NCBI GenBank assembly: GCA_013361065.1
Contig: JABWAK010000009.1
Location: forward strand, 1 to 45,536
DNA length: 45,536 bases
DNA from: Bacteroidota bacterium
GTDB lineage: Bacteria > Bacteroidota > Ignavibacteria > UBA10030 > UBA8401
Reading direction: 5' to 3'
Part shown: one piece after another, positions 1 to 45,536 of the stretch
Numbering within the stretch: position 1 is the first letter of the stretch
Layout: every line of letters begins with the position of its first letter
Made by a program: the position numbers and the translations under genes
The notes under the pieces: model-generated
Seen by the model: only the letters and a program-made list of their open reading frames with translations
Databases searched by the model: none
What the model was told of the DNA's origin: nothing

Positions 1-1
1 C

Positions 2-409
2 ACAAGCGGCGCAGCGGGCGCCGCCGATCTGCTCAGCCGCCACCCGGAGCTGACCGCGCTGATCTGCCTTAACGACCGCATGGCGCTGGGCGCGATCCAG
101 CAGGCGCGGCTGATGGGCCGCCGCGTGCCCGGCGACCTGACCGTGACGGGCTATGACGACATCCCCGCCGCCGCCAGCTTCGCGCCACCGCTGACGACGA
201 TCGATCAGCGCGCCCCGGAAAGCGGCCAGACCGCCGCGCACATGCTGTTCGACATCCTCGCAGGCGCCACACCTGACAACGCCGTGCTCCCGGTCCGGTT
301 CGTTGAAAGGGAATCCACCGCCGCGCCCTACTCCGCTCCTGACTCTGTCCCTAACCGATCGGTCGCATCGATGCTCCCTGAGCCAAGAGAGGAGGACACA
401 GCCGACTGA
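2..409 (+). CDS. LacI-family transcriptional regulator, C-terminal fragment
   Basis: Only the last ~135 residues are present; the gene runs in from before the window and is open from base 2. The segment LICLNDRMALGA and the following GDLTVTGYDD match the ligand-binding half of LacI/GalR repressors (type 1 periplasmic-binding-protein fold), where the N-D-x-x-A motif precedes the helix leading to the 'GYDD' strand. The DNA-binding domain lies outside the window. It sits 102 bp upstream of a sugar ABC transporter on the same strand, so by family precedent it probably represses that operon in response to a sugar. The C-terminal ~30 residues beyond the usual LacI end are low-complexity. Codon use resembles the next three genes and not the DNA beyond 4.6 kb. 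Confidence 0.85.
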   Translation, partial: TSGAAGAADLLSRHPELTALICLNDRMALGAIQQARLMGRRVPGDLTVTGYDDIPAAASFAPPLTTIDQRAPESGQTAAHMLFDILAGATPDNAVLPVRFVERESTAAPYSAPDSVPNRSVASMLPEPREEDTAD

Positions 410-511
410 CAACCGAGGCGCTACGTAAGGAATCCGCCGGAACCATCCGCCCGCGCGGCTGGATGGCAAGCAAACACAACAGATGCTTTCGGTCTTTTAA
501 GGAGAGGTGCC

Positions 512-1792
512 ATGTCCAGTTCCAAGTTCTCCAAGCGCAGCCTTTTCGTGACGTTGCTGATCGCCGTGGTGCTCGCGCTCCCCGCTGGTCTGACCGCCGC
601 GCAGGGGCCGGAATACGTCACCTACAACTCGATGCACGGCGACCCCAAGCCGCGCGCCTTCGACGAAGAAATGGTCGCCATGTGGAACGAGGCTCACCCG
701 CTGGTGCCGGTGGAGCACTCGATCATCGCGCACGAAGACTTCAAGCAGGCCATCCGCGCCTATCTGACCGCCGAACCGGCCCCTGACGTGCTGACCTGGT
801 TCGCTGGCGAGCGCGCCCGGTTCTTCATCGACAAGGGCCTGATCGCGGACATTTCCGATGTCTTCGCCGATTACGGCTTCAACGAGGCGTATGCGCCGGG
901 CTTCGTCGCGCTGGCCTCGGTGGATGGCAAGCAATACTTCCTGCCAACCTCGTACTACTGGTGGGCGGTCTACTATCGCCCCTCGCTGTTCGAGCAGGCC
1001 GGGATCACCAAAGTCCCGGAGACCTGGGAAGAGTTCCTGGGCGCGTGCGACACGCTCAACGCGGCGGGGATCACCCCCATCACGATCGGCACCCGCTATC
1101 CGTGGACGGCGGCTGCCTGGTTCGACTATCTCAATATGCGTATCAACGGCCCGCAGTTCCACATCGACCTGATGCTGCTCAAGGAGTCCTACACCGACGA
1201 ACGCGTCAAAGCCGTCTTCGCCAAGTGGCAGGAGCTGTTTGATCACAACTGCTTTATTGAAGACGCCGCCGCATACGCCTGGCAGGAAGCCCTGACGCCG
1301 ATGACTGAAGGCACGGCAGCGATGTACCTGATGGGCCAGTTCATCGTCGACTCGTACCCCGACGAGCTGGAAGCGGACCTCGACTTCTTCCGCTTCCCGA
1401 TCATCGACCCCAGCGTGCCAATCGGCGAGGACGCCCCAACCGACGGGTACTTCATGGCGGCGAACGCGCGCAACCTGGATGGTGGCAAGGAATTCCTGGC
1501 CTTCATCGGCTCGCTGGAGATGCAGCAGAAGGCGTTTGACGAGATGGGCCGCCTGCCCACCCGCACTGATGTCGATGTGAGCGGCGCGTCGCCCGCCACC
1601 CAGAAGGGCATCGAGCTGATCCAGACCGCAGACTATGTCGCGCAGTTCTACGATCGCGACACGACCGCCCCCATGGCCGAGGCCGGGCTGAACGGGTTCT
1701 CCCAATTCTGGAGCGATCCGTCCTCGATTGACCAGATTCTGGAAGACCTTGAGGCCGAGCGCCTGCGTATCCTGGAAGAAACGGCCGAGTAA
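512..1792 (+). CDS. ABC transporter extracellular sugar-binding protein (family 1)
   Basis: A 426-residue extracellular solute-binding protein that should capture a sugar or oligosaccharide outside the membrane and pass it to the two permeases encoded downstream. The N-terminus is a Sec signal peptide (basic KFSKRS, then a hydrophobic core to ALPAGLTAA). There is no lipobox cysteine, so it is not an obvious lipoprotein. The body has the usual family-1 features: an early DVLTWFAGE segment, an aromatic YYWWAVYY stretch, then PETWEEF, typical of carbohydrate binders. The ATG is fixed by a strong ribosome binding site (AAGGAGAGG) a few bases upstream. The substrate cannot be told from sequence; the GH2 gene further down suggests a beta-linked glycoside. 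No ATPase gene is present, which is common for these operons because a shared MsiK-type ATPase is encoded elsewhere. Confidence 0.93.
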   Translation: MSSSKFSKRSLFVTLLIAVVLALPAGLTAAQGPEYVTYNSMHGDPKPRAFDEEMVAMWNEAHPLVPVEHSIIAHEDFKQAIRAYLTAEPAPDVLTWFAGERARFFIDKGLIADISDVFADYGFNEAYAPGFVALASVDGKQYFLPTSYYWWAVYYRPSLFEQAGITKVPETWEEFLGACDTLNAAGITPITIGTRYPWTAAAWFDYLNMRINGPQFHIDLMLLKESYTDERVKAVFAKWQELFDHNCFIEDAAAYAWQEALTPMTEGTAAMYLMGQFIVDSYPDELEADLDFFRFPIIDPSVPIGEDAPTDGYFMAANARNLDGGKEFLAFIGSLEMQQKAFDEMGRLPTRTDVDVSGASPATQKGIELIQTADYVAQFYDRDTTAPMAEAGLNGFSQFWSDPSSIDQILEDLEAERLRILEETAE

Positions 1793-1808
1793 GCCCTCCC
1801 GTTCACCG

Positions 1809-1862
1809 GTCAGGCCCCCCTGACGTTTGGGCACGGTCATCCAACTCACGGGTGGCCGTGCC
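1809..1862 (+). other. Tandem hairpins between binding-protein and permease genes
   Basis: Two stem-loops lie in the 100-bp gap: GTCAGG/CCTGAC with a CCCC loop at 1809-1824, followed by GTTT, and GGCACGG/CCGTGCC at 1830-1862. In many sugar ABC operons such structures stabilise the binding-protein message or cause partial termination, so that more binding protein than permease is made. That role is inferred from position; the T-run is too short for a strong terminator. Confidence 0.45.
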
Positions 1863-1892
1863 GCTCCAAACCATCGTCACAAGGAGCGGACT

Positions 1893-3272
1893 ATGGCTAC
1901 AGCAGTGAAAGCGCGGAATTTGCGGGAGCCGCTGGATTTCGCCAACGCGAATTTTCTGGGGCTGATCTTCGCGGTCGTCGTCCTGGTCACGTTTATCTTC
2001 ATGCCCTGGATGTGGACGGAAATCAAGTATAACGGCGCGCGCCTGATGTCCGATGTGCTGACCGGGGGCAGCCTGAAGAACTTCAGCACCTGGCAGATCG
2101 TCCTGATCCCGCTCGCCGCGCTGCTGACTATGGGCTTCTCTCTATGGGGGCTGCTAACCCCGCATCGAGGCGCGCTCGCCTCCATCCTGACCATGGGGTT
2201 CGGTGTGCTGGGGCTGGTGTACTACGCTGATCTCTATTTCGTCCGCGAGGGCGAGGTGGCGGAATACATCCGCGCCAATATTGGCACCGGCTCGCAGGTG
2301 GTGTTTGTCGCGCTGGTGGGACTGGTCGCCCAGGTCATCCTGCTGGTTCCCAACCTGAACATCGCCGCGCAGCGGATCAGCCGGCGGCTCGCGGCGCTCA
2401 GGCCGCCGGTGCCGCAGAAACTGATTCCTTACCTGTTCCTGGCCGTGCCGCTGGCTCTGTACCTGGTCTGGATCATCGCGCCGACGGTCTACACGTTTTA
2501 TCTGAGTCTGACCAACTGGGACGGCGTCAGCACGCCGGAATACGTCGGCTTGCGAAATTACGAAGTCCTCTTCAAGCAAAGCGCGCTGGCTGAAGCGTTG
2601 GGCAACAACCTGCGCTGGCTGGTCGCGTTCGTCACCGTGCCGACCACCCTGGGGCTGGGGCTGGCCCTGATCTTCAATACGGACATGCGCGGCGGGCGCT
2701 GGTACAAGGTCAGCTTCTACTCGCCGCTGGTGCTGTCGTGGCCGGTGATCGCGCTGGTCTGGTCGTGGGTCTATCACCCGACCAAGGGGTTGATTAACTC
2801 GCTGCTGATCCAGGGTGGGATCACCGAGAACCCGCCTGGCTGGCTGGCGGATCGCGACCTGGCGATCTACTGCATCATCGCGGCGGCGACCTGGCGCCAG
2901 GTCGGCTACGTGATGGTGCTGTACCTGGCGGGGCTGAAAAACGTCGATCCGACTCTGATCGACGCCGGGCTGGTGGACGGCGCGAACCGCTGGCAGTTAT
3001 TCCGGCATGTGATCCTGCCGCTGCTGGCGCCGGTGACGACGATCGTCTTCATTATCTCGGTGATTGACTCGCTGCGCTCCTTCGACCTGGTGCAGGTCAT
3101 GACGCGCGGCAACCAGGGGACGCGCGTGCTGGCGAACTACATGTATATCGAGGCGTTCAACAACTACCGGATGGGCTACGGCGCCGCGATCGCGGTCGTG
3201 CTGTTCACGATCAGCATCATCTTCGTCGGTTTCTACCTGTGGCGCACCCTCAGAGACGAGCTGGAGTATTAG
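1893..3272 (+). CDS. Sugar ABC transporter permease (MalF/UgpA type) with extra N-terminal membrane domain
   Basis: A 459-residue inner-membrane permease. The C-terminal ~290 residues are a standard binding-protein-dependent permease: a PTVYTFYLSLTNWDG first helix, then NYEVLF, and the EAA loop that docks on the ATPase (DAGLVDGANRWQLFRHVILP). Before this are ~165 extra residues with four predicted membrane spans (around LIFAVVVLVTFIFMPW, IVLIPLAALLTMGF, LTMGFGVLGLVYY and VVFVALVGLVAQVILLV). Usual MalF-type permeases without this extension are ~290-320 residues long. I chose the start at MATAVKARN because AAGGAGCGG lies just upstream; a longer in-frame start at 1827 has no such site. It pairs with the next gene to form the transmembrane channel. 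Confidence 0.92.
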   Translation: MATAVKARNLREPLDFANANFLGLIFAVVVLVTFIFMPWMWTEIKYNGARLMSDVLTGGSLKNFSTWQIVLIPLAALLTMGFSLWGLLTPHRGALASILTMGFGVLGLVYYADLYFVREGEVAEYIRANIGTGSQVVFVALVGLVAQVILLVPNLNIAAQRISRRLAALRPPVPQKLIPYLFLAVPLALYLVWIIAPTVYTFYLSLTNWDGVSTPEYVGLRNYEVLFKQSALAEALGNNLRWLVAFVTVPTTLGLGLALIFNTDMRGGRWYKVSFYSPLVLSWPVIALVWSWVYHPTKGLINSLLIQGGITENPPGWLADRDLAIYCIIAAATWRQVGYVMVLYLAGLKNVDPTLIDAGLVDGANRWQLFRHVILPLLAPVTTIVFIISVIDSLRSFDLVQVMTRGNQGTRVLANYMYIEAFNNYRMGYGAAIAVVLFTISIIFVGFYLWRTLRDELEY

Positions 3273-3274
3273 CC

Positions 3275-4153
3275 ATGGCGACCCTCGCCCGCACCCAGAA
3301 CGCCAGCCAGGTCAGCGGCGTCGCGCCCGTGCGCGAGCGCTTCAACCGCGCGGCCAAGTACATCCTGCTGACGATGTTCACGCTGACATGGCTGCTGCCG
3401 CTGTTCGCCACCTTGCTGACTTCGTTCCGCACGATGGATGACATCACGCTCAACGGGTTCTGGAGCATCCCGCGCGAATTCGTGTACCAGAACTTCATCG
3501 AGGCGTGGACCGCGGCGCGCGTCCGGCAATACCTGCTTAACAGCTTCATCATCACCATCCCGTCGCTGTTGGGGATGCTGTTCCTCTCGTCGCTGAGCGC
3601 CTATGCCCTCGCCCGCTTCAAGTTCAAGGGCAACCTGCTGATCTACTTCATGTACGTCGCCGGGACCATGCTGCCATTCCAGATTCTGCTGCTACCGGTC
3701 TTCCGCCTGACCAACCGGCTTGGGCTGTACGACACCTACGGCGCGCTGATCCTGATTCACATCGCGTTCCAGCTTGGCTTCTGCACGTTCGTGATGCGTA
3801 ACTTCATGCGCACCGTGCCGGGCGAGATTCTCGACGCGGCGCGGGTCGATGGCTGCGGCGAGTTCCGTATCTACGGGCAGATTATGCTGCCGCTGAGCCT
3901 GCCCTCGCTCGCGGCGCTGGCGACGCTGGAATTCACCTGGGTCTTCAACGACTTTCTGTGGGCGCTAATTCTGCTCCAGTCGGACTCGCTGCGCCCGGTC
4001 ACGGCAGGGCTGGCGACGCTCCAGGGGCAGTACGTCACCGATTGGCCGCTGATCACCGCCGGCGCGCTGCTGGCGACCCTGCCGACGGTGTTCGTGTTTA
4101 TCTTCTTGCAGCGGTATTTTATTCAGGGGCTGACCCTCGGATCGGGCAAGTAA
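3275..4153 (+). CDS. Sugar ABC transporter permease (MalG/UgpE type)
   Basis: A 292-residue second permease of the sugar importer. It has six predicted spans, the typical opening helix ILLTMFTLTWLLPLFATLL with the SFRT element after it, and the EAA loop DAARVDGCGEFRIYGQIMLP before the last helices. The start is 2 bp after the upstream permease stop, with CTGGAG as ribosome binding site inside that gene's end; an earlier in-frame ATG at 3239 would overlap the previous gene by 34 bp. Tight spacing implies translational coupling and a 1:1 ratio with its partner. Codon use is of the 5'-end type (CGC for Arg, GGC for Gly). Confidence 0.93.
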   Translation: MATLARTQNASQVSGVAPVRERFNRAAKYILLTMFTLTWLLPLFATLLTSFRTMDDITLNGFWSIPREFVYQNFIEAWTAARVRQYLLNSFIITIPSLLGMLFLSSLSAYALARFKFKGNLLIYFMYVAGTMLPFQILLLPVFRLTNRLGLYDTYGALILIHIAFQLGFCTFVMRNFMRTVPGEILDAARVDGCGEFRIYGQIMLPLSLPSLAALATLEFTWVFNDFLWALILLQSDSLRPVTAGLATLQGQYVTDWPLITAGALLATLPTVFVFIFLQRYFIQGLTLGSGK

Positions 4154-4195
4154 TCGGTGGCGCGCTGCGCGCCTTCGCAGTGAAAGGATACTGGT

Positions 4196-5854
4196 TTGCG
4201 CACCCTCATTCCGTTCAACGACGGCTGGCTGTACCACCCTGAGCCGGTGGACGACACCGCGCCGGACAGCCGCTTCGAGCCGGTGACGCTCCCGCACGCC
4301 AACATCGTGCTGCCGCATCACAACTTCGACAACGCCGAATATCAATTTATCTCGACCTATCGCCGGCGCTTCACGCCGCCGGAGCTTGAGCCAGGGCAGC
4401 GCCTGTTTGTCGATTTCGAAGGCGCGATGATCGCCTCGACCGTCGCGTTGAACGGCGTGCGGCTGGGCGAGTATCGCGGCGGGTTCACGCCGTTCTCGTT
4501 CGAAGTGACCGGACTGCTTCGCGGGAAGCGGAACTCGCTGGTGGTGAAGGTGGACAATAAGCGGGTCAAAGAAGGGGTGCCGACTCTTAATACAGACTGG
4601 TGGAATTACGGCGGCATCACCCGGGATGTGCGGTTGGTGGAAACTCCCGCCGTGTTCATCCGCGATGCCGTTGTTCATCTCGACCGGAACGATCCGAAGC
4701 AGCTCCGCACGTCGGTGACAATGGATGGTGCGAACCGTGCCGGGCAGAAGGTCCGATTGACCATACCGGAACTGAAACTCGATGCCTCCGCTGTGACTGA
4801 CTCTTCCGGCACCGCCTTCATCACCATTCCCATCCGTTCTTCCATCAGATATTGGTCACCGGCCGATCCGAAACTGTACGATGTGACCATCACGGCGGGT
4901 GATGATACGTTCCGCGAGCGGATCGGACTGCGGACCATCACCGTAGCCGGCACTTCCATCCTGCTGAACGGTACGAAGGTGTTCCTGCGCGGCATTTCGA
5001 TCCACGAGGAGAGTCCGTTCACCAAAGGACGCGCACACACGCGGGAGGATGCGGTGACGATCCTCTCCCGCGCGAAAGAATTAGGATGTAGTTTCGTCCG
5101 CCTTGCCCACTATCCCCACAACGAACAGATGGTGCGGATGGCCGATTCGATGGGGCTGCTGGTCTGGGAGGAGATCCCGGTCTATTGGACGATCGACTGG
5201 CGGAACGAGGCGACATACCGCAACGCCGAAGCGCAGCTGGAGGCGATGATCGTGCGGGACCGTAACCGTGCATCGGTGATCATCTGGTCGATGGCGAACG
5301 AGACTCCCGTCAGCGAAGTGCGGAACGCGTTCCTCGGAAAACTGGCGGCCCGTGCGCGCGCGCTGGACGGTACGCGGCTGATCAGTGCGGCGCTGGAACA
5401 GAGCGGTCAGCCGGGCGCACCGAACACACGGAGCATCACCGACCCGTTCGCGGAGACAGTGGACATCCTCAGTTTCAATCAGTACATCGGCTGGTATGAC
5501 GGTCTGCCGGACAAGTGCCTGGACGTACAATGGAAGATCGCCCAGCAGAAACCGGTGATTATCTCCGAATTCGGCGCCGATGCAAAGTACGGATTCCATG
5601 GTGATACGCTGACGAGATTCTCCGAGGAGTATCAGGAGGACCTCTACAGAAAGACGCTCCGGATGCTCAGCACCATCCCGCAGCTGAGCGGCATGTCGCC
5701 GTGGATCCTCACCGATTTCCGCTCCCCGCGCCGGCCGCTTCCCGGCATCCAGGATGGATGGAACCGGAAAGGGCTCTACTCCGAGAACGGAGAGAAGAAG
5801 AAGGCGTTCTTTGTGCTGCAAAGGTATTACGAACAAAAGAAAGCAGGACGGTGA
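4196..5854 (+). CDS. Glycoside hydrolase family 2 (beta-glucuronidase/galactosidase-like), possibly hybrid
   Basis: 552 residues, full family length: sugar-binding jelly roll (~1-160), Ig-like sandwich (~165-255) and TIM barrel (~260-552). The acid/base Glu is E369 in WSMANE and the nucleophile is probably E458 in IISEFGA, so it should be an active retaining beta-glycosidase. The exact sugar is unclear. It starts with TTG, justified by AAAGGA 9 bp upstream. There is no signal peptide, so as written it is cytoplasmic, fitting a transporter operon. Oddity: base and codon use change within the gene around 4500-4650 (residues ~100-150), near the conserved motif WWNYGGITRDV. The N-terminal third resembles the upstream operon (CGC, GGC), the rest the downstream genome (CGG, GGA, ATC). 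Either two GH2 genes were joined in assembly or a real recombination made the hybrid. Confidence 0.9.
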   Translation: MRTLIPFNDGWLYHPEPVDDTAPDSRFEPVTLPHANIVLPHHNFDNAEYQFISTYRRRFTPPELEPGQRLFVDFEGAMIASTVALNGVRLGEYRGGFTPFSFEVTGLLRGKRNSLVVKVDNKRVKEGVPTLNTDWWNYGGITRDVRLVETPAVFIRDAVVHLDRNDPKQLRTSVTMDGANRAGQKVRLTIPELKLDASAVTDSSGTAFITIPIRSSIRYWSPADPKLYDVTITAGDDTFRERIGLRTITVAGTSILLNGTKVFLRGISIHEESPFTKGRAHTREDAVTILSRAKELGCSFVRLAHYPHNEQMVRMADSMGLLVWEEIPVYWTIDWRNEATYRNAEAQLEAMIVRDRNRASVIIWSMANETPVSEVRNAFLGKLAARARALDGTRLISAALEQSGQPGAPNTRSITDPFAETVDILSFNQYIGWYDGLPDKCLDVQWKIAQQKPVIISEFGADAKYGFHGDTLTRFSEEYQEDLYRKTLRMLSTIPQLSGMSPWILTDFRSPRRPLPGIQDGWNRKGLYSENGEKKKAFFVLQRYYEQKKAGR

Positions 5855-5869
5855 CAGGATGGAGAGATA

Positions 5870-5904
5870 GGTGACTGTCACCTAATACTTAGGTGACAGT
5901 CACC
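5870..5904. repeat. Double palindrome, GGTGAC/GTCACC type
   Basis: A perfect inverted repeat with 16-bp arms and a 3-bp centre between the GH2 and GH20 genes. Each arm itself contains a 13-bp palindrome (GGTGACTGTCACC, then GGTGACAGTCACC) separated by 9 bp. It can form one long hairpin or two short ones. It is not followed by a T-run, so a simple terminator is unlikely. The form resembles REP-type extragenic palindromes. Confidence 0.75.
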
Positions 5905-5944
5905 GTCCATACACATCATCATTATTACAACTTACGTTACTATT

Positions 5945-7828
5945 ATGAGAACACGAACCCTCCTTCTCCTTCTTTCCCTCACCATTCTCAGTGCGGCGGC
6001 ATTCGCCCAGCAGCTCATCCCGATCCCGGCAGAGATGCAGATGCAGAACGGCTCTTACCGCATCACGGCGGCATCCGTTGTTTCGTACAACGCACCTGCA
6101 GCGCAGGCGGCCGCGAAGGAATTCTCGGACCGCCTGAGTATCCCGGCGGGATTCACGCTGCCGGTCCAATCCGGCAGCGGCGGACCGGTCCGCTTCATCC
6201 TGCTGGAAAAGAAGGAGAAAAGGATCGGCAATGAAGGTTACCTGCTCACCGTCTCGTCGGACGGGATCACCCTCTCCGCCTACGCGCCGGCCGGTCTGTA
6301 TTATGGAGTACAGACGCTGCTGCAGCTGCTGCCGGCAGAAGTTGAGGGGAACACGCCGGCAACGGCAGAATGGAGTGTCCCTGCCGTCACCATCGTTGAC
6401 AAACCGCGGTTCGGCTGGCGCGGACTGATGCTCGACGTGAGCCGTCATTTCTTCCCGGTGGAGGATGTGAAGACGTTCATCCGCCAGATGGCGCGCTACA
6501 AATACAACACCTTCCACTGGCATCTGACGGACGATAACGGATGGCGGATCGAAGTGAAGGCGTATCCGAGACTCACCTCTGTCGGCGCGTGGCGCGTGGA
6601 GCGTTCCGGTGCGTTCGGATCACGTCTTGACCCGCAGCCCGGAGAAGCGGCGACCTACGGCGGATTCTACACGCAGGAGCAGATCAAAGAGATCGTGCAG
6701 TATGCGGCACAGCATCACATCACCGTGGTGCCGGAGATCGACCTGCCGGGACACAGCATGGCGGCGATCGCGGCCTATCCTTGGCTCAGCACGAAGAAGG
6801 ATACGAACACGCGGGTGAATCCCGGGAGTGATTTCGCCGACTGGTTCGCCAACGGCACCTTCAAAATGAACATCGAGAACACGCTCAATCCGAGCGATGA
6901 GCGGGTGTACGAGTTCCTGGAGAAGGTCTTCGCCGAGGTCGTCCCGCTCTTCCCCGGTCCGTACTTCCACGTGGGCGGGGATGAAGCATACAAAGGATAC
7001 TGGGCGCAGGATCCCGGCTGTCAGGCACTGATGAAGAAACTGAATATCCGTCACGTGGAGGACCTGCAGGGATATTTCATCACCCGGCTGGAGACGATGC
7101 TGAAGAAGCACGGCAAGAAACTGCTCGGGTGGGATGAGATCCTGGAAGGGGGCGTCTCGCCGACAGCAGCGGTGATGAGCTGGCGCGGCATGAAAGGCGG
7201 GATCGAAGCGGCGGAGAAGGGACACGAGGTGGTGATGTCCCCCACCACGTTCGCGTACCTCGATTACAATCAGGGGGACCAGACGGTCGATCCGCCGGTG
7301 TACGCATCGCTCCGCGCGAAGAAGACCTACAGTTTCGATCCGCTGCCGGAAGGCGTGGAGGCGAAGTACATTCTGGGCGGACAGGGGAATCTCTGGACCG
7401 AGAACATCCCGCACATGCGTGCGGTGCAGTACATGCTCTATCCCCGCGCGTGGGCGCTCGCCGAAGTGTTGTGGTCCCCGAAGGAACGGAAGGAGTGGAA
7501 TGGATTCACCGTGAGAATGGAAGAGCATTTTCGCCGTGCCGATAAGGCGGGGATCAATTACAGCACGGCGGTCTTCGATCCCGTGATCCGCACCCGCACG
7601 AACAACGGCGTGATGACAGTGGAGATGGAATCCGAAATGCCGGGAGTGGATATCTATTACACCATCGATGAGACGATGCCGGACGAGGGCTCGCCGAGAT
7701 ATTCCTCGCCGTTCACACTGCCGCCCGGACCGGTCACGCTCCGCGCAGTCTCCTACCGGAACGGCGTCCGGGCCGGGAATCTGATCATCCTGAAACCGGA
7801 AGAACTGCAGAAGCGGGCAGGGAGATAG
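5945..7828 (+). CDS. Beta-N-acetylhexosaminidase, GH20, exported
   Basis: 627 residues. A clear Sec signal peptide (MRTRTLLLLLSLTILSAAA, cut after AFA) sends it to the periplasm or surface. The GH20b-like N-terminal domain (~24-150) is followed by the GH20 barrel starting at FGWRGLMLDVSRHF. YNTFHWHLTDDNGWRIE and the catalytic pair D346-E347 in HVGGDEAYKGYW are intact; the Asp positions the substrate acetamido group and the Glu is the general acid. The last ~80 residues (MPGVDIYYTIDETMPDEG onward) match the chitobiase C-terminal Ig-like domain. It should release terminal GlcNAc/GalNAc from chito-oligosaccharides or glycoconjugates. No Shine-Dalgarno is visible; the leader is A/T-rich, as is common in Bacteroidota. 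With the GH2 gene it forms a small glycan-degrading pair. Confidence 0.95.
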   Translation: MRTRTLLLLLSLTILSAAAFAQQLIPIPAEMQMQNGSYRITAASVVSYNAPAAQAAAKEFSDRLSIPAGFTLPVQSGSGGPVRFILLEKKEKRIGNEGYLLTVSSDGITLSAYAPAGLYYGVQTLLQLLPAEVEGNTPATAEWSVPAVTIVDKPRFGWRGLMLDVSRHFFPVEDVKTFIRQMARYKYNTFHWHLTDDNGWRIEVKAYPRLTSVGAWRVERSGAFGSRLDPQPGEAATYGGFYTQEQIKEIVQYAAQHHITVVPEIDLPGHSMAAIAAYPWLSTKKDTNTRVNPGSDFADWFANGTFKMNIENTLNPSDERVYEFLEKVFAEVVPLFPGPYFHVGGDEAYKGYWAQDPGCQALMKKLNIRHVEDLQGYFITRLETMLKKHGKKLLGWDEILEGGVSPTAAVMSWRGMKGGIEAAEKGHEVVMSPTTFAYLDYNQGDQTVDPPVYASLRAKKTYSFDPLPEGVEAKYILGGQGNLWTENIPHMRAVQYMLYPRAWALAEVLWSPKERKEWNGFTVRMEEHFRRADKAGINYSTAVFDPVIRTRTNNGVMTVEMESEMPGVDIYYTIDETMPDEGSPRYSSPFTLPPGPVTLRAVSYRNGVRAGNLIILKPEELQKRAGR

Positions 7829-7833
7829 ATCTA

Positions 7834-7877
7834 CCTTGCGAAGGTTGCAGCACCGATAGGTTTCAGCCTTCGCAAGG
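7834..7877. repeat. 11-bp inverted repeat between convergent genes
   Basis: Perfect arms CCTTGCGAAGG and CCTTCGCAAGG, 22 bp apart, in the space between two convergent genes. Each arm is itself CCTT-N3-AAGG. It could act as a bidirectional transcription stop by position, but no T-run follows on either strand, so I call it a REP-like palindrome. It shares the two-hairpin layout, though not the sequence, of the 5870-5904 element. Confidence 0.65.
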
Positions 7878-7903
7878 CGGCACAATGCTTGCTGCCGATG
7901 CGG

Positions 7904-10486
7904 TCATTCCTCGTTGAACAGATCCGCGATCTCCGCATCCGACAGGAATGAACGGAACAGATGGATATCATCGATGGTGCCGCTCATGAACTGGAACGGT
8001 TCACCTCCCCGCTTCGCTCTTCCCACGACCAACTGATTGGCAGCAAGATTGATATTCGGAAGATCCAGTGACTGGTCCAATCGTTTCGTCCCGTTCAGAT
8101 AGAGCACCGCCTGATAGGTGCCGAGCGGGCTCCGGCGGAATCCTACCGTGATCATGACCCACTTGCCAAGCAGATCGTTCTCGTGCACCGGATCGTACGA
8201 CACCGCGGTGCCGTTGGTATTATTGGCCGTCACCTTCAGAGAGATCTTTCCCGCCTCATTGTCCGCAGCAACGGACCAGCCCGAAGTTCCCGCACTGTTC
8301 GACCAGGCGACGAGCGGCGTCAGCTTGGACAGCGTTGGTTCCAATTTCGTCCAGAACGAGATCATCACCGCTCCTGCCGCACCAGCCGAATCACCGATCG
8401 CCGTCGTCATCATATATTGTGCTCCGGACAGCTGCCGGGCATGGTCGCTGATGCCGAACCGGTTCGACGCCGGAACCGTGCCATAATTCTGCAGTTGTCC
8501 GGCGCTGCCCCAGTAACTTTTATTCCATTCCTGCCATGTGGTGACCAATGGATAGAAGGCGGTCTGTGCGGCGGTGTATTTCCCATAGAACATGTACACA
8601 CTCAGTTCATACGATAGCGGAAATGTCAGACCGTCGACGCGATAGTTGATGTATTTTGAATGTGACAGATCGATGCCGTACGTTCCCGCCATAACATTCG
8701 GGATGGTGAACACTCCGTCCGAACCGGTGGAGACGATCGATGTTGCCGGAAGTGTCGTCACGGTTGTCCCGGCGACCCCTTTCATGGAAACGATGGAAAC
8801 AGCCTTCCCGCCAATCGTGATCGTACCTGGGCCGCCTGATGATGAGATGCTGATCTCACCGATCCAGACGGAATCGCCGTACCGGCTCACACTCGCCGAT
8901 GCGGAGGTTGCGGTGAATCCCTGTTTCGTCACTTTCAGCTGATGCTGTCCTGCCGGGATATTGCCTTTAAGAATGAAGAGTCCGGCAGCATTGGTCACGG
9001 ATGACAGTGCCGGGTCAGGCAATTCAACCAGCACTCCGGGCTCCGGCAGTTTGAGTGCATTCAGGACCTTACCGGCGATGACTGTTGTCATGACATTCGG
9101 CTGCAGCATGAACTCGACCGACGTCGTCTGCGACCCTATCACATCGGTTTCCAGGGTTTTGGAAGCGTACCCGCCGCCGGGGACCGAGGCGGTGAGTGAA
9201 TGTTTACCAACCGGGACATTGTCAGCTGTGAATTCGCCATTCGAATTGGTTGTCACACTCCGATCGCCATCGGTTGTGAACACAACGGTTGCCGCGGCGA
9301 TCGGTCCTTTGGTCAACGCATTCAAGACCTTTCCCTGTACCGAGCCGGTCTTTGCGGGCGCCAGTTGTGGTGTGATGGTCACCGAGATCTGCTGAGATGC
9401 AGAGACCGTGACCGACTGCTCCGTTGTGATCAGTGCCGTATGCTCGCACCGGAGCGTGTAGGCGCCGAATGGAACGGCGGTGAAGTATGCGGTCCCGGTT
9501 GTGTCGGTCGTCTGGACAATATTGCCGGGTATTAGTGTTAGCGTAGCATACGGGAACGGAATCTGCACTCCCTGATAGATCGCCAGCACGGTCACTTTTA
9601 CGCTGCCGATCCCTGTGCCGGACGGTGCCATGGTAAAATTCACTGTTTGCGTGCTGTTTGCAGAAAGAACCACCGGTGTCGAGGCAGCCTGATTGTATCC
9701 GATCTTTGAGACCTCGATGGTATAGGTCCCCGCAAGCACGTTGGAGAGCTGGAAGTTCCCGTTCACATCACTGTTCACGGATGTTGTTGCCGGCTTCGTG
9801 ATGACTGTTGCGTCGGCGATCGGTGTTCCGGATACAGAATGAGTAATGGTTCCTTTGATGGTACCAGTCTGTGAGGTTTGCAGTGGAACGAGTGCAATGG
9901 AGGCAGGGGCCGTCTGACCGGCAGCGACCTGAACAGCAGCAGAGCCTTGCTGATATCCTGCTGCGGCAACACGTACTGAATATGATCGAACGGGAATCTG
10001 CGGGATAGAGAACCGTCCCAAGGTGTCGGTCGTAACCGTGACAGTCACCGGTTCGGTCGTAACCGTCGCGCCGGCAACAGGGCGTGCATCAACACTGTTC
10101 GTCACCGCTCCTTGAATCGATCCGGTCGGCAAAGCGACAGGAGCGAGCACTACTTGGATTACGGTGCTCTTTTCCGCTACGACGTTGATATCCATGGATT
10201 TGGACAGATACTCATTTCTGGAGAACCGGATCACATAGTCCCCCTTATCGATCTCTTCCAGCAGGAACACACCGTTCGAATCGGTCTCTGCGGTGTTCGT
10301 TGGAGGTAGTGTTGAAATGGAAACGCCGGCAAGACCGATGTTCGAGATACTATCCCGGACCATACCGGAGATCTTTCCCGGTTTTGTTGCACCGGTGAGC
10401 TCATCAAGTTTCTCACAGGAATATATGGTGAGTGAAATGATAACGGCCGTTACGAACATACAGAACGTCACAAGAGATCGTTTCAT
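7904..10486 (-). CDS. Surface lipoprotein with seven carboxypeptidase-regulatory-like domains and a LamG-like domain
   Basis: 860 residues. The start MKRSLVTF is preceded by AAGGGG. The signal peptide ends in the lipobox IYSC with Cys24, so it is lipid-anchored. Seven tandem ~80-residue beta-sandwich units follow (~35-650). Each opens with G-x-I/V-x-G-x-V, has TDSNGVF or SDVNGNF in the middle and ends G-x-Y-x-I/L-x-V-x-K-x-G-Y, the pattern of the CarboxypepD_reg/CarbopepD_reg_2 fold. The last ~210 residues resemble a LamG/concanavalin-type domain (TIDDIHLFRSFLSDAEIADLF), often carbohydrate-binding. No catalytic residues are visible, so a stalk with an adhesive or glycan-binding tip is likely. 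It has no sorting domain, consistent with lipid anchoring. The 288 bp upstream hold its promoter; I see no clear motif there. Confidence 0.85.
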   Translation of the reverse strand: MKRSLVTFCMFVTAVIISLTIYSCEKLDELTGATKPGKISGMVRDSISNIGLAGVSISTLPPTNTAETDSNGVFLLEEIDKGDYVIRFSRNEYLSKSMDINVVAEKSTVIQVVLAPVALPTGSIQGAVTNSVDARPVAGATVTTEPVTVTVTTDTLGRFSIPQIPVRSYSVRVAAAGYQQGSAAVQVAAGQTAPASIALVPLQTSQTGTIKGTITHSVSGTPIADATVITKPATTSVNSDVNGNFQLSNVLAGTYTIEVSKIGYNQAASTPVVLSANSTQTVNFTMAPSGTGIGSVKVTVLAIYQGVQIPFPYATLTLIPGNIVQTTDTTGTAYFTAVPFGAYTLRCEHTALITTEQSVTVSASQQISVTITPQLAPAKTGSVQGKVLNALTKGPIAAATVVFTTDGDRSVTTNSNGEFTADNVPVGKHSLTASVPGGGYASKTLETDVIGSQTTSVEFMLQPNVMTTVIAGKVLNALKLPEPGVLVELPDPALSSVTNAAGLFILKGNIPAGQHQLKVTKQGFTATSASASVSRYGDSVWIGEISISSSGGPGTITIGGKAVSIVSMKGVAGTTVTTLPATSIVSTGSDGVFTIPNVMAGTYGIDLSHSKYINYRVDGLTFPLSYELSVYMFYGKYTAAQTAFYPLVTTWQEWNKSYWGSAGQLQNYGTVPASNRFGISDHARQLSGAQYMMTTAIGDSAGAAGAVMISFWTKLEPTLSKLTPLVAWSNSAGTSGWSVAADNEAGKISLKVTANNTNGTAVSYDPVHENDLLGKWVMITVGFRRSPLGTYQAVLYLNGTKRLDQSLDLPNINLAANQLVVGRAKRGGEPFQFMSGTIDDIHLFRSFLSDAEIADLFNEE

Positions 10487-10774
10487 GATGTTACCCCTTT
10501 GGGAAACTGAATGGCGGAATGGAAGCGAATACAAGAAGAGGATACTCCAATAGAGTGTATACAATTGGTGTACCTGGATTTCAAAGATTATTCGCCGATT
10601 CTATTTCAAACCGCAGGGGACATTTCGCAGAAGTGATAGTATCTTCTTCGGGGTGTTTAATATTTCAGCAGTTGTGCGGCATGCAGGTCAGGATATTGTA
10701 CTATCGCGAGAGCGAAAGGAGAGAACTGGTGCGGGATGTTTTCGGTGTGTCGGGCTATTTGTTTTTCTTGCGGG

Positions 10775-11491
10775 TCACTGCTTCAGCTGGTGCCGGATCG
10801 CCGCGATCCTCTCCTCATCGCTTGCCAGGGTCTTCGGTAATGTGAGCGCGTGCCGGAACACCGCTTCAGCCTCCCCCAACCTTCCGCTCTCCACATAGAC
10901 AAGACCCAGTTCGTAGTGATGACGGAGAACGGATGGAGCGAGCGACACGGCTTTCAGCAGCATCCGCTCCGCTTCTGCATATCCTCCCGCCGGAAGACCG
11001 CCCAGCAAGAGATCCGCCAGCTGCCGTTCCATCCAACCGACGTTGGCGAGCATCCGGTAAAAGGTGCCGAGCACAGAATAGGCAACATCATTCGCAGGAT
11101 CGAGGGCGATGGCGCGTTCGAGCGACCGCTGGATCCGCCGGCAATACTCCACCTTCATTCTGCTCCCTTCGAATACGGCAATGGAGCCGAGGGACACGGC
11201 GTACCAGGTGTGAGCATTGCTGTTCGAGGAATCAAGGCGGAGCGCTTCCGCAGAGGCATGCAGCGCATTCTCATACTGCTGCTTCCGTTCCGGGAATGGA
11301 GCAATATCCCCTGCACAGACAAACGCACGGGCGATGCGCCAGTATGTTTCCGCACTGCGTTCGCCGCCTTGCAAGGAGGTGTACTCGCCGATCGCACGGT
11401 CATACCGCTGCTGCCGGAACCATCCATCGCCGGATGCGAGGGTTTTAGCTTCCAAACTCAGCAAAATGAACAGCATCTGCATCAGGATCAT
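10775..11491 (-). CDS. TPR-repeat protein, RMD-1-like
   Basis: 238 residues with about four tetratricopeptide-like helical pairs. The stretch NAHTWYAVSLGSIAVFEG, then SLERAIALDPANDVAYSVLG, then RMLLKAVSLAPSVLRHHYELG resembles the bacterial relatives of the regulator-of-microtubule-dynamics (RMD-1/FAM82) TPR family. The N-terminus is short and hydrophobic (MILMQMLFILLSL), so it may be exported or membrane-bound. Its ATG overlaps the TGA of the upstream metallophosphoesterase gene by ATGA, so the two are translationally coupled and should share that gene's promoter, which carries a phosphate-type box. The function is unknown; TPR proteins usually scaffold protein contacts. Confidence 0.8.
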   Translation of the reverse strand: MILMQMLFILLSLEAKTLASGDGWFRQQRYDRAIGEYTSLQGGERSAETYWRIARAFVCAGDIAPFPERKQQYENALHASAEALRLDSSNSNAHTWYAVSLGSIAVFEGSRMKVEYCRRIQRSLERAIALDPANDVAYSVLGTFYRMLANVGWMERQLADLLLGGLPAGGYAEAERMLLKAVSLAPSVLRHHYELGLVYVESGRLGEAEAVFRHALTLPKTLASDEERIAAIRHQLKQ

Positions 11492-12393
11492 GCGAGTGCG
11501 GCGGTCCGTTTGCTGCGGTGATAGGGCGTCATCCGAATATCGGCATGCTCCACCCTTTCTGCGCCGGCATGCAGCAGATGGAACCGGCGTTGACCATCCC
11601 CGGCGGCCAGCATGGTCGCTCCGGCATTCAGAAAGGAGACCTTCTTCCGTTCATACGCTTCGTGATCATGCACGTGGCCGTGCAGCACCGCTGCGGCGCC
11701 GACCTCACGGAACAGAGCAACAAGACGTTTCTTCTTCCACAATTTCATCGTACCCGATTCGATGGTGTTCCAGACCTTCTGCAGGGTCCCGGCGGAGGCC
11801 GGCGCTTCCGTGCGGCGGAAATGATGATGGATGAGCACCAGGAGCGTCCGTTGTTTCACCGCTGCTGACGAGAGCACCTCCTTCAGTCTCCGCACCTGCT
11901 CCTTCTCCACCCGGCCGTTGGAGCCGAGCGGATTCGTCAGGGAGTTCCAGCGGGACACGGAGTTGATCCCCGCGAACACCACATCCTTCACGGTCTTCAC
12001 GAACGGGAAGACCGACGGACCGGAGAAATAGCTGCTCCCTTCGAACGTCTCGCGGAAGGCCGCATGGAACTCCTTCACTTTCGATTCATAGTCCGTGGAC
12101 CGGCAGGTTCCCGGGAACGACAGCACATCCTCCGCGAAGTACGGCCCGCCGAAGATGTCATGGTTGCCGATGGTGACCGTGAGCTTCTCCGGGTCCAGCA
12201 GTCCGAACTCCTTCAGGATCCCCCGGGCATGGGCGAACTCCTTCGGACGCGCCTGGTTGGTGATATCGCCGGTGATGCCGATATGGTCCGCCTTGAGCGC
12301 GCGGCATTTGTGCAGGATCTCATAGAAGGCATCGGTGCGCTCCGGGAAGTGGTCCGGGCTGAGATGCAGGTCGGAGAGGTGGGCGATGCGCAT
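11488..12393 (-). CDS. Calcineurin-like metallophosphoesterase
   Basis: About 301 residues with all five metal-centre motifs: SDLHLSPDH, GDITN, GNHD, LIHHHF and LHGHVHDH. This two-metal fold hydrolyses phosphomonoesters or phosphodiesters; the layout resembles the class III cyclic-nucleotide phosphodiesterase/CpdA group, but the substrate is not predictable. No signal peptide, so cytoplasmic. I chose the ATG before RIAHLSDLH because the predicted -10 at 12423-12428 puts transcription start near 12416, which excludes the ATG at 12423. The ATG at 12405 remains possible. Upstream lies a four-repeat phosphate box matching that of pstS, so it is probably induced under phosphate starvation together with the coupled TPR gene. 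Confidence 0.9.
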   Translation of the reverse strand: MRIAHLSDLHLSPDHFPERTDAFYEILHKCRALKADHIGITGDITNQARPKEFAHARGILKEFGLLDPEKLTVTIGNHDIFGGPYFAEDVLSFPGTCRSTDYESKVKEFHAAFRETFEGSSYFSGPSVFPFVKTVKDVVFAGINSVSRWNSLTNPLGSNGRVEKEQVRRLKEVLSSAAVKQRTLLVLIHHHFRRTEAPASAGTLQKVWNTIESGTMKLWKKKRLVALFREVGAAAVLHGHVHDHEAYERKKVSFLNAGATMLAAGDGQRRFHLLHAGAERVEHADIRMTPYHRSKRTAALA

Positions 12394-12422
12394 AGGGACG
12401 ATCATCTCGATATGATGCTGCA

Positions 12423-12475
12423 AAGATAATCGTCCGCGGTGACGCAGCGGTTATGGGAAGGTTATGCTATGATGA
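12423..12475 (-). promoter_or_regulatory. Predicted Pho box and -10 for the metallophosphoesterase operon
   Basis: On the minus strand, four 5-bp repeats at exactly 11-bp intervals: TCATC (12471-12475), TAACC (12460-12464), TAACC (12449-12453) and TCACC (12438-12442). A 9-bp gap and TATCTT (12423-12428) follow. Spacing and -10 hexamer are the same as at pstS. Direct repeats at 11 bp ahead of a -10 are the classic PhoB/PhoP operator form. Confidence 0.7.
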
Positions 12476-12498
12476 CGGTACCGCAAAGACACGGATGC

Positions 12499-13164
12499 TC
12501 ACCCTTTTTCGGTCGCATGATGCTTCACGATGCGGGCCTGGGTGTGGAAGATCACCTCTTCCGCGATGTTCGTGGTGAGGTCCGCCACCCGCTCCAGATT
12601 ACGGCTGATCCGGAGCAGTTCCAGTCCCCCCTCCAGCGTCTTCTGGTCCTTTTTGATCATCCGGATCACCTGTGAGTTCATCCCGCGGTTCAGCGCGTCC
12701 ATGCGGTCGTCGCTCTCCAGCACGCTCTGCGCCAGCTGCGCATTCAGGTGGATGAACGCATCGAGCGCCTGCTGGAACATCTCCTTCGCGATCTTCGCCA
12801 TGTTCGGGATCTCCAGCAGCGGTTCCTCCTGCGGTGTCTCCACCAGCCGGTACGCCGATTCCGCGATGTTCACCGCATGGTCGCCGATCCGCTCCAGGTC
12901 ATTGTTGATCTTCTGGATGGCCAGGATGAGCCGCAGGTCGCTCGCTACCGGCTGCTGCAGTGCCAGCAGGTCGACCACGCCGTTGTCGATCTCGATCTCC
13001 ATCTTGTTCACGGCTCCGTCTGCCGAGATCACTTTGGATGCGGTGGTCGCATCGTTCTTCAGCACCGCCTCCAGCGCATCGGCCAGATTCTGTTCGACCA
13101 GACTGCCCATCTTGATGACGTTGGATTTCAGCTGCTCCAGGTCCCGTTGAAAATGTCGTTCCAT
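12499..13164 (-). CDS. phoU: Phosphate signalling regulator PhoU
   Basis: 221 residues, normal PhoU length, two homologous three-helix bundles. The opening MERHFQRDLEQLKSNVIKMG and the ExxxD-type metal motifs (EIDNGVVDLLALQQPVASDLR in the first half, RNLERVADLTTNIAEEVIF at the end) are characteristic. PhoU connects the PstSCAB transporter to the PhoR sensor kinase and holds the Pho response off when phosphate is plentiful; no phoR or phoB lies in this window. The ribosome binding site GGAAGGGA precedes the ATG. It is the last gene of the pst operon, 95 bp after pstB; the gap contains a CGGACA/TGTCCG hairpin (about 13196-13211) that may tune its expression. Confidence 0.96.
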   Translation of the reverse strand: MERHFQRDLEQLKSNVIKMGSLVEQNLADALEAVLKNDATTASKVISADGAVNKMEIEIDNGVVDLLALQQPVASDLRLILAIQKINNDLERIGDHAVNIAESAYRLVETPQEEPLLEIPNMAKIAKEMFQQALDAFIHLNAQLAQSVLESDDRMDALNRGMNSQVIRMIKKDQKTLEGGLELLRISRNLERVADLTTNIAEEVIFHTQARIVKHHATEKG

Positions 13165-13259
13165 GTGTGATCCCTTCCAGGTCGTTCGCGCACGGACAAG
13201 CCTGTCCGCGGCACGATCAGTTCGAAATGTACTGTGTCTATTCTGCGGTGCGCGGTATA

Positions 13260-14087
13260 TTACCCGAAGCGTCCCGTGATGTAATCCTCTGTCTGTTTCT
13301 TCGCCGGCACGGTGAAGATCTTCTTCGTCACATCGTACTCCACCAGTTCCCCCATATAGAAGAACGCCGTATGGTCGCTCACGCGCGCCGCCTGCTGCAT
13401 GTTGTGCGTCACGATGGCGATGGTGTATTCCTTCTTCAGTTCGTAGATGAGCTCCTCGATCTTCGCAGTGGAGATCGGATCGAGCGCGCTGGCCGGCTCG
13501 TCCATCAGGATCACTTCGGGACTCACCGCCAGGGTGCGGGCGATGCAGAGACGCTGCTGCTGGCCGCCGGAGAGGCTCACGCCGCTCTTGGAGAGGGAGT
13601 CCTTCACCTCGTTCCAGAGCGCCGCCTGCTGCAGACTCCGTTCCACGATCTCGGTGATCCGCTTCTTATCACGCATGCCGTTCATCCGCAGTCCGGCCGC
13701 CACATTATCGAAGATGGACATGGTCGGGAACGGGTTCGGTTTCTGGAAGACCATACCGATCCGTTTCCGCACCACGACAGCATCCATACCGTAGATATCC
13801 TCGCCGTCCAGCGCCAGCGTGCCGGTGATGCGGCTGTTCGGCACCAATTCGTGCATACGGTTGATGGAGCGGAGGAAGGTCGATTTACCGCAGCCGGAGG
13901 GTCCGATGATCGCGACCACGGAGTGTTCCGGCATGGCGAAGGTGATCCCTTTGATGGCGTGCACCGGACCGAAATAGCAGTGCACATCCTTCGCGGTGAT
14001 CTTCATCCGCGGTTCCGCCGACGGCGGTGCATCCTGTGTGAGCATATGGGGTGATGGTGTCATAGTTCCGTTCAATCGTTCTTCCAT
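13260..14087 (-). CDS. pstB: Phosphate ABC transporter ATP-binding protein PstB
   Basis: 275 residues. ATPase of the high-affinity phosphate importer. Walker [11 protein letters not shown]-loop VFQKPNPFP (typical of PstB), signature LSGGQQQR, Walker [10 protein letters not shown] and switch His in IVTHNMQQA are all present. PstB-specific text such as [11 protein letters not shown] and the C-terminal [10 protein letters not shown] confirm the assignment. The start is uncertain: the first ATG (14087) has no ribosome binding site, while one 24 bases downstream follows GAACGGA, and MKITAKDVH begins the conserved domain. It lies 15 bp after pstA in the pstSCAB-phoU operon. Confidence 0.97.
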
Positions 14088-14102
14088 GATAACAAAAATT
14101 CT

Positions 14103-14942
14103 TCAGTACCGCTGGCGTGTGGCGATACGGACCGCGATACTTAGCACGAGGATGAGCAGGATCAGCACCAGGGCGCCTGCCCATGCCTGCGCGATCCAGT
14201 CCTCGAACGGTGAGACGCCGTAATTGTAGATGAACACGGTCAGCGAGGCGATCGGCTGGTCCAGCGAGGTATGCCAGAACCGGTTGTTGAGTGCCGTGAA
14301 GAGCAGCGGCGCCGTCTCGCCGGCCGCGCGGGCCACCGCCAGCATCACGCCGGTCACGATGCCTCCCATCGCGGTCGGCATGATGATGCGGAGCGTGGTC
14401 TTCCACTGCGGGATGCCGAGCGCGAGCGCCGCTTCACGGTACGACTGCGGCACGGTGCGGAGCATCTCCTCCGTGGTGCGGGTGACGATCGGGATCATCA
14501 GGATGCCGAGCGCGAAACCGCCGGCATACGCCGAGAAATGCTTCGCCGGCAGGACGATAATGGTATAGGCGACCACGCCGGTCACGATGGAGGGGACGCC
14601 GTTGAGCACGTCGGTCATGAAGCGGACCGCCATGCCGAACTTGTTGTTGCCGAACTCGGACAGGTAGACGCCGGAGAGGATGCCGACCGGAAGACCGATC
14701 AGACTGCCGAGACCGACAAGGATGAGCGTGCCGACGATGGCGTTCCCGAGACCGCCGCCGGTCTCCCCGACCGGCTTGGGCAGCTGCGTGAAGAGGTCCA
14801 GGTTCATCGCCTCCATGCCGAGCGAGACGGTGTGATAGAAGATCATCACGAGCGGGACGAGCGCCGTCAGCGCACCGGCGATGCAGAGCCCGTACATGAG
14901 GATGTTCTTGAATTTACGGTAGCGGAAGATCAGCTGCTCCAT
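14103..14942 (-). CDS. pstA: Phosphate ABC transporter permease PstA
   Basis: 279 residues, six predicted membrane spans. The PstA pattern is clear: GGGLGNAIVGTL, then LPVGILSGVYLSEFG, the EAA-type loop EAALALGIPQWKTTLRIIMPTA, and the conserved ARAAGETAPLLFTAL. It forms the inner-membrane channel with PstC. The start is set at MEQLIFRYRKF because GCAGGAGGG lies just upstream, inside the end of pstC; a longer in-frame reading is an overlap artefact. The gap to pstC is 4 bp. Confidence 0.96.
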   Translation of the reverse strand: MEQLIFRYRKFKNILMYGLCIAGALTALVPLVMIFYHTVSLGMEAMNLDLFTQLPKPVGETGGGLGNAIVGTLILVGLGSLIGLPVGILSGVYLSEFGNNKFGMAVRFMTDVLNGVPSIVTGVVAYTIIVLPAKHFSAYAGGFALGILMIPIVTRTTEEMLRTVPQSYREAALALGIPQWKTTLRIIMPTAMGGIVTGVMLAVARAAGETAPLLFTALNNRFWHTSLDQPIASLTVFIYNYGVSPFEDWIAQAWAGALVLILLILVLSIAVRIATRQRY

Positions 14943-14946
14943 ACGG

Positions 14947-15924
14947 TCAGTGCCTCCCTCCTGCATCGGAGGAGCGGGTGACGCTCCACACGAGCAGCCG
15001 CGCCACCGCATTCACGATGAGCGCCACCACGAACAGCACCAGCGCGATCTCGATGAGGGCGCTGATGTACATCTCGGACGTTGCTTCGGTGAACTCGTTC
15101 GCCAGCACCGATGCCATCGTATAGCCGGGATCGAAGAGCGATGTGCTGATCTCCGGCCGGTTGCCGATCACCATGGTCACCGCCATCGTCTCCCCCAGGG
15201 CGCGTCCCAATCCCAGGATCACCGCACCCATGATACCGGAGCGGGAGTACCGGAGCGCGATGCGCGTCGCTTCCCAGCGGGTGGAACCGAGCGCCAGGGC
15301 CGCTTCCTTCTGGGAGACCGGCACAGCGCGGAGCACATCGCGGCTGATGGAGGCGATGATCGGGAGGATCATGATGGAGAGGATGATGCCGGCCGCCAGC
15401 ATGCCAACGCCGTACGGCGCGCCGCGGAAGAGCGGGATGAATCCCAGATGTTCGCTCAGGAACGGTTCCAGCGTCGAACGGATCCACGGCACCATGACGA
15501 AGAACCCCCACAGACCGTACACGATACTCGGGATGCCGGCCAGCAGCTCCACCATGAAGGAGAACGGACGCTCGATCCACCGCGGTGCGAGCTCGGTGAG
15601 GAACACGGCGATACCGAGTCCGACCGGAAGTGCGATGACCAGCGCAAGGAAGGAGGAGACGAGCGTTCCATAGATGAACGGCAGCGCACCGTACTCATCC
15701 ATCACCGGGTCCCACGAGGAGCTCGTCAGGAAACTCCATCCGAACTTCTCGATGGTGGGCCGCGAGGTGGCGTACATCTCGTACGCCATCAGCACGATGA
15801 GCAGCAGCACCATCGCCGCGAAGAACGCGGTGAGATACCGGAAGATGAGATCGCCCGCGTTCCACGAAGCGGAACGGGGCGATGACGGTGTACCGGATGA
15901 CGGACTGTTCATGGACTGCTTCAC
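14947..15924 (-). CDS. pstC: Phosphate ABC transporter permease PstC
   Basis: 325 residues with the PstC features FLTSSSWDPV, YGALPFIYGTL, GIPSIVYGLWGFF and the loop EAALALGSTRWEATRIALR, ending in LGRALGETMAVTMVIGN. Partner of PstA in the phosphate channel. Two starts are possible. A GTG at 15922-15924 overlaps the pstS stop as GTGA, giving direct coupling. An ATG 12 bases later would give 321 residues. Neither has a strong ribosome binding site, which favours coupling to pstS. Confidence 0.96.
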   Translation of the reverse strand: MKQSMNSPSSGTPSSPRSASWNAGDLIFRYLTAFFAAMVLLLIVLMAYEMYATSRPTIEKFGWSFLTSSSWDPVMDEYGALPFIYGTLVSSFLALVIALPVGLGIAVFLTELAPRWIERPFSFMVELLAGIPSIVYGLWGFFVMVPWIRSTLEPFLSEHLGFIPLFRGAPYGVGMLAAGIILSIMILPIIASISRDVLRAVPVSQKEAALALGSTRWEATRIALRYSRSGIMGAVILGLGRALGETMAVTMVIGNRPEISTSLFDPGYTMASVLANEFTEATSEMYISALIEIALVLFVVALIVNAVARLLVWSVTRSSDAGGRH

Positions 15925-16958
15925 CGGATCGGCTGACCGTTATGACGGATGGATGCGATCTTCTTCATATTCAGTGCAATGACCTCCTTGGGCAGCGGTG
16001 CATAGTACAGCGCGGGTGCGAACTTCTCCCCTTCCTTGAAGGCCCATTTCAGGAACTCGACCATCGCTTTCCCTTTCGCCTGGTCCTTCTGGTCCTGATA
16101 GACAAGCAGCCAGGTGAATCCGCTCACCGGATAGGAATCCTTCCCGGCGGCATCCGTGATGGAGACGCGGAGATCGGCAGGCATCTTCTTCGCTTCGTTC
16201 ATCGCCGCGGCGGTCACCGATTCGAGCGACGGCACGATGAAGTTCCCTGCTTTGTTCCGGATCGATGCATAGGAGAGGTTGTTCTTCACCGCATACGCCA
16301 GTTCCACATAGCCGATGGAGCCGTCGATCTGCTTCACCTGGCCCGCCACTCCCTCATTCCCTTTGCCGCCGAGACCGAGCGGCCATTTCACGGAGGTGCC
16401 AACTCCAACAGACTGTTTCCATTCCGCACTCACTTTGGAGAGATAATCGACGAAGATATATGTCGTTCCGCTGCCGTCCGAACGATGCACCACCACGATC
16501 GGCTTCGCCGGAAGGGTGACCCCTTTGTTGACCGCTGCGATGCGCGGGTCATTCCACGTCTTCACCTTCCCCAGGAAGATATCCGCCAGCACATCCGGGG
16601 TCAGTTTCAGTCCCGCCCCGATACCGGAGACGTTGTAGGTGGCGACCACGGCGCCCATCACCGTGGGGATGTGCAGCACATCCGTTCCGCGCTTCGCTTT
16701 CGCTTCCGCCAGCTGGGTATCGTTCATCGGACCGTCCGTTGCGCCGAAATCGACCGTTCCTTCGATCACCTGCTTGATCCCGCCGCCGCTGCCGATGGAC
16801 TGGTAATTGAACTGTACGCCGGTCTTCTTCTGATATTCATCGAACCATTTGGAGTAGATCACATACGGGAAGGTGGCGCCCGCACCGTTCAATTGCAGCT
16901 GTGCGGTGGCTCCGGTGGTCATCACGAGCAGAAGAACGAAGGAAATGATGGTTTTCAT
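15921..16958 (-). CDS. pstS: Periplasmic phosphate-binding protein PstS
   Basis: 345 residues. Signal peptide MKTIISFVLLLVMTTGATA, then the mature start QLQLNGAGATFPYVIY, the hallmark PstS opening. The phosphate-binding residues sit in GAGATFP, the SGGGIKQ loop and the RSDGSGTTY loop, all intact. It lacks a lipobox, so it is a soluble periplasmic protein. The ATG follows AAAGGA; an earlier in-frame start at 16973 would precede that site. It is the first gene of pstSCAB-phoU and has its own phosphate box upstream. Confidence 0.97.
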   Translation of the reverse strand: MKTIISFVLLLVMTTGATAQLQLNGAGATFPYVIYSKWFDEYQKKTGVQFNYQSIGSGGGIKQVIEGTVDFGATDGPMNDTQLAEAKAKRGTDVLHIPTVMGAVVATYNVSGIGAGLKLTPDVLADIFLGKVKTWNDPRIAAVNKGVTLPAKPIVVVHRSDGSGTTYIFVDYLSKVSAEWKQSVGVGTSVKWPLGLGGKGNEGVAGQVKQIDGSIGYVELAYAVKNNLSYASIRNKAGNFIVPSLESVTAAAMNEAKKMPADLRVSITDAAGKDSYPVSGFTWLLVYQDQKDQAKGKAMVEFLKWAFKEGEKFAPALYYAPLPKEVIALNMKKIASIRHNGQPIR

Positions 16959-16985
16959 AGGGTCCTTTGTCATTGGTGTATCGGC

Positions 16986-17038
16986 AAGATAGAGATGACC
17001 GGTTATTTGAATGTTAATGCACTGTTACGAAATTGTTA
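16986..17038 (-). promoter_or_regulatory. Predicted Pho box and -10 of the pst operon
   Basis: Minus strand, four repeats at exactly 11-bp spacing: TAACA (17034-17038), TAACA (17023-17027), TAACA (17012-17016), TAACC (17001-17005). A 9-bp gap and TATCTT (16986-16991) follow. This resembles the TTAACA-N5 direct repeats bound by PhoP and the 11-bp half-sites bound by PhoB. It lies 28 bp or more upstream of the pstS start. Confidence 0.8.
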
Positions 17039-17043
17039 CCGGA

Positions 17044-18126
17044 TCACAGGAAGATGTAATGCACCGTCACCCGCGCGGTCACGGACGGGGTCACGGAGCG
17101 TGTGCCGCTGCCGGACGGGACGGATTCATAGGATTCCGCCTGGATATTCGGGATGACCGCAACGCGTGGATCGGCGGCCCAGTGCAGACCCGCCAGCAGG
17201 TAATGGCGGACATCGTGCGAGGCACTGCTGTTGGGATCATAATAATCATACCGGCAGACCGCCCGTAGTTCCTCGCTGAGCCGGGTATGACCGAACAGCG
17301 AAATTCCGACCGCATCCTTCGCTTCTGCAATGACGGGAGCGGTGCCGTGCAGATAACCGTTCGGTGCGGTCTGATAGAACACCTCTGCTCCGATGCTCAG
17401 CGATTGCTCTTCCGCATAACCGGCAAAGAAGGCTGTGGTGAGCACATCGGTGCCGAGCGTTGCTTTCGGAATGGAGGTGCTGTTAGGATCGTTGATCCGC
17501 GCAAGCATCTTATAGTCCGCATAGAATGTCATACGGACCTCCTCCGTCGGTTTCAGGTCGATATGTCCATACAACCGTTTGTACTTATCGGTCTCGGCAT
17601 TCACTCCGCTGTTATTGCCATACAGTACCCAATACCGCACCATGCCGTCATCGGTGATCTTGCCTTTCAGGCTGATCCCCAGGTCCCGCGATGCAACAAC
17701 ACCGCGCAGATCGAGGCTCGATTTCTCCAGCGACCGGTATCCCCAGTATCCTTCCGAGACTTCGAATGCCGGGGTCGGCTGGATACCGAAAAAGAGGTCC
17801 GATCCGCGGAAGATACCCTTCCACTGCAGATACGCATCCTTGATGGTCGGCGCGCCGGTCGTCCCTTCCAGCCGGAAGCGGGAAACGAATGTGCTGCTGA
17901 TGGTATTATCGAAGGTCAGATAGATCCGGCGGAACTGGAATCCGTTCAGGTCCCGTGCGCCGCCGGCGGCGAGATTGGACATGCCGGCGATGGCCGTATC
18001 ACGCACGGCATTGTAATAGAGATCCCCCATCATGTACCCGGAGATCTTGAGCGGCGACGATTCCTGGGCGGCTGCGGAGCACAGGAGAAGGAAGAACAGG
18101 ATGGTGATACTGAGCGGTCGATTCAT
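17044..18126 (-). CDS. Phosphate-selective-type outer-membrane porin (OprO/OprP family)
   Basis: 360 residues with signal peptide MNRPLSITILFFLLLCSAAA and an AQ-type cleavage site. Alternating beta-strand segments (FRRIYLTFDNTISSTFVSRFRLEG-type), the opening KISGYMMGDLYYNAV and the closing VTARVTVHYIFL, ending in an aromatic-leucine terminus, are typical of porin beta-barrels. The segment DAYLQWKGIF and DLFFGIQPTPAFEV match the phosphate-selective porin O/P family. It would bring phosphate through the outer membrane for PstS, whose gene is next downstream. AAAGG precedes the ATG, and a separate Pho box lies 83 bp upstream, so it is probably its own transcription unit within the same regulon. 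Confidence 0.85.
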   Translation of the reverse strand: MNRPLSITILFFLLLCSAAAQESSPLKISGYMMGDLYYNAVRDTAIAGMSNLAAGGARDLNGFQFRRIYLTFDNTISSTFVSRFRLEGTTGAPTIKDAYLQWKGIFRGSDLFFGIQPTPAFEVSEGYWGYRSLEKSSLDLRGVVASRDLGISLKGKITDDGMVRYWVLYGNNSGVNAETDKYKRLYGHIDLKPTEEVRMTFYADYKMLARINDPNSTSIPKATLGTDVLTTAFFAGYAEEQSLSIGAEVFYQTAPNGYLHGTAPVIAEAKDAVGISLFGHTRLSEELRAVCRYDYYDPNSSASHDVRHYLLAGLHWAADPRVAVIPNIQAESYESVPSGSGTRSVTPSVTARVTVHYIFL

Positions 18127-18191
18127 GTGGTGGCCTTTATCGTGGATTGGATGCGTGAACGGTGCGCCGGTTCCCGACGGTCAGAACGTCA

Positions 18192-18246
18192 AGAATATGC
18201 CAAGAATGGATTATGCCGCGGTTACCGGCAGGTTACCAAATTATTA
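18192..18246 (-). promoter_or_regulatory. Predicted Pho box and -10 for the porin gene
   Basis: Minus strand, four repeats at exactly 11-bp spacing: TAATA (18242-18246), TAACC (18231-18235), TAACC (18220-18224), TAATC (18209-18213). Nine bases later comes CATATT, overlapping TATTCT (18192-18197), as a -10. The layout equals that of the pstS and metallophosphoesterase promoters. Confidence 0.72.
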
Positions 18247-18311
18247 CGGAGCGAAAGGAAGGAAGAGCGCTCCTCGGATCCAGAGAAGCGCCGGACAACA
18301 TCGGAAGGGGG

Positions 18312-18740
18312 TCATTTCCCCATGTACACCAGGGTCACGCCGCACTGCCGGGCGTATTCCGTGATGCGCTCGTCGCGGTAGAACTCCTTGTAATAGATCT
18401 TCCGGATGCCGCAGTTGGCGATCAGTTTGAAGCAGGTCAGGCAGGGGGAAGCGGTCACATAGATCTCCGCTTCGTCGATGCGGACGCCGTGCTTCGCCGC
18501 CTGTGCCACGGCATTCGCTTCGGCATGGACGGTCCGCACACAATGATCGTTCTCAATGTCATGACCGATCTCATCACAATGGGGCGCGCCGCGCAGGCTG
18601 CCATTGTATCCGGTGGAGAGGATCGTCTTATCGCGCACGATCACCGCCCCCACATGCTTGCGACCGCAGGTACTGCGGGTCGCCACCTGTTCGGCGATAT
18701 TCATGAAATACTCGTGCCACGATACGCGATGGTCGGTCAT
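18312..18740 (-). CDS. dCMP deaminase family protein (ComEB-like)
   Basis: 142 residues. Zinc-dependent cytidine/deoxycytidylate deaminase: HAEANAV holds the zinc His and catalytic Glu, and PCLTC the two zinc Cys. CDEIGHDIENDHCVRT is the usual insertion of dCMP deaminases. It converts dCMP to dUMP for thymidylate synthesis; relatives include the late-competence protein ComEB. Cytoplasmic, normal length. It starts 7 bp after the M14 peptidase gene and is probably the last gene of that unit. Confidence 0.92.
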   Translation of the reverse strand: MTDHRVSWHEYFMNIAEQVATRSTCGRKHVGAVIVRDKTILSTGYNGSLRGAPHCDEIGHDIENDHCVRTVHAEANAVAQAAKHGVRIDEAEIYVTASPCLTCFKLIANCGIRKIYYKEFYRDERITEYARQCGVTLVYMGK

Positions 18741-18747
18741 AGGTCCT

Positions 18748-19971
18748 CTATTTGATGAACTGCATGGCGGTGAATTCCGAATGGCCGCCGGCGGTGAGCC
18801 GTACGATGAACAGTCCGCTGCTCAGTCCCGCGGCGTTGAACGGGACCGCATGGCCGCCCGCATCCTCTCTCCCCCGCACCAGTGTGGCCGCTTCACGGCC
18901 CAGCAGGTCGTAGACGGAGAGCGTCACCTCCGCCGCTTCCGGCAGACGGTACGAGATGGTGGTGGACGGGTTGAACGGATTAGGATGATTGCGGAGCAGG
19001 AACAGGTCCTTCGGAATGGTGCGCGCAGCAAGAACGCCGGTGTAGGCGGAGGAATCCTGCAGAAACGAGTCGATGCCGCGCAGGATCGCACGGGCCGTCC
19101 GGTCGAACATCGTTGCCGCGGCACAGTTGCCGTCCTCGTACGTCATCGCCATGATCTTCTCTTTGTGATTGGACCAGCACCAGCTCTCCGGGTACTGCGT
19201 GGCCGGTGCGTTCACCCAGCTGGTGTAGTACGGGTAGGGACGGATACTGTCCGGGAAGAACGAGCGCACATAATTGATGAACCGCTGCTCCATCTGCGCG
19301 AAGAGCGGCGAGGTGCCGCCCGGGGCATGATAGACGAAGTACCGCGTGCACGCGTACGCCGAATGCATGTTCAGCATGATCCGCATCGGATTCGGCTTCG
19401 CCATCTGCGCGATGAACTGCGAGCGGAGCACCAGCACCTCCTTCTGCGGCGATGCGGAGTTCCAGTTGCTCTCGATGTCGATGTTGTTCGCATTCTGGCG
19501 TGCCAGTCCGAGCTCCACCCCGTCCGGATTGTACATCGGCATGATGACGAACACGTACCGGCGGCGGAGCTGGGCGGCCGTGTCGTTCGCCCCCAGCAGC
19601 TGCGCGATCATCTCGTTCGTCACCCAGGTCCCCTGCACCTCGTTCGGATGCGTCCGGGCATGCACCCACACACGCTGCCGCTTGTTGTCCGGGTCGGCCG
19701 ATGTATCCTGGATTGTCAGCACCCACAGGGCGCGTCCCTGCACCGAAGCACCGACGGAATCGACGGTGACGAACGGACTCTTCTTCCACTGCGACAGGTC
19801 GTAGAGCAGCGTGTCGTACCCGTATCCCCAGTTGCCGGAAGCAGCGAGTTTCGACGCTTCGGAGAGCGTATCCAGCGGACCGCATTTATCCTCTTCCATG
19901 TACAGTGTCTGCGCCGCGACAGTTGCGGCAGCGGTGAACAGGAGCAGAAGGAGGGAACGAAGACGGCTCAT
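18748..19971 (-). CDS. Exported M14-family zinc carboxypeptidase with type IX sorting domain
   Basis: 407 residues. Signal peptide MSRLRSLLLLLFTAAATVAA. The M14 zinc site is visible as H-P-N-E (VHARTHPNEVQG) plus a later His (LNMHSAYA). A candidate catalytic Glu lies in AMTYEDGNC. The last ~85 residues form a C-terminal sorting domain: LRNHPNPFNPSTTISYRLPE, then VYDLLGREAATLV, then SGLFIVRLTAG and a terminal K. Such domains direct proteins through the type IX system across the outer membrane and are removed or anchored there. It should trim peptides at the cell surface or outside. Its ATG overlaps the preceding gene's stop as ATGA. Confidence 0.9.
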   Translation of the reverse strand: MSRLRSLLLLLFTAAATVAAQTLYMEEDKCGPLDTLSEASKLAASGNWGYGYDTLLYDLSQWKKSPFVTVDSVGASVQGRALWVLTIQDTSADPDNKRQRVWVHARTHPNEVQGTWVTNEMIAQLLGANDTAAQLRRRYVFVIMPMYNPDGVELGLARQNANNIDIESNWNSASPQKEVLVLRSQFIAQMAKPNPMRIMLNMHSAYACTRYFVYHAPGGTSPLFAQMEQRFINYVRSFFPDSIRPYPYYTSWVNAPATQYPESWCWSNHKEKIMAMTYEDGNCAAATMFDRTARAILRGIDSFLQDSSAYTGVLAARTIPKDLFLLRNHPNPFNPSTTISYRLPEAAEVTLSVYDLLGREAATLVRGREDAGGHAVPFNAAGLSSGLFIVRLTAGGHSEFTAMQFIK

Positions 19972-20900
19972 TTGATCAGCACCATGCGTTTGGATTCGGT
20001 GAATGATCCCGCCCGCAAACGGTAGACATACACGCCGCTCGGCAGGGACGATGCCGTGAATGTGGAGCTGTACCGTCCGGCATCCAGACGTTCATCCACC
20101 AGTGTAGCGACGCGGGACCCGAGCATGTCGTAGACATCCAGCACGACATGGGCGGAGGTTGGGACGGTGAAGGCGATGGCAGTGGAAGGGTTGAACGGAT
20201 TCGGATAGTTCTGCGTCAGTGTGAATCGGTCCGCAATACCGGTCTGCCGCTCCACAGAGAGGAGTCCCTTCTTATAGAGCAGCGCGATCCACAGGTCCGC
20301 ATCCAGCAGCCAGGAGAAATCACTCGGTTCGGCGAACCGCTGATAGGTGTATCCCACACCGGTCAGCCGTTCCCACGCGCGGAAAGCCTTCTCCCCCTGC
20401 CCTGCTGAATCGCAGAAGAGCGAGAAGGTATCGTTCGCGGTCGCCGACCATTCGATGCCGACGAACACCGATTCCGGTGTGAACGCTCCGCCCGGAACAT
20501 TGAACGGCACCGGCAACTGGAAGACCGTCCCGGCGCCGGTGGTATCGAAAGCATCGAGCGTCGTGCGGATGGAAGCGACGGTCGCACCGGGACCGCCGGT
20601 CGAGGAGTCATAGTTCTGCGGGCCGGTGGCGGTGCGGGTGAAGACGATGGTGATGCTGTCCGCTGACCCCACGATCTGCTTCTTCCCCATCCAGATCCTT
20701 GTGCCGACCACATGCACCTCTTCCAGCAGATCGAACCGCTGATATTTGCCGATGTCGATGTACCCGTTCGTCCCGGCGATGTAGCCCCACCCGTACGGAT
20801 TGCGGTGGACGCGTTTCGTGTCGCCGTAGAACAGCGTATCAACGGTCTGCGCTGTGAGGAACGATGCAGCAAAGAAGGAGAGGAGGAGGATTCTTTTCAT
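19968..20900 (-). CDS. Exported protein of unknown function with type IX sorting domain
   Basis: 310 residues with signal peptide MKRILLLSFFAASFLTA. The middle region (~20-215) looks beta-rich and matches no family I can name; it contains DLLEEVHVVGTRIWMGKK and VFVGIEWSATANDTFSLF, reminiscent of uncharacterised surface beta-sandwiches. The last ~85 residues are a sorting domain: LTQNYPNPFNPSTAIAFTVP, VYDMLGSRVATLV and SGVYVYRLRAG, ending in LIK. First gene of the minus-strand unit (this gene, M14 peptidase, dCMP deaminase). The promoter should lie in the 163 bp before the divergent gene at 21064; I see no clear -10 there. Confidence 0.82.
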   Translation of the reverse strand: MKRILLLSFFAASFLTAQTVDTLFYGDTKRVHRNPYGWGYIAGTNGYIDIGKYQRFDLLEEVHVVGTRIWMGKKQIVGSADSITIVFTRTATGPQNYDSSTGGPGATVASIRTTLDAFDTTGAGTVFQLPVPFNVPGGAFTPESVFVGIEWSATANDTFSLFCDSAGQGEKAFRAWERLTGVGYTYQRFAEPSDFSWLLDADLWIALLYKKGLLSVERQTGIADRFTLTQNYPNPFNPSTAIAFTVPTSAHVVLDVYDMLGSRVATLVDERLDAGRYSSTFTASSLPSGVYVYRLRAGSFTESKRMVLIK

Positions 20901-21063
20901 AGATGATGATGGATTGTGGAGTGGGATAGTGGACGATCGTCAGAGGAAAATATACATAATGAGTCAAAAAAGACAGAGGAGGAGAGGGCGGACGGTGAGA
21001 AGTAGGACAATTTGAAGTATATTGTGCGGTCACTGATCCCTGAACCCCGATCCGCAGACCCGT

Positions 21064-21465
21064 ATGACCGAACGATTATTCTCACGCATCTTCCGAGTTG
21101 CTGCCGGTTACAATATCATCGCCGGACTTATCACGATCGCAGACCCGCAGCTCTTCTTTCGGTTCTTCGGTCTGCCGGAGATCAATCACCCGTATGTGAT
21201 GCGCGGCCTCGGCATGTTCGTGGGAGTGTACGGGTACGGCTTCTATCTGGTCTCGACCGATCTGCGGCGCCATCATCAGTTCGCGGTGGTGGGACTCATC
21301 GGCAAATCGTTCGGCGTGGCCGGGTGGATCTATTACTCGCTGTCGGGCGAGATACCATGGAATGCGTATTGGATCAACATCCTGAATGACCTTGTCTGGA
21401 TCCCGGTGATCATCCTCTATCTGCGCTGGCTGCACCGGACCGCACCGGGGACCGGACGCTTGTAG
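21064..21465 (+). CDS. Small four-span membrane protein
   Basis: 133 residues with about four hydrophobic segments (VAAGYNIIAGLITI, MRGLGMFVGVYGYGFYLV, FAVVGLIGKSFGVAGWIYY, DLVWIPVIILYLRWL). No catalytic motif; resembles uncharacterised DoxX-like or hypothetical inner-membrane proteins in length and topology only. It begins a plus-strand series but is 81 bp from the next gene, which has its own ribosome binding site. Function unknown. Confidence 0.75.
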   Translation: MTERLFSRIFRVAAGYNIIAGLITIADPQLFFRFFGLPEINHPYVMRGLGMFVGVYGYGFYLVSTDLRRHHQFAVVGLIGKSFGVAGWIYYSLSGEIPWNAYWINILNDLVWIPVIILYLRWLHRTAPGTGRL

Positions 21466-21546
21466 TTCTTGCCATAAACCTCTACCTTCATCATAGTTCG
21501 TTTCGCCTGTCCCTATTCCCTGTTCATTGCCGAAAGGACACCCGCC

Positions 21547-21990
21547 ATGATCCTGGACCATCTTTCCCGCGCCGAGAAATATTTCGCTGTCCACCCCGGT
21601 TTCAAACATGCGTTCGAGTATCTCCGGCGGACCGACCTCCGCTCCCTCTCCGATGGCAGACACGATATCGAAGGGGACGATCTCTATATCATCATCGCCG
21701 AGGATCATGCCGGCAAGGAGCGTCGGAAACTCGAGACGCACCGCAACTATATCGACATCCAGCTGGCGGTGGATGGTTCCTTCCCGCTGGAATGGCACGA
21801 TGTCGACTCCTGCCGGAATGTGGCGGCGGAGTACAGTGCGGAAAAGGATGTGGCCTTCTATAATGATCCCCCGCTCTTCACGGTCCACATGGTCTCCGAT
21901 ATGTTCGCCGTCCTCTTCCCGGAGGATGCGCATGCACCGCAGCCGCCGATGACCGTCACGAAGAAAGCGATCGTGAAAGTGGCGGTGTGA
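21547..21990 (+). CDS. YhcH/YjgK/YiaL family protein
   Basis: 147 residues. MILDHLSRAEKYFAVHPGFKHAFEYL is the family opening; KLETHRNYIDIQLAVDG and the late FAVLFPEDAHAP supply the conserved His/Glu residues of its metal-binding cupin-like barrel. Family members (EbgC, YhcH) are linked to sugar handling, including sialic acid and beta-galactosides, and can act as mutarotase or lyase-type enzymes. The sequence does not tell the substrate. GAAAGGACA precedes the ATG. It leads a tight series of genes spaced 4, 6 and -4 bp. Confidence 0.92.
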   Translation: MILDHLSRAEKYFAVHPGFKHAFEYLRRTDLRSLSDGRHDIEGDDLYIIIAEDHAGKERRKLETHRNYIDIQLAVDGSFPLEWHDVDSCRNVAAEYSAEKDVAFYNDPPLFTVHMVSDMFAVLFPEDAHAPQPPMTVTKKAIVKVAV

Positions 21991-21994
21991 TACG

Positions 21995-22507
21995 ATGGAA
22001 CTCCGGCTGCAGCATTCCCTTCTGCGTCCGTGGCGCCGCGGGGACGAACGGTCCCTGGAACGCCACGCCAACAACCGGAAGATCTGGATGAATGTACGGG
22101 ACCACTTCCCGCATCCGTACACGCATACCGACGCCGTCCGCTGGGTGGAGCATGCCTCCACGCGGCTTTCGGACACCGTCTTCGCCATCATCGTGAACGG
22201 CGAGGCGGCCGGGAGCATCGGCCTGATCGCCAAGGACGATGTCTACCGCAAGTCGATGGAGATCGGGTACTGGCTCGGGGAGGAACACTGGGGACGCGGG
22301 ATCGTCTCGGAAGCGGTCGGTGCCGTCACCCGCTACGGATTCGAACAGTTCGATATCGTCCGCATCTACGCCGACATCTTCGAATGGAACACTGCCTCGG
22401 CGCGTGTGCTGGAGAAGAACGGCTACCGCTGCGAAGCGCGCCTGCAGCGTGCCGTTGTGAAGGACGGTATCATCACCGATGCACTCTTGTACGCCATCAC
22501 CCTCTGA
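21995..22507 (+). CDS. GNAT N-acetyltransferase (RimJ/RimL type)
   Basis: 170 residues. The N-terminal LRPWRRGDERSLERHANN and the later EIGYWLGEEHWGRGIVSEAVGAV match the RimJ/RimL subgroup; the acetyl-CoA pyrophosphate loop is W-G-R-G-I. ARVLEKNGYRCEAR is the C-terminal signature. These enzymes acetylate protein N-termini, amino groups of metabolites or antibiotics, and the target is unknown here. It begins 4 bp after yhcH. Confidence 0.92.
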   Translation: MELRLQHSLLRPWRRGDERSLERHANNRKIWMNVRDHFPHPYTHTDAVRWVEHASTRLSDTVFAIIVNGEAAGSIGLIAKDDVYRKSMEIGYWLGEEHWGRGIVSEAVGAVTRYGFEQFDIVRIYADIFEWNTASARVLEKNGYRCEARLQRAVVKDGIITDALLYAITL

Positions 22508-22513
22508 CGCACT

Positions 22514-22849
22514 ATGATCGTTCCTGTCATCCTCTTCACCGCGGTCGGACTGCTCTTCATCGGCCTTGCCGTTCCGCTCATCAAACGCCGCATCCCGCCG
22601 AACGACCTGTACGGGTTCCGCGTTCCGGAGACGCTCGCATCCGAGGAGCTCTGGTACGATGTGAACGAGTACTCCGGACGGCAGCTGCGGCTGCTCGGCA
22701 TCATCATCATCGCGGCGGTGCCGGTGCTGTTCCTGGCCGGCATCAGTGAGACCATGTTCACCGGCGTGATGACAGCGCTGCTGATCGTCGGCGTCATCGC
22801 CATGGCCATCCATTCATTCCTCTATCTGCACCGCAGGAAACGCCTATGA
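22514..22849 (+). CDS. SdpI-family small membrane protein
   Basis: 111 residues, three predicted spans. The segment RRIPPNDLYGFRVPETLASEELWYDVNEYSGR is the SdpI/YhfL signature (N-x-x-Y-G-x-R followed by W..N..SG). In Bacillus SdpI gives immunity to a killing peptide, but most homologues have unknown roles. It overlaps the following Nudix gene by 4 bp (ATGA), implying co-translation. No toxin-like gene is adjacent. Confidence 0.85.
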   Translation: MIVPVILFTAVGLLFIGLAVPLIKRRIPPNDLYGFRVPETLASEELWYDVNEYSGRQLRLLGIIIIAAVPVLFLAGISETMFTGVMTALLIVGVIAMAIHSFLYLHRRKRL

Positions 22850-23382
22850 AACCCTGGACCACCCTTTCGCGCACCACCATCCTCGACCACAGCAAATGGC
22901 TCCGGGTGGAGGACCATTCCATCCGTCTGCCGGACGGCACCGTACTGAACAACTGGTGCTGGATCGTCTCCCCCGATTACGTGAACGTGGTCGTGCAGGA
23001 CGAGGATGAGAATTTCGTCTGCTTCCGCCAGACCAAGTATGCGGTGAACGGACTCTCCCTAGCACCGGTCGGCGGCTATCTGGAACCGGGCGAGGACCCG
23101 CTCACCTGCGCCAAACGGGAACTGCGCGAGGAACTCGGCTACGAAGCGACGGAATGGATCCCGCTCGGCCGGTTCCCCTGCGACGGCAACCACGGCAACG
23201 GCATGGCGAATCTCTATCTTGCCTGCGGTGCCCGCCAGGTGGGCGAGATCATCGCGGACGACCTGGAGGAACAGGAGATCGTCACCCTCTCGCGGAACGA
23301 GATGATGCAGGCGCTGCTGAACGGCGACTTCAAGGTGCTCTCGTGGTCCACCGCCGTTGCACTCGCACTCTATCATGTGTAA
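22846..23382 (+). CDS. Nudix hydrolase (ADP-ribose pyrophosphatase-like)
   Basis: 178 residues. The Nudix box reads GGYLEPGEDPLTCAKRELRE followed by ELGY and is complete (G-x5-E-x7-R-E-x2-E-E), so magnesium-dependent hydrolysis of a nucleoside-diphosphate-linked substrate is expected. WVRVEDHSIRLPDGTV-like strands before it and an overall length of 178 fit ADP-ribose/ADP-sugar pyrophosphatases. Overlaps the sdpI-like gene by ATGA. Confidence 0.93.
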   Translation: MKPWTTLSRTTILDHSKWLRVEDHSIRLPDGTVLNNWCWIVSPDYVNVVVQDEDENFVCFRQTKYAVNGLSLAPVGGYLEPGEDPLTCAKRELREELGYEATEWIPLGRFPCDGNHGNGMANLYLACGARQVGEIIADDLEEQEIVTLSRNEMMQALLNGDFKVLSWSTAVALALYHV

Positions 23383-23395
23383 TCCGGGACGCATC

Positions 23396-24268
23396 ATGCG
23401 CATCATCATCACCATCATCCTTGTTCTCTTCACCGCCGGATGCACCGCGCTCCACACCGCGAAGGACTTCACCGCACCGGCGCTCTTCACCGGCAGCATC
23501 GAAGGACCGGCGTTCGATGCGGCGGGGACGCTGTACGTGGTCAATTTCGGACGGAACGGCACCATCGGCACAGTGGACCGCCATGGGAATGCAGAGCTGT
23601 TCGTTGAACTTCCCGCCGGCAGCGTGGCGAACAGCATCAAGTTCAACCGTGCCGGCGATATGTTCCTTGCCGATTATCCGATGCACAATGTGCTGAAGGT
23701 CTCGATGAAGGACCGGACCGTCTCAGTGCATGCACACGACTCCCTCTTCAATCAGCCGAACGACCTTTGCATCAACAGCAAGGACCAGCTCTTCGCATCG
23801 GACCCGCATTGGAAGAGCAGCACCGGCAAACTCTGGCGCATCGATCCGGACGGTTCCACGCGTCTGCTGGAGGATTCCATGGGGACCACCAACGGCATCG
23901 AACTCAGTCCCGACGACCGCATCCTCTATGTGAATGAGAGTATCCAGCGGCGCGTCTGGCGGTACGATGTGGATGCGGACGGGAACATCGCCAATAAGAC
24001 GCTCCTCCACACCTTCCCGGACTTCGGAATGGACGGGATGAAATGCGATGCGGAGGGGAATCTCTACATCACACGGTACGGTAAGGGAACCATCGCCGTC
24101 CTCTCTCCTGCCGGTTCACTGCTGCGCGAGATCCCGCTCACCGGCAAGAACTGCAGCAATCTTGTCTTCGGCGGTCCGCACGGCACCGATGTGTTCGTAA
24201 CAATGCAGGACCGGAAACTCATCGAACATTTCGTGAACGATATTCCGGGAAAAGGAACTCTCCGTTGA
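23396..24268 (+). CDS. SMP-30/gluconolactonase-like lipoprotein
   Basis: 290 residues. The start at RIIITIIL gives a lipoprotein signal with lipobox FTAGC (Cys16); the longer frame from 23357 overlaps the Nudix gene and lacks a signal. The body is a six-bladed propeller of the SMP-30/LRE type: EGPAFDAAGTLYVVNFG, NSIKFNRAGDMFLADY, QPNDLCINSKDQLFASDP, TTNGIELSPDDRILYVNES and MDGMKCDAEGNLYITRYG. The metal ligands (Glu in EGP, Asn in PND and TNG, Asp in SPDD) are present, so lactonase activity on a sugar acid is plausible. It should be anchored in the periplasm or outer membrane. Confidence 0.9.
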   Translation: MRIIITIILVLFTAGCTALHTAKDFTAPALFTGSIEGPAFDAAGTLYVVNFGRNGTIGTVDRHGNAELFVELPAGSVANSIKFNRAGDMFLADYPMHNVLKVSMKDRTVSVHAHDSLFNQPNDLCINSKDQLFASDPHWKSSTGKLWRIDPDGSTRLLEDSMGTTNGIELSPDDRILYVNESIQRRVWRYDVDADGNIANKTLLHTFPDFGMDGMKCDAEGNLYITRYGKGTIAVLSPAGSLLREIPLTGKNCSNLVFGGPHGTDVFVTMQDRKLIEHFVNDIPGKGTLR

Positions 24269-24301
24269 ACGCTCACCTTTCTCTCTCATCCGATCATTAG
24301 A

Positions 24302-25519
24302 ATGATGAAACTCTTTGCCCGTCCGTTCCTGCTCTTGCTGATGCTGACCGCTCCGTTGCTGTCCGCCGAACCGTTCCTCACCGTGGTCCGCTCGCTCGAA
24401 CAGCTCCCTCCGGAACAGCGGCAGCCGGTCATCGAGAAATATCTCAACACGATACGTATCGCCCCGATCATCGAGAACGATTCCATCCTGCATTTCGTAT
24501 TGTACGGCGCAGCAGATTCCGTCTCCGTCATCGGCGATCTGCAGCGGTGGAACTTGGCCGATCCGATGACGAAACTCCCGTGCGGACTGTATTCGCTCTT
24601 CTATCGGACATACATCGTCCCGCCCGATGCCCGGCTGGATTATCTCTTCATCATCAACGGCGCAGAGCGGACCGACCCGCAGAATCCGAACATCACCCCG
24701 AGCGGCTTTGGTCCGCACTCCGAAGTACGCATGCCGCGGTTCGTTCCGACGCCGTACCTGCACGTCCGCCCCGAAGTGCCGCGGGGGACCATCGACTCCC
24801 TGGCGCCGCTCTATACGCTCATCTCGCCGCTGCGGCGGTACGTTATCCCCACCCGCCCGATCAAGGTCTACCGACCTGCGGGGTATGACACGATGCAGGC
24901 GCTGCCGGCAGTGTACGTGCACGATGGACTTGAAGCGCTGGACTACATGCGGATGAATACGATGCTCGACAATATGATCGCGGACGGGAAACTGCAGCCG
25001 CTCATCGCGGTCTTCATCCCCCCTGTTGATCGGGAGCGGGAATATCTCACCACCAGTCTGGACCGGTTCATCCTCTACACCGTACGGGAGGTGGTCGGGA
25101 TGATCGATGCCGTCTACCGGACGGACCGTGCACCGCACCGTCGTGCCGTTATCGGCATCTCCGCCGGTGCGCATGCGGCGCTGTATATGGCGCTGACGCG
25201 TCCGGATGTCTTCCTGAACACCGGTGCTCAATCCTCCGCCGTCACTCCGCAGCTGCGGCTGGCAACGGAACAGGCCGCTGCCCGCGCCATCCTGCCGCCG
25301 CAGTTCAAACTCTATCTGGACTGCGGCAAGTACGACCTGCAGGGCACGGCACCGTTCGGCGGTTCGTACGATTTCCTGCAGTCACACCGGGAGTACAGCG
25401 ATCTGCTCTCATCTCTTCGCATCCCGCACTATTATAAGGAAGCAACCGACGGGCACCAATGGGCAAGCTGGCGGGAACGGGTGCCCGGGATGCTCACCTA
25501 TTTTTTTGGAGGCCGGTAA
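24302..25519 (+). CDS. Exported esterase, Fes/IroE-like alpha/beta hydrolase
   Basis: 405 residues with signal peptide (KLFARPFLLLLMLTAPLLSA). An N-terminal early-set/CBM48-like domain (~60-140: SVSVIGDLQRWNLADPMTKL) precedes an esterase-D-type hydrolase (~170-400). The nucleophile Ser is in GISAGAHAA, the conserved G-x-S-x-G; the Asp is probably in LDCGKYD and the His in EATDGHQWASW. IKVYRPAGYDTMQALPAVYVHDG is typical of enterochelin-esterase-like and feruloyl-esterase-like proteins. Substrate unknown. Stop and next start overlap (TAATG). Confidence 0.88.
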   Translation: MMKLFARPFLLLLMLTAPLLSAEPFLTVVRSLEQLPPEQRQPVIEKYLNTIRIAPIIENDSILHFVLYGAADSVSVIGDLQRWNLADPMTKLPCGLYSLFYRTYIVPPDARLDYLFIINGAERTDPQNPNITPSGFGPHSEVRMPRFVPTPYLHVRPEVPRGTIDSLAPLYTLISPLRRYVIPTRPIKVYRPAGYDTMQALPAVYVHDGLEALDYMRMNTMLDNMIADGKLQPLIAVFIPPVDREREYLTTSLDRFILYTVREVVGMIDAVYRTDRAPHRRAVIGISAGAHAALYMALTRPDVFLNTGAQSSAVTPQLRLATEQAAARAILPPQFKLYLDCGKYDLQGTAPFGGSYDFLQSHREYSDLLSSLRIPHYYKEATDGHQWASWRERVPGMLTYFFGGR

Positions 25520-26208
25520 TGGAACCCTTATCCCAACGAAAGCAGCATTTACTCGATGCGCAGCAGAATGCCGTTGCGCTGTTCCGGGAGGTCGAAACGC
25601 GCGGACTCATCGTCCCGCACAAATCCGAGAAGGTGCTGAATGACGAGGTCTATGAACTGGCCTTCGAGATGTTCGGCATCCGCAAGTACTGGCACAAACG
25701 GATCGTGCGCGCCGGGAAGAACACTCTGCTGCCGTACCGCGAGAATCCTCCCGATCTCATCATCCAGCCGGAGGACATCCTCTTCTTCGATTTCGGTCCT
25801 GTCTTCGAGGATTGGGAGGCCGATTTCGGACGGACGTATGTACTGGGGAACGATCCGCAGCGGATCAAACTCCGGAACGATATCGAGTCCGCATGGAATG
25901 ACGGAAAGCGGTACTACGAAGAACACAAAGGGACATTGACCGGTGCGGAATACTATCGGTATATTGCTTCGCTGGCGGGGAATTACGGATGGGATTTCGG
26001 CAACATCCACTGCGGACATCTGATCGGGAACTTCCCACATGAACATATCCAGGGAGATGAGATCCACAACTATCTGCATCCGGAGAACGATGTCAAGCTG
26101 AGTTCTCTGGACATGCACGGAAATCCCCGCGACTGGATCCTGGAGATCCATTTCATCAATAAGGAACGGACCTTCGGCGGATTCTTCGAGCAGCTGCTCA
26201 GCGTATGA
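25519..26208 (+). CDS. M24-family (Xaa-Pro aminopeptidase-like) protein
   Basis: 229 residues: only the catalytic 'pita-bread' domain. Metal ligands are recognisable as Asp in FFDFGP, Asp in EADFGRT, His in CGHLIG and Glu in WILEIHF. The C-terminal Glu of the canonical five is not obvious and could lie in GGFFEQLL. True aminopeptidases P also have an N-terminal domain, absent here, so it may act on small peptides or be a creatinase-type relative. The ATG follows TTGGAGG and overlaps the preceding stop; an earlier in-frame ATG at 25459 lies inside the esterase gene and was rejected. Last gene of the 21.5-26.2 kb unit. Confidence 0.88.
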   Translation: MEPLSQRKQHLLDAQQNAVALFREVETRGLIVPHKSEKVLNDEVYELAFEMFGIRKYWHKRIVRAGKNTLLPYRENPPDLIIQPEDILFFDFGPVFEDWEADFGRTYVLGNDPQRIKLRNDIESAWNDGKRYYEEHKGTLTGAEYYRYIASLAGNYGWDFGNIHCGHLIGNFPHEHIQGDEIHNYLHPENDVKLSSLDMHGNPRDWILEIHFINKERTFGGFFEQLLSV

Positions 26209-26296
26209 AATAACAAGAAGAACGAAACGGAAAATTCAGAATGTAGAATGCTCACCTTTGTGCATTGTGAAAAATATTGTTGTTTTTGTGAAACTA

Positions 26297-26316
26297 TTAT
26301 CGTAATATTACGATAA
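26297..26316. promoter_or_regulatory. ArsR operator upstream of arsR/arsM unit
   Basis: A perfect 20-bp palindrome, TTATCGTAATATTACGATAA, 11 bp before the arsR start. ArsR/SmtB repressors bind AT-rich dyads of this kind. A near-copy lies at 26667-26682. The surrounding A/T-rich bases should contain the promoter, so binding would block transcription until arsenite releases the repressor. Confidence 0.85.
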
Positions 26317-26327
26317 AGAAAGACACC

Positions 26328-26648
26328 ATGGGACTCTCCAAAAAAGACGAATTCACCGCGAAACAGAACCGCCTTGCGGATTATGCCAAGGCGCTCGCCC
26401 ATCCGGCGCGCGTGGCCATCGTGGAGTATCTTGCCACCTCCAACGCCTGCATGTGCGGTGATATCGTCGAAGTGCTCCCCCTTTCCCAGTCCACCGTTTC
26501 GCAGCACCTGCGCGAGCTGAAGAATGCTGGACTGATCAAAGGGACCATCGACGGTACGTCGGTCTGTTATTGCCTGAATGAAGAGGGGTGGAACGAGATG
26601 CAGTCGATGCTCGGCACATTCCTGGTCACCATGAAGAAGTGCTGTTAA
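26328..26648 (+). CDS. arsR: ArsR-family arsenite-responsive repressor
   Basis: 106 residues with a winged helix-turn-helix ([22 protein letters not shown]). Cys pairs occur before the DNA-binding helix (NACMCGDI), in the wing (TSVCYCLN) and at the C-terminus (KKCC), so arsenic could be bound at more than one site. The ACMCGD pair is equivalent to the ELCVCD metal site of classical ArsR. It is the first gene of the arsR-peptide-arsM-arsC-acr3 unit, with a perfect dyad just upstream, implying autoregulation. Confidence 0.94.
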
Positions 26649-26666
26649 AAAAATTTTCTCATTATC

Positions 26667-26682
26667 ATCGTACTATTACGAT
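26667..26682. promoter_or_regulatory. Second copy of the ArsR operator
   Basis: ATCGTACTATTACGAT, one base different from the centre of the 26297-26316 palindrome, 19 bp after the arsR stop and before the Cys-rich peptide gene. It would let the same repressor control the peptide-arsM genes separately, or cooperate with the first site. Confidence 0.75.
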
Positions 26683-26701
26683 AAAACGAAAGGATACCGT
26701 C

Positions 26702-26779
26702 ATGAATACGACCGAACCGAAAGAACCGTGCTGCGGGACCGATTGCTGCTCCGGCTCGACCTCCAAAGGAGGGAAGTGA
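26702..26779 (+). CDS. 25-residue Cys-rich peptide (MNTTEPKEPCCGTDCCSG...)
   Basis: A small ORF ATG-TGA encoding 25 residues with two Cys pairs, CCGTDCC. GAAAGGA precedes the ATG by 8 bp, and the next gene, arsM, has its ribosome binding site AAAGGAGGG inside this ORF's end, only 1 bp between stop and ATG. It sits after an ArsR operator. Arsenic(III) prefers clustered thiols, so an arsenite-binding or delivery peptide is reasonable, but no family is recognised. The similar SCCGSGGCC block near the ArsM N-terminus suggests a related metal-handling role, or that the peptide is simply the leader for arsM. Confidence 0.65.
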   Translation: MNTTEPKEPCCGTDCCSGSTSKGGK

Positions 26780-26780
26780 T

Positions 26781-27593
26781 ATGGCGACCGATCTGGAACT
26801 GAAGGAACTCGTCAAAGAGAAGTACGGGGAGATCGCTCTCCAGTCCAAGGAACAGAATGAGACCTCCTGCTGCGGCAGCGGCGGCTGTTGTTCCACCGAT
26901 TCCACCTACACGATCATGTCCGAGGATTACACGCAGCTTTCCGGCTACGTTGCCGATGCGGACCTCGGTCTCGGCTGCGGACTGCCGACCGAGTTCGCAC
27001 AGATGAAGCAGGGCGACACGGTGGTGGACCTTGGCTCCGGCGCCGGGAACGATGCATTCGTTGCCCGCTCCGTTGTCGGTGAGACCGGCCGCGTGATCGG
27101 CATCGACATGACCGTGCCGATGATCGAGAAGGCGAACCGGAATGTGAAGACGCTCGGATTCACGAACGTGGAATTCCGTCTGGGCGACATCGAGAACATG
27201 CCGGTGGAGAATGACACTGCCGATGTGGTGGTGAGCAACTGCGTGATGAATCTCGTGCCGGACAAACAGAAAGCGTTCACCGAGACCTTCCGCATCATGA
27301 AACCCGGCGGACATTTCTCCATCTCCGATATCGTCCTGAAGGGGGAACTGCCGGAGAACATCCGCTCCGCCGCCACCATGTATGCCGGCTGCGTCTCCGG
27401 TGCCCAGCAGAAGGAAGAGTATCTGCGGACGATCACGGAGGCGGGGTTCGTCAACGTGACGGTGCAGAAGGAACGGGAGATCAACATCCCGGACGAACTG
27501 CTTGTGAAGTACATCTCGCTGGAGGAGGCACTCGCCTACCGCAAGAGCGGGGCCGGGATCTTCAGCATCACCGTCTACGCCGAAAAGCCGTAG
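26781..27593 (+). CDS. arsM: Arsenite S-adenosylmethionine methyltransferase
   Basis: 270 residues. The SAM motif is VVDLGSGAGNDAF; GIDMTVPMIEKA follows. The conserved arsenite-binding Cys residues are in LGLGCGLP, VVSNCVMNLV and YAGCVSGA, all in the positions usual for ArsM. An N-terminal SCCGSGGCC cluster is additional and seen in many bacterial ArsM. It methylates As(III) stepwise to methyl- and dimethylarsenicals. Strong ribosome binding site; coupled to the Cys-rich peptide gene. Confidence 0.95.
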   Translation: MATDLELKELVKEKYGEIALQSKEQNETSCCGSGGCCSTDSTYTIMSEDYTQLSGYVADADLGLGCGLPTEFAQMKQGDTVVDLGSGAGNDAFVARSVVGETGRVIGIDMTVPMIEKANRNVKTLGFTNVEFRLGDIENMPVENDTADVVVSNCVMNLVPDKQKAFTETFRIMKPGGHFSISDIVLKGELPENIRSAATMYAGCVSGAQQKEEYLRTITEAGFVNVTVQKEREINIPDELLVKYISLEEALAYRKSGAGIFSITVYAEKP

Positions 27594-27622
27594 AGCAATG
27601 ATCTTGAAATCAATAATGAAAA

Positions 27623-27674
27623 GCAGAATGGAGAATGATGAATTTTCCATTCTGCATTCTTAATTCTCCATTCT
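27623..27674. repeat. Overlapping inverted repeats of AGAATGG/CCATTCT type
   Basis: In the gap between arsM and arsC, the left arm around 27623-27636 (GCAGAATGGAGAAT) can pair with 27646-27655 (TCCATTCTGC, 10 bp) or with 27663-27674 (ATTCTCCATTCT, 12 bp). These are alternative structures. A similar AGAATG text occurs at about 26238. It may be an AT-rich spacer repeat or a weak attenuator that lowers expression of arsC-acr3. Confidence 0.5.
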
Positions 27675-27685
27675 ATATTGTTCTT

Positions 27686-28099
27686 ATGCGTATCCTCATC
27701 CTTTGCACCGGTAATTCCTGCCGCTCCCAGATGGCGGAAGGTTTCCTCCGCTCCTTCGACCCCTCGCTGGAGGTCTTCTCCGCCGGCACCAAAGCTGCCG
27801 CACGCGTCCACCCCAAAGCGGTCCAGGTAATGGCCGAGAAAGGGATCGATCTGAGCGGTCACTCCCCGAAGACGGTCGAACAATTCCTCGACCAGTCGTT
27901 CGATTATGTCATCACCGTCTGCGGCAACGCGAAAGAGACCTGCCCGGTCTTCCTCGGCGCTGTGAAGCAGCGTCTCCACATCGGCTTCGACGATCCGGCT
28001 GAAGCGACCGGGACGGAGGAAGAGGTGCTCGCCGTGTTCCGCCGCGTGCGGGACGAGATCGATGTGCGGTTCGCTCAGTTCCTGCGGGAGGGACGATGA
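27686..28099 (+). CDS. arsC: Arsenate reductase, low-molecular-weight phosphatase type
   Basis: 137 residues. The P-loop is CTGNSCRS (C-x5-R) near the N-terminus, and a Cys pair at [10 protein letters not shown] supplies the relay disulfide for thioredoxin-coupled reduction of arsenate to arsenite, as in Bacillus/S. aureus ArsC. The start is [10 protein letters not shown]; earlier in-frame ATGs lie in the hairpin repeat. The stop overlaps the acr3 start by ATGA. Confidence 0.95.
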
Positions 28100-29148
28100 G
28101 CTCCGTGATGCAGCGGCTCTCCTTCCTGGACCGGTACCTCACCGTCTGGATCTTCCTTGCCATGGCTGTCGGCGTGTTCTCCGGTTCCCTCTTCCCCGGC
28201 ATCGTCACGTTCTGGAACTCCATGAGCAGCGGCACCACCAGCATCCCCATCGCCGTCGGACTCATCCTGATGATGTATCCGCCCCTCGCCAAGGTGAAGT
28301 ATGAGGAACTGGCCGATGTGTTCCGCAACCGGAAGGTGCTCCTCCTTTCGCTCGTCCAGAACTGGCTCATCGGTCCGGTGCTGATGTTCATCCTCGCCGT
28401 CATCTTCCTGCAGGACTATCCGGAGTACATGGCCGGCCTCATCATGATCGGCCTTGCCCGCTGTATTGCAATGGTCATCGTCTGGAACGAACTCGCGCAG
28501 GGGGACACGGAGTACGCCGCCGGATTGGTCGCATTCAACTCCATCTTCCAGGTGCTCTTCTTCCCCGTCTACGCGTACATGTTCCTCACGCTCTTCCCGC
28601 AGTGGTTCGGTCTCCGCTCCTTCGTGGTGGACATCACCATCGCGCAGATCGCGGAGAGCGTCTTCATCTATCTCGGTGTTCCGTTCATTGCCGGCATCCT
28701 TACGCGCGTCCTGCTGCTGCGGGCGAAAGGGCGCGAATGGTATCAGCGGACATTCATTCCCCGCATCTCCCCGCTCACGCTCGTGGCACTGCTCTTCACC
28801 ATCATGGTGATGTTCTCCCTGAAAGGGGAATATATCGTCGCCATTCCGATGGATGTGCTCCGCATTGCGCTGCCGCTGGTGATCTACTTCCTGATCATGT
28901 TCTCCATCTCGTTCTATCTCGGCCGCCGGAGCGGTGCGGGATATGAGAGGACCGTTACGCTCTCCTTCACCGCCGCCAGCAACAACTTCGAACTCGCGAT
29001 CGCCGTTGCCATCGCCGTCTTCGGCATCCATTCCGGCGCGGCGTTCGCCGCGGTGATCGGTCCGCTGGTCGAGGTCCCGGTGCTCATCGGCCTGGTGAAC
29101 GTGGCGCTCTGGTGGAAGAAGAAATACTTCGCTGACGCAGTTTCCTGA
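28096..29148 (+). CDS. acr3: Arsenite efflux permease Acr3
   Basis: 350 residues, ten predicted spans. The ACR3 Cys in [13 protein letters not shown] and the functional Glu in [10 protein letters not shown], both needed for transport in studied homologues, are present. It exports arsenite using the proton gradient. Translationally coupled to arsC, so reduction and export are made together. It is the last gene of the first arsenic unit. Confidence 0.96.
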
Positions 29149-29184
29149 TAGTAGGAATTGAACACGCTCTTTCCTTTTCACGCC

Positions 29185-29213
29185 ATCCCGATCCCGGGAT
29201 AACTCCGTTTTTT
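29185..29213 (+). terminator. Possible weak terminator after acr3
   Basis: Stem ATCCCG/CGGGAT (29185-29200) with a 4-nt loop. The T-run is TTTTTT at 29208-29213 after a 7-nt gap. Gap length weakens it. It would separate the two arsenic units. Confidence 0.4.
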
Positions 29214-29239
29214 CAATAAAACAGCCAAATGCCTATGGC

Positions 29240-29269
29240 ACACTATATGAGTACCTACTCATATAGTGT
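29240..29269. promoter_or_regulatory. Operator of the second arsR unit
   Basis: Inverted repeat with 14-bp arms (ACACTATATGAGTA and TACTCATATAGTGT) around a CC centre, 28 bp before the second arsR start. Sequence differs completely from the 26297 operator, so the second repressor recognises a different site. A TATAGT in the right arm could be a -10. Confidence 0.82.
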
Positions 29270-29297
29270 GTACTGTCCATAGTCGAGGCCGGAGTTT

Positions 29298-29597
29298 ATG
29301 ATCCAACGAAAAGCTGCTCTGTTAATGGCGATCGCCCATCCGAACCGCATCAGGATCCTGGAGGAATTACGGTCCGGAGTGAAATGCAACTGTGAGCTTG
29401 CACCGGCGCTCGGACTTGAACAGTCCAATCTCTCCCGTCATCTCAAAGTACTCACCCAGGCCGGCATCCTGATCTCCTGGAAGGATGGTCTGCGGGTGAA
29501 CTTTAGGATCGCCGATGAGCGGATCTTCGATGTGCTCGATCGGATAGAACGTGTGGCCGCACAGGATCTGTCCGCTGTGGAAACTGAAGTATCATAA
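29298..29597 (+). CDS. arsR: ArsR-family regulator of the ArsP unit
   Basis: 99 residues. Winged helix with LEQSNLSRHLKVLTQAGILISW; the single Cys site is VKCNCELA, close to the DNA-binding helix, so only this region can bind metal. It lacks the wing and C-terminal Cys of the first ArsR. Paralogue of the 26328 gene, and because it has a different operator it probably senses a different arsenical, for example methylarsenite. First gene of the permease-thioredoxin-CcdA unit. Confidence 0.92.
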   Translation: MIQRKAALLMAIAHPNRIRILEELRSGVKCNCELAPALGLEQSNLSRHLKVLTQAGILISWKDGLRVNFRIADERIFDVLDRIERVAAQDLSAVETEVS

Positions 29598-29663
29598 TTT
29601 CTTCTTTCCGCGAAACGGATGATCACGTGTGGGATCGTTCGTTTCGACTTCATTGCCATCACT

Positions 29664-30692
29664 ATGAAACAACTCTCAACAGTGAACAAGATCGGCATGG
29701 TCGTTCTCTTCTTGCCGATCTGGATCGCTCTCTACCTGTCCCTTGACCAGCTCACCCGCTTCATCGTCCACTCCCTCCTGTCGATGCCTGAGGATGAGCA
29801 CCTGACCACCGCGGTGTTTTTTTTCATCTACGAAGTACCGAAGGTCCTGTTGCTGCTGACGCTCATCGTCTTTGTTGTCGGCATCATCCGCACCTATTTC
29901 TCTCCGGAAAAGACCCGCGCCGCCCTGGAAGGGAAGCCGCTGTTCGTCGGGAATGTCATGGCAAGCTCTCTCGGCATCGTCACACCGTTCTGTTCCTGCT
30001 CCGCCATTCCGCTGTTCCTGGGATTCGTCGAAGCAGGCATCCCGCTGGGTATCACGTTCTCCTTCCTTATCGCTGCCCCGATGATCAACGAAGTGGCGAT
30101 CGTCCTGTTGTTCGGGCTCTTTGGATGGGAGACGGCGCTCCTCTACGTCCTGATGGGATTGATCATTGCCATTACGTCCGGTTGGGTGATCGGCACATTG
30201 AAACTGGAACGGTATGTCGAGGAGTGGGTCTATAAAATTAAATCACCGCATGTTTCCATCAACGAGGAAACGTTGACGATCAACGACCGGATCGACCGCG
30301 GCTGGGACGCCGTCAAGGAGGTCGTCGGCAAGGTGTGGATATACATTGTCCTTGGCATTGCCGTAGGAGCAGGGGTGCACGGATATGTTCCGGAGAACTT
30401 CATGGCAAGCATCATGGGCAAGGATGCCTGGTGGTCCGTGCCGCTCTCCGTGCTGATCGGCATACCGATGTATTCCAATGCGGCAGGGATCATCCCGATC
30501 GTGCAGGCGCTGCTGGGGAAGGGCGCATCCCTCGGCACGGCGCTGGCGTTCATGATGTCCGTCATCGGGCTCTCGCTCCCCGAGATGATCATCCTGAAAA
30601 AAGTCCTCAAGATACAGCTGATCGCGGCATTCGCCGGGATCGTCGGCATTGGGATCATGATCGTCGGTTTCATCTTTAATGCTATCTATTGA
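29664..30692 (+). CDS. arsP: ArsP-type permease (DUF318)
   Basis: 342 residues, about eight spans. TPFCSCSAIPLFLGF is the Cys-containing hallmark of the family; SFLIAAPMINEVA and IGIPMYSNAAGIIP are the other conserved helices. Campylobacter ArsP exports trivalent organoarsenicals such as MAs(III). Members of this family without arsenic context exist, so the gene name rests on its neighbours. The start MKQLSTVNK was chosen over 29619, which lies between genes without a ribosome binding site; no good site precedes either. Confidence 0.85.
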   Translation: MKQLSTVNKIGMVVLFLPIWIALYLSLDQLTRFIVHSLLSMPEDEHLTTAVFFFIYEVPKVLLLLTLIVFVVGIIRTYFSPEKTRAALEGKPLFVGNVMASSLGIVTPFCSCSAIPLFLGFVEAGIPLGITFSFLIAAPMINEVAIVLLFGLFGWETALLYVLMGLIIAITSGWVIGTLKLERYVEEWVYKIKSPHVSINEETLTINDRIDRGWDAVKEVVGKVWIYIVLGIAVGAGVHGYVPENFMASIMGKDAWWSVPLSVLIGIPMYSNAAGIIPIVQALLGKGASLGTALAFMMSVIGLSLPEMIILKKVLKIQLIAAFAGIVGIGIMIVGFIFNAIY

Positions 30693-30705
30693 AAAAGGAA
30701 TGATG

Positions 30706-30948
30706 ATGAACATCAAAGTATTGGGCTCCGGATGCACGAACTGCAAAACATTGGAGAAGCGGACCATTGAAGCATTGTCAGCGTTGAATGTCACCGCAGA
30801 GATCGAGAAGGTCACGGAATACGCGGACATCGCAACGTATGGTATCATGCGTACACCCGGACTGGTGATCGACGGGAAGGTCGTTGTGCAGGGGTATGTA
30901 CCGACTGTTGAGAAGCTGCGGGAGATCATCCAGGCACCGCACATATAG
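30706..30948 (+). CDS. Small thioredoxin-fold CxxC protein
   Basis: 80 residues, MNIKVLGSGCTNCKTLEKR, with a redox-active C-T-N-C, then a TPGLVIDGKVV strand with cis-Pro. Member of the redox-active-disulfide-protein-2/MTH895-like group that often accompanies DUF318 permeases. Three in-frame ATGs lie together; AAAAGGA best positions the third. Cytoplasmic, no signal. Likely electron donor or metal chaperone for the permease unit. Confidence 0.88.
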   Translation: MNIKVLGSGCTNCKTLEKRTIEALSALNVTAEIEKVTEYADIATYGIMRTPGLVIDGKVVVQGYVPTVEKLREIIQAPHI

Positions 30949-31054
30949 ACTGTGCACGTAACTGCTCAGTCGGACCTCCGGCGTGTACCGAACCGCTGCA
31001 TGGTGTTCCATGCCCATGAATGCCTGCACCCCCTCACGATGAAAGAGAATATTT

Positions 31055-31294
31055 ATGACAGCCGTCAAGATCCTCGGTTCCGGATGTGCAAAATGCAAAA
31101 CGCTGCACGCCAGGGTGCAGGAACTTATTACGCAAAACAACATTATGGCAACGGTGATCAAGGTGGAAGACCTCGTCGAGATCATGAAATACGGCATCCT
31201 GTCGACCCCCGGCCTGGTCGTCAATGAACAGGTGAAAAGCGCCGGTTCCGTCCCAAAGGACGAACAGATCCTCGCCTGGCTGAAGGAGGGATAG
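31055..31294 (+). CDS. Second small thioredoxin-fold CxxC protein
   Basis: 79 residues. AVKILGSGCAKCKTLHARV and STPGLVVNEQV place it in the same family as the 30706 product, with C-A-K-C instead of C-T-N-C, so this is a diverged duplicate. It begins 106 bp after it, and that gap includes a GCATGG/CCATGC hairpin (30998-31013) and AAAGAG ahead of the ATG. Cytoplasmic. Confidence 0.88.
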   Translation: MTAVKILGSGCAKCKTLHARVQELITQNNIMATVIKVEDLVEIMKYGILSTPGLVVNEQVKSAGSVPKDEQILAWLKEG

Positions 31295-31297
31295 ACC

Positions 31298-31690
31298 ATG
31301 AGCAGAATCACGATGATCGTTGGGCTTTTCTTCGTTGTATCCGCCGTATCCGCACAAACGCAGCGTCCTGCAGAATCCCCGGCGACGAAAGCCAGGATCA
31401 CCTTCGTGGAACTCGGCTCCGTCAATTGTATCCCGTGTAGAAAGATGCAGCCGGTCATGAAGGCGATCGAACAGAAATATGGCGCTTCGGTAGACGTTAT
31501 CTTTTACGATGTGTGGACGGAAGAACACAAGCCGTTCGCGAAGAAGTATGGCGTACGGCTGATCCCGACACAGGTCTTCCTGGATGAGCACGGGAAGGAA
31601 TTCTTCCGTCACGAAGGATTCTTCCCGGAAGAGGAGATCCACAAGTTGTTCAGGCAGCGGGGACTGGTCCCGGTCCGGACCGGCGGATGA
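31298..31690 (+). CDS. Exported thioredoxin-like protein
   Basis: 130 residues with signal peptide MSRITMIVGLFFVVSAVSA. The active site is NCIPCRKMQPVMKAIEQ (C-I-P-C) and the cis-Pro loop VRLIPTQVFLD is present, so a periplasmic thiol-disulfide oxidoreductase. It begins 3 bp after the cytoplasmic CxxC gene and ends against the ccdA-like gene, whose protein would supply its electrons. May reduce arsenicals or the permease's Cys. Confidence 0.9.
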   Translation: MSRITMIVGLFFVVSAVSAQTQRPAESPATKARITFVELGSVNCIPCRKMQPVMKAIEQKYGASVDVIFYDVWTEEHKPFAKKYGVRLIPTQVFLDEHGKEFFRHEGFFPEEEIHKLFRQRGLVPVRTGG

Positions 31691-31691
31691 T

Positions 31692-32393
31692 ATGATCGAT
31701 ACGCTCTTCACCGCACTCTATGATGCACTGTCCGGCCCGGCGTGGCTGGTCTTCCTTTCCTCGTTCGGATGGGGCGTTGCTTCCATCCTTCTCTCCCCGT
31801 GCCATCTCTCCAGCATCCCGCTCGTCGTCGGATTCATCAGCTCCCAGGGAAGTGTGACGCCGCGGCGGATATTCCTTATCTCACTCCTCTTCGCCGTCGG
31901 GATCTTGCTCACCATCGCATTGATCGGCGTTGTCACCGCATCCATGGGACGACTGATGGGAGATGTCGGCACCATCGGCAATTATCTCGTGGCGTCGATC
32001 TTCTTTCTTGTCGGATTGTATCTGCTGGATGTAATCACGCTGGATTGGAATACAGCAGGATTGCGGCGGACACACCTGCGCGGGTTGCCGGCCGCATTCG
32101 TCCTGGGATTACTCTTTGGGATCGCCCTTGGTCCATGCACCTTCGCCTACATGGCACCGGTGCTGGGAATTGTTTTCCACACTGCACAGACCGATTATCT
32201 GTTCTCCATGGCCCTGCTCCTCTCCTTTGGGGTTGGACATTGCACTGTGATCGTCGGCGCGGGAACGGTGACCGGCAGAGTACAGCAGTATCTGAAATGG
32301 AGCGATCGCTCACCCGCGCTGCGTCGAGTGAAACAGGTCTGCGGCGTTCTGGTGATGCTGGGCGGTCTCTATCTTGTTGTGCAGACATTCTAA
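31692..32393 (+). CDS. CcdA-family membrane electron carrier
   Basis: 233 residues, six spans. The two conserved Cys are in LSPCHLSSIPLVVGF and ALGPCTFAYMAPV, one in TM1 and one in TM4, as in CcdA. This moves reducing power from cytoplasmic thioredoxin to periplasmic partners. The start MIDTLF overlaps nothing and lies 1 bp after the thioredoxin stop; the longer frame from 31584 overlaps it and was rejected. In this setting it links the two cytoplasmic CxxC proteins to the exported thioredoxin. Confidence 0.92.
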   Translation: MIDTLFTALYDALSGPAWLVFLSSFGWGVASILLSPCHLSSIPLVVGFISSQGSVTPRRIFLISLLFAVGILLTIALIGVVTASMGRLMGDVGTIGNYLVASIFFLVGLYLLDVITLDWNTAGLRRTHLRGLPAAFVLGLLFGIALGPCTFAYMAPVLGIVFHTAQTDYLFSMALLLSFGVGHCTVIVGAGTVTGRVQQYLKWSDRSPALRRVKQVCGVLVMLGGLYLVVQTF

Positions 32394-32463
32394 CCGTTCG
32401 ATAGGAAAAGAGATTTCCGTTGTGCATCGGCCCAAAGCGAAGTACATTACAGGAAAAATGAAT

Positions 32464-33066
32464 ATGCGTGGTACCTTCCTCATTCTCCCGATCATGTTTT
32501 CGGCGCTCCTGCTTACCGGATGCGCCTCTTCTTCCTTCTCCCCCGCTGCTGTCGAGGAGCAGATCATCACCGTCCCGCAATGGGGCGGTACACCGGCGGT
32601 CGATTCGCTCGCGAAGAAACATACCATCACGTACATCACCCTGCATCATGCCGGCATCCCGTTCCCGAAGGAGAAGGACATCATCCAGTACATGCGCAAC
32701 CTGCAGAAGTGGTCCCGCGCGGAGAAGAAGTGGGTCGATGTCCCGTATCATTATGTGATCGATCTTGAAGGGAGGATCTACGAAGGACGGAACATCGCAT
32801 ACGCCGGCGATACGAACACGGAGTACGATCCGACGGGGCATGCGCTGATCGAAGTGGTGGGAAATTTCGAGGAGGTCGAACCGAACGGCGCCCAACTCCA
32901 GGCGGTGATCCGGACGATGGCGATGCTCGCAGCAAAGCACAATGTGCCGGTCGATTCCATCCGCGCTCACCGCGACTACTCCACGAGGACGGTCTGTCCG
33001 GGCAAGAACCTGTACCGCTACATCGAGAACGGCTACTTCAAGGAGATGGTCCGCCGCTCGCTCTGA
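32464..33066 (+). CDS. Peptidoglycan amidase lipoprotein (PGRP/Ami_2 fold)
   Basis: 200 residues. Lipobox LLLTGC (Cys20 from the chosen ATG), then an N-acetylmuramoyl-L-alanine amidase domain: zinc ligands His in TLHHAG, His in AHRDYST and Cys in TVCPGKN, with the catalytic Tyr region YHYVIDLEGRIYEGRN. It cleaves the amide bond between MurNAc and the stem peptide. AGGAAA suits the second ATG (32464) best; 32458 is also possible. It follows the CcdA gene by 70 bp and seems unrelated to the arsenic unit. Confidence 0.9.
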   Translation: MRGTFLILPIMFSALLLTGCASSSFSPAAVEEQIITVPQWGGTPAVDSLAKKHTITYITLHHAGIPFPKEKDIIQYMRNLQKWSRAEKKWVDVPYHYVIDLEGRIYEGRNIAYAGDTNTEYDPTGHALIEVVGNFEEVEPNGAQLQAVIRTMAMLAAKHNVPVDSIRAHRDYSTRTVCPGKNLYRYIENGYFKEMVRRSL

Positions 33067-33227
33067 CCGATGTCCCGCATGATCCAAACAGTGGACCGTG
33101 TTGATTCTTCATTTTACAAACCCCGACATTCTTCTCTGTTTTTTTTCTTGCTGTTTATCGCTGTTTTTTGCCTCCCCATCATGGCACGCGGTTCGCATCC
33201 TCTCCTGTACCAACACAGGAGCATCCC

Positions 33228-33440
33228 ATGAACATGGCATCCGTTTCCCTTTCGCCGCACGTCGTGCTGCAGCATATGTCCGAGAACCAGGTCAGGACCC
33301 AGGCAGAATCGAAGACCAAATCGGATAAGATCAATGCCGAAGCAACCCGTGAAGCGGAAACCGTTACACAACCCAAGAAAAACGAACAGACATCGAAGTC
33401 CGGTCATCAAAAGCCACAGCATATTGATGTCCGCATCTAG
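33228..33440 (+). CDS. Small uncharacterised protein, 70 residues
   Basis: Start MNMASVSLSPHVVLQHM after a good ribosome binding site, CAGGAG. The rest is charged and Gln/Glu/Lys-rich (NQVRTQAESKTKSDKINAEA), probably helical or disordered, with no signal peptide or Cys. I recognise no family. The longer frame from 33168 lacks a site. The good site supports expression, but composition alone could also be chance. Confidence 0.5.
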   Translation: MNMASVSLSPHVVLQHMSENQVRTQAESKTKSDKINAEATREAETVTQPKKNEQTSKSGHQKPQHIDVRI

Positions 33441-33548
33441 TGTACATAGTGTACTTTAAAGAAGGTGGGCTCCATCTTCATACCGGAAGGGTAAAGATTT
33501 TTTAATTTCAGAATTCCGTTTTATTTCGTATCTTGATGCAGTCAGTTG

Positions 33549-33579
33549 AACGTCCCGTACGCACTTCGGGACGTTTTTT
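33549..33579 (+). terminator. Terminator-like hairpin 1 of typA leader
   Basis: Stem AACGTCCCG/CGGGACGTT, 9 bp, loop of 9, and TTTTTT at 33574-33579. A full intrinsic terminator. It lies 108 bp after the small gene's stop and ~95 bp before typA. It could end the upstream message or act as an attenuator if transcription starts near 33530-33545 (a TATCTTG at ~33531 is a weak promoter candidate). Confidence 0.75.
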
Positions 33580-33587
33580 GTTCTTAC

Positions 33588-33612
33588 CGCAGGCTAAAAA
33601 CCTGCGTTTTTT
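33588..33612 (+). terminator. Terminator-like hairpin 2 of typA leader
   Basis: Stem CGCAGG/CCTGCG, 6 bp, A-rich loop CTAAAAA, and TTTTTT at 33607-33612. Directly follows hairpin 1, giving tandem terminators. Confidence 0.65.
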
Positions 33613-33633
33613 GTGCAATTTCAGCATCATTCG

Positions 33634-33656
33634 CCCGGTCTTCCGAGAAAACCGGG
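33634..33656 (+). other. Hairpin 3 adjoining the typA ribosome binding site
   Basis: Stem CCCGGT/ACCGGG with 11-nt loop, just 4 bp before AAAGGA. No T-run follows. It could affect access of the ribosome or belong to the leader fold. Confidence 0.5.
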
Positions 33657-33672
33657 TCCCAAAGGACGACCC

Positions 33673-35520
33673 ATGTTCAAACAGAGCAACATCCGCAATA
33701 TCGCCATCATCGCCCATGTGGACCATGGCAAAACCACCCTGGTCGACCAGCTGTTAAAGCAGACCGGCACCTTCCGCGAGAACCAGCACATGGAGACCCG
33801 TGTGATGGACTCCAACGCACAGGAAAAGGAACGCGGTATCACCATCCTCGCCAAGAACACCTCCGTCTTCTACACCGACAAGAACACGAAAGAAAAATAT
33901 AAGATCAACATCGTCGACACCCCCGGTCACTCGGATTTCGCCGGCGAGGTGGAGCGGACGCTCAAAATGGTGGACGGTGTGCTGCTGCTGGTGGATGCCT
34001 CCGAAGGACCGCTCCCGGGAACGAAGTTCGTGCTGAAGAAATCGCTCGATCTGAACCTGCAGCCGATCGTCGTCATCAACAAGATCGACCGTAAGGATGC
34101 ACGCGCCCACGCCGTGCTGGATGAGGTGTTCGAACTGTTCCTCTCCCTCGGTGCCAACGACCAGCAGCTGGATTTCCCGACCATCTACGCCATCTCCAAA
34201 CTCGGTATCGCGCAGCGCGAACTGGAGGAGAAAGGCACCTCGCTCGAACCGCTGTTCGAGACCATCGTGGACCGCGTTCCGGCCCCGAAAGGGGAACTGG
34301 ACAAACCGTTCCAGATGCTCGTCACCACCATCGATTACAACGACTACCTCGGCCGTCTCGGCATCGGCAAAGTGCACCGCGGCATCATCAAGATGGGCGG
34401 ACAGATGGAAGTGATCCACCGCGACGGGTCGAAAGAGGATGCGCGCGTGACGAAGATCTACACTTTTGAAGGACTGAAGCGGATCGAAGTACAGGAATCG
34501 AGCGTGGGCGATATCATCGCGATCGCCGGCATGGAGGATGTGGACATCGGCGAGACCATCGTGGATGCCGCGGACCCGACGCCGCTGCCGTTCGTCGCCA
34601 TCGAGGAACCGACCCTCTCCATGAACTTCGTGGTAAACAACTCACCCTTTGCCGGACAGGACGGGAAGTACGTCACCACCCGCAATCTGCAGGAACGTCT
34701 GATGCGCGAACTGCGGAGCAACGTGTCGCTCCGCGTGGAACTGACCGATTCCCCCGATATCTTCAAAGTGAGCGGCCGCGGCGAGTTGCATCTCGGCGTG
34801 CTCATCGAGAGCATGCGGCGCGAAGGGTACGAACTGCAGGTCTCGCGTCCGGAGGTGATCTACAAGCGGATCGACGATGTCCTCTGCGAGCCGATCGAGC
34901 ATGTCATCATCGACGTACCGGATGAGTTCGCCGGCACGGTCATCGAGAACCTCGGCAAGCGCAAGGGCGAGATGAAGAACATGATCAGCAACAACGGCAA
35001 TACGCGTCTGGAGTTCTTCGTGCCGGCCCGCGGACTCATCGGATTCCGGAACGAGTTCATGACCCAGACCAAGGGGACCGGTGTGCTGCATCATAACTTC
35101 CAGGGATACGAACCGTTCAAGGGAGAACTCTCCCACCGCACGCGCGGTGCGCTGGTCTCGCTCGAATCGGGTGAGGCGGTGGCGTACGGCATGTTCAAAC
35201 TGCAGGAGCGTTCCACCTTCTTCGTGGAGCCGGGAACAAAGGTCTACGGCGGCATGATCGTCGGTGAGAACTCACGCGAAGGCGATATGACCGTGAATGT
35301 CTGCAAGACCAAGGCGCTCACCAACATGCGCGCGTCCGGGTCCGACGAAGCGGTCCGCCTTGAACCGGCGCTGCTGATGACGCTGGAACAGGCGATCGAA
35401 TGGATCGGCGACGATGAATATGTGGAAGTGACACCGAACCATATCCGTCTGCGCAAGAAGTATCTTGATCACAACGAGCGCAACCGTATGTCCAAGAAGA
35501 AGACCGCGGTGGATGAATAA
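33673..35520 (+). CDS. typA: Ribosome-associated GTPase TypA/BipA
   Basis: 615 residues. G1 AHVDHGKTT, G2 region ERGITI, G3 DTPGHSDF, G4 NKIDRKDAR and a G5-like SKLG are intact; domains II, III, V and the TypA-specific C-terminal domain (TNMRASGSDEAVRL, WIGDDEYVEVTPNHIRLRKKYL) follow in normal order. It is an EF-G-like GTPase that assists 50S subunit assembly at low temperature or stress. AAAGGA precedes the ATG of MFKQSNIRN; the longer frame from 33613 overlaps the leader hairpins. A strong terminator follows. Confidence 0.97.
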   Translation: MFKQSNIRNIAIIAHVDHGKTTLVDQLLKQTGTFRENQHMETRVMDSNAQEKERGITILAKNTSVFYTDKNTKEKYKINIVDTPGHSDFAGEVERTLKMVDGVLLLVDASEGPLPGTKFVLKKSLDLNLQPIVVINKIDRKDARAHAVLDEVFELFLSLGANDQQLDFPTIYAISKLGIAQRELEEKGTSLEPLFETIVDRVPAPKGELDKPFQMLVTTIDYNDYLGRLGIGKVHRGIIKMGGQMEVIHRDGSKEDARVTKIYTFEGLKRIEVQESSVGDIIAIAGMEDVDIGETIVDAADPTPLPFVAIEEPTLSMNFVVNNSPFAGQDGKYVTTRNLQERLMRELRSNVSLRVELTDSPDIFKVSGRGELHLGVLIESMRREGYELQVSRPEVIYKRIDDVLCEPIEHVIIDVPDEFAGTVIENLGKRKGEMKNMISNNGNTRLEFFVPARGLIGFRNEFMTQTKGTGVLHHNFQGYEPFKGELSHRTRGALVSLESGEAVAYGMFKLQERSTFFVEPGTKVYGGMIVGENSREGDMTVNVCKTKALTNMRASGSDEAVRLEPALLMTLEQAIEWIGDDEYVEVTPNHIRLRKKYLDHNERNRMSKKKTAVDE

Positions 35521-35540
35521 GGACAGCGTAAAAGCTGAGC

Positions 35541-35577
35541 AATAAAAAAACCCTGCTTTTAGCAGGGTTTTTTTATT
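35541..35577. terminator. Bidirectional intrinsic terminator
   Basis: Perfect 17-bp arms with a 3-nt loop: an A-rich run, CCCTGCT, TTT, AGCAGGG and seven T, then ATT. It ends typA on the plus strand and should also stop the minus-strand genes that arrive from the right. Confidence 0.95.
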
Positions 35578-35581
35578 GCCG

Positions 35582-35617
35582 ATAGTCATGCCATGACTTA
35601 AGTGATGCCATGACTAT
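35582..35617. repeat. Palindromic repeat copy 1 (GTCATGCCATGAC family)
   Basis: 36 bp; 32 positions are palindromic about a TTAA centre. It consists of GTCATGCCATGAC, TTAA and GTGATGCCATGAC with ATA/TAT ends. Its right end contains the TAG (minus) of the NTF2-like gene. Copies 2 and 3 lie at 36004 and 36499. Confidence 0.9.
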
Positions 35618-35988
35618 TTCTTCCCTAAATAGTCAGCCGGTACGGGCAATCCCTGCTGCCGGAAGAAACTGAGCTGGTCGAAGTATCCGCGCTGGAAGAC
35701 GATCCGATCCTTCTGTACGTGGAAGAACCCGCAGCCGCGCAGTCCGAGCGGATCACGCCACTCCAGGATCACCCACTCCCCTGCTTCGTGGATCATTTCC
35801 GGGATGCAGACCATTGTCGCCCGGCCGAATTCCGTCGCAAACATGGCACGGATGGCATCACGACCCTCCAGCGGCTCCATCATCACCTGATGATTCACCG
35901 CATTCTCTGCATAGAGTCCGATCAGACCATCCACATCGGCGGCATTGAACCGGTCCACCCATTGCTCAACGATCTCTTTTGGTGTCAT
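35614..35988 (-). CDS. SnoaL/NTF2-like protein
   Basis: 124 residues. TPKEIVEQWVDRFNAADVDGLIGLYAENAVNHQ and EGRDAIRAMFATEFG are typical of SnoaL-like NTF2-fold proteins, a cone-shaped small-molecule pocket that is used for isomerases, hydrolases and binding. Cytoplasmic. GAGGAGGAAC is a strong ribosome binding site. The TAG stop is supplied by the repeat at 35582-35617, and another copy lies 16 bp upstream of the start. Confidence 0.85.
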   Translation of the reverse strand: MTPKEIVEQWVDRFNAADVDGLIGLYAENAVNHQVMMEPLEGRDAIRAMFATEFGRATMVCIPEMIHEAGEWVILEWRDPLGLRGCGFFHVQKDRIVFQRGYFDQLSFFRQQGLPVPADYLGKK

Positions 35989-36003
35989 CGTTCCTCCTCT
36001 CTA

Positions 36004-36039
36004 ATAGTCATGCCATGACTTAAGTGATGCCATCGCTAT
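36004..36039. repeat. Palindromic repeat copy 2
   Basis: Identical to copy 1 over its first 27 core bases from GTCATG (36007); the last arm is altered to CATCGCTAT. Its right end supplies the TAG (minus) stop of the GNAT gene, exactly as copy 1 does for the NTF2-like gene. Confidence 0.9.
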
Positions 36040-36503
36040 CCAAGGTCCTTTTCCATCGAGAAATTTGTCAACGCAATTCCTTTCCGGGCAACCGATTGTT
36101 CCTGCACTGTCCGGAAACCGCGCCGTGCAAAGAAAGGACGCGCTGTGATGCTTGCTTCGGTGTGGAGCATTCCAATTCCCAGCTCGTGCGCCCGCTGTTC
36201 GATCGCGCGCAGAAGCATCGATCCGACCCCGCTGCCGATACGGTCGTGCGCAACATAGAAACAATCTATATGGCCGTTCACTTCCAGCTGTCCGAACCCG
36301 GCGATCCCCCGCTCATCCTCCGCCACGAGCGTCATGCATCGAACGAACCGCTCCCTCCAGGATGCGGCATCCTCATCCTTCGGCGCCCAGACCGCGATCT
36401 GTTCCGGCGTATAATCACTAATATTGATGCGGCGGACCGTCTCGGTGAACAGTGTGATGAGCACCGGAGCATCGTTGTCTTTATAGGGACGAATATTGGT
36501 CAT
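36036..36503 (-). CDS. GNAT N-acetyltransferase
   Basis: 155 residues: NIRPYKDNDAPVLITLFTET opening, acetyl-CoA loop RIGSGVGSMLL, and ITARPFFARRGFRTVQEQSV near the end, typical of single-domain GNATs of the YafP/ElaA type. The substrate is unknown. The ATG lies within repeat copy 3 and has no ribosome binding site; the stop lies in copy 2. It overlaps nothing but follows the HAD gene's stop within that repeat. Confidence 0.9.
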   Translation of the reverse strand: MTNIRPYKDNDAPVLITLFTETVRRINISDYTPEQIAVWAPKDEDAASWRERFVRCMTLVAEDERGIAGFGQLEVNGHIDCFYVAHDRIGSGVGSMLLRAIEQRAHELGIGMLHTEASITARPFFARRGFRTVQEQSVARKGIALTNFSMEKDLG

Positions 36504-36529
36504 GCCATGACTTAAGTGATGCCATGACT
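36499..36529. repeat. Palindromic repeat copy 3
   Basis: Matches copy 1 over 31 bases (GTCATG to GACT), without the ATA/TAT ends. On the minus strand it encodes the last residues SHGIT and the TAA of the HAD gene (stop 36512-36514) and the ATG (36501-36503) of the GNAT gene. Confidence 0.9.
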
Positions 36530-37201
36530 GATCTCAGCGATACTCCTGACCATATAGGTTGGCTCCTCCGGCAGCGTGTTCGGTACTCCGCGGGGATTGA
36601 TCCAGCAGGTGTCGATGCCGTACCGAATGCCGCCGAGGATGTCGGAGGTGAGCGAATCGCCGATCATCAGCACGCGGGAGCGGTCCGTGCGCCCGGCCAG
36701 GCGGAACGCCGCGTCGAACATGGCGGGATGCGGTTTGCTGGCGCCGACCTCTTCGCTGATGACGATATCCCGGATGAACGGGCGCACGACGGAGCGCCCG
36801 ACACGGGACCGCTGCACATCCGCAATGCCGTTGGTGACGATCAGGATCGGCGCAAGGGCGCTCCACCGGCGGCAGAACTCCTCCGCCCCCTCCAGCAGCG
36901 TGTGCCCCTCGCTCAGCGCGGCGATGAAGCGCTCGCCCACCTCCTCTGCGGAATGGTCCATCCCGTAGCGGTCAAAGAGCCGCCGGAACCGCTCCGCGCG
37001 GAGTCTGCGCGTGTCCATCGTCCCCTCCTCGACTTCCTTCCACACCTGCACATTCACCGCATGATAGGAAGCCACCAGTTCATCGTACGGCACCGGAGCA
37101 TCCAGTCCGCTGAAGGTTCGTTCCACGGCGGACCGTTCCGCTGCCGCAAAATCGAACAGAGTCTCATCTGCATCCACCAGGATCAATTCATATTCTTTCA
37201 T
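36512..37201 (-). CDS. HAD-superfamily hydrolase, YjjG-like
   Basis: 229 residues. Motif I is DADETLFDF (both Asp), motif II Thr in IVTNG, motif III Lys in GASKPHP, motif IV GDSLTSDILGG, so a phosphatase on small phosphate esters is expected. The YjjG-like text suggests a pyrimidine 5'-nucleotidase that removes noncanonical nucleotides. The start is MKEYELILVDADE; the earlier in-frame ATG at 37255 lacks support. The final residues and stop come from repeat copy 3. Confidence 0.9.
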   Translation of the reverse strand: MKEYELILVDADETLFDFAAAERSAVERTFSGLDAPVPYDELVASYHAVNVQVWKEVEEGTMDTRRLRAERFRRLFDRYGMDHSAEEVGERFIAALSEGHTLLEGAEEFCRRWSALAPILIVTNGIADVQRSRVGRSVVRPFIRDIVISEEVGASKPHPAMFDAAFRLAGRTDRSRVLMIGDSLTSDILGGIRYGIDTCWINPRGVPNTLPEEPTYMVRSIAEISHGIT

Positions 37202-37355
37202 AGGAAGAATATACGAATTTTCCATCCTTGCATTCACTCCCGCCGATCCCAACAATCATTCAATCTAGATAATCTTGATAATCCTGATAATCGATTCTGT
37301 TTTTTTGTTCATTGGACATTGTTAATTGTTAATTGATATCTCCGTATCTTCCCCC
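37202..37355. other. AT-rich divergent promoter region with short tandem repeats
   Basis: 154 bp between divergent genes. It contains a 9-bp tandem (GATAATCTT, GATAATCCT, GATAATCG) near 37267-37292 and a doubled TTGTTAATTG near 37320-37335. Both genes' promoters must lie here; no single -10 stands out. Confidence 0.5.
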
Positions 37356-38504
37356 ATGCATCTCAATCTCGCCGGCATCCTGCTCATCGTTGCGGCCGCT
37401 CAGGGACTCCTCCTGGCGCTGCTCATCTTCCAGAAGCATCATGCCCTCTTCGCCAACCGCTATCTTGCCCTGCTGATGCTCAGCTACACCTTCGTGCTGG
37501 TCCATCTGGTGCTGCAGGATACCGGACTCTACGCCTCCGCGCCGTTCCTCTTCCTGATCAGCGGACTCTCCATCGCGTCGATGCCGCTCCATTATCTCTA
37601 TACACGGCATCTCATCCGCCGCTCGGAACGGTTCGAACCGAAGGAGCTGATGCACTTCATCCTGTTCGCACTGTATGAAGTACTGCTCGTCATCAATATC
37701 GCCAACAGTACACTGGACCTTACCCGCGCCGGTGAAGTGAGTGCAACGGAGACGCCGCTCATCCTCCGTCTGTACAATATCACCGTGATCGGACTGGGAC
37801 TCTATTATTTGATCCGTAGCCTCCGGCTGATCAACCGGTATGAACGGCGCGTGAAGGATGTCGTCTCCGCGCTCGAACCGGTGCAGCTCACCTGGCTCCG
37901 CAACATCACCCTCACCGGTTTCGCCGCCGTCTCCCTCTTCACACTGGAGGAGCTGCTGCTGATCGGCGGACTGAACTTCTCCAACTTCCTCCTCTCCTCC
38001 GTCTGCTTCGGACTCTATGTGTACGGGATGGGGTATCTCGGCCTTCTTAAATCCGAGATCTTCGCCGACCGCGCGGTGGAGAAGAGCATCATCATCGCGG
38101 AAACGATGGAGAGCGAACAGACATCGGCGAAGTATGAACGCTCCGGACTGACCGACGCAGCGGCGGAACAGCATCTCCGCGCCCTGCTCGCGGCCATGGA
38201 ACAGGACCATCTCTACCGGAACAGCGCACTCACACTCACCGAGCTGGCGGACCATCTTGCCGTCTCCCCGCACAATCTCTCCGAAGTGATCAACACCCGG
38301 CTCGGGAAGAACTTCTACGACCTGGTGAACGGCTACCGGCTGGAGGAAGTGAAGCGGGACCTCACCGATCCTGCCAAACAGCATCTGAAGATCCTCTCCA
38401 TCGCATTCGATGCAGGATTCAATTCTAAAGCAACATTCAATACTCTCTTCAAGGAACGGACCGGCATGACGCCGTCCGAATTCCGGACCGCACCGAAATC
38501 CTGA
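37356..38504 (+). CDS. Membrane-anchored AraC-family regulator
   Basis: 382 residues. Seven or so spans (~1-235: NLAGILLIVAAAQGLLLALL, YLALLMLSYTFVLVHLVL and others), then a linker and an AraC helix-turn-helix (~290-380): LTLTELADHLAVSPHNLSEV and ILSIAFDAGFNSKATFNTLF with TGMTPSEFR. Membrane sensing joined to DNA binding in one chain is common in Bacteroidota. Ligand and targets unknown. The ATG of MHLNLAG was chosen; an earlier frame from 37326 is possible but has no site. Confidence 0.9.
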   Translation: MHLNLAGILLIVAAAQGLLLALLIFQKHHALFANRYLALLMLSYTFVLVHLVLQDTGLYASAPFLFLISGLSIASMPLHYLYTRHLIRRSERFEPKELMHFILFALYEVLLVINIANSTLDLTRAGEVSATETPLILRLYNITVIGLGLYYLIRSLRLINRYERRVKDVVSALEPVQLTWLRNITLTGFAAVSLFTLEELLLIGGLNFSNFLLSSVCFGLYVYGMGYLGLLKSEIFADRAVEKSIIIAETMESEQTSAKYERSGLTDAAAEQHLRALLAAMEQDHLYRNSALTLTELADHLAVSPHNLSEVINTRLGKNFYDLVNGYRLEEVKRDLTDPAKQHLKILSIAFDAGFNSKATFNTLFKERTGMTPSEFRTAPKS

Positions 38505-38729
38505 CCGTTTTGTCTTCTGCTGCGCTACGTGTAGACGCATTTTGTTCATCCTATCGCGCATTGAAAATTGACTTTTCAGGTCTAAAATCCTCTCTATTCC
38601 TACCTTGCTTTGTTAGATTCGCTTCGATACTTTTATTACAATCGATCCAACTGATGATTCATAAAAGCGCTGATCTGGAGTATGTGCTGATGATAACCTG
38701 TCGGTCGCTCTCTCCGTCTGCTTACCTTC
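38505..38729 (+). other. Leader of the large secreted protein
   Basis: 225 bp without a gene. A TTTG (38611-38614) and a TACTTTT (about 38630) resemble a Bacteroidota promoter, but spacing is shorter than usual. No other motif seen. Confidence 0.3.
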
Positions 38730-41700
38730 ATGAAGACAATTTCAATCATCATACTCCTTGTACTTTCATCGGCACATCTTCCCGGTCAATCTTTTGAACC
38801 AGCAAAACCCGACCACGGTCACGATCGGCAGCCCGGTCGATCATTGGCGATCATCTCATCCGATACACTCGATTTTAAAACCGTACGGCTGGATACTGTT
38901 CGGTCGCTGCCCCTCATCATCCGCAACGATCGTTCCGATACGCTCCGCATCAGATCCCTCAAGACGACCCATGCTGATTTTTCGATTGTGACCCATCCGG
39001 ACACCGTGCTTCCGGGCGACACCGCCGCGATCATTATTTCGTTCTTGCCTCAAGAATATCGGTCGTATGTTGATAGCCTGATCATCGTCCATGGTGATGT
39101 CACGCAGCATGTTGTCTTGATGGGGCGAGCGGCCATCATCCGGAGTGTTGTTCCCGTCCCTCACACCATCGCCGCATCGGAATCATCTCTGGTTTCGATC
39201 CATCTGATGCGTTCGCTGAAGGACAACAACCTTCCAAACGCGCCTCTCGTTGTCACGGGATCTATCCGAGGCTCCTATGCCGGAACTACTCTGTTCACGG
39301 ACAGCGGCAGAACGATTTCGTTCACTCCGGCAGTACCCTTCCTTCCCGGAGAGCGTATTTTCGCGTCGTTGACGGCCGGATCACAGACAATGAACAATGA
39401 ACCGGTGACTCCCTTCAGCTGGCAGTTCACTGTTTCGCCCAGGACGGGATCGGGGTCATTTCATTACACTGCAGATATTGAGATCGGTGATATCACGGGC
39501 GAAGCAGTGATGACCGATCTCAATCATGATGGAATGACCGATCTTGCGTATGTCAGCTATTCCTACAACCAGCTGATCATGGCGGTCAACAATGGGAACG
39601 GAACGTTCATCCGCAAAACAAAACCTTTGTCATCGATGCCGACTGCATTGACGGCGGGTGATTTTAACAATGACGGATATACTGACCTTGCCGTCATCAG
39701 CCAACGCTCGAAGTCGATTACCGTCCTGAAAGGAAACGCAAACGGGTCCATCACTCCGACGACCGTGATCGGCACTGCGACCGGCCCCGAATCCATTCTC
39801 AGCGCTGATCTGAACGGGGACGACAAGCCGGAATTCATCACCAGCTCTCTGAATTCATCGATCTCTATCTACAATAACACTGGGGGATTTGTTTTCGATC
39901 TGGTGTCGGAGATCAACGTGACAAATCCATACGTCGTAGCAGCGGGTGATCTTGATAACGACGGTGATCTCGACCTGATCACGTCGAACAGATACGGCAA
40001 CAATGTCATCATATTCGAGAACCGCGGGGGATTCCAGTTCATCCGCCGCGTCACGATTCCGCTGAACGGCGACCCCATCAAGATCATCTGTGCCGATTTC
40101 GATAATGACCTGGATGCCGATATTGCGACATTGAACGGGAACAACAGCTCGGTCTCGGTCATTCGCAACAATGGCGCATTCTCATTCACGTCTCCGGGGC
40201 TGTATGCATATGTGGGTTATCCGGTATCTTTTGTTTCCGCCGATTTCGATGATGACGGCGACCTCGATATCAGCGTCCAGCCCAGTGAATATTATTTCTC
40301 CTATCTTTCGAACAATGGGAATCTGAATTTTATCCGCTCGTCGGTTTCTCCCGGATTCGAATATCTGCGCACCATTGCTGCCGGGGATGTTGATAATGAC
40401 GGCGATATCGATCTGGCGTTCACCAGCGGATACAATAACACTCTTGTCATTGCCAGGAACAGGGATGTGACACCGGAGATCCAGCTCTCGCCGACGACCA
40501 TCGATTTTCAGACGGAACGTGTGGACAGCACCGCGGAGGCCACCTGCACGGTCCGGAATACCGGGGCGGCACGACCGCTGCTGATCACCTCCATCGTACC
40601 GTCGGATGATGCATTTTCCGTCGCACCGGCTTCCGGCTCCGTTGCCGCCGGTGATTCGATGAAGCTCACCATTCGGTTCAGACCGTCCTCCGCCCGTCTG
40701 TACACCGACAGTATTGCCATTTTCAGCAATGATCCGCGTACTCCGCGGTCTGTTATCATGGTCCGCGGATCCGGTGACCTGGTGCGATCGTACTCACCCC
40801 GCCCGTATTCCAGCAATGCGGCTGATTCTACACCAATTGTTGTACAGTTCGCCGCCGGAGTGAATGCAGCAAGCTTGTCCGACTCCACCATACAGGTCTC
40901 CGGCATATGGTCCGGCCGTCATCAAAGCGCATCGCTTGAGTATCATGAGGCCACTCAGGCGGTCACCGTTCGTTCGGCTCGACCGTTCCTGCCGGGCGAA
41001 GAAGTAACGGTCACACTCACTGCGGGGATCACTCTCGCCGGCAGCGGGACACCGATCACCCCGCATGTCTGGAATTTTAAGATTCGCACGAATACCTCAA
41101 CCGGTATCTTCCGGAAAAAGAAAGAATTGAGTGTGCCCGCCGCTCCCACCTCCTCGGTATCCGGTGATTTTGACAATGATGGGGATCTTGATCTTGCCCT
41201 TCTGTCTCATGATGCATCGGTATTGTCCCTTCTCCGAAATGACTCCAACTGGACATTTTCTTCCGGAGGATCGCTGTCGCCGGGATTTGGACCGAGCAAG
41301 CTCCTCACCGGGGATTATGACAACGACGGTTTGCCGGACCTCGTGGTGAGCAATGCTGATGCTAAACTGACGTTCTTTAAGAACACCGGGAATATGAAGT
41401 TTACTCCGATTCCGCTGGGTGTTCAGGGATATATTGAGCTGCTGACACAGGGAGACTATGACGGGGATGGCGATCTTGACCTTGCCGCTGCAAGCACTTC
41501 CTCGGACGGAAGTTACAATATCATCCGCAACGATGGCAGTTTTCAATACACCGTTTTCAGTGCCTCGCTGCAATCATACATCAACAGCCTCTACAGCGGC
41601 GATCTTGATAATGACGGTGATATCGATATCATGCTCGGCAACAACGGCCGGGTGCTGAGGAACGATGGGAATTTCATGTTTACCACCATTCTCCGGGCGT

Positions 41701-44357
41701 TGAACACCTCGGTCGCCGCCGGGTGGGATATGAACGGCGATGGTGCCATGGATATCATCGGCGGTTTTTATCCATCCGGATTTTTATTGCACAAAAATTC
41801 AGGCGGCTTGAGATTCGAACAGCTGCTGGTGGATGGATACCAGAGCATCAATGACGCCAAAACCGCCGATGATGACGGGGATGGACGCGAGGATATCACC
41901 ATCCTTGTCCAGAACGAGCTGAGACGGTACAAGAACACGGGCGACTGGATTTTCAAACGCGATAGTATCTACGGAGTGCCTAACGCAGGATACCACCTCC
42001 TCCGGGCGGACCTTGACGGGGATGGGGATATGGATGCTGCGGTTGCGAGCATTTCGTCGAATGTGCTGGGTTTGTACGAGAACCGAACACCCTATACCCA
42101 AATTTCTGTGAAACCGTCCTTTCATAATTTTGGGGCGGTCGAACAGTCCCGTTCTGACACCGCGGTGATCACGGTGACGAATTCGGGCACCATACCGCTG
42201 ATCATCGATACGATCCTGTCATCGACCGGAGCAATCACCGTGTTCCCTTCTTCGGGCGTTGTACCGCCAAAACGATCGCTGCTGGTGCGCTCGGTGTTCA
42301 TGCCCGCTGACGTTCGGAAATATTCCGATAGTATCACCATTCACAGCAATGATCCCGACCGGCCGACGGTGACCGTGTATGTTGCCGGCGGCGTGCGACA
42401 GGTACTCGTCGATTCGGTATATCCGGGAGCACATTCCTCCGCCGCAGATGCTTCGGTTTATACCGTTCGATTCCGGCAGGATATGGTGCCGGCCTCACTG
42501 GTTCCGGCCGCGGTCCGCATCAACGGTTCTGTCAGCGGATTCCATACCTGCCGCACATCGTATGACCCGGGATCGAAGACGCTGACCATCCTCCCCGAGG
42601 GTAAGATGATCGGCGGTGAGGTTGTCTGTGTCAGCATCACACCCGATATACAGCTTATGAGCGGTGATCCGGTGCTGACATCCTACTCTTGGTCCTTCAC
42701 CGTTCGTGTCTCCGGCGGTGCGGCAGTGTTCAGATCGATCGGGAAGGTCCCGGTCAGCGAGTATCCGCAATTCCTGTGCGCAGCGGACCTGGATGGCAAC
42801 GGGAACGCGGAGATCATCGTTGGCAATACATCGGGGAGTGCGGTATCGATCGTCTCATGGAACGGCGCTGCATTCGTCACCGCCGGGAACATCCCGGTCG
42901 GATCCTTTCAGAATGATGTCGGTGCCGGAGATCTTGACTCCGACGGACTCATCGATCTTGTGGTCAACCGCACCGGAGCGGTGGTCCTTCTGAAGAATTC
43001 CGGTGCGTTCCAGTTCACCCAAACATCGCTGGTCGTCCCGGCCGACGCCTATGGTCAGGCCATCGGGGATTTTGACGGTGACGGCAAACTGGATATTGCC
43101 GTTGGCAGCCGTACCGATCACACGGTTCGGATCTTCCGGAATACAGGCGCAATGGGGTTCACATTGATGGGGTCGCCCTATGCTGTCGAGTCCCCGCAGC
43201 AGCTGACCGCCAATGATTTCGACAACGACGGCAGTATCGATATCCTCGCATCGAAGACCAGCGGCAATAGTTTCACCCTCCTGCGCAATGACGGCTACGG
43301 CATCTTTTCGCCGGTGATCCTTCCCAATATCGGCATGTTTGTTCGAACGATGATCGCGGCCGACCTTAACAACGACCATCGCCTGGATATCGCGGCAGAG
43401 CAGTCCGGCAACTATTCGATCACCATCCTCCGCAATAATGGCGGACTGCAGTTCCAGAGTTTTCCGCAATCCGGAGTTTCGTACGATCCGCTCTCCATCG
43501 CTTCTGCAGATCTTGACGGCGACAGGGACATCGATATCGTTTCCGTGAACAACGGTTTTTCACTCACCGGCAGCATCTATCTCAACGACAGCATGCGATT
43601 CAGGCAGAAGTCGACCTTTGCGATCGAGTCTGGCTCACACAATACGATCGCACAGGATCTTAACGGCGACGGCACAATGGATATCGCCTTGGTGAATCAG
43701 GCATCATCATCGATCAGCGTCCTGTTCAATTTCAGTTCCGGCGGGAATCTCTTGTCACGGCAATCCGCCGATCTCGGAGATGTGAAGATCGGCGACTCTG
43801 CGGCTGAGACCATTGTGCTTTGGCGCGGCTTGCCCGATACGGTCACCATCGATACAGCGTATGTTCGCGGGGGCATCTTCAGCGTCCAGACCGGGAAACG
43901 TTCCGTTGGACCATTCGATTCCGCAGCGTTCCGCGTCGTCTTTACACCTCCCGGCACCGGCTTCTTCACCGATACTCTGACCGTGAAGATCGGCGAGGAT
44001 CCGGAGTACACGGTCCTGCTGAGCGGCACAGGGACACCGGTGAGCGGAGTGGTTCAGAACGATGGGACGATCCCCGCCGTTTTTTCCCTTGATCAGAATT
44101 ATCCCAATCCTTTTAACCCGTCGACCACCATACGGTTCGGACTTCCGGAACAAAGCCGGGTGGAGATCACCGTGTATAATATCCTGGGGCAAAAGATCTC
44201 CGACATCGTCAATACGGTACTGGATGCAGGTTTTTACCATCAGCACTGGACAGCCCCCCGTTCCTCCGGTGCATACATCTACCAAATGAATGCGGTCGGT
44301 ATCAATCCTCCCTATCATCGCTTCCAACGCACCGGGAAGATGATGCTGGTGCGGTAA
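38730..44357 (+). CDS. Giant secreted FG-GAP propeller protein with type IX sorting domain
   Basis: 1,875 residues. Signal peptide KTISIIILLVLSSAHLPG. Three modules of ~550 residues follow. Each has an ASH/HYDIN-like Ig domain (starts ~25, ~583, ~1122), a Big_5-like Ig domain (~135, ~683, ~1222) and seven FG-GAP/VCBS repeats with D-x-D/N-x-D-G-x-x-D-L calcium-type loops (~250-575, ~795-1115, ~1325-1660). Seven repeats each suggests three seven-bladed propellers. A fourth ASH domain (~1673-1770) leads to a sorting domain, LDQNYPNPFNPSTTIRFGLP, VYNILGQKISDIV and a GAYIYQM strand, so type IX export to the surface is expected. Likely adhesion or ligand binding; no catalytic site seen. Confidence 0.92.
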   Translation: MKTISIIILLVLSSAHLPGQSFEPAKPDHGHDRQPGRSLAIISSDTLDFKTVRLDTVRSLPLIIRNDRSDTLRIRSLKTTHADFSIVTHPDTVLPGDTAAIIISFLPQEYRSYVDSLIIVHGDVTQHVVLMGRAAIIRSVVPVPHTIAASESSLVSIHLMRSLKDNNLPNAPLVVTGSIRGSYAGTTLFTDSGRTISFTPAVPFLPGERIFASLTAGSQTMNNEPVTPFSWQFTVSPRTGSGSFHYTADIEIGDITGEAVMTDLNHDGMTDLAYVSYSYNQLIMAVNNGNGTFIRKTKPLSSMPTALTAGDFNNDGYTDLAVISQRSKSITVLKGNANGSITPTTVIGTATGPESILSADLNGDDKPEFITSSLNSSISIYNNTGGFVFDLVSEINVTNPYVVAAGDLDNDGDLDLITSNRYGNNVIIFENRGGFQFIRRVTIPLNGDPIKIICADFDNDLDADIATLNGNNSSVSVIRNNGAFSFTSPGLYAYVGYPVSFVSADFDDDGDLDISVQPSEYYFSYLSNNGNLNFIRSSVSPGFEYLRTIAAGDVDNDGDIDLAFTSGYNNTLVIARNRDVTPEIQLSPTTIDFQTERVDSTAEATCTVRNTGAARPLLITSIVPSDDAFSVAPASGSVAAGDSMKLTIRFRPSSARLYTDSIAIFSNDPRTPRSVIMVRGSGDLVRSYSPRPYSSNAADSTPIVVQFAAGVNAASLSDSTIQVSGIWSGRHQSASLEYHEATQAVTVRSARPFLPGEEVTVTLTAGITLAGSGTPITPHVWNFKIRTNTSTGIFRKKKELSVPAAPTSSVSGDFDNDGDLDLALLSHDASVLSLLRNDSNWTFSSGGSLSPGFGPSKLLTGDYDNDGLPDLVVSNADAKLTFFKNTGNMKFTPIPLGVQGYIELLTQGDYDGDGDLDLAAASTSSDGSYNIIRNDGSFQYTVFSASLQSYINSLYSGDLDNDGDIDIMLGNNGRVLRNDGNFMFTTILRALNTSVAAGWDMNGDGAMDIIGGFYPSGFLLHKNSGGLRFEQLLVDGYQSINDAKTADDDGDGREDITILVQNELRRYKNTGDWIFKRDSIYGVPNAGYHLLRADLDGDGDMDAAVASISSNVLGLYENRTPYTQISVKPSFHNFGAVEQSRSDTAVITVTNSGTIPLIIDTILSSTGAITVFPSSGVVPPKRSLLVRSVFMPADVRKYSDSITIHSNDPDRPTVTVYVAGGVRQVLVDSVYPGAHSSAADASVYTVRFRQDMVPASLVPAAVRINGSVSGFHTCRTSYDPGSKTLTILPEGKMIGGEVVCVSITPDIQLMSGDPVLTSYSWSFTVRVSGGAAVFRSIGKVPVSEYPQFLCAADLDGNGNAEIIVGNTSGSAVSIVSWNGAAFVTAGNIPVGSFQNDVGAGDLDSDGLIDLVVNRTGAVVLLKNSGAFQFTQTSLVVPADAYGQAIGDFDGDGKLDIAVGSRTDHTVRIFRNTGAMGFTLMGSPYAVESPQQLTANDFDNDGSIDILASKTSGNSFTLLRNDGYGIFSPVILPNIGMFVRTMIAADLNNDHRLDIAAEQSGNYSITILRNNGGLQFQSFPQSGVSYDPLSIASADLDGDRDIDIVSVNNGFSLTGSIYLNDSMRFRQKSTFAIESGSHNTIAQDLNGDGTMDIALVNQASSSISVLFNFSSGGNLLSRQSADLGDVKIGDSAAETIVLWRGLPDTVTIDTAYVRGGIFSVQTGKRSVGPFDSAAFRVVFTPPGTGFFTDTLTVKIGEDPEYTVLLSGTGTPVSGVVQNDGTIPAVFSLDQNYPNPFNPSTTIRFGLPEQSRVEITVYNILGQKISDIVNTVLDAGFYHQHWTAPRSSGAYIYQMNAVGINPPYHRFQRTGKMMLVR

Positions 44358-44424
44358 GTGCGCGGGTTCTGGTTTGACGCCTTTGCTGTACTCACTGTGG
44401 ATCGCACATTTACTCTTACACAGA

Positions 44425-45536
44425 ATGAACGCTATGAAATGTAATTCGCTGACCCTGCTCTGGCTTCTCTTCTCCGGCACAATGTTCGCTCAACTGATCA
44501 CATGGGAGAAAATGAGCGGCCCCGCAAACATCGGTATCACTGCCGCGGCGGTGAACAGCAAGGGACATCTGTTCATCGGCGCCCAAACATCGGTCAATGC
44601 ATACCAATTGTTCCGGTCCACCGATCAGGGAACAACATGGGAAGAGATCCAGGATGCTGCCGCCTATGTCGATCGCAGGATTCTTTCCATCACCATCGAT
44701 TCTTCCGACCATATCGCCGTCAGCCGTTCACTCTACGGTGTTTCCCGAACGACCAACAACGGAGTGATGTGGAAGCATGTGACCGCCATGGCCGCCGCGG
44801 AATATGCTTCCTTTTCCAGATTCATCACCGACAGTGCAGACAATTTCTTTGCCTCCGGAACCGATGGACTCTTTGGATCGACCGATGGCGGGGCATCGTG
44901 GAAACGAAAGGATCCGCTCTCATCCATGCCCGGACTGAATCTGTTCTTGCTTGATGGACAGAAGATCCTCTATTCCTCCAGCACCCACAATCAGCTGGAG
45001 TTCGGTCCACACACGGGATTCTTGATGCGGTCAACAAACTATGGTATCTCGTGGGACTTCGTATCGGCCGGATTCACATCCAGCGACATTTTGCTGAACG
45101 ACCTGGACTTGTTGCCGGACGGCAGCGTGCTGGCGCTGACACGGCGGGGAGTGTTATTTCGATCGGTCGATCATGGACAAACATGGTCCCCGCTGCCGCA
45201 TCCGCTTCCTCCCGGGAGCATGCGGATCTCGGTGAACCACCGCGACAACTCCATGCTCGCCTGGAGGACCGACTCGAGCGCACTCTATTTTACTCAGGAC
45301 ACCGCACATCCCTGGATCGATATTTCGCTGCGGCTCGGATCGCGAACGGTGTCAGCACTGGCGATCTCCCGGAATGGTTCCCCTCTCATCGGCACCAGCA
45401 CAAGCGGGGTTTTCGTCTCCGATTCAGCCGTCTCCACCCTGCGCAATGTGAACGGATGGTTCCTGAAGAATACATCGATCAACACCTATGCCCTGGCCTC
45501 GTTGTCTAACGGCACGCTGTTCTGCGGCACGGAGGG
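44425..45536 (+). CDS. Exported Asp-box (BNR) propeller protein, 3' truncated by window
   Basis: At least 370 residues, open to the window end. Signal peptide (CNSLTLLWLLFSGTMFA, cut before QLITW). Asp-box repeats S/T-x-D/N-x-G-x-T/S-W occur as STDQGTTW, TTNNGVMW, STDGGASW, STNYGISW and SVDHGQTW, one per propeller blade, as in sialidases, sortilin-like and photosystem-assembly-like proteins. Without catalytic residues it is more likely a structural propeller than a sialidase. It lies 67 bp after the FG-GAP gene and probably has a sorting domain beyond the window. A second ATG 9 bases in is also possible. Confidence 0.88.
   Translation, partial: MNAMKCNSLTLLWLLFSGTMFAQLITWEKMSGPANIGITAAAVNSKGHLFIGAQTSVNAYQLFRSTDQGTTWEEIQDAAAYVDRRILSITIDSSDHIAVSRSLYGVSRTTNNGVMWKHVTAMAAAEYASFSRFITDSADNFFASGTDGLFGSTDGGASWKRKDPLSSMPGLNLFLLDGQKILYSSSTHNQLEFGPHTGFLMRSTNYGISWDFVSAGFTSSDILLNDLDLLPDGSVLALTRRGVLFRSVDHGQTWSPLPHPLPPGSMRISVNHRDNSMLAWRTDSSALYFTQDTAHPWIDISLRLGSRTVSALAISRNGSPLIGTSTSGVFVSDSAVSTLRNVNGWFLKNTSINTYALASLSNGTLFCGTE

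Follow-up and report, generated by a model that had tools for sequence, protein, structure and literature searches.

A hybrid GH2 reading frame at a contig end of a Bacteroidota draft genome is very probably an inter-phylum assembly chimera

The window, the whole stretch of 45,536 nucleotides analysed here, is contig C223 of the draft genome bin G000 and starts at the first base of the contig. The analysis indicates that C223 is very probably an inter-phylum assembly chimera at the contig end, with the join inside a GH2 reading frame. As the earlier note had observed, this frame (4196-5854, 552 aa) stays open across the change of organism, and its three Pfam domains, PF02837, PF00703 and PF02836 (N-terminal, middle and TIM-barrel domains), are drawn from two genes. 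The features on both sides of the join are listed in Table 1.

Table 1. Features at the left end of contig C223, with the evidence for each and its assigned origin
Feature	Position	Strand	Evidence and origin
LacI-type regulator, C-terminal part, cut by the contig start	2-409	+	Pfam Peripla_BP_3; inside the 82% L035 alignment; Chloroflexota DNA
Sugar ABC transporter substrate-binding protein	512-1792	+	SBP_bac_1; 82% DNA identity to L035; Chloroflexota DNA
ABC permease 1, likely start ATG 1893	1827-3272	+	BPD_transp_1; Chloroflexota DNA
ABC permease 2	3239-4153	+	BPD_transp_1; inside the L035 alignment; Chloroflexota DNA
Chloroflexota GH2 5' part, residues 1-96, without signal peptide	4196-4483	+	L035 identity; tree
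Join TTCACGCCGTTCTCGTTCGA	4484-4503	+	Same 20 letters in L035, L036 and G006; breakpoint best placed at 4481-4505
The bin's own GH2, 3' part (catalytic TIM barrel)	4504-5854	+	G006 identity; tree
Intergenic palindrome pair GGTGACTGTCACC/GGTGACAGTCACC, native	5870-5904	+	Dispersed in the bin genome
GH20 beta-hexosaminidase-like gene, native GH2 neighbour	5945-7828	+	Pfam; order kept in relatives

Among the bacterial and archaeal genomes scanned with permease 1, the best matches were Chloroflexota MAGs. Two loci from Anaerolineae-type Chloroflexota MAGs, L035 (DYGX01000007.1) and L036 (DYEN01000371.1), match permease 1 with 83% identity across the whole protein, and their DNA aligns to the window without a break from base 4 or 5 to 4511 (82% and 81% identity, respectively), with gene order shared; past 4511 the window gave no alignment to either locus. 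The operon at L035 reads LacI, binding protein, two permeases, GH2, the order that the earlier note had assigned to the window and that Pfam confirms there; positions 1-4503 resemble the L035/L036 operon in gene order and at 82% DNA identity. The Chloroflexota GH2 of L035 is 731 aa long, in contrast to the 552-aa hybrid, and its last ~630 residues are unrelated to the window GH2 at the DNA level, with 27% protein identity. The exact Chloroflexota parent was not found among 200 genomes related to that of L035, the best of which reached 82%. Judged from these matches, the source of the first 4.5 kb is a Chloroflexota bacterium, Anaerolineae- or Thermoflexus-like.

Comparing the two parts of the GH2 separately, as the earlier note had proposed, assigned them to two different phyla, by identity and by trees. 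Residues 1-96 share 83% identity with the enzyme of L035 and 27-33% with close native GH2 relatives, and the tree of the first part places it in a clade with L035 and L036 (support 100/98). For residues 104-552 the values are 88% against G006, which among the same-genus relatives is closest to the bin, and 27% against L035; in the tree the second part is sister to G006 (support 98/100). The missing signal peptide reported for this GH2 is real and can be accounted for. The native orthologues (609-614 aa) have a signal-peptide-like start; the window GH2 lacks it because its N-terminus belongs to a Chloroflexota enzyme, and relatives of that enzyme also start without a signal peptide.

A three-way comparison placed the best breakpoint at 4481-4505, inside the GH2 frame. 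At 4484-4503 the 20-mer TTCACGCCGTTCTCGTTCGA is common to the window, L035, L036 and G006, the parents being represented here by relatives. It is the longest exact match between a 21-kb L035 locus and a 20-kb G006 locus, and the only one of at least 15 bp. In both GH2 proteins TTCACGCCGTTCTCGTTCGA is read in the same register, as FTPFSF of the N-terminal (sugar-binding) domain; the frame stays open across the join because the two genes are homologous and in register at this point. No second exact copy of TTCACGCCGTTCTCGTTCGA was found in the bin beyond the join, and a site with 2 mismatches lies in an unrelated GH2 on contig C58. The earlier note had located the change near the motif WWNYGGITRDV and suggested joining at a conserved stretch. 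A stretch conserved between both GH2 genes is indeed present at the join, but it is not the one named: the motif (~4598-4630) lies wholly in the native half, ~100 bp downstream of the break. A breakpoint at the motif was rejected, as identity to G006 already starts at 4477-4484.

From 4477 through GH2 and GH20, the G006 sequence aligns to the window at 85-87% DNA identity, and nothing of it aligns before 4477. The GH2 of G006 is intact with GH20 next, an order that is kept on contigs of G005 and G007 as well. The exported GH2 of the genus (G006:C104, G005:C57, G007:C149), followed by GH20, corresponds to window positions 4484-5854 and the GH20 gene, but it is ~610 aa long (609-614) with a signal-peptide-like start, unlike the 552-aa frame. 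The remainder of C223 is native as far as tested (up to 33 kb), with many blocks matched in members of the genus; for G005, most of these blocks follow one another in order on contig C57. Proteins downstream of GH20 carry a type IX sorting domain detected by Pfam, in agreement with the type IX secretion proteins described there before. We also observed that GH20 is followed on the minus strand (7904-10564) by a gene for a protein of 886 aa that combines six carboxypeptidase-regulatory-like repeats with a laminin-G-like domain, and that the G006 locus is without this stretch at the corresponding place. Farther downstream, a short DNA segment (20183-20231) is matched at many sites in related genomes at 80-100%; it resembles a conserved coding motif rather than a mobile repeat, because the ORF that contains it (19968-20900, minus) carries the type IX sorting motif QNYPNPFNPST. 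A sorting motif of this type suggests that the organism of the bin is Ignavibacteria-like.

Composition changes at the same place. The tetranucleotide Markov log-likelihood ratio was +25 to +80 in 9/9 windows of 500 bp before 4500 and -1.6 to -81 after it, negative in every window to the contig end, and under this model the GH2 5' part outscored all 271 native 288-bp pieces; the sign thus flips at 4500. The change in codon use noticed before is borne out by the counts: arginine codons CGC and CGG number 43 vs 15 before the break and 58 vs 59 after it, and GGA accounts for 3/88 glycine codons before and 91/330 after. An intergenic inverted repeat built on GGTGACNGTCACC occurs at 58 sites in G000 (control 0), on contigs C11 (4 sites), C131, C185, C227 and others, with 2 exact sites in the window; the palindromes are absent from 1-4483. 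These repeats are often paired ~20-40 bp apart and are clustered on C131 and C185, and they are possibly REP-like elements.

The native neighbourhood expected to the left of the GH2 lies on another contig of the bin. The genes upstream of GH2-GH20 in G006 and G005 match contig C11 in the same orientation, and C11 (8,006 bp) can be aligned both with the stretch immediately before GH2 in G006 and with its counterpart on a 221-kb contig of G005. C11 ends at 8006 with ATGACCATCCGCGCGATTCTTTCGTTCCTTCTGCTCCCCCTGTT, coding for MTIRAILSFLLLPL, which is 14 codons into a signal-peptide-like start in the correct orientation for GH2. These last 44 bp are likely, but not certainly, the start of the native GH2 gene, given that in G006 and G005 a further gene lies between this region and GH2. 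If the end of C11 is the GH2 start, the gap between C11 and the join is ~0.4 kb, estimated from the G006 gene, whose start codon is at about 7415 and whose 20-mer is at 7883. The missing ~0.4 kb GH2 stretch was not found in the bin; a piece of this length would be shorter than the minimum usually set for contigs in binning. The gene directly upstream of the orthologous GH2 encodes 191 aa at L032 (G006:C104, 6837-7412) and 927 aa at L034 (G005:C57, 8601-11384), and this spot therefore varies within the genus. A search of the bin for the 191-aa gene found only a 40% relative, indicating that this gene is not on the C11 side of the locus in the bin.

An assembly origin would account for the arrangement as follows. 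Two members of the community, the Chloroflexota bacterium and the organism of the bin, would each possess a GH2 gene, with an identical run of at least 20 bp, coding for FTPFSF, common to both genes. At this stretch the assembler, or an artefact of library preparation, would walk from the Chloroflexota GH2 into the native one, and the homologous, in-register join would yield a false 552-aa hybrid with an open frame. The native GH2 would most likely begin, signal peptide included, at the right end of C11, with ~0.4 kb missing. Assemblers are known to make chimeras of two organisms, with phylogenetic profiles that differ on either side (PMC7111523). False joins between similar genomes also occurred in a mock community, where all of them sat at contig ends (PMC8172020). 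C223 likewise combines two organisms with differing profiles and has the foreign piece at a contig end, but in contrast to those inter-species contigs (PMC7111523; PMC8172020) it joins different phyla over ~20 bp and leaves a fused frame open. An identity of 20 bp is short for joining by an assembler and counts against a chimera, although the shared stretch may be longer in the true parents than in their relatives.

The same arrangement could have arisen by a real inter-phylum transfer, with Chloroflexota sugar-transporter DNA recombined into the native GH2 at the shared 20-mer. Nothing in the sequence alone forbids such an event: the frame is open, the register is homologous, and 20 bp is near the lower limit for homologous recombination, which can be counted in its favour. 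We consider it extremely improbable, however. The foreign substrate-binding protein has no close homologue among 100 relatives of the bin, which include 7 of the genus (best 28% identity); 1-4483 contains no mobile genes and is wholly Chloroflexota-like in composition, without amelioration; the foreign segment runs off the contig end; and the native upstream region sits, in the right orientation, on C11, which dead-ends. As the foreign segment reaches the first base of the contig, one flank of it is visible, and this flank is native. Equally hard to credit is the extension of the transfer reading, in which loss of the signal peptide turned the hybrid GH2 into a cytosolic partner for the newly acquired Chloroflexota sugar importer; a transfer would imply a cytosolic hybrid GH2 in a lineage whose glycosidases are otherwise exported.

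We infer that the joining agent was assembly or library preparation and not cellular recombination, and the joining is almost certainly an artefact of one or the other. Within this artefactual origin, a library chimera formed before assembly by PCR or whole-genome amplification, with few reads truly spanning the join, is a very unlikely sub-case. Template switching, too, typically leaves its junctions in short identical stretches, which speaks for this sub-case, but rare chimeric molecules alone do not normally suffice to give a consensus contig, and no positive evidence for a library origin was obtained. The earlier note had rated a chimera somewhat more likely than recombination; the two phyla, the join at a conserved stretch and the native neighbourhood on C11 make a chimera far more likely than that.

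If C223 is a chimera, the hybrid enzyme is artefactual and corresponds to no real gene. The case is a clean one of data quality: a bin of 3.81 Mb in 288 contigs, 97.6% complete and 1.75% contaminated, still holds 4.5 kb of another phylum, and the open fused frame would pass annotation. C223 should be cut at 4484-4503 and 1-4483 dropped from the bin, with C11 taken as the left neighbour of 4504 onward. The finding carries no biological importance: the hybrid GH2 is not a biological novelty, and neither this glycosidase nor the 'foreign transporter' should be treated as genes of this organism.
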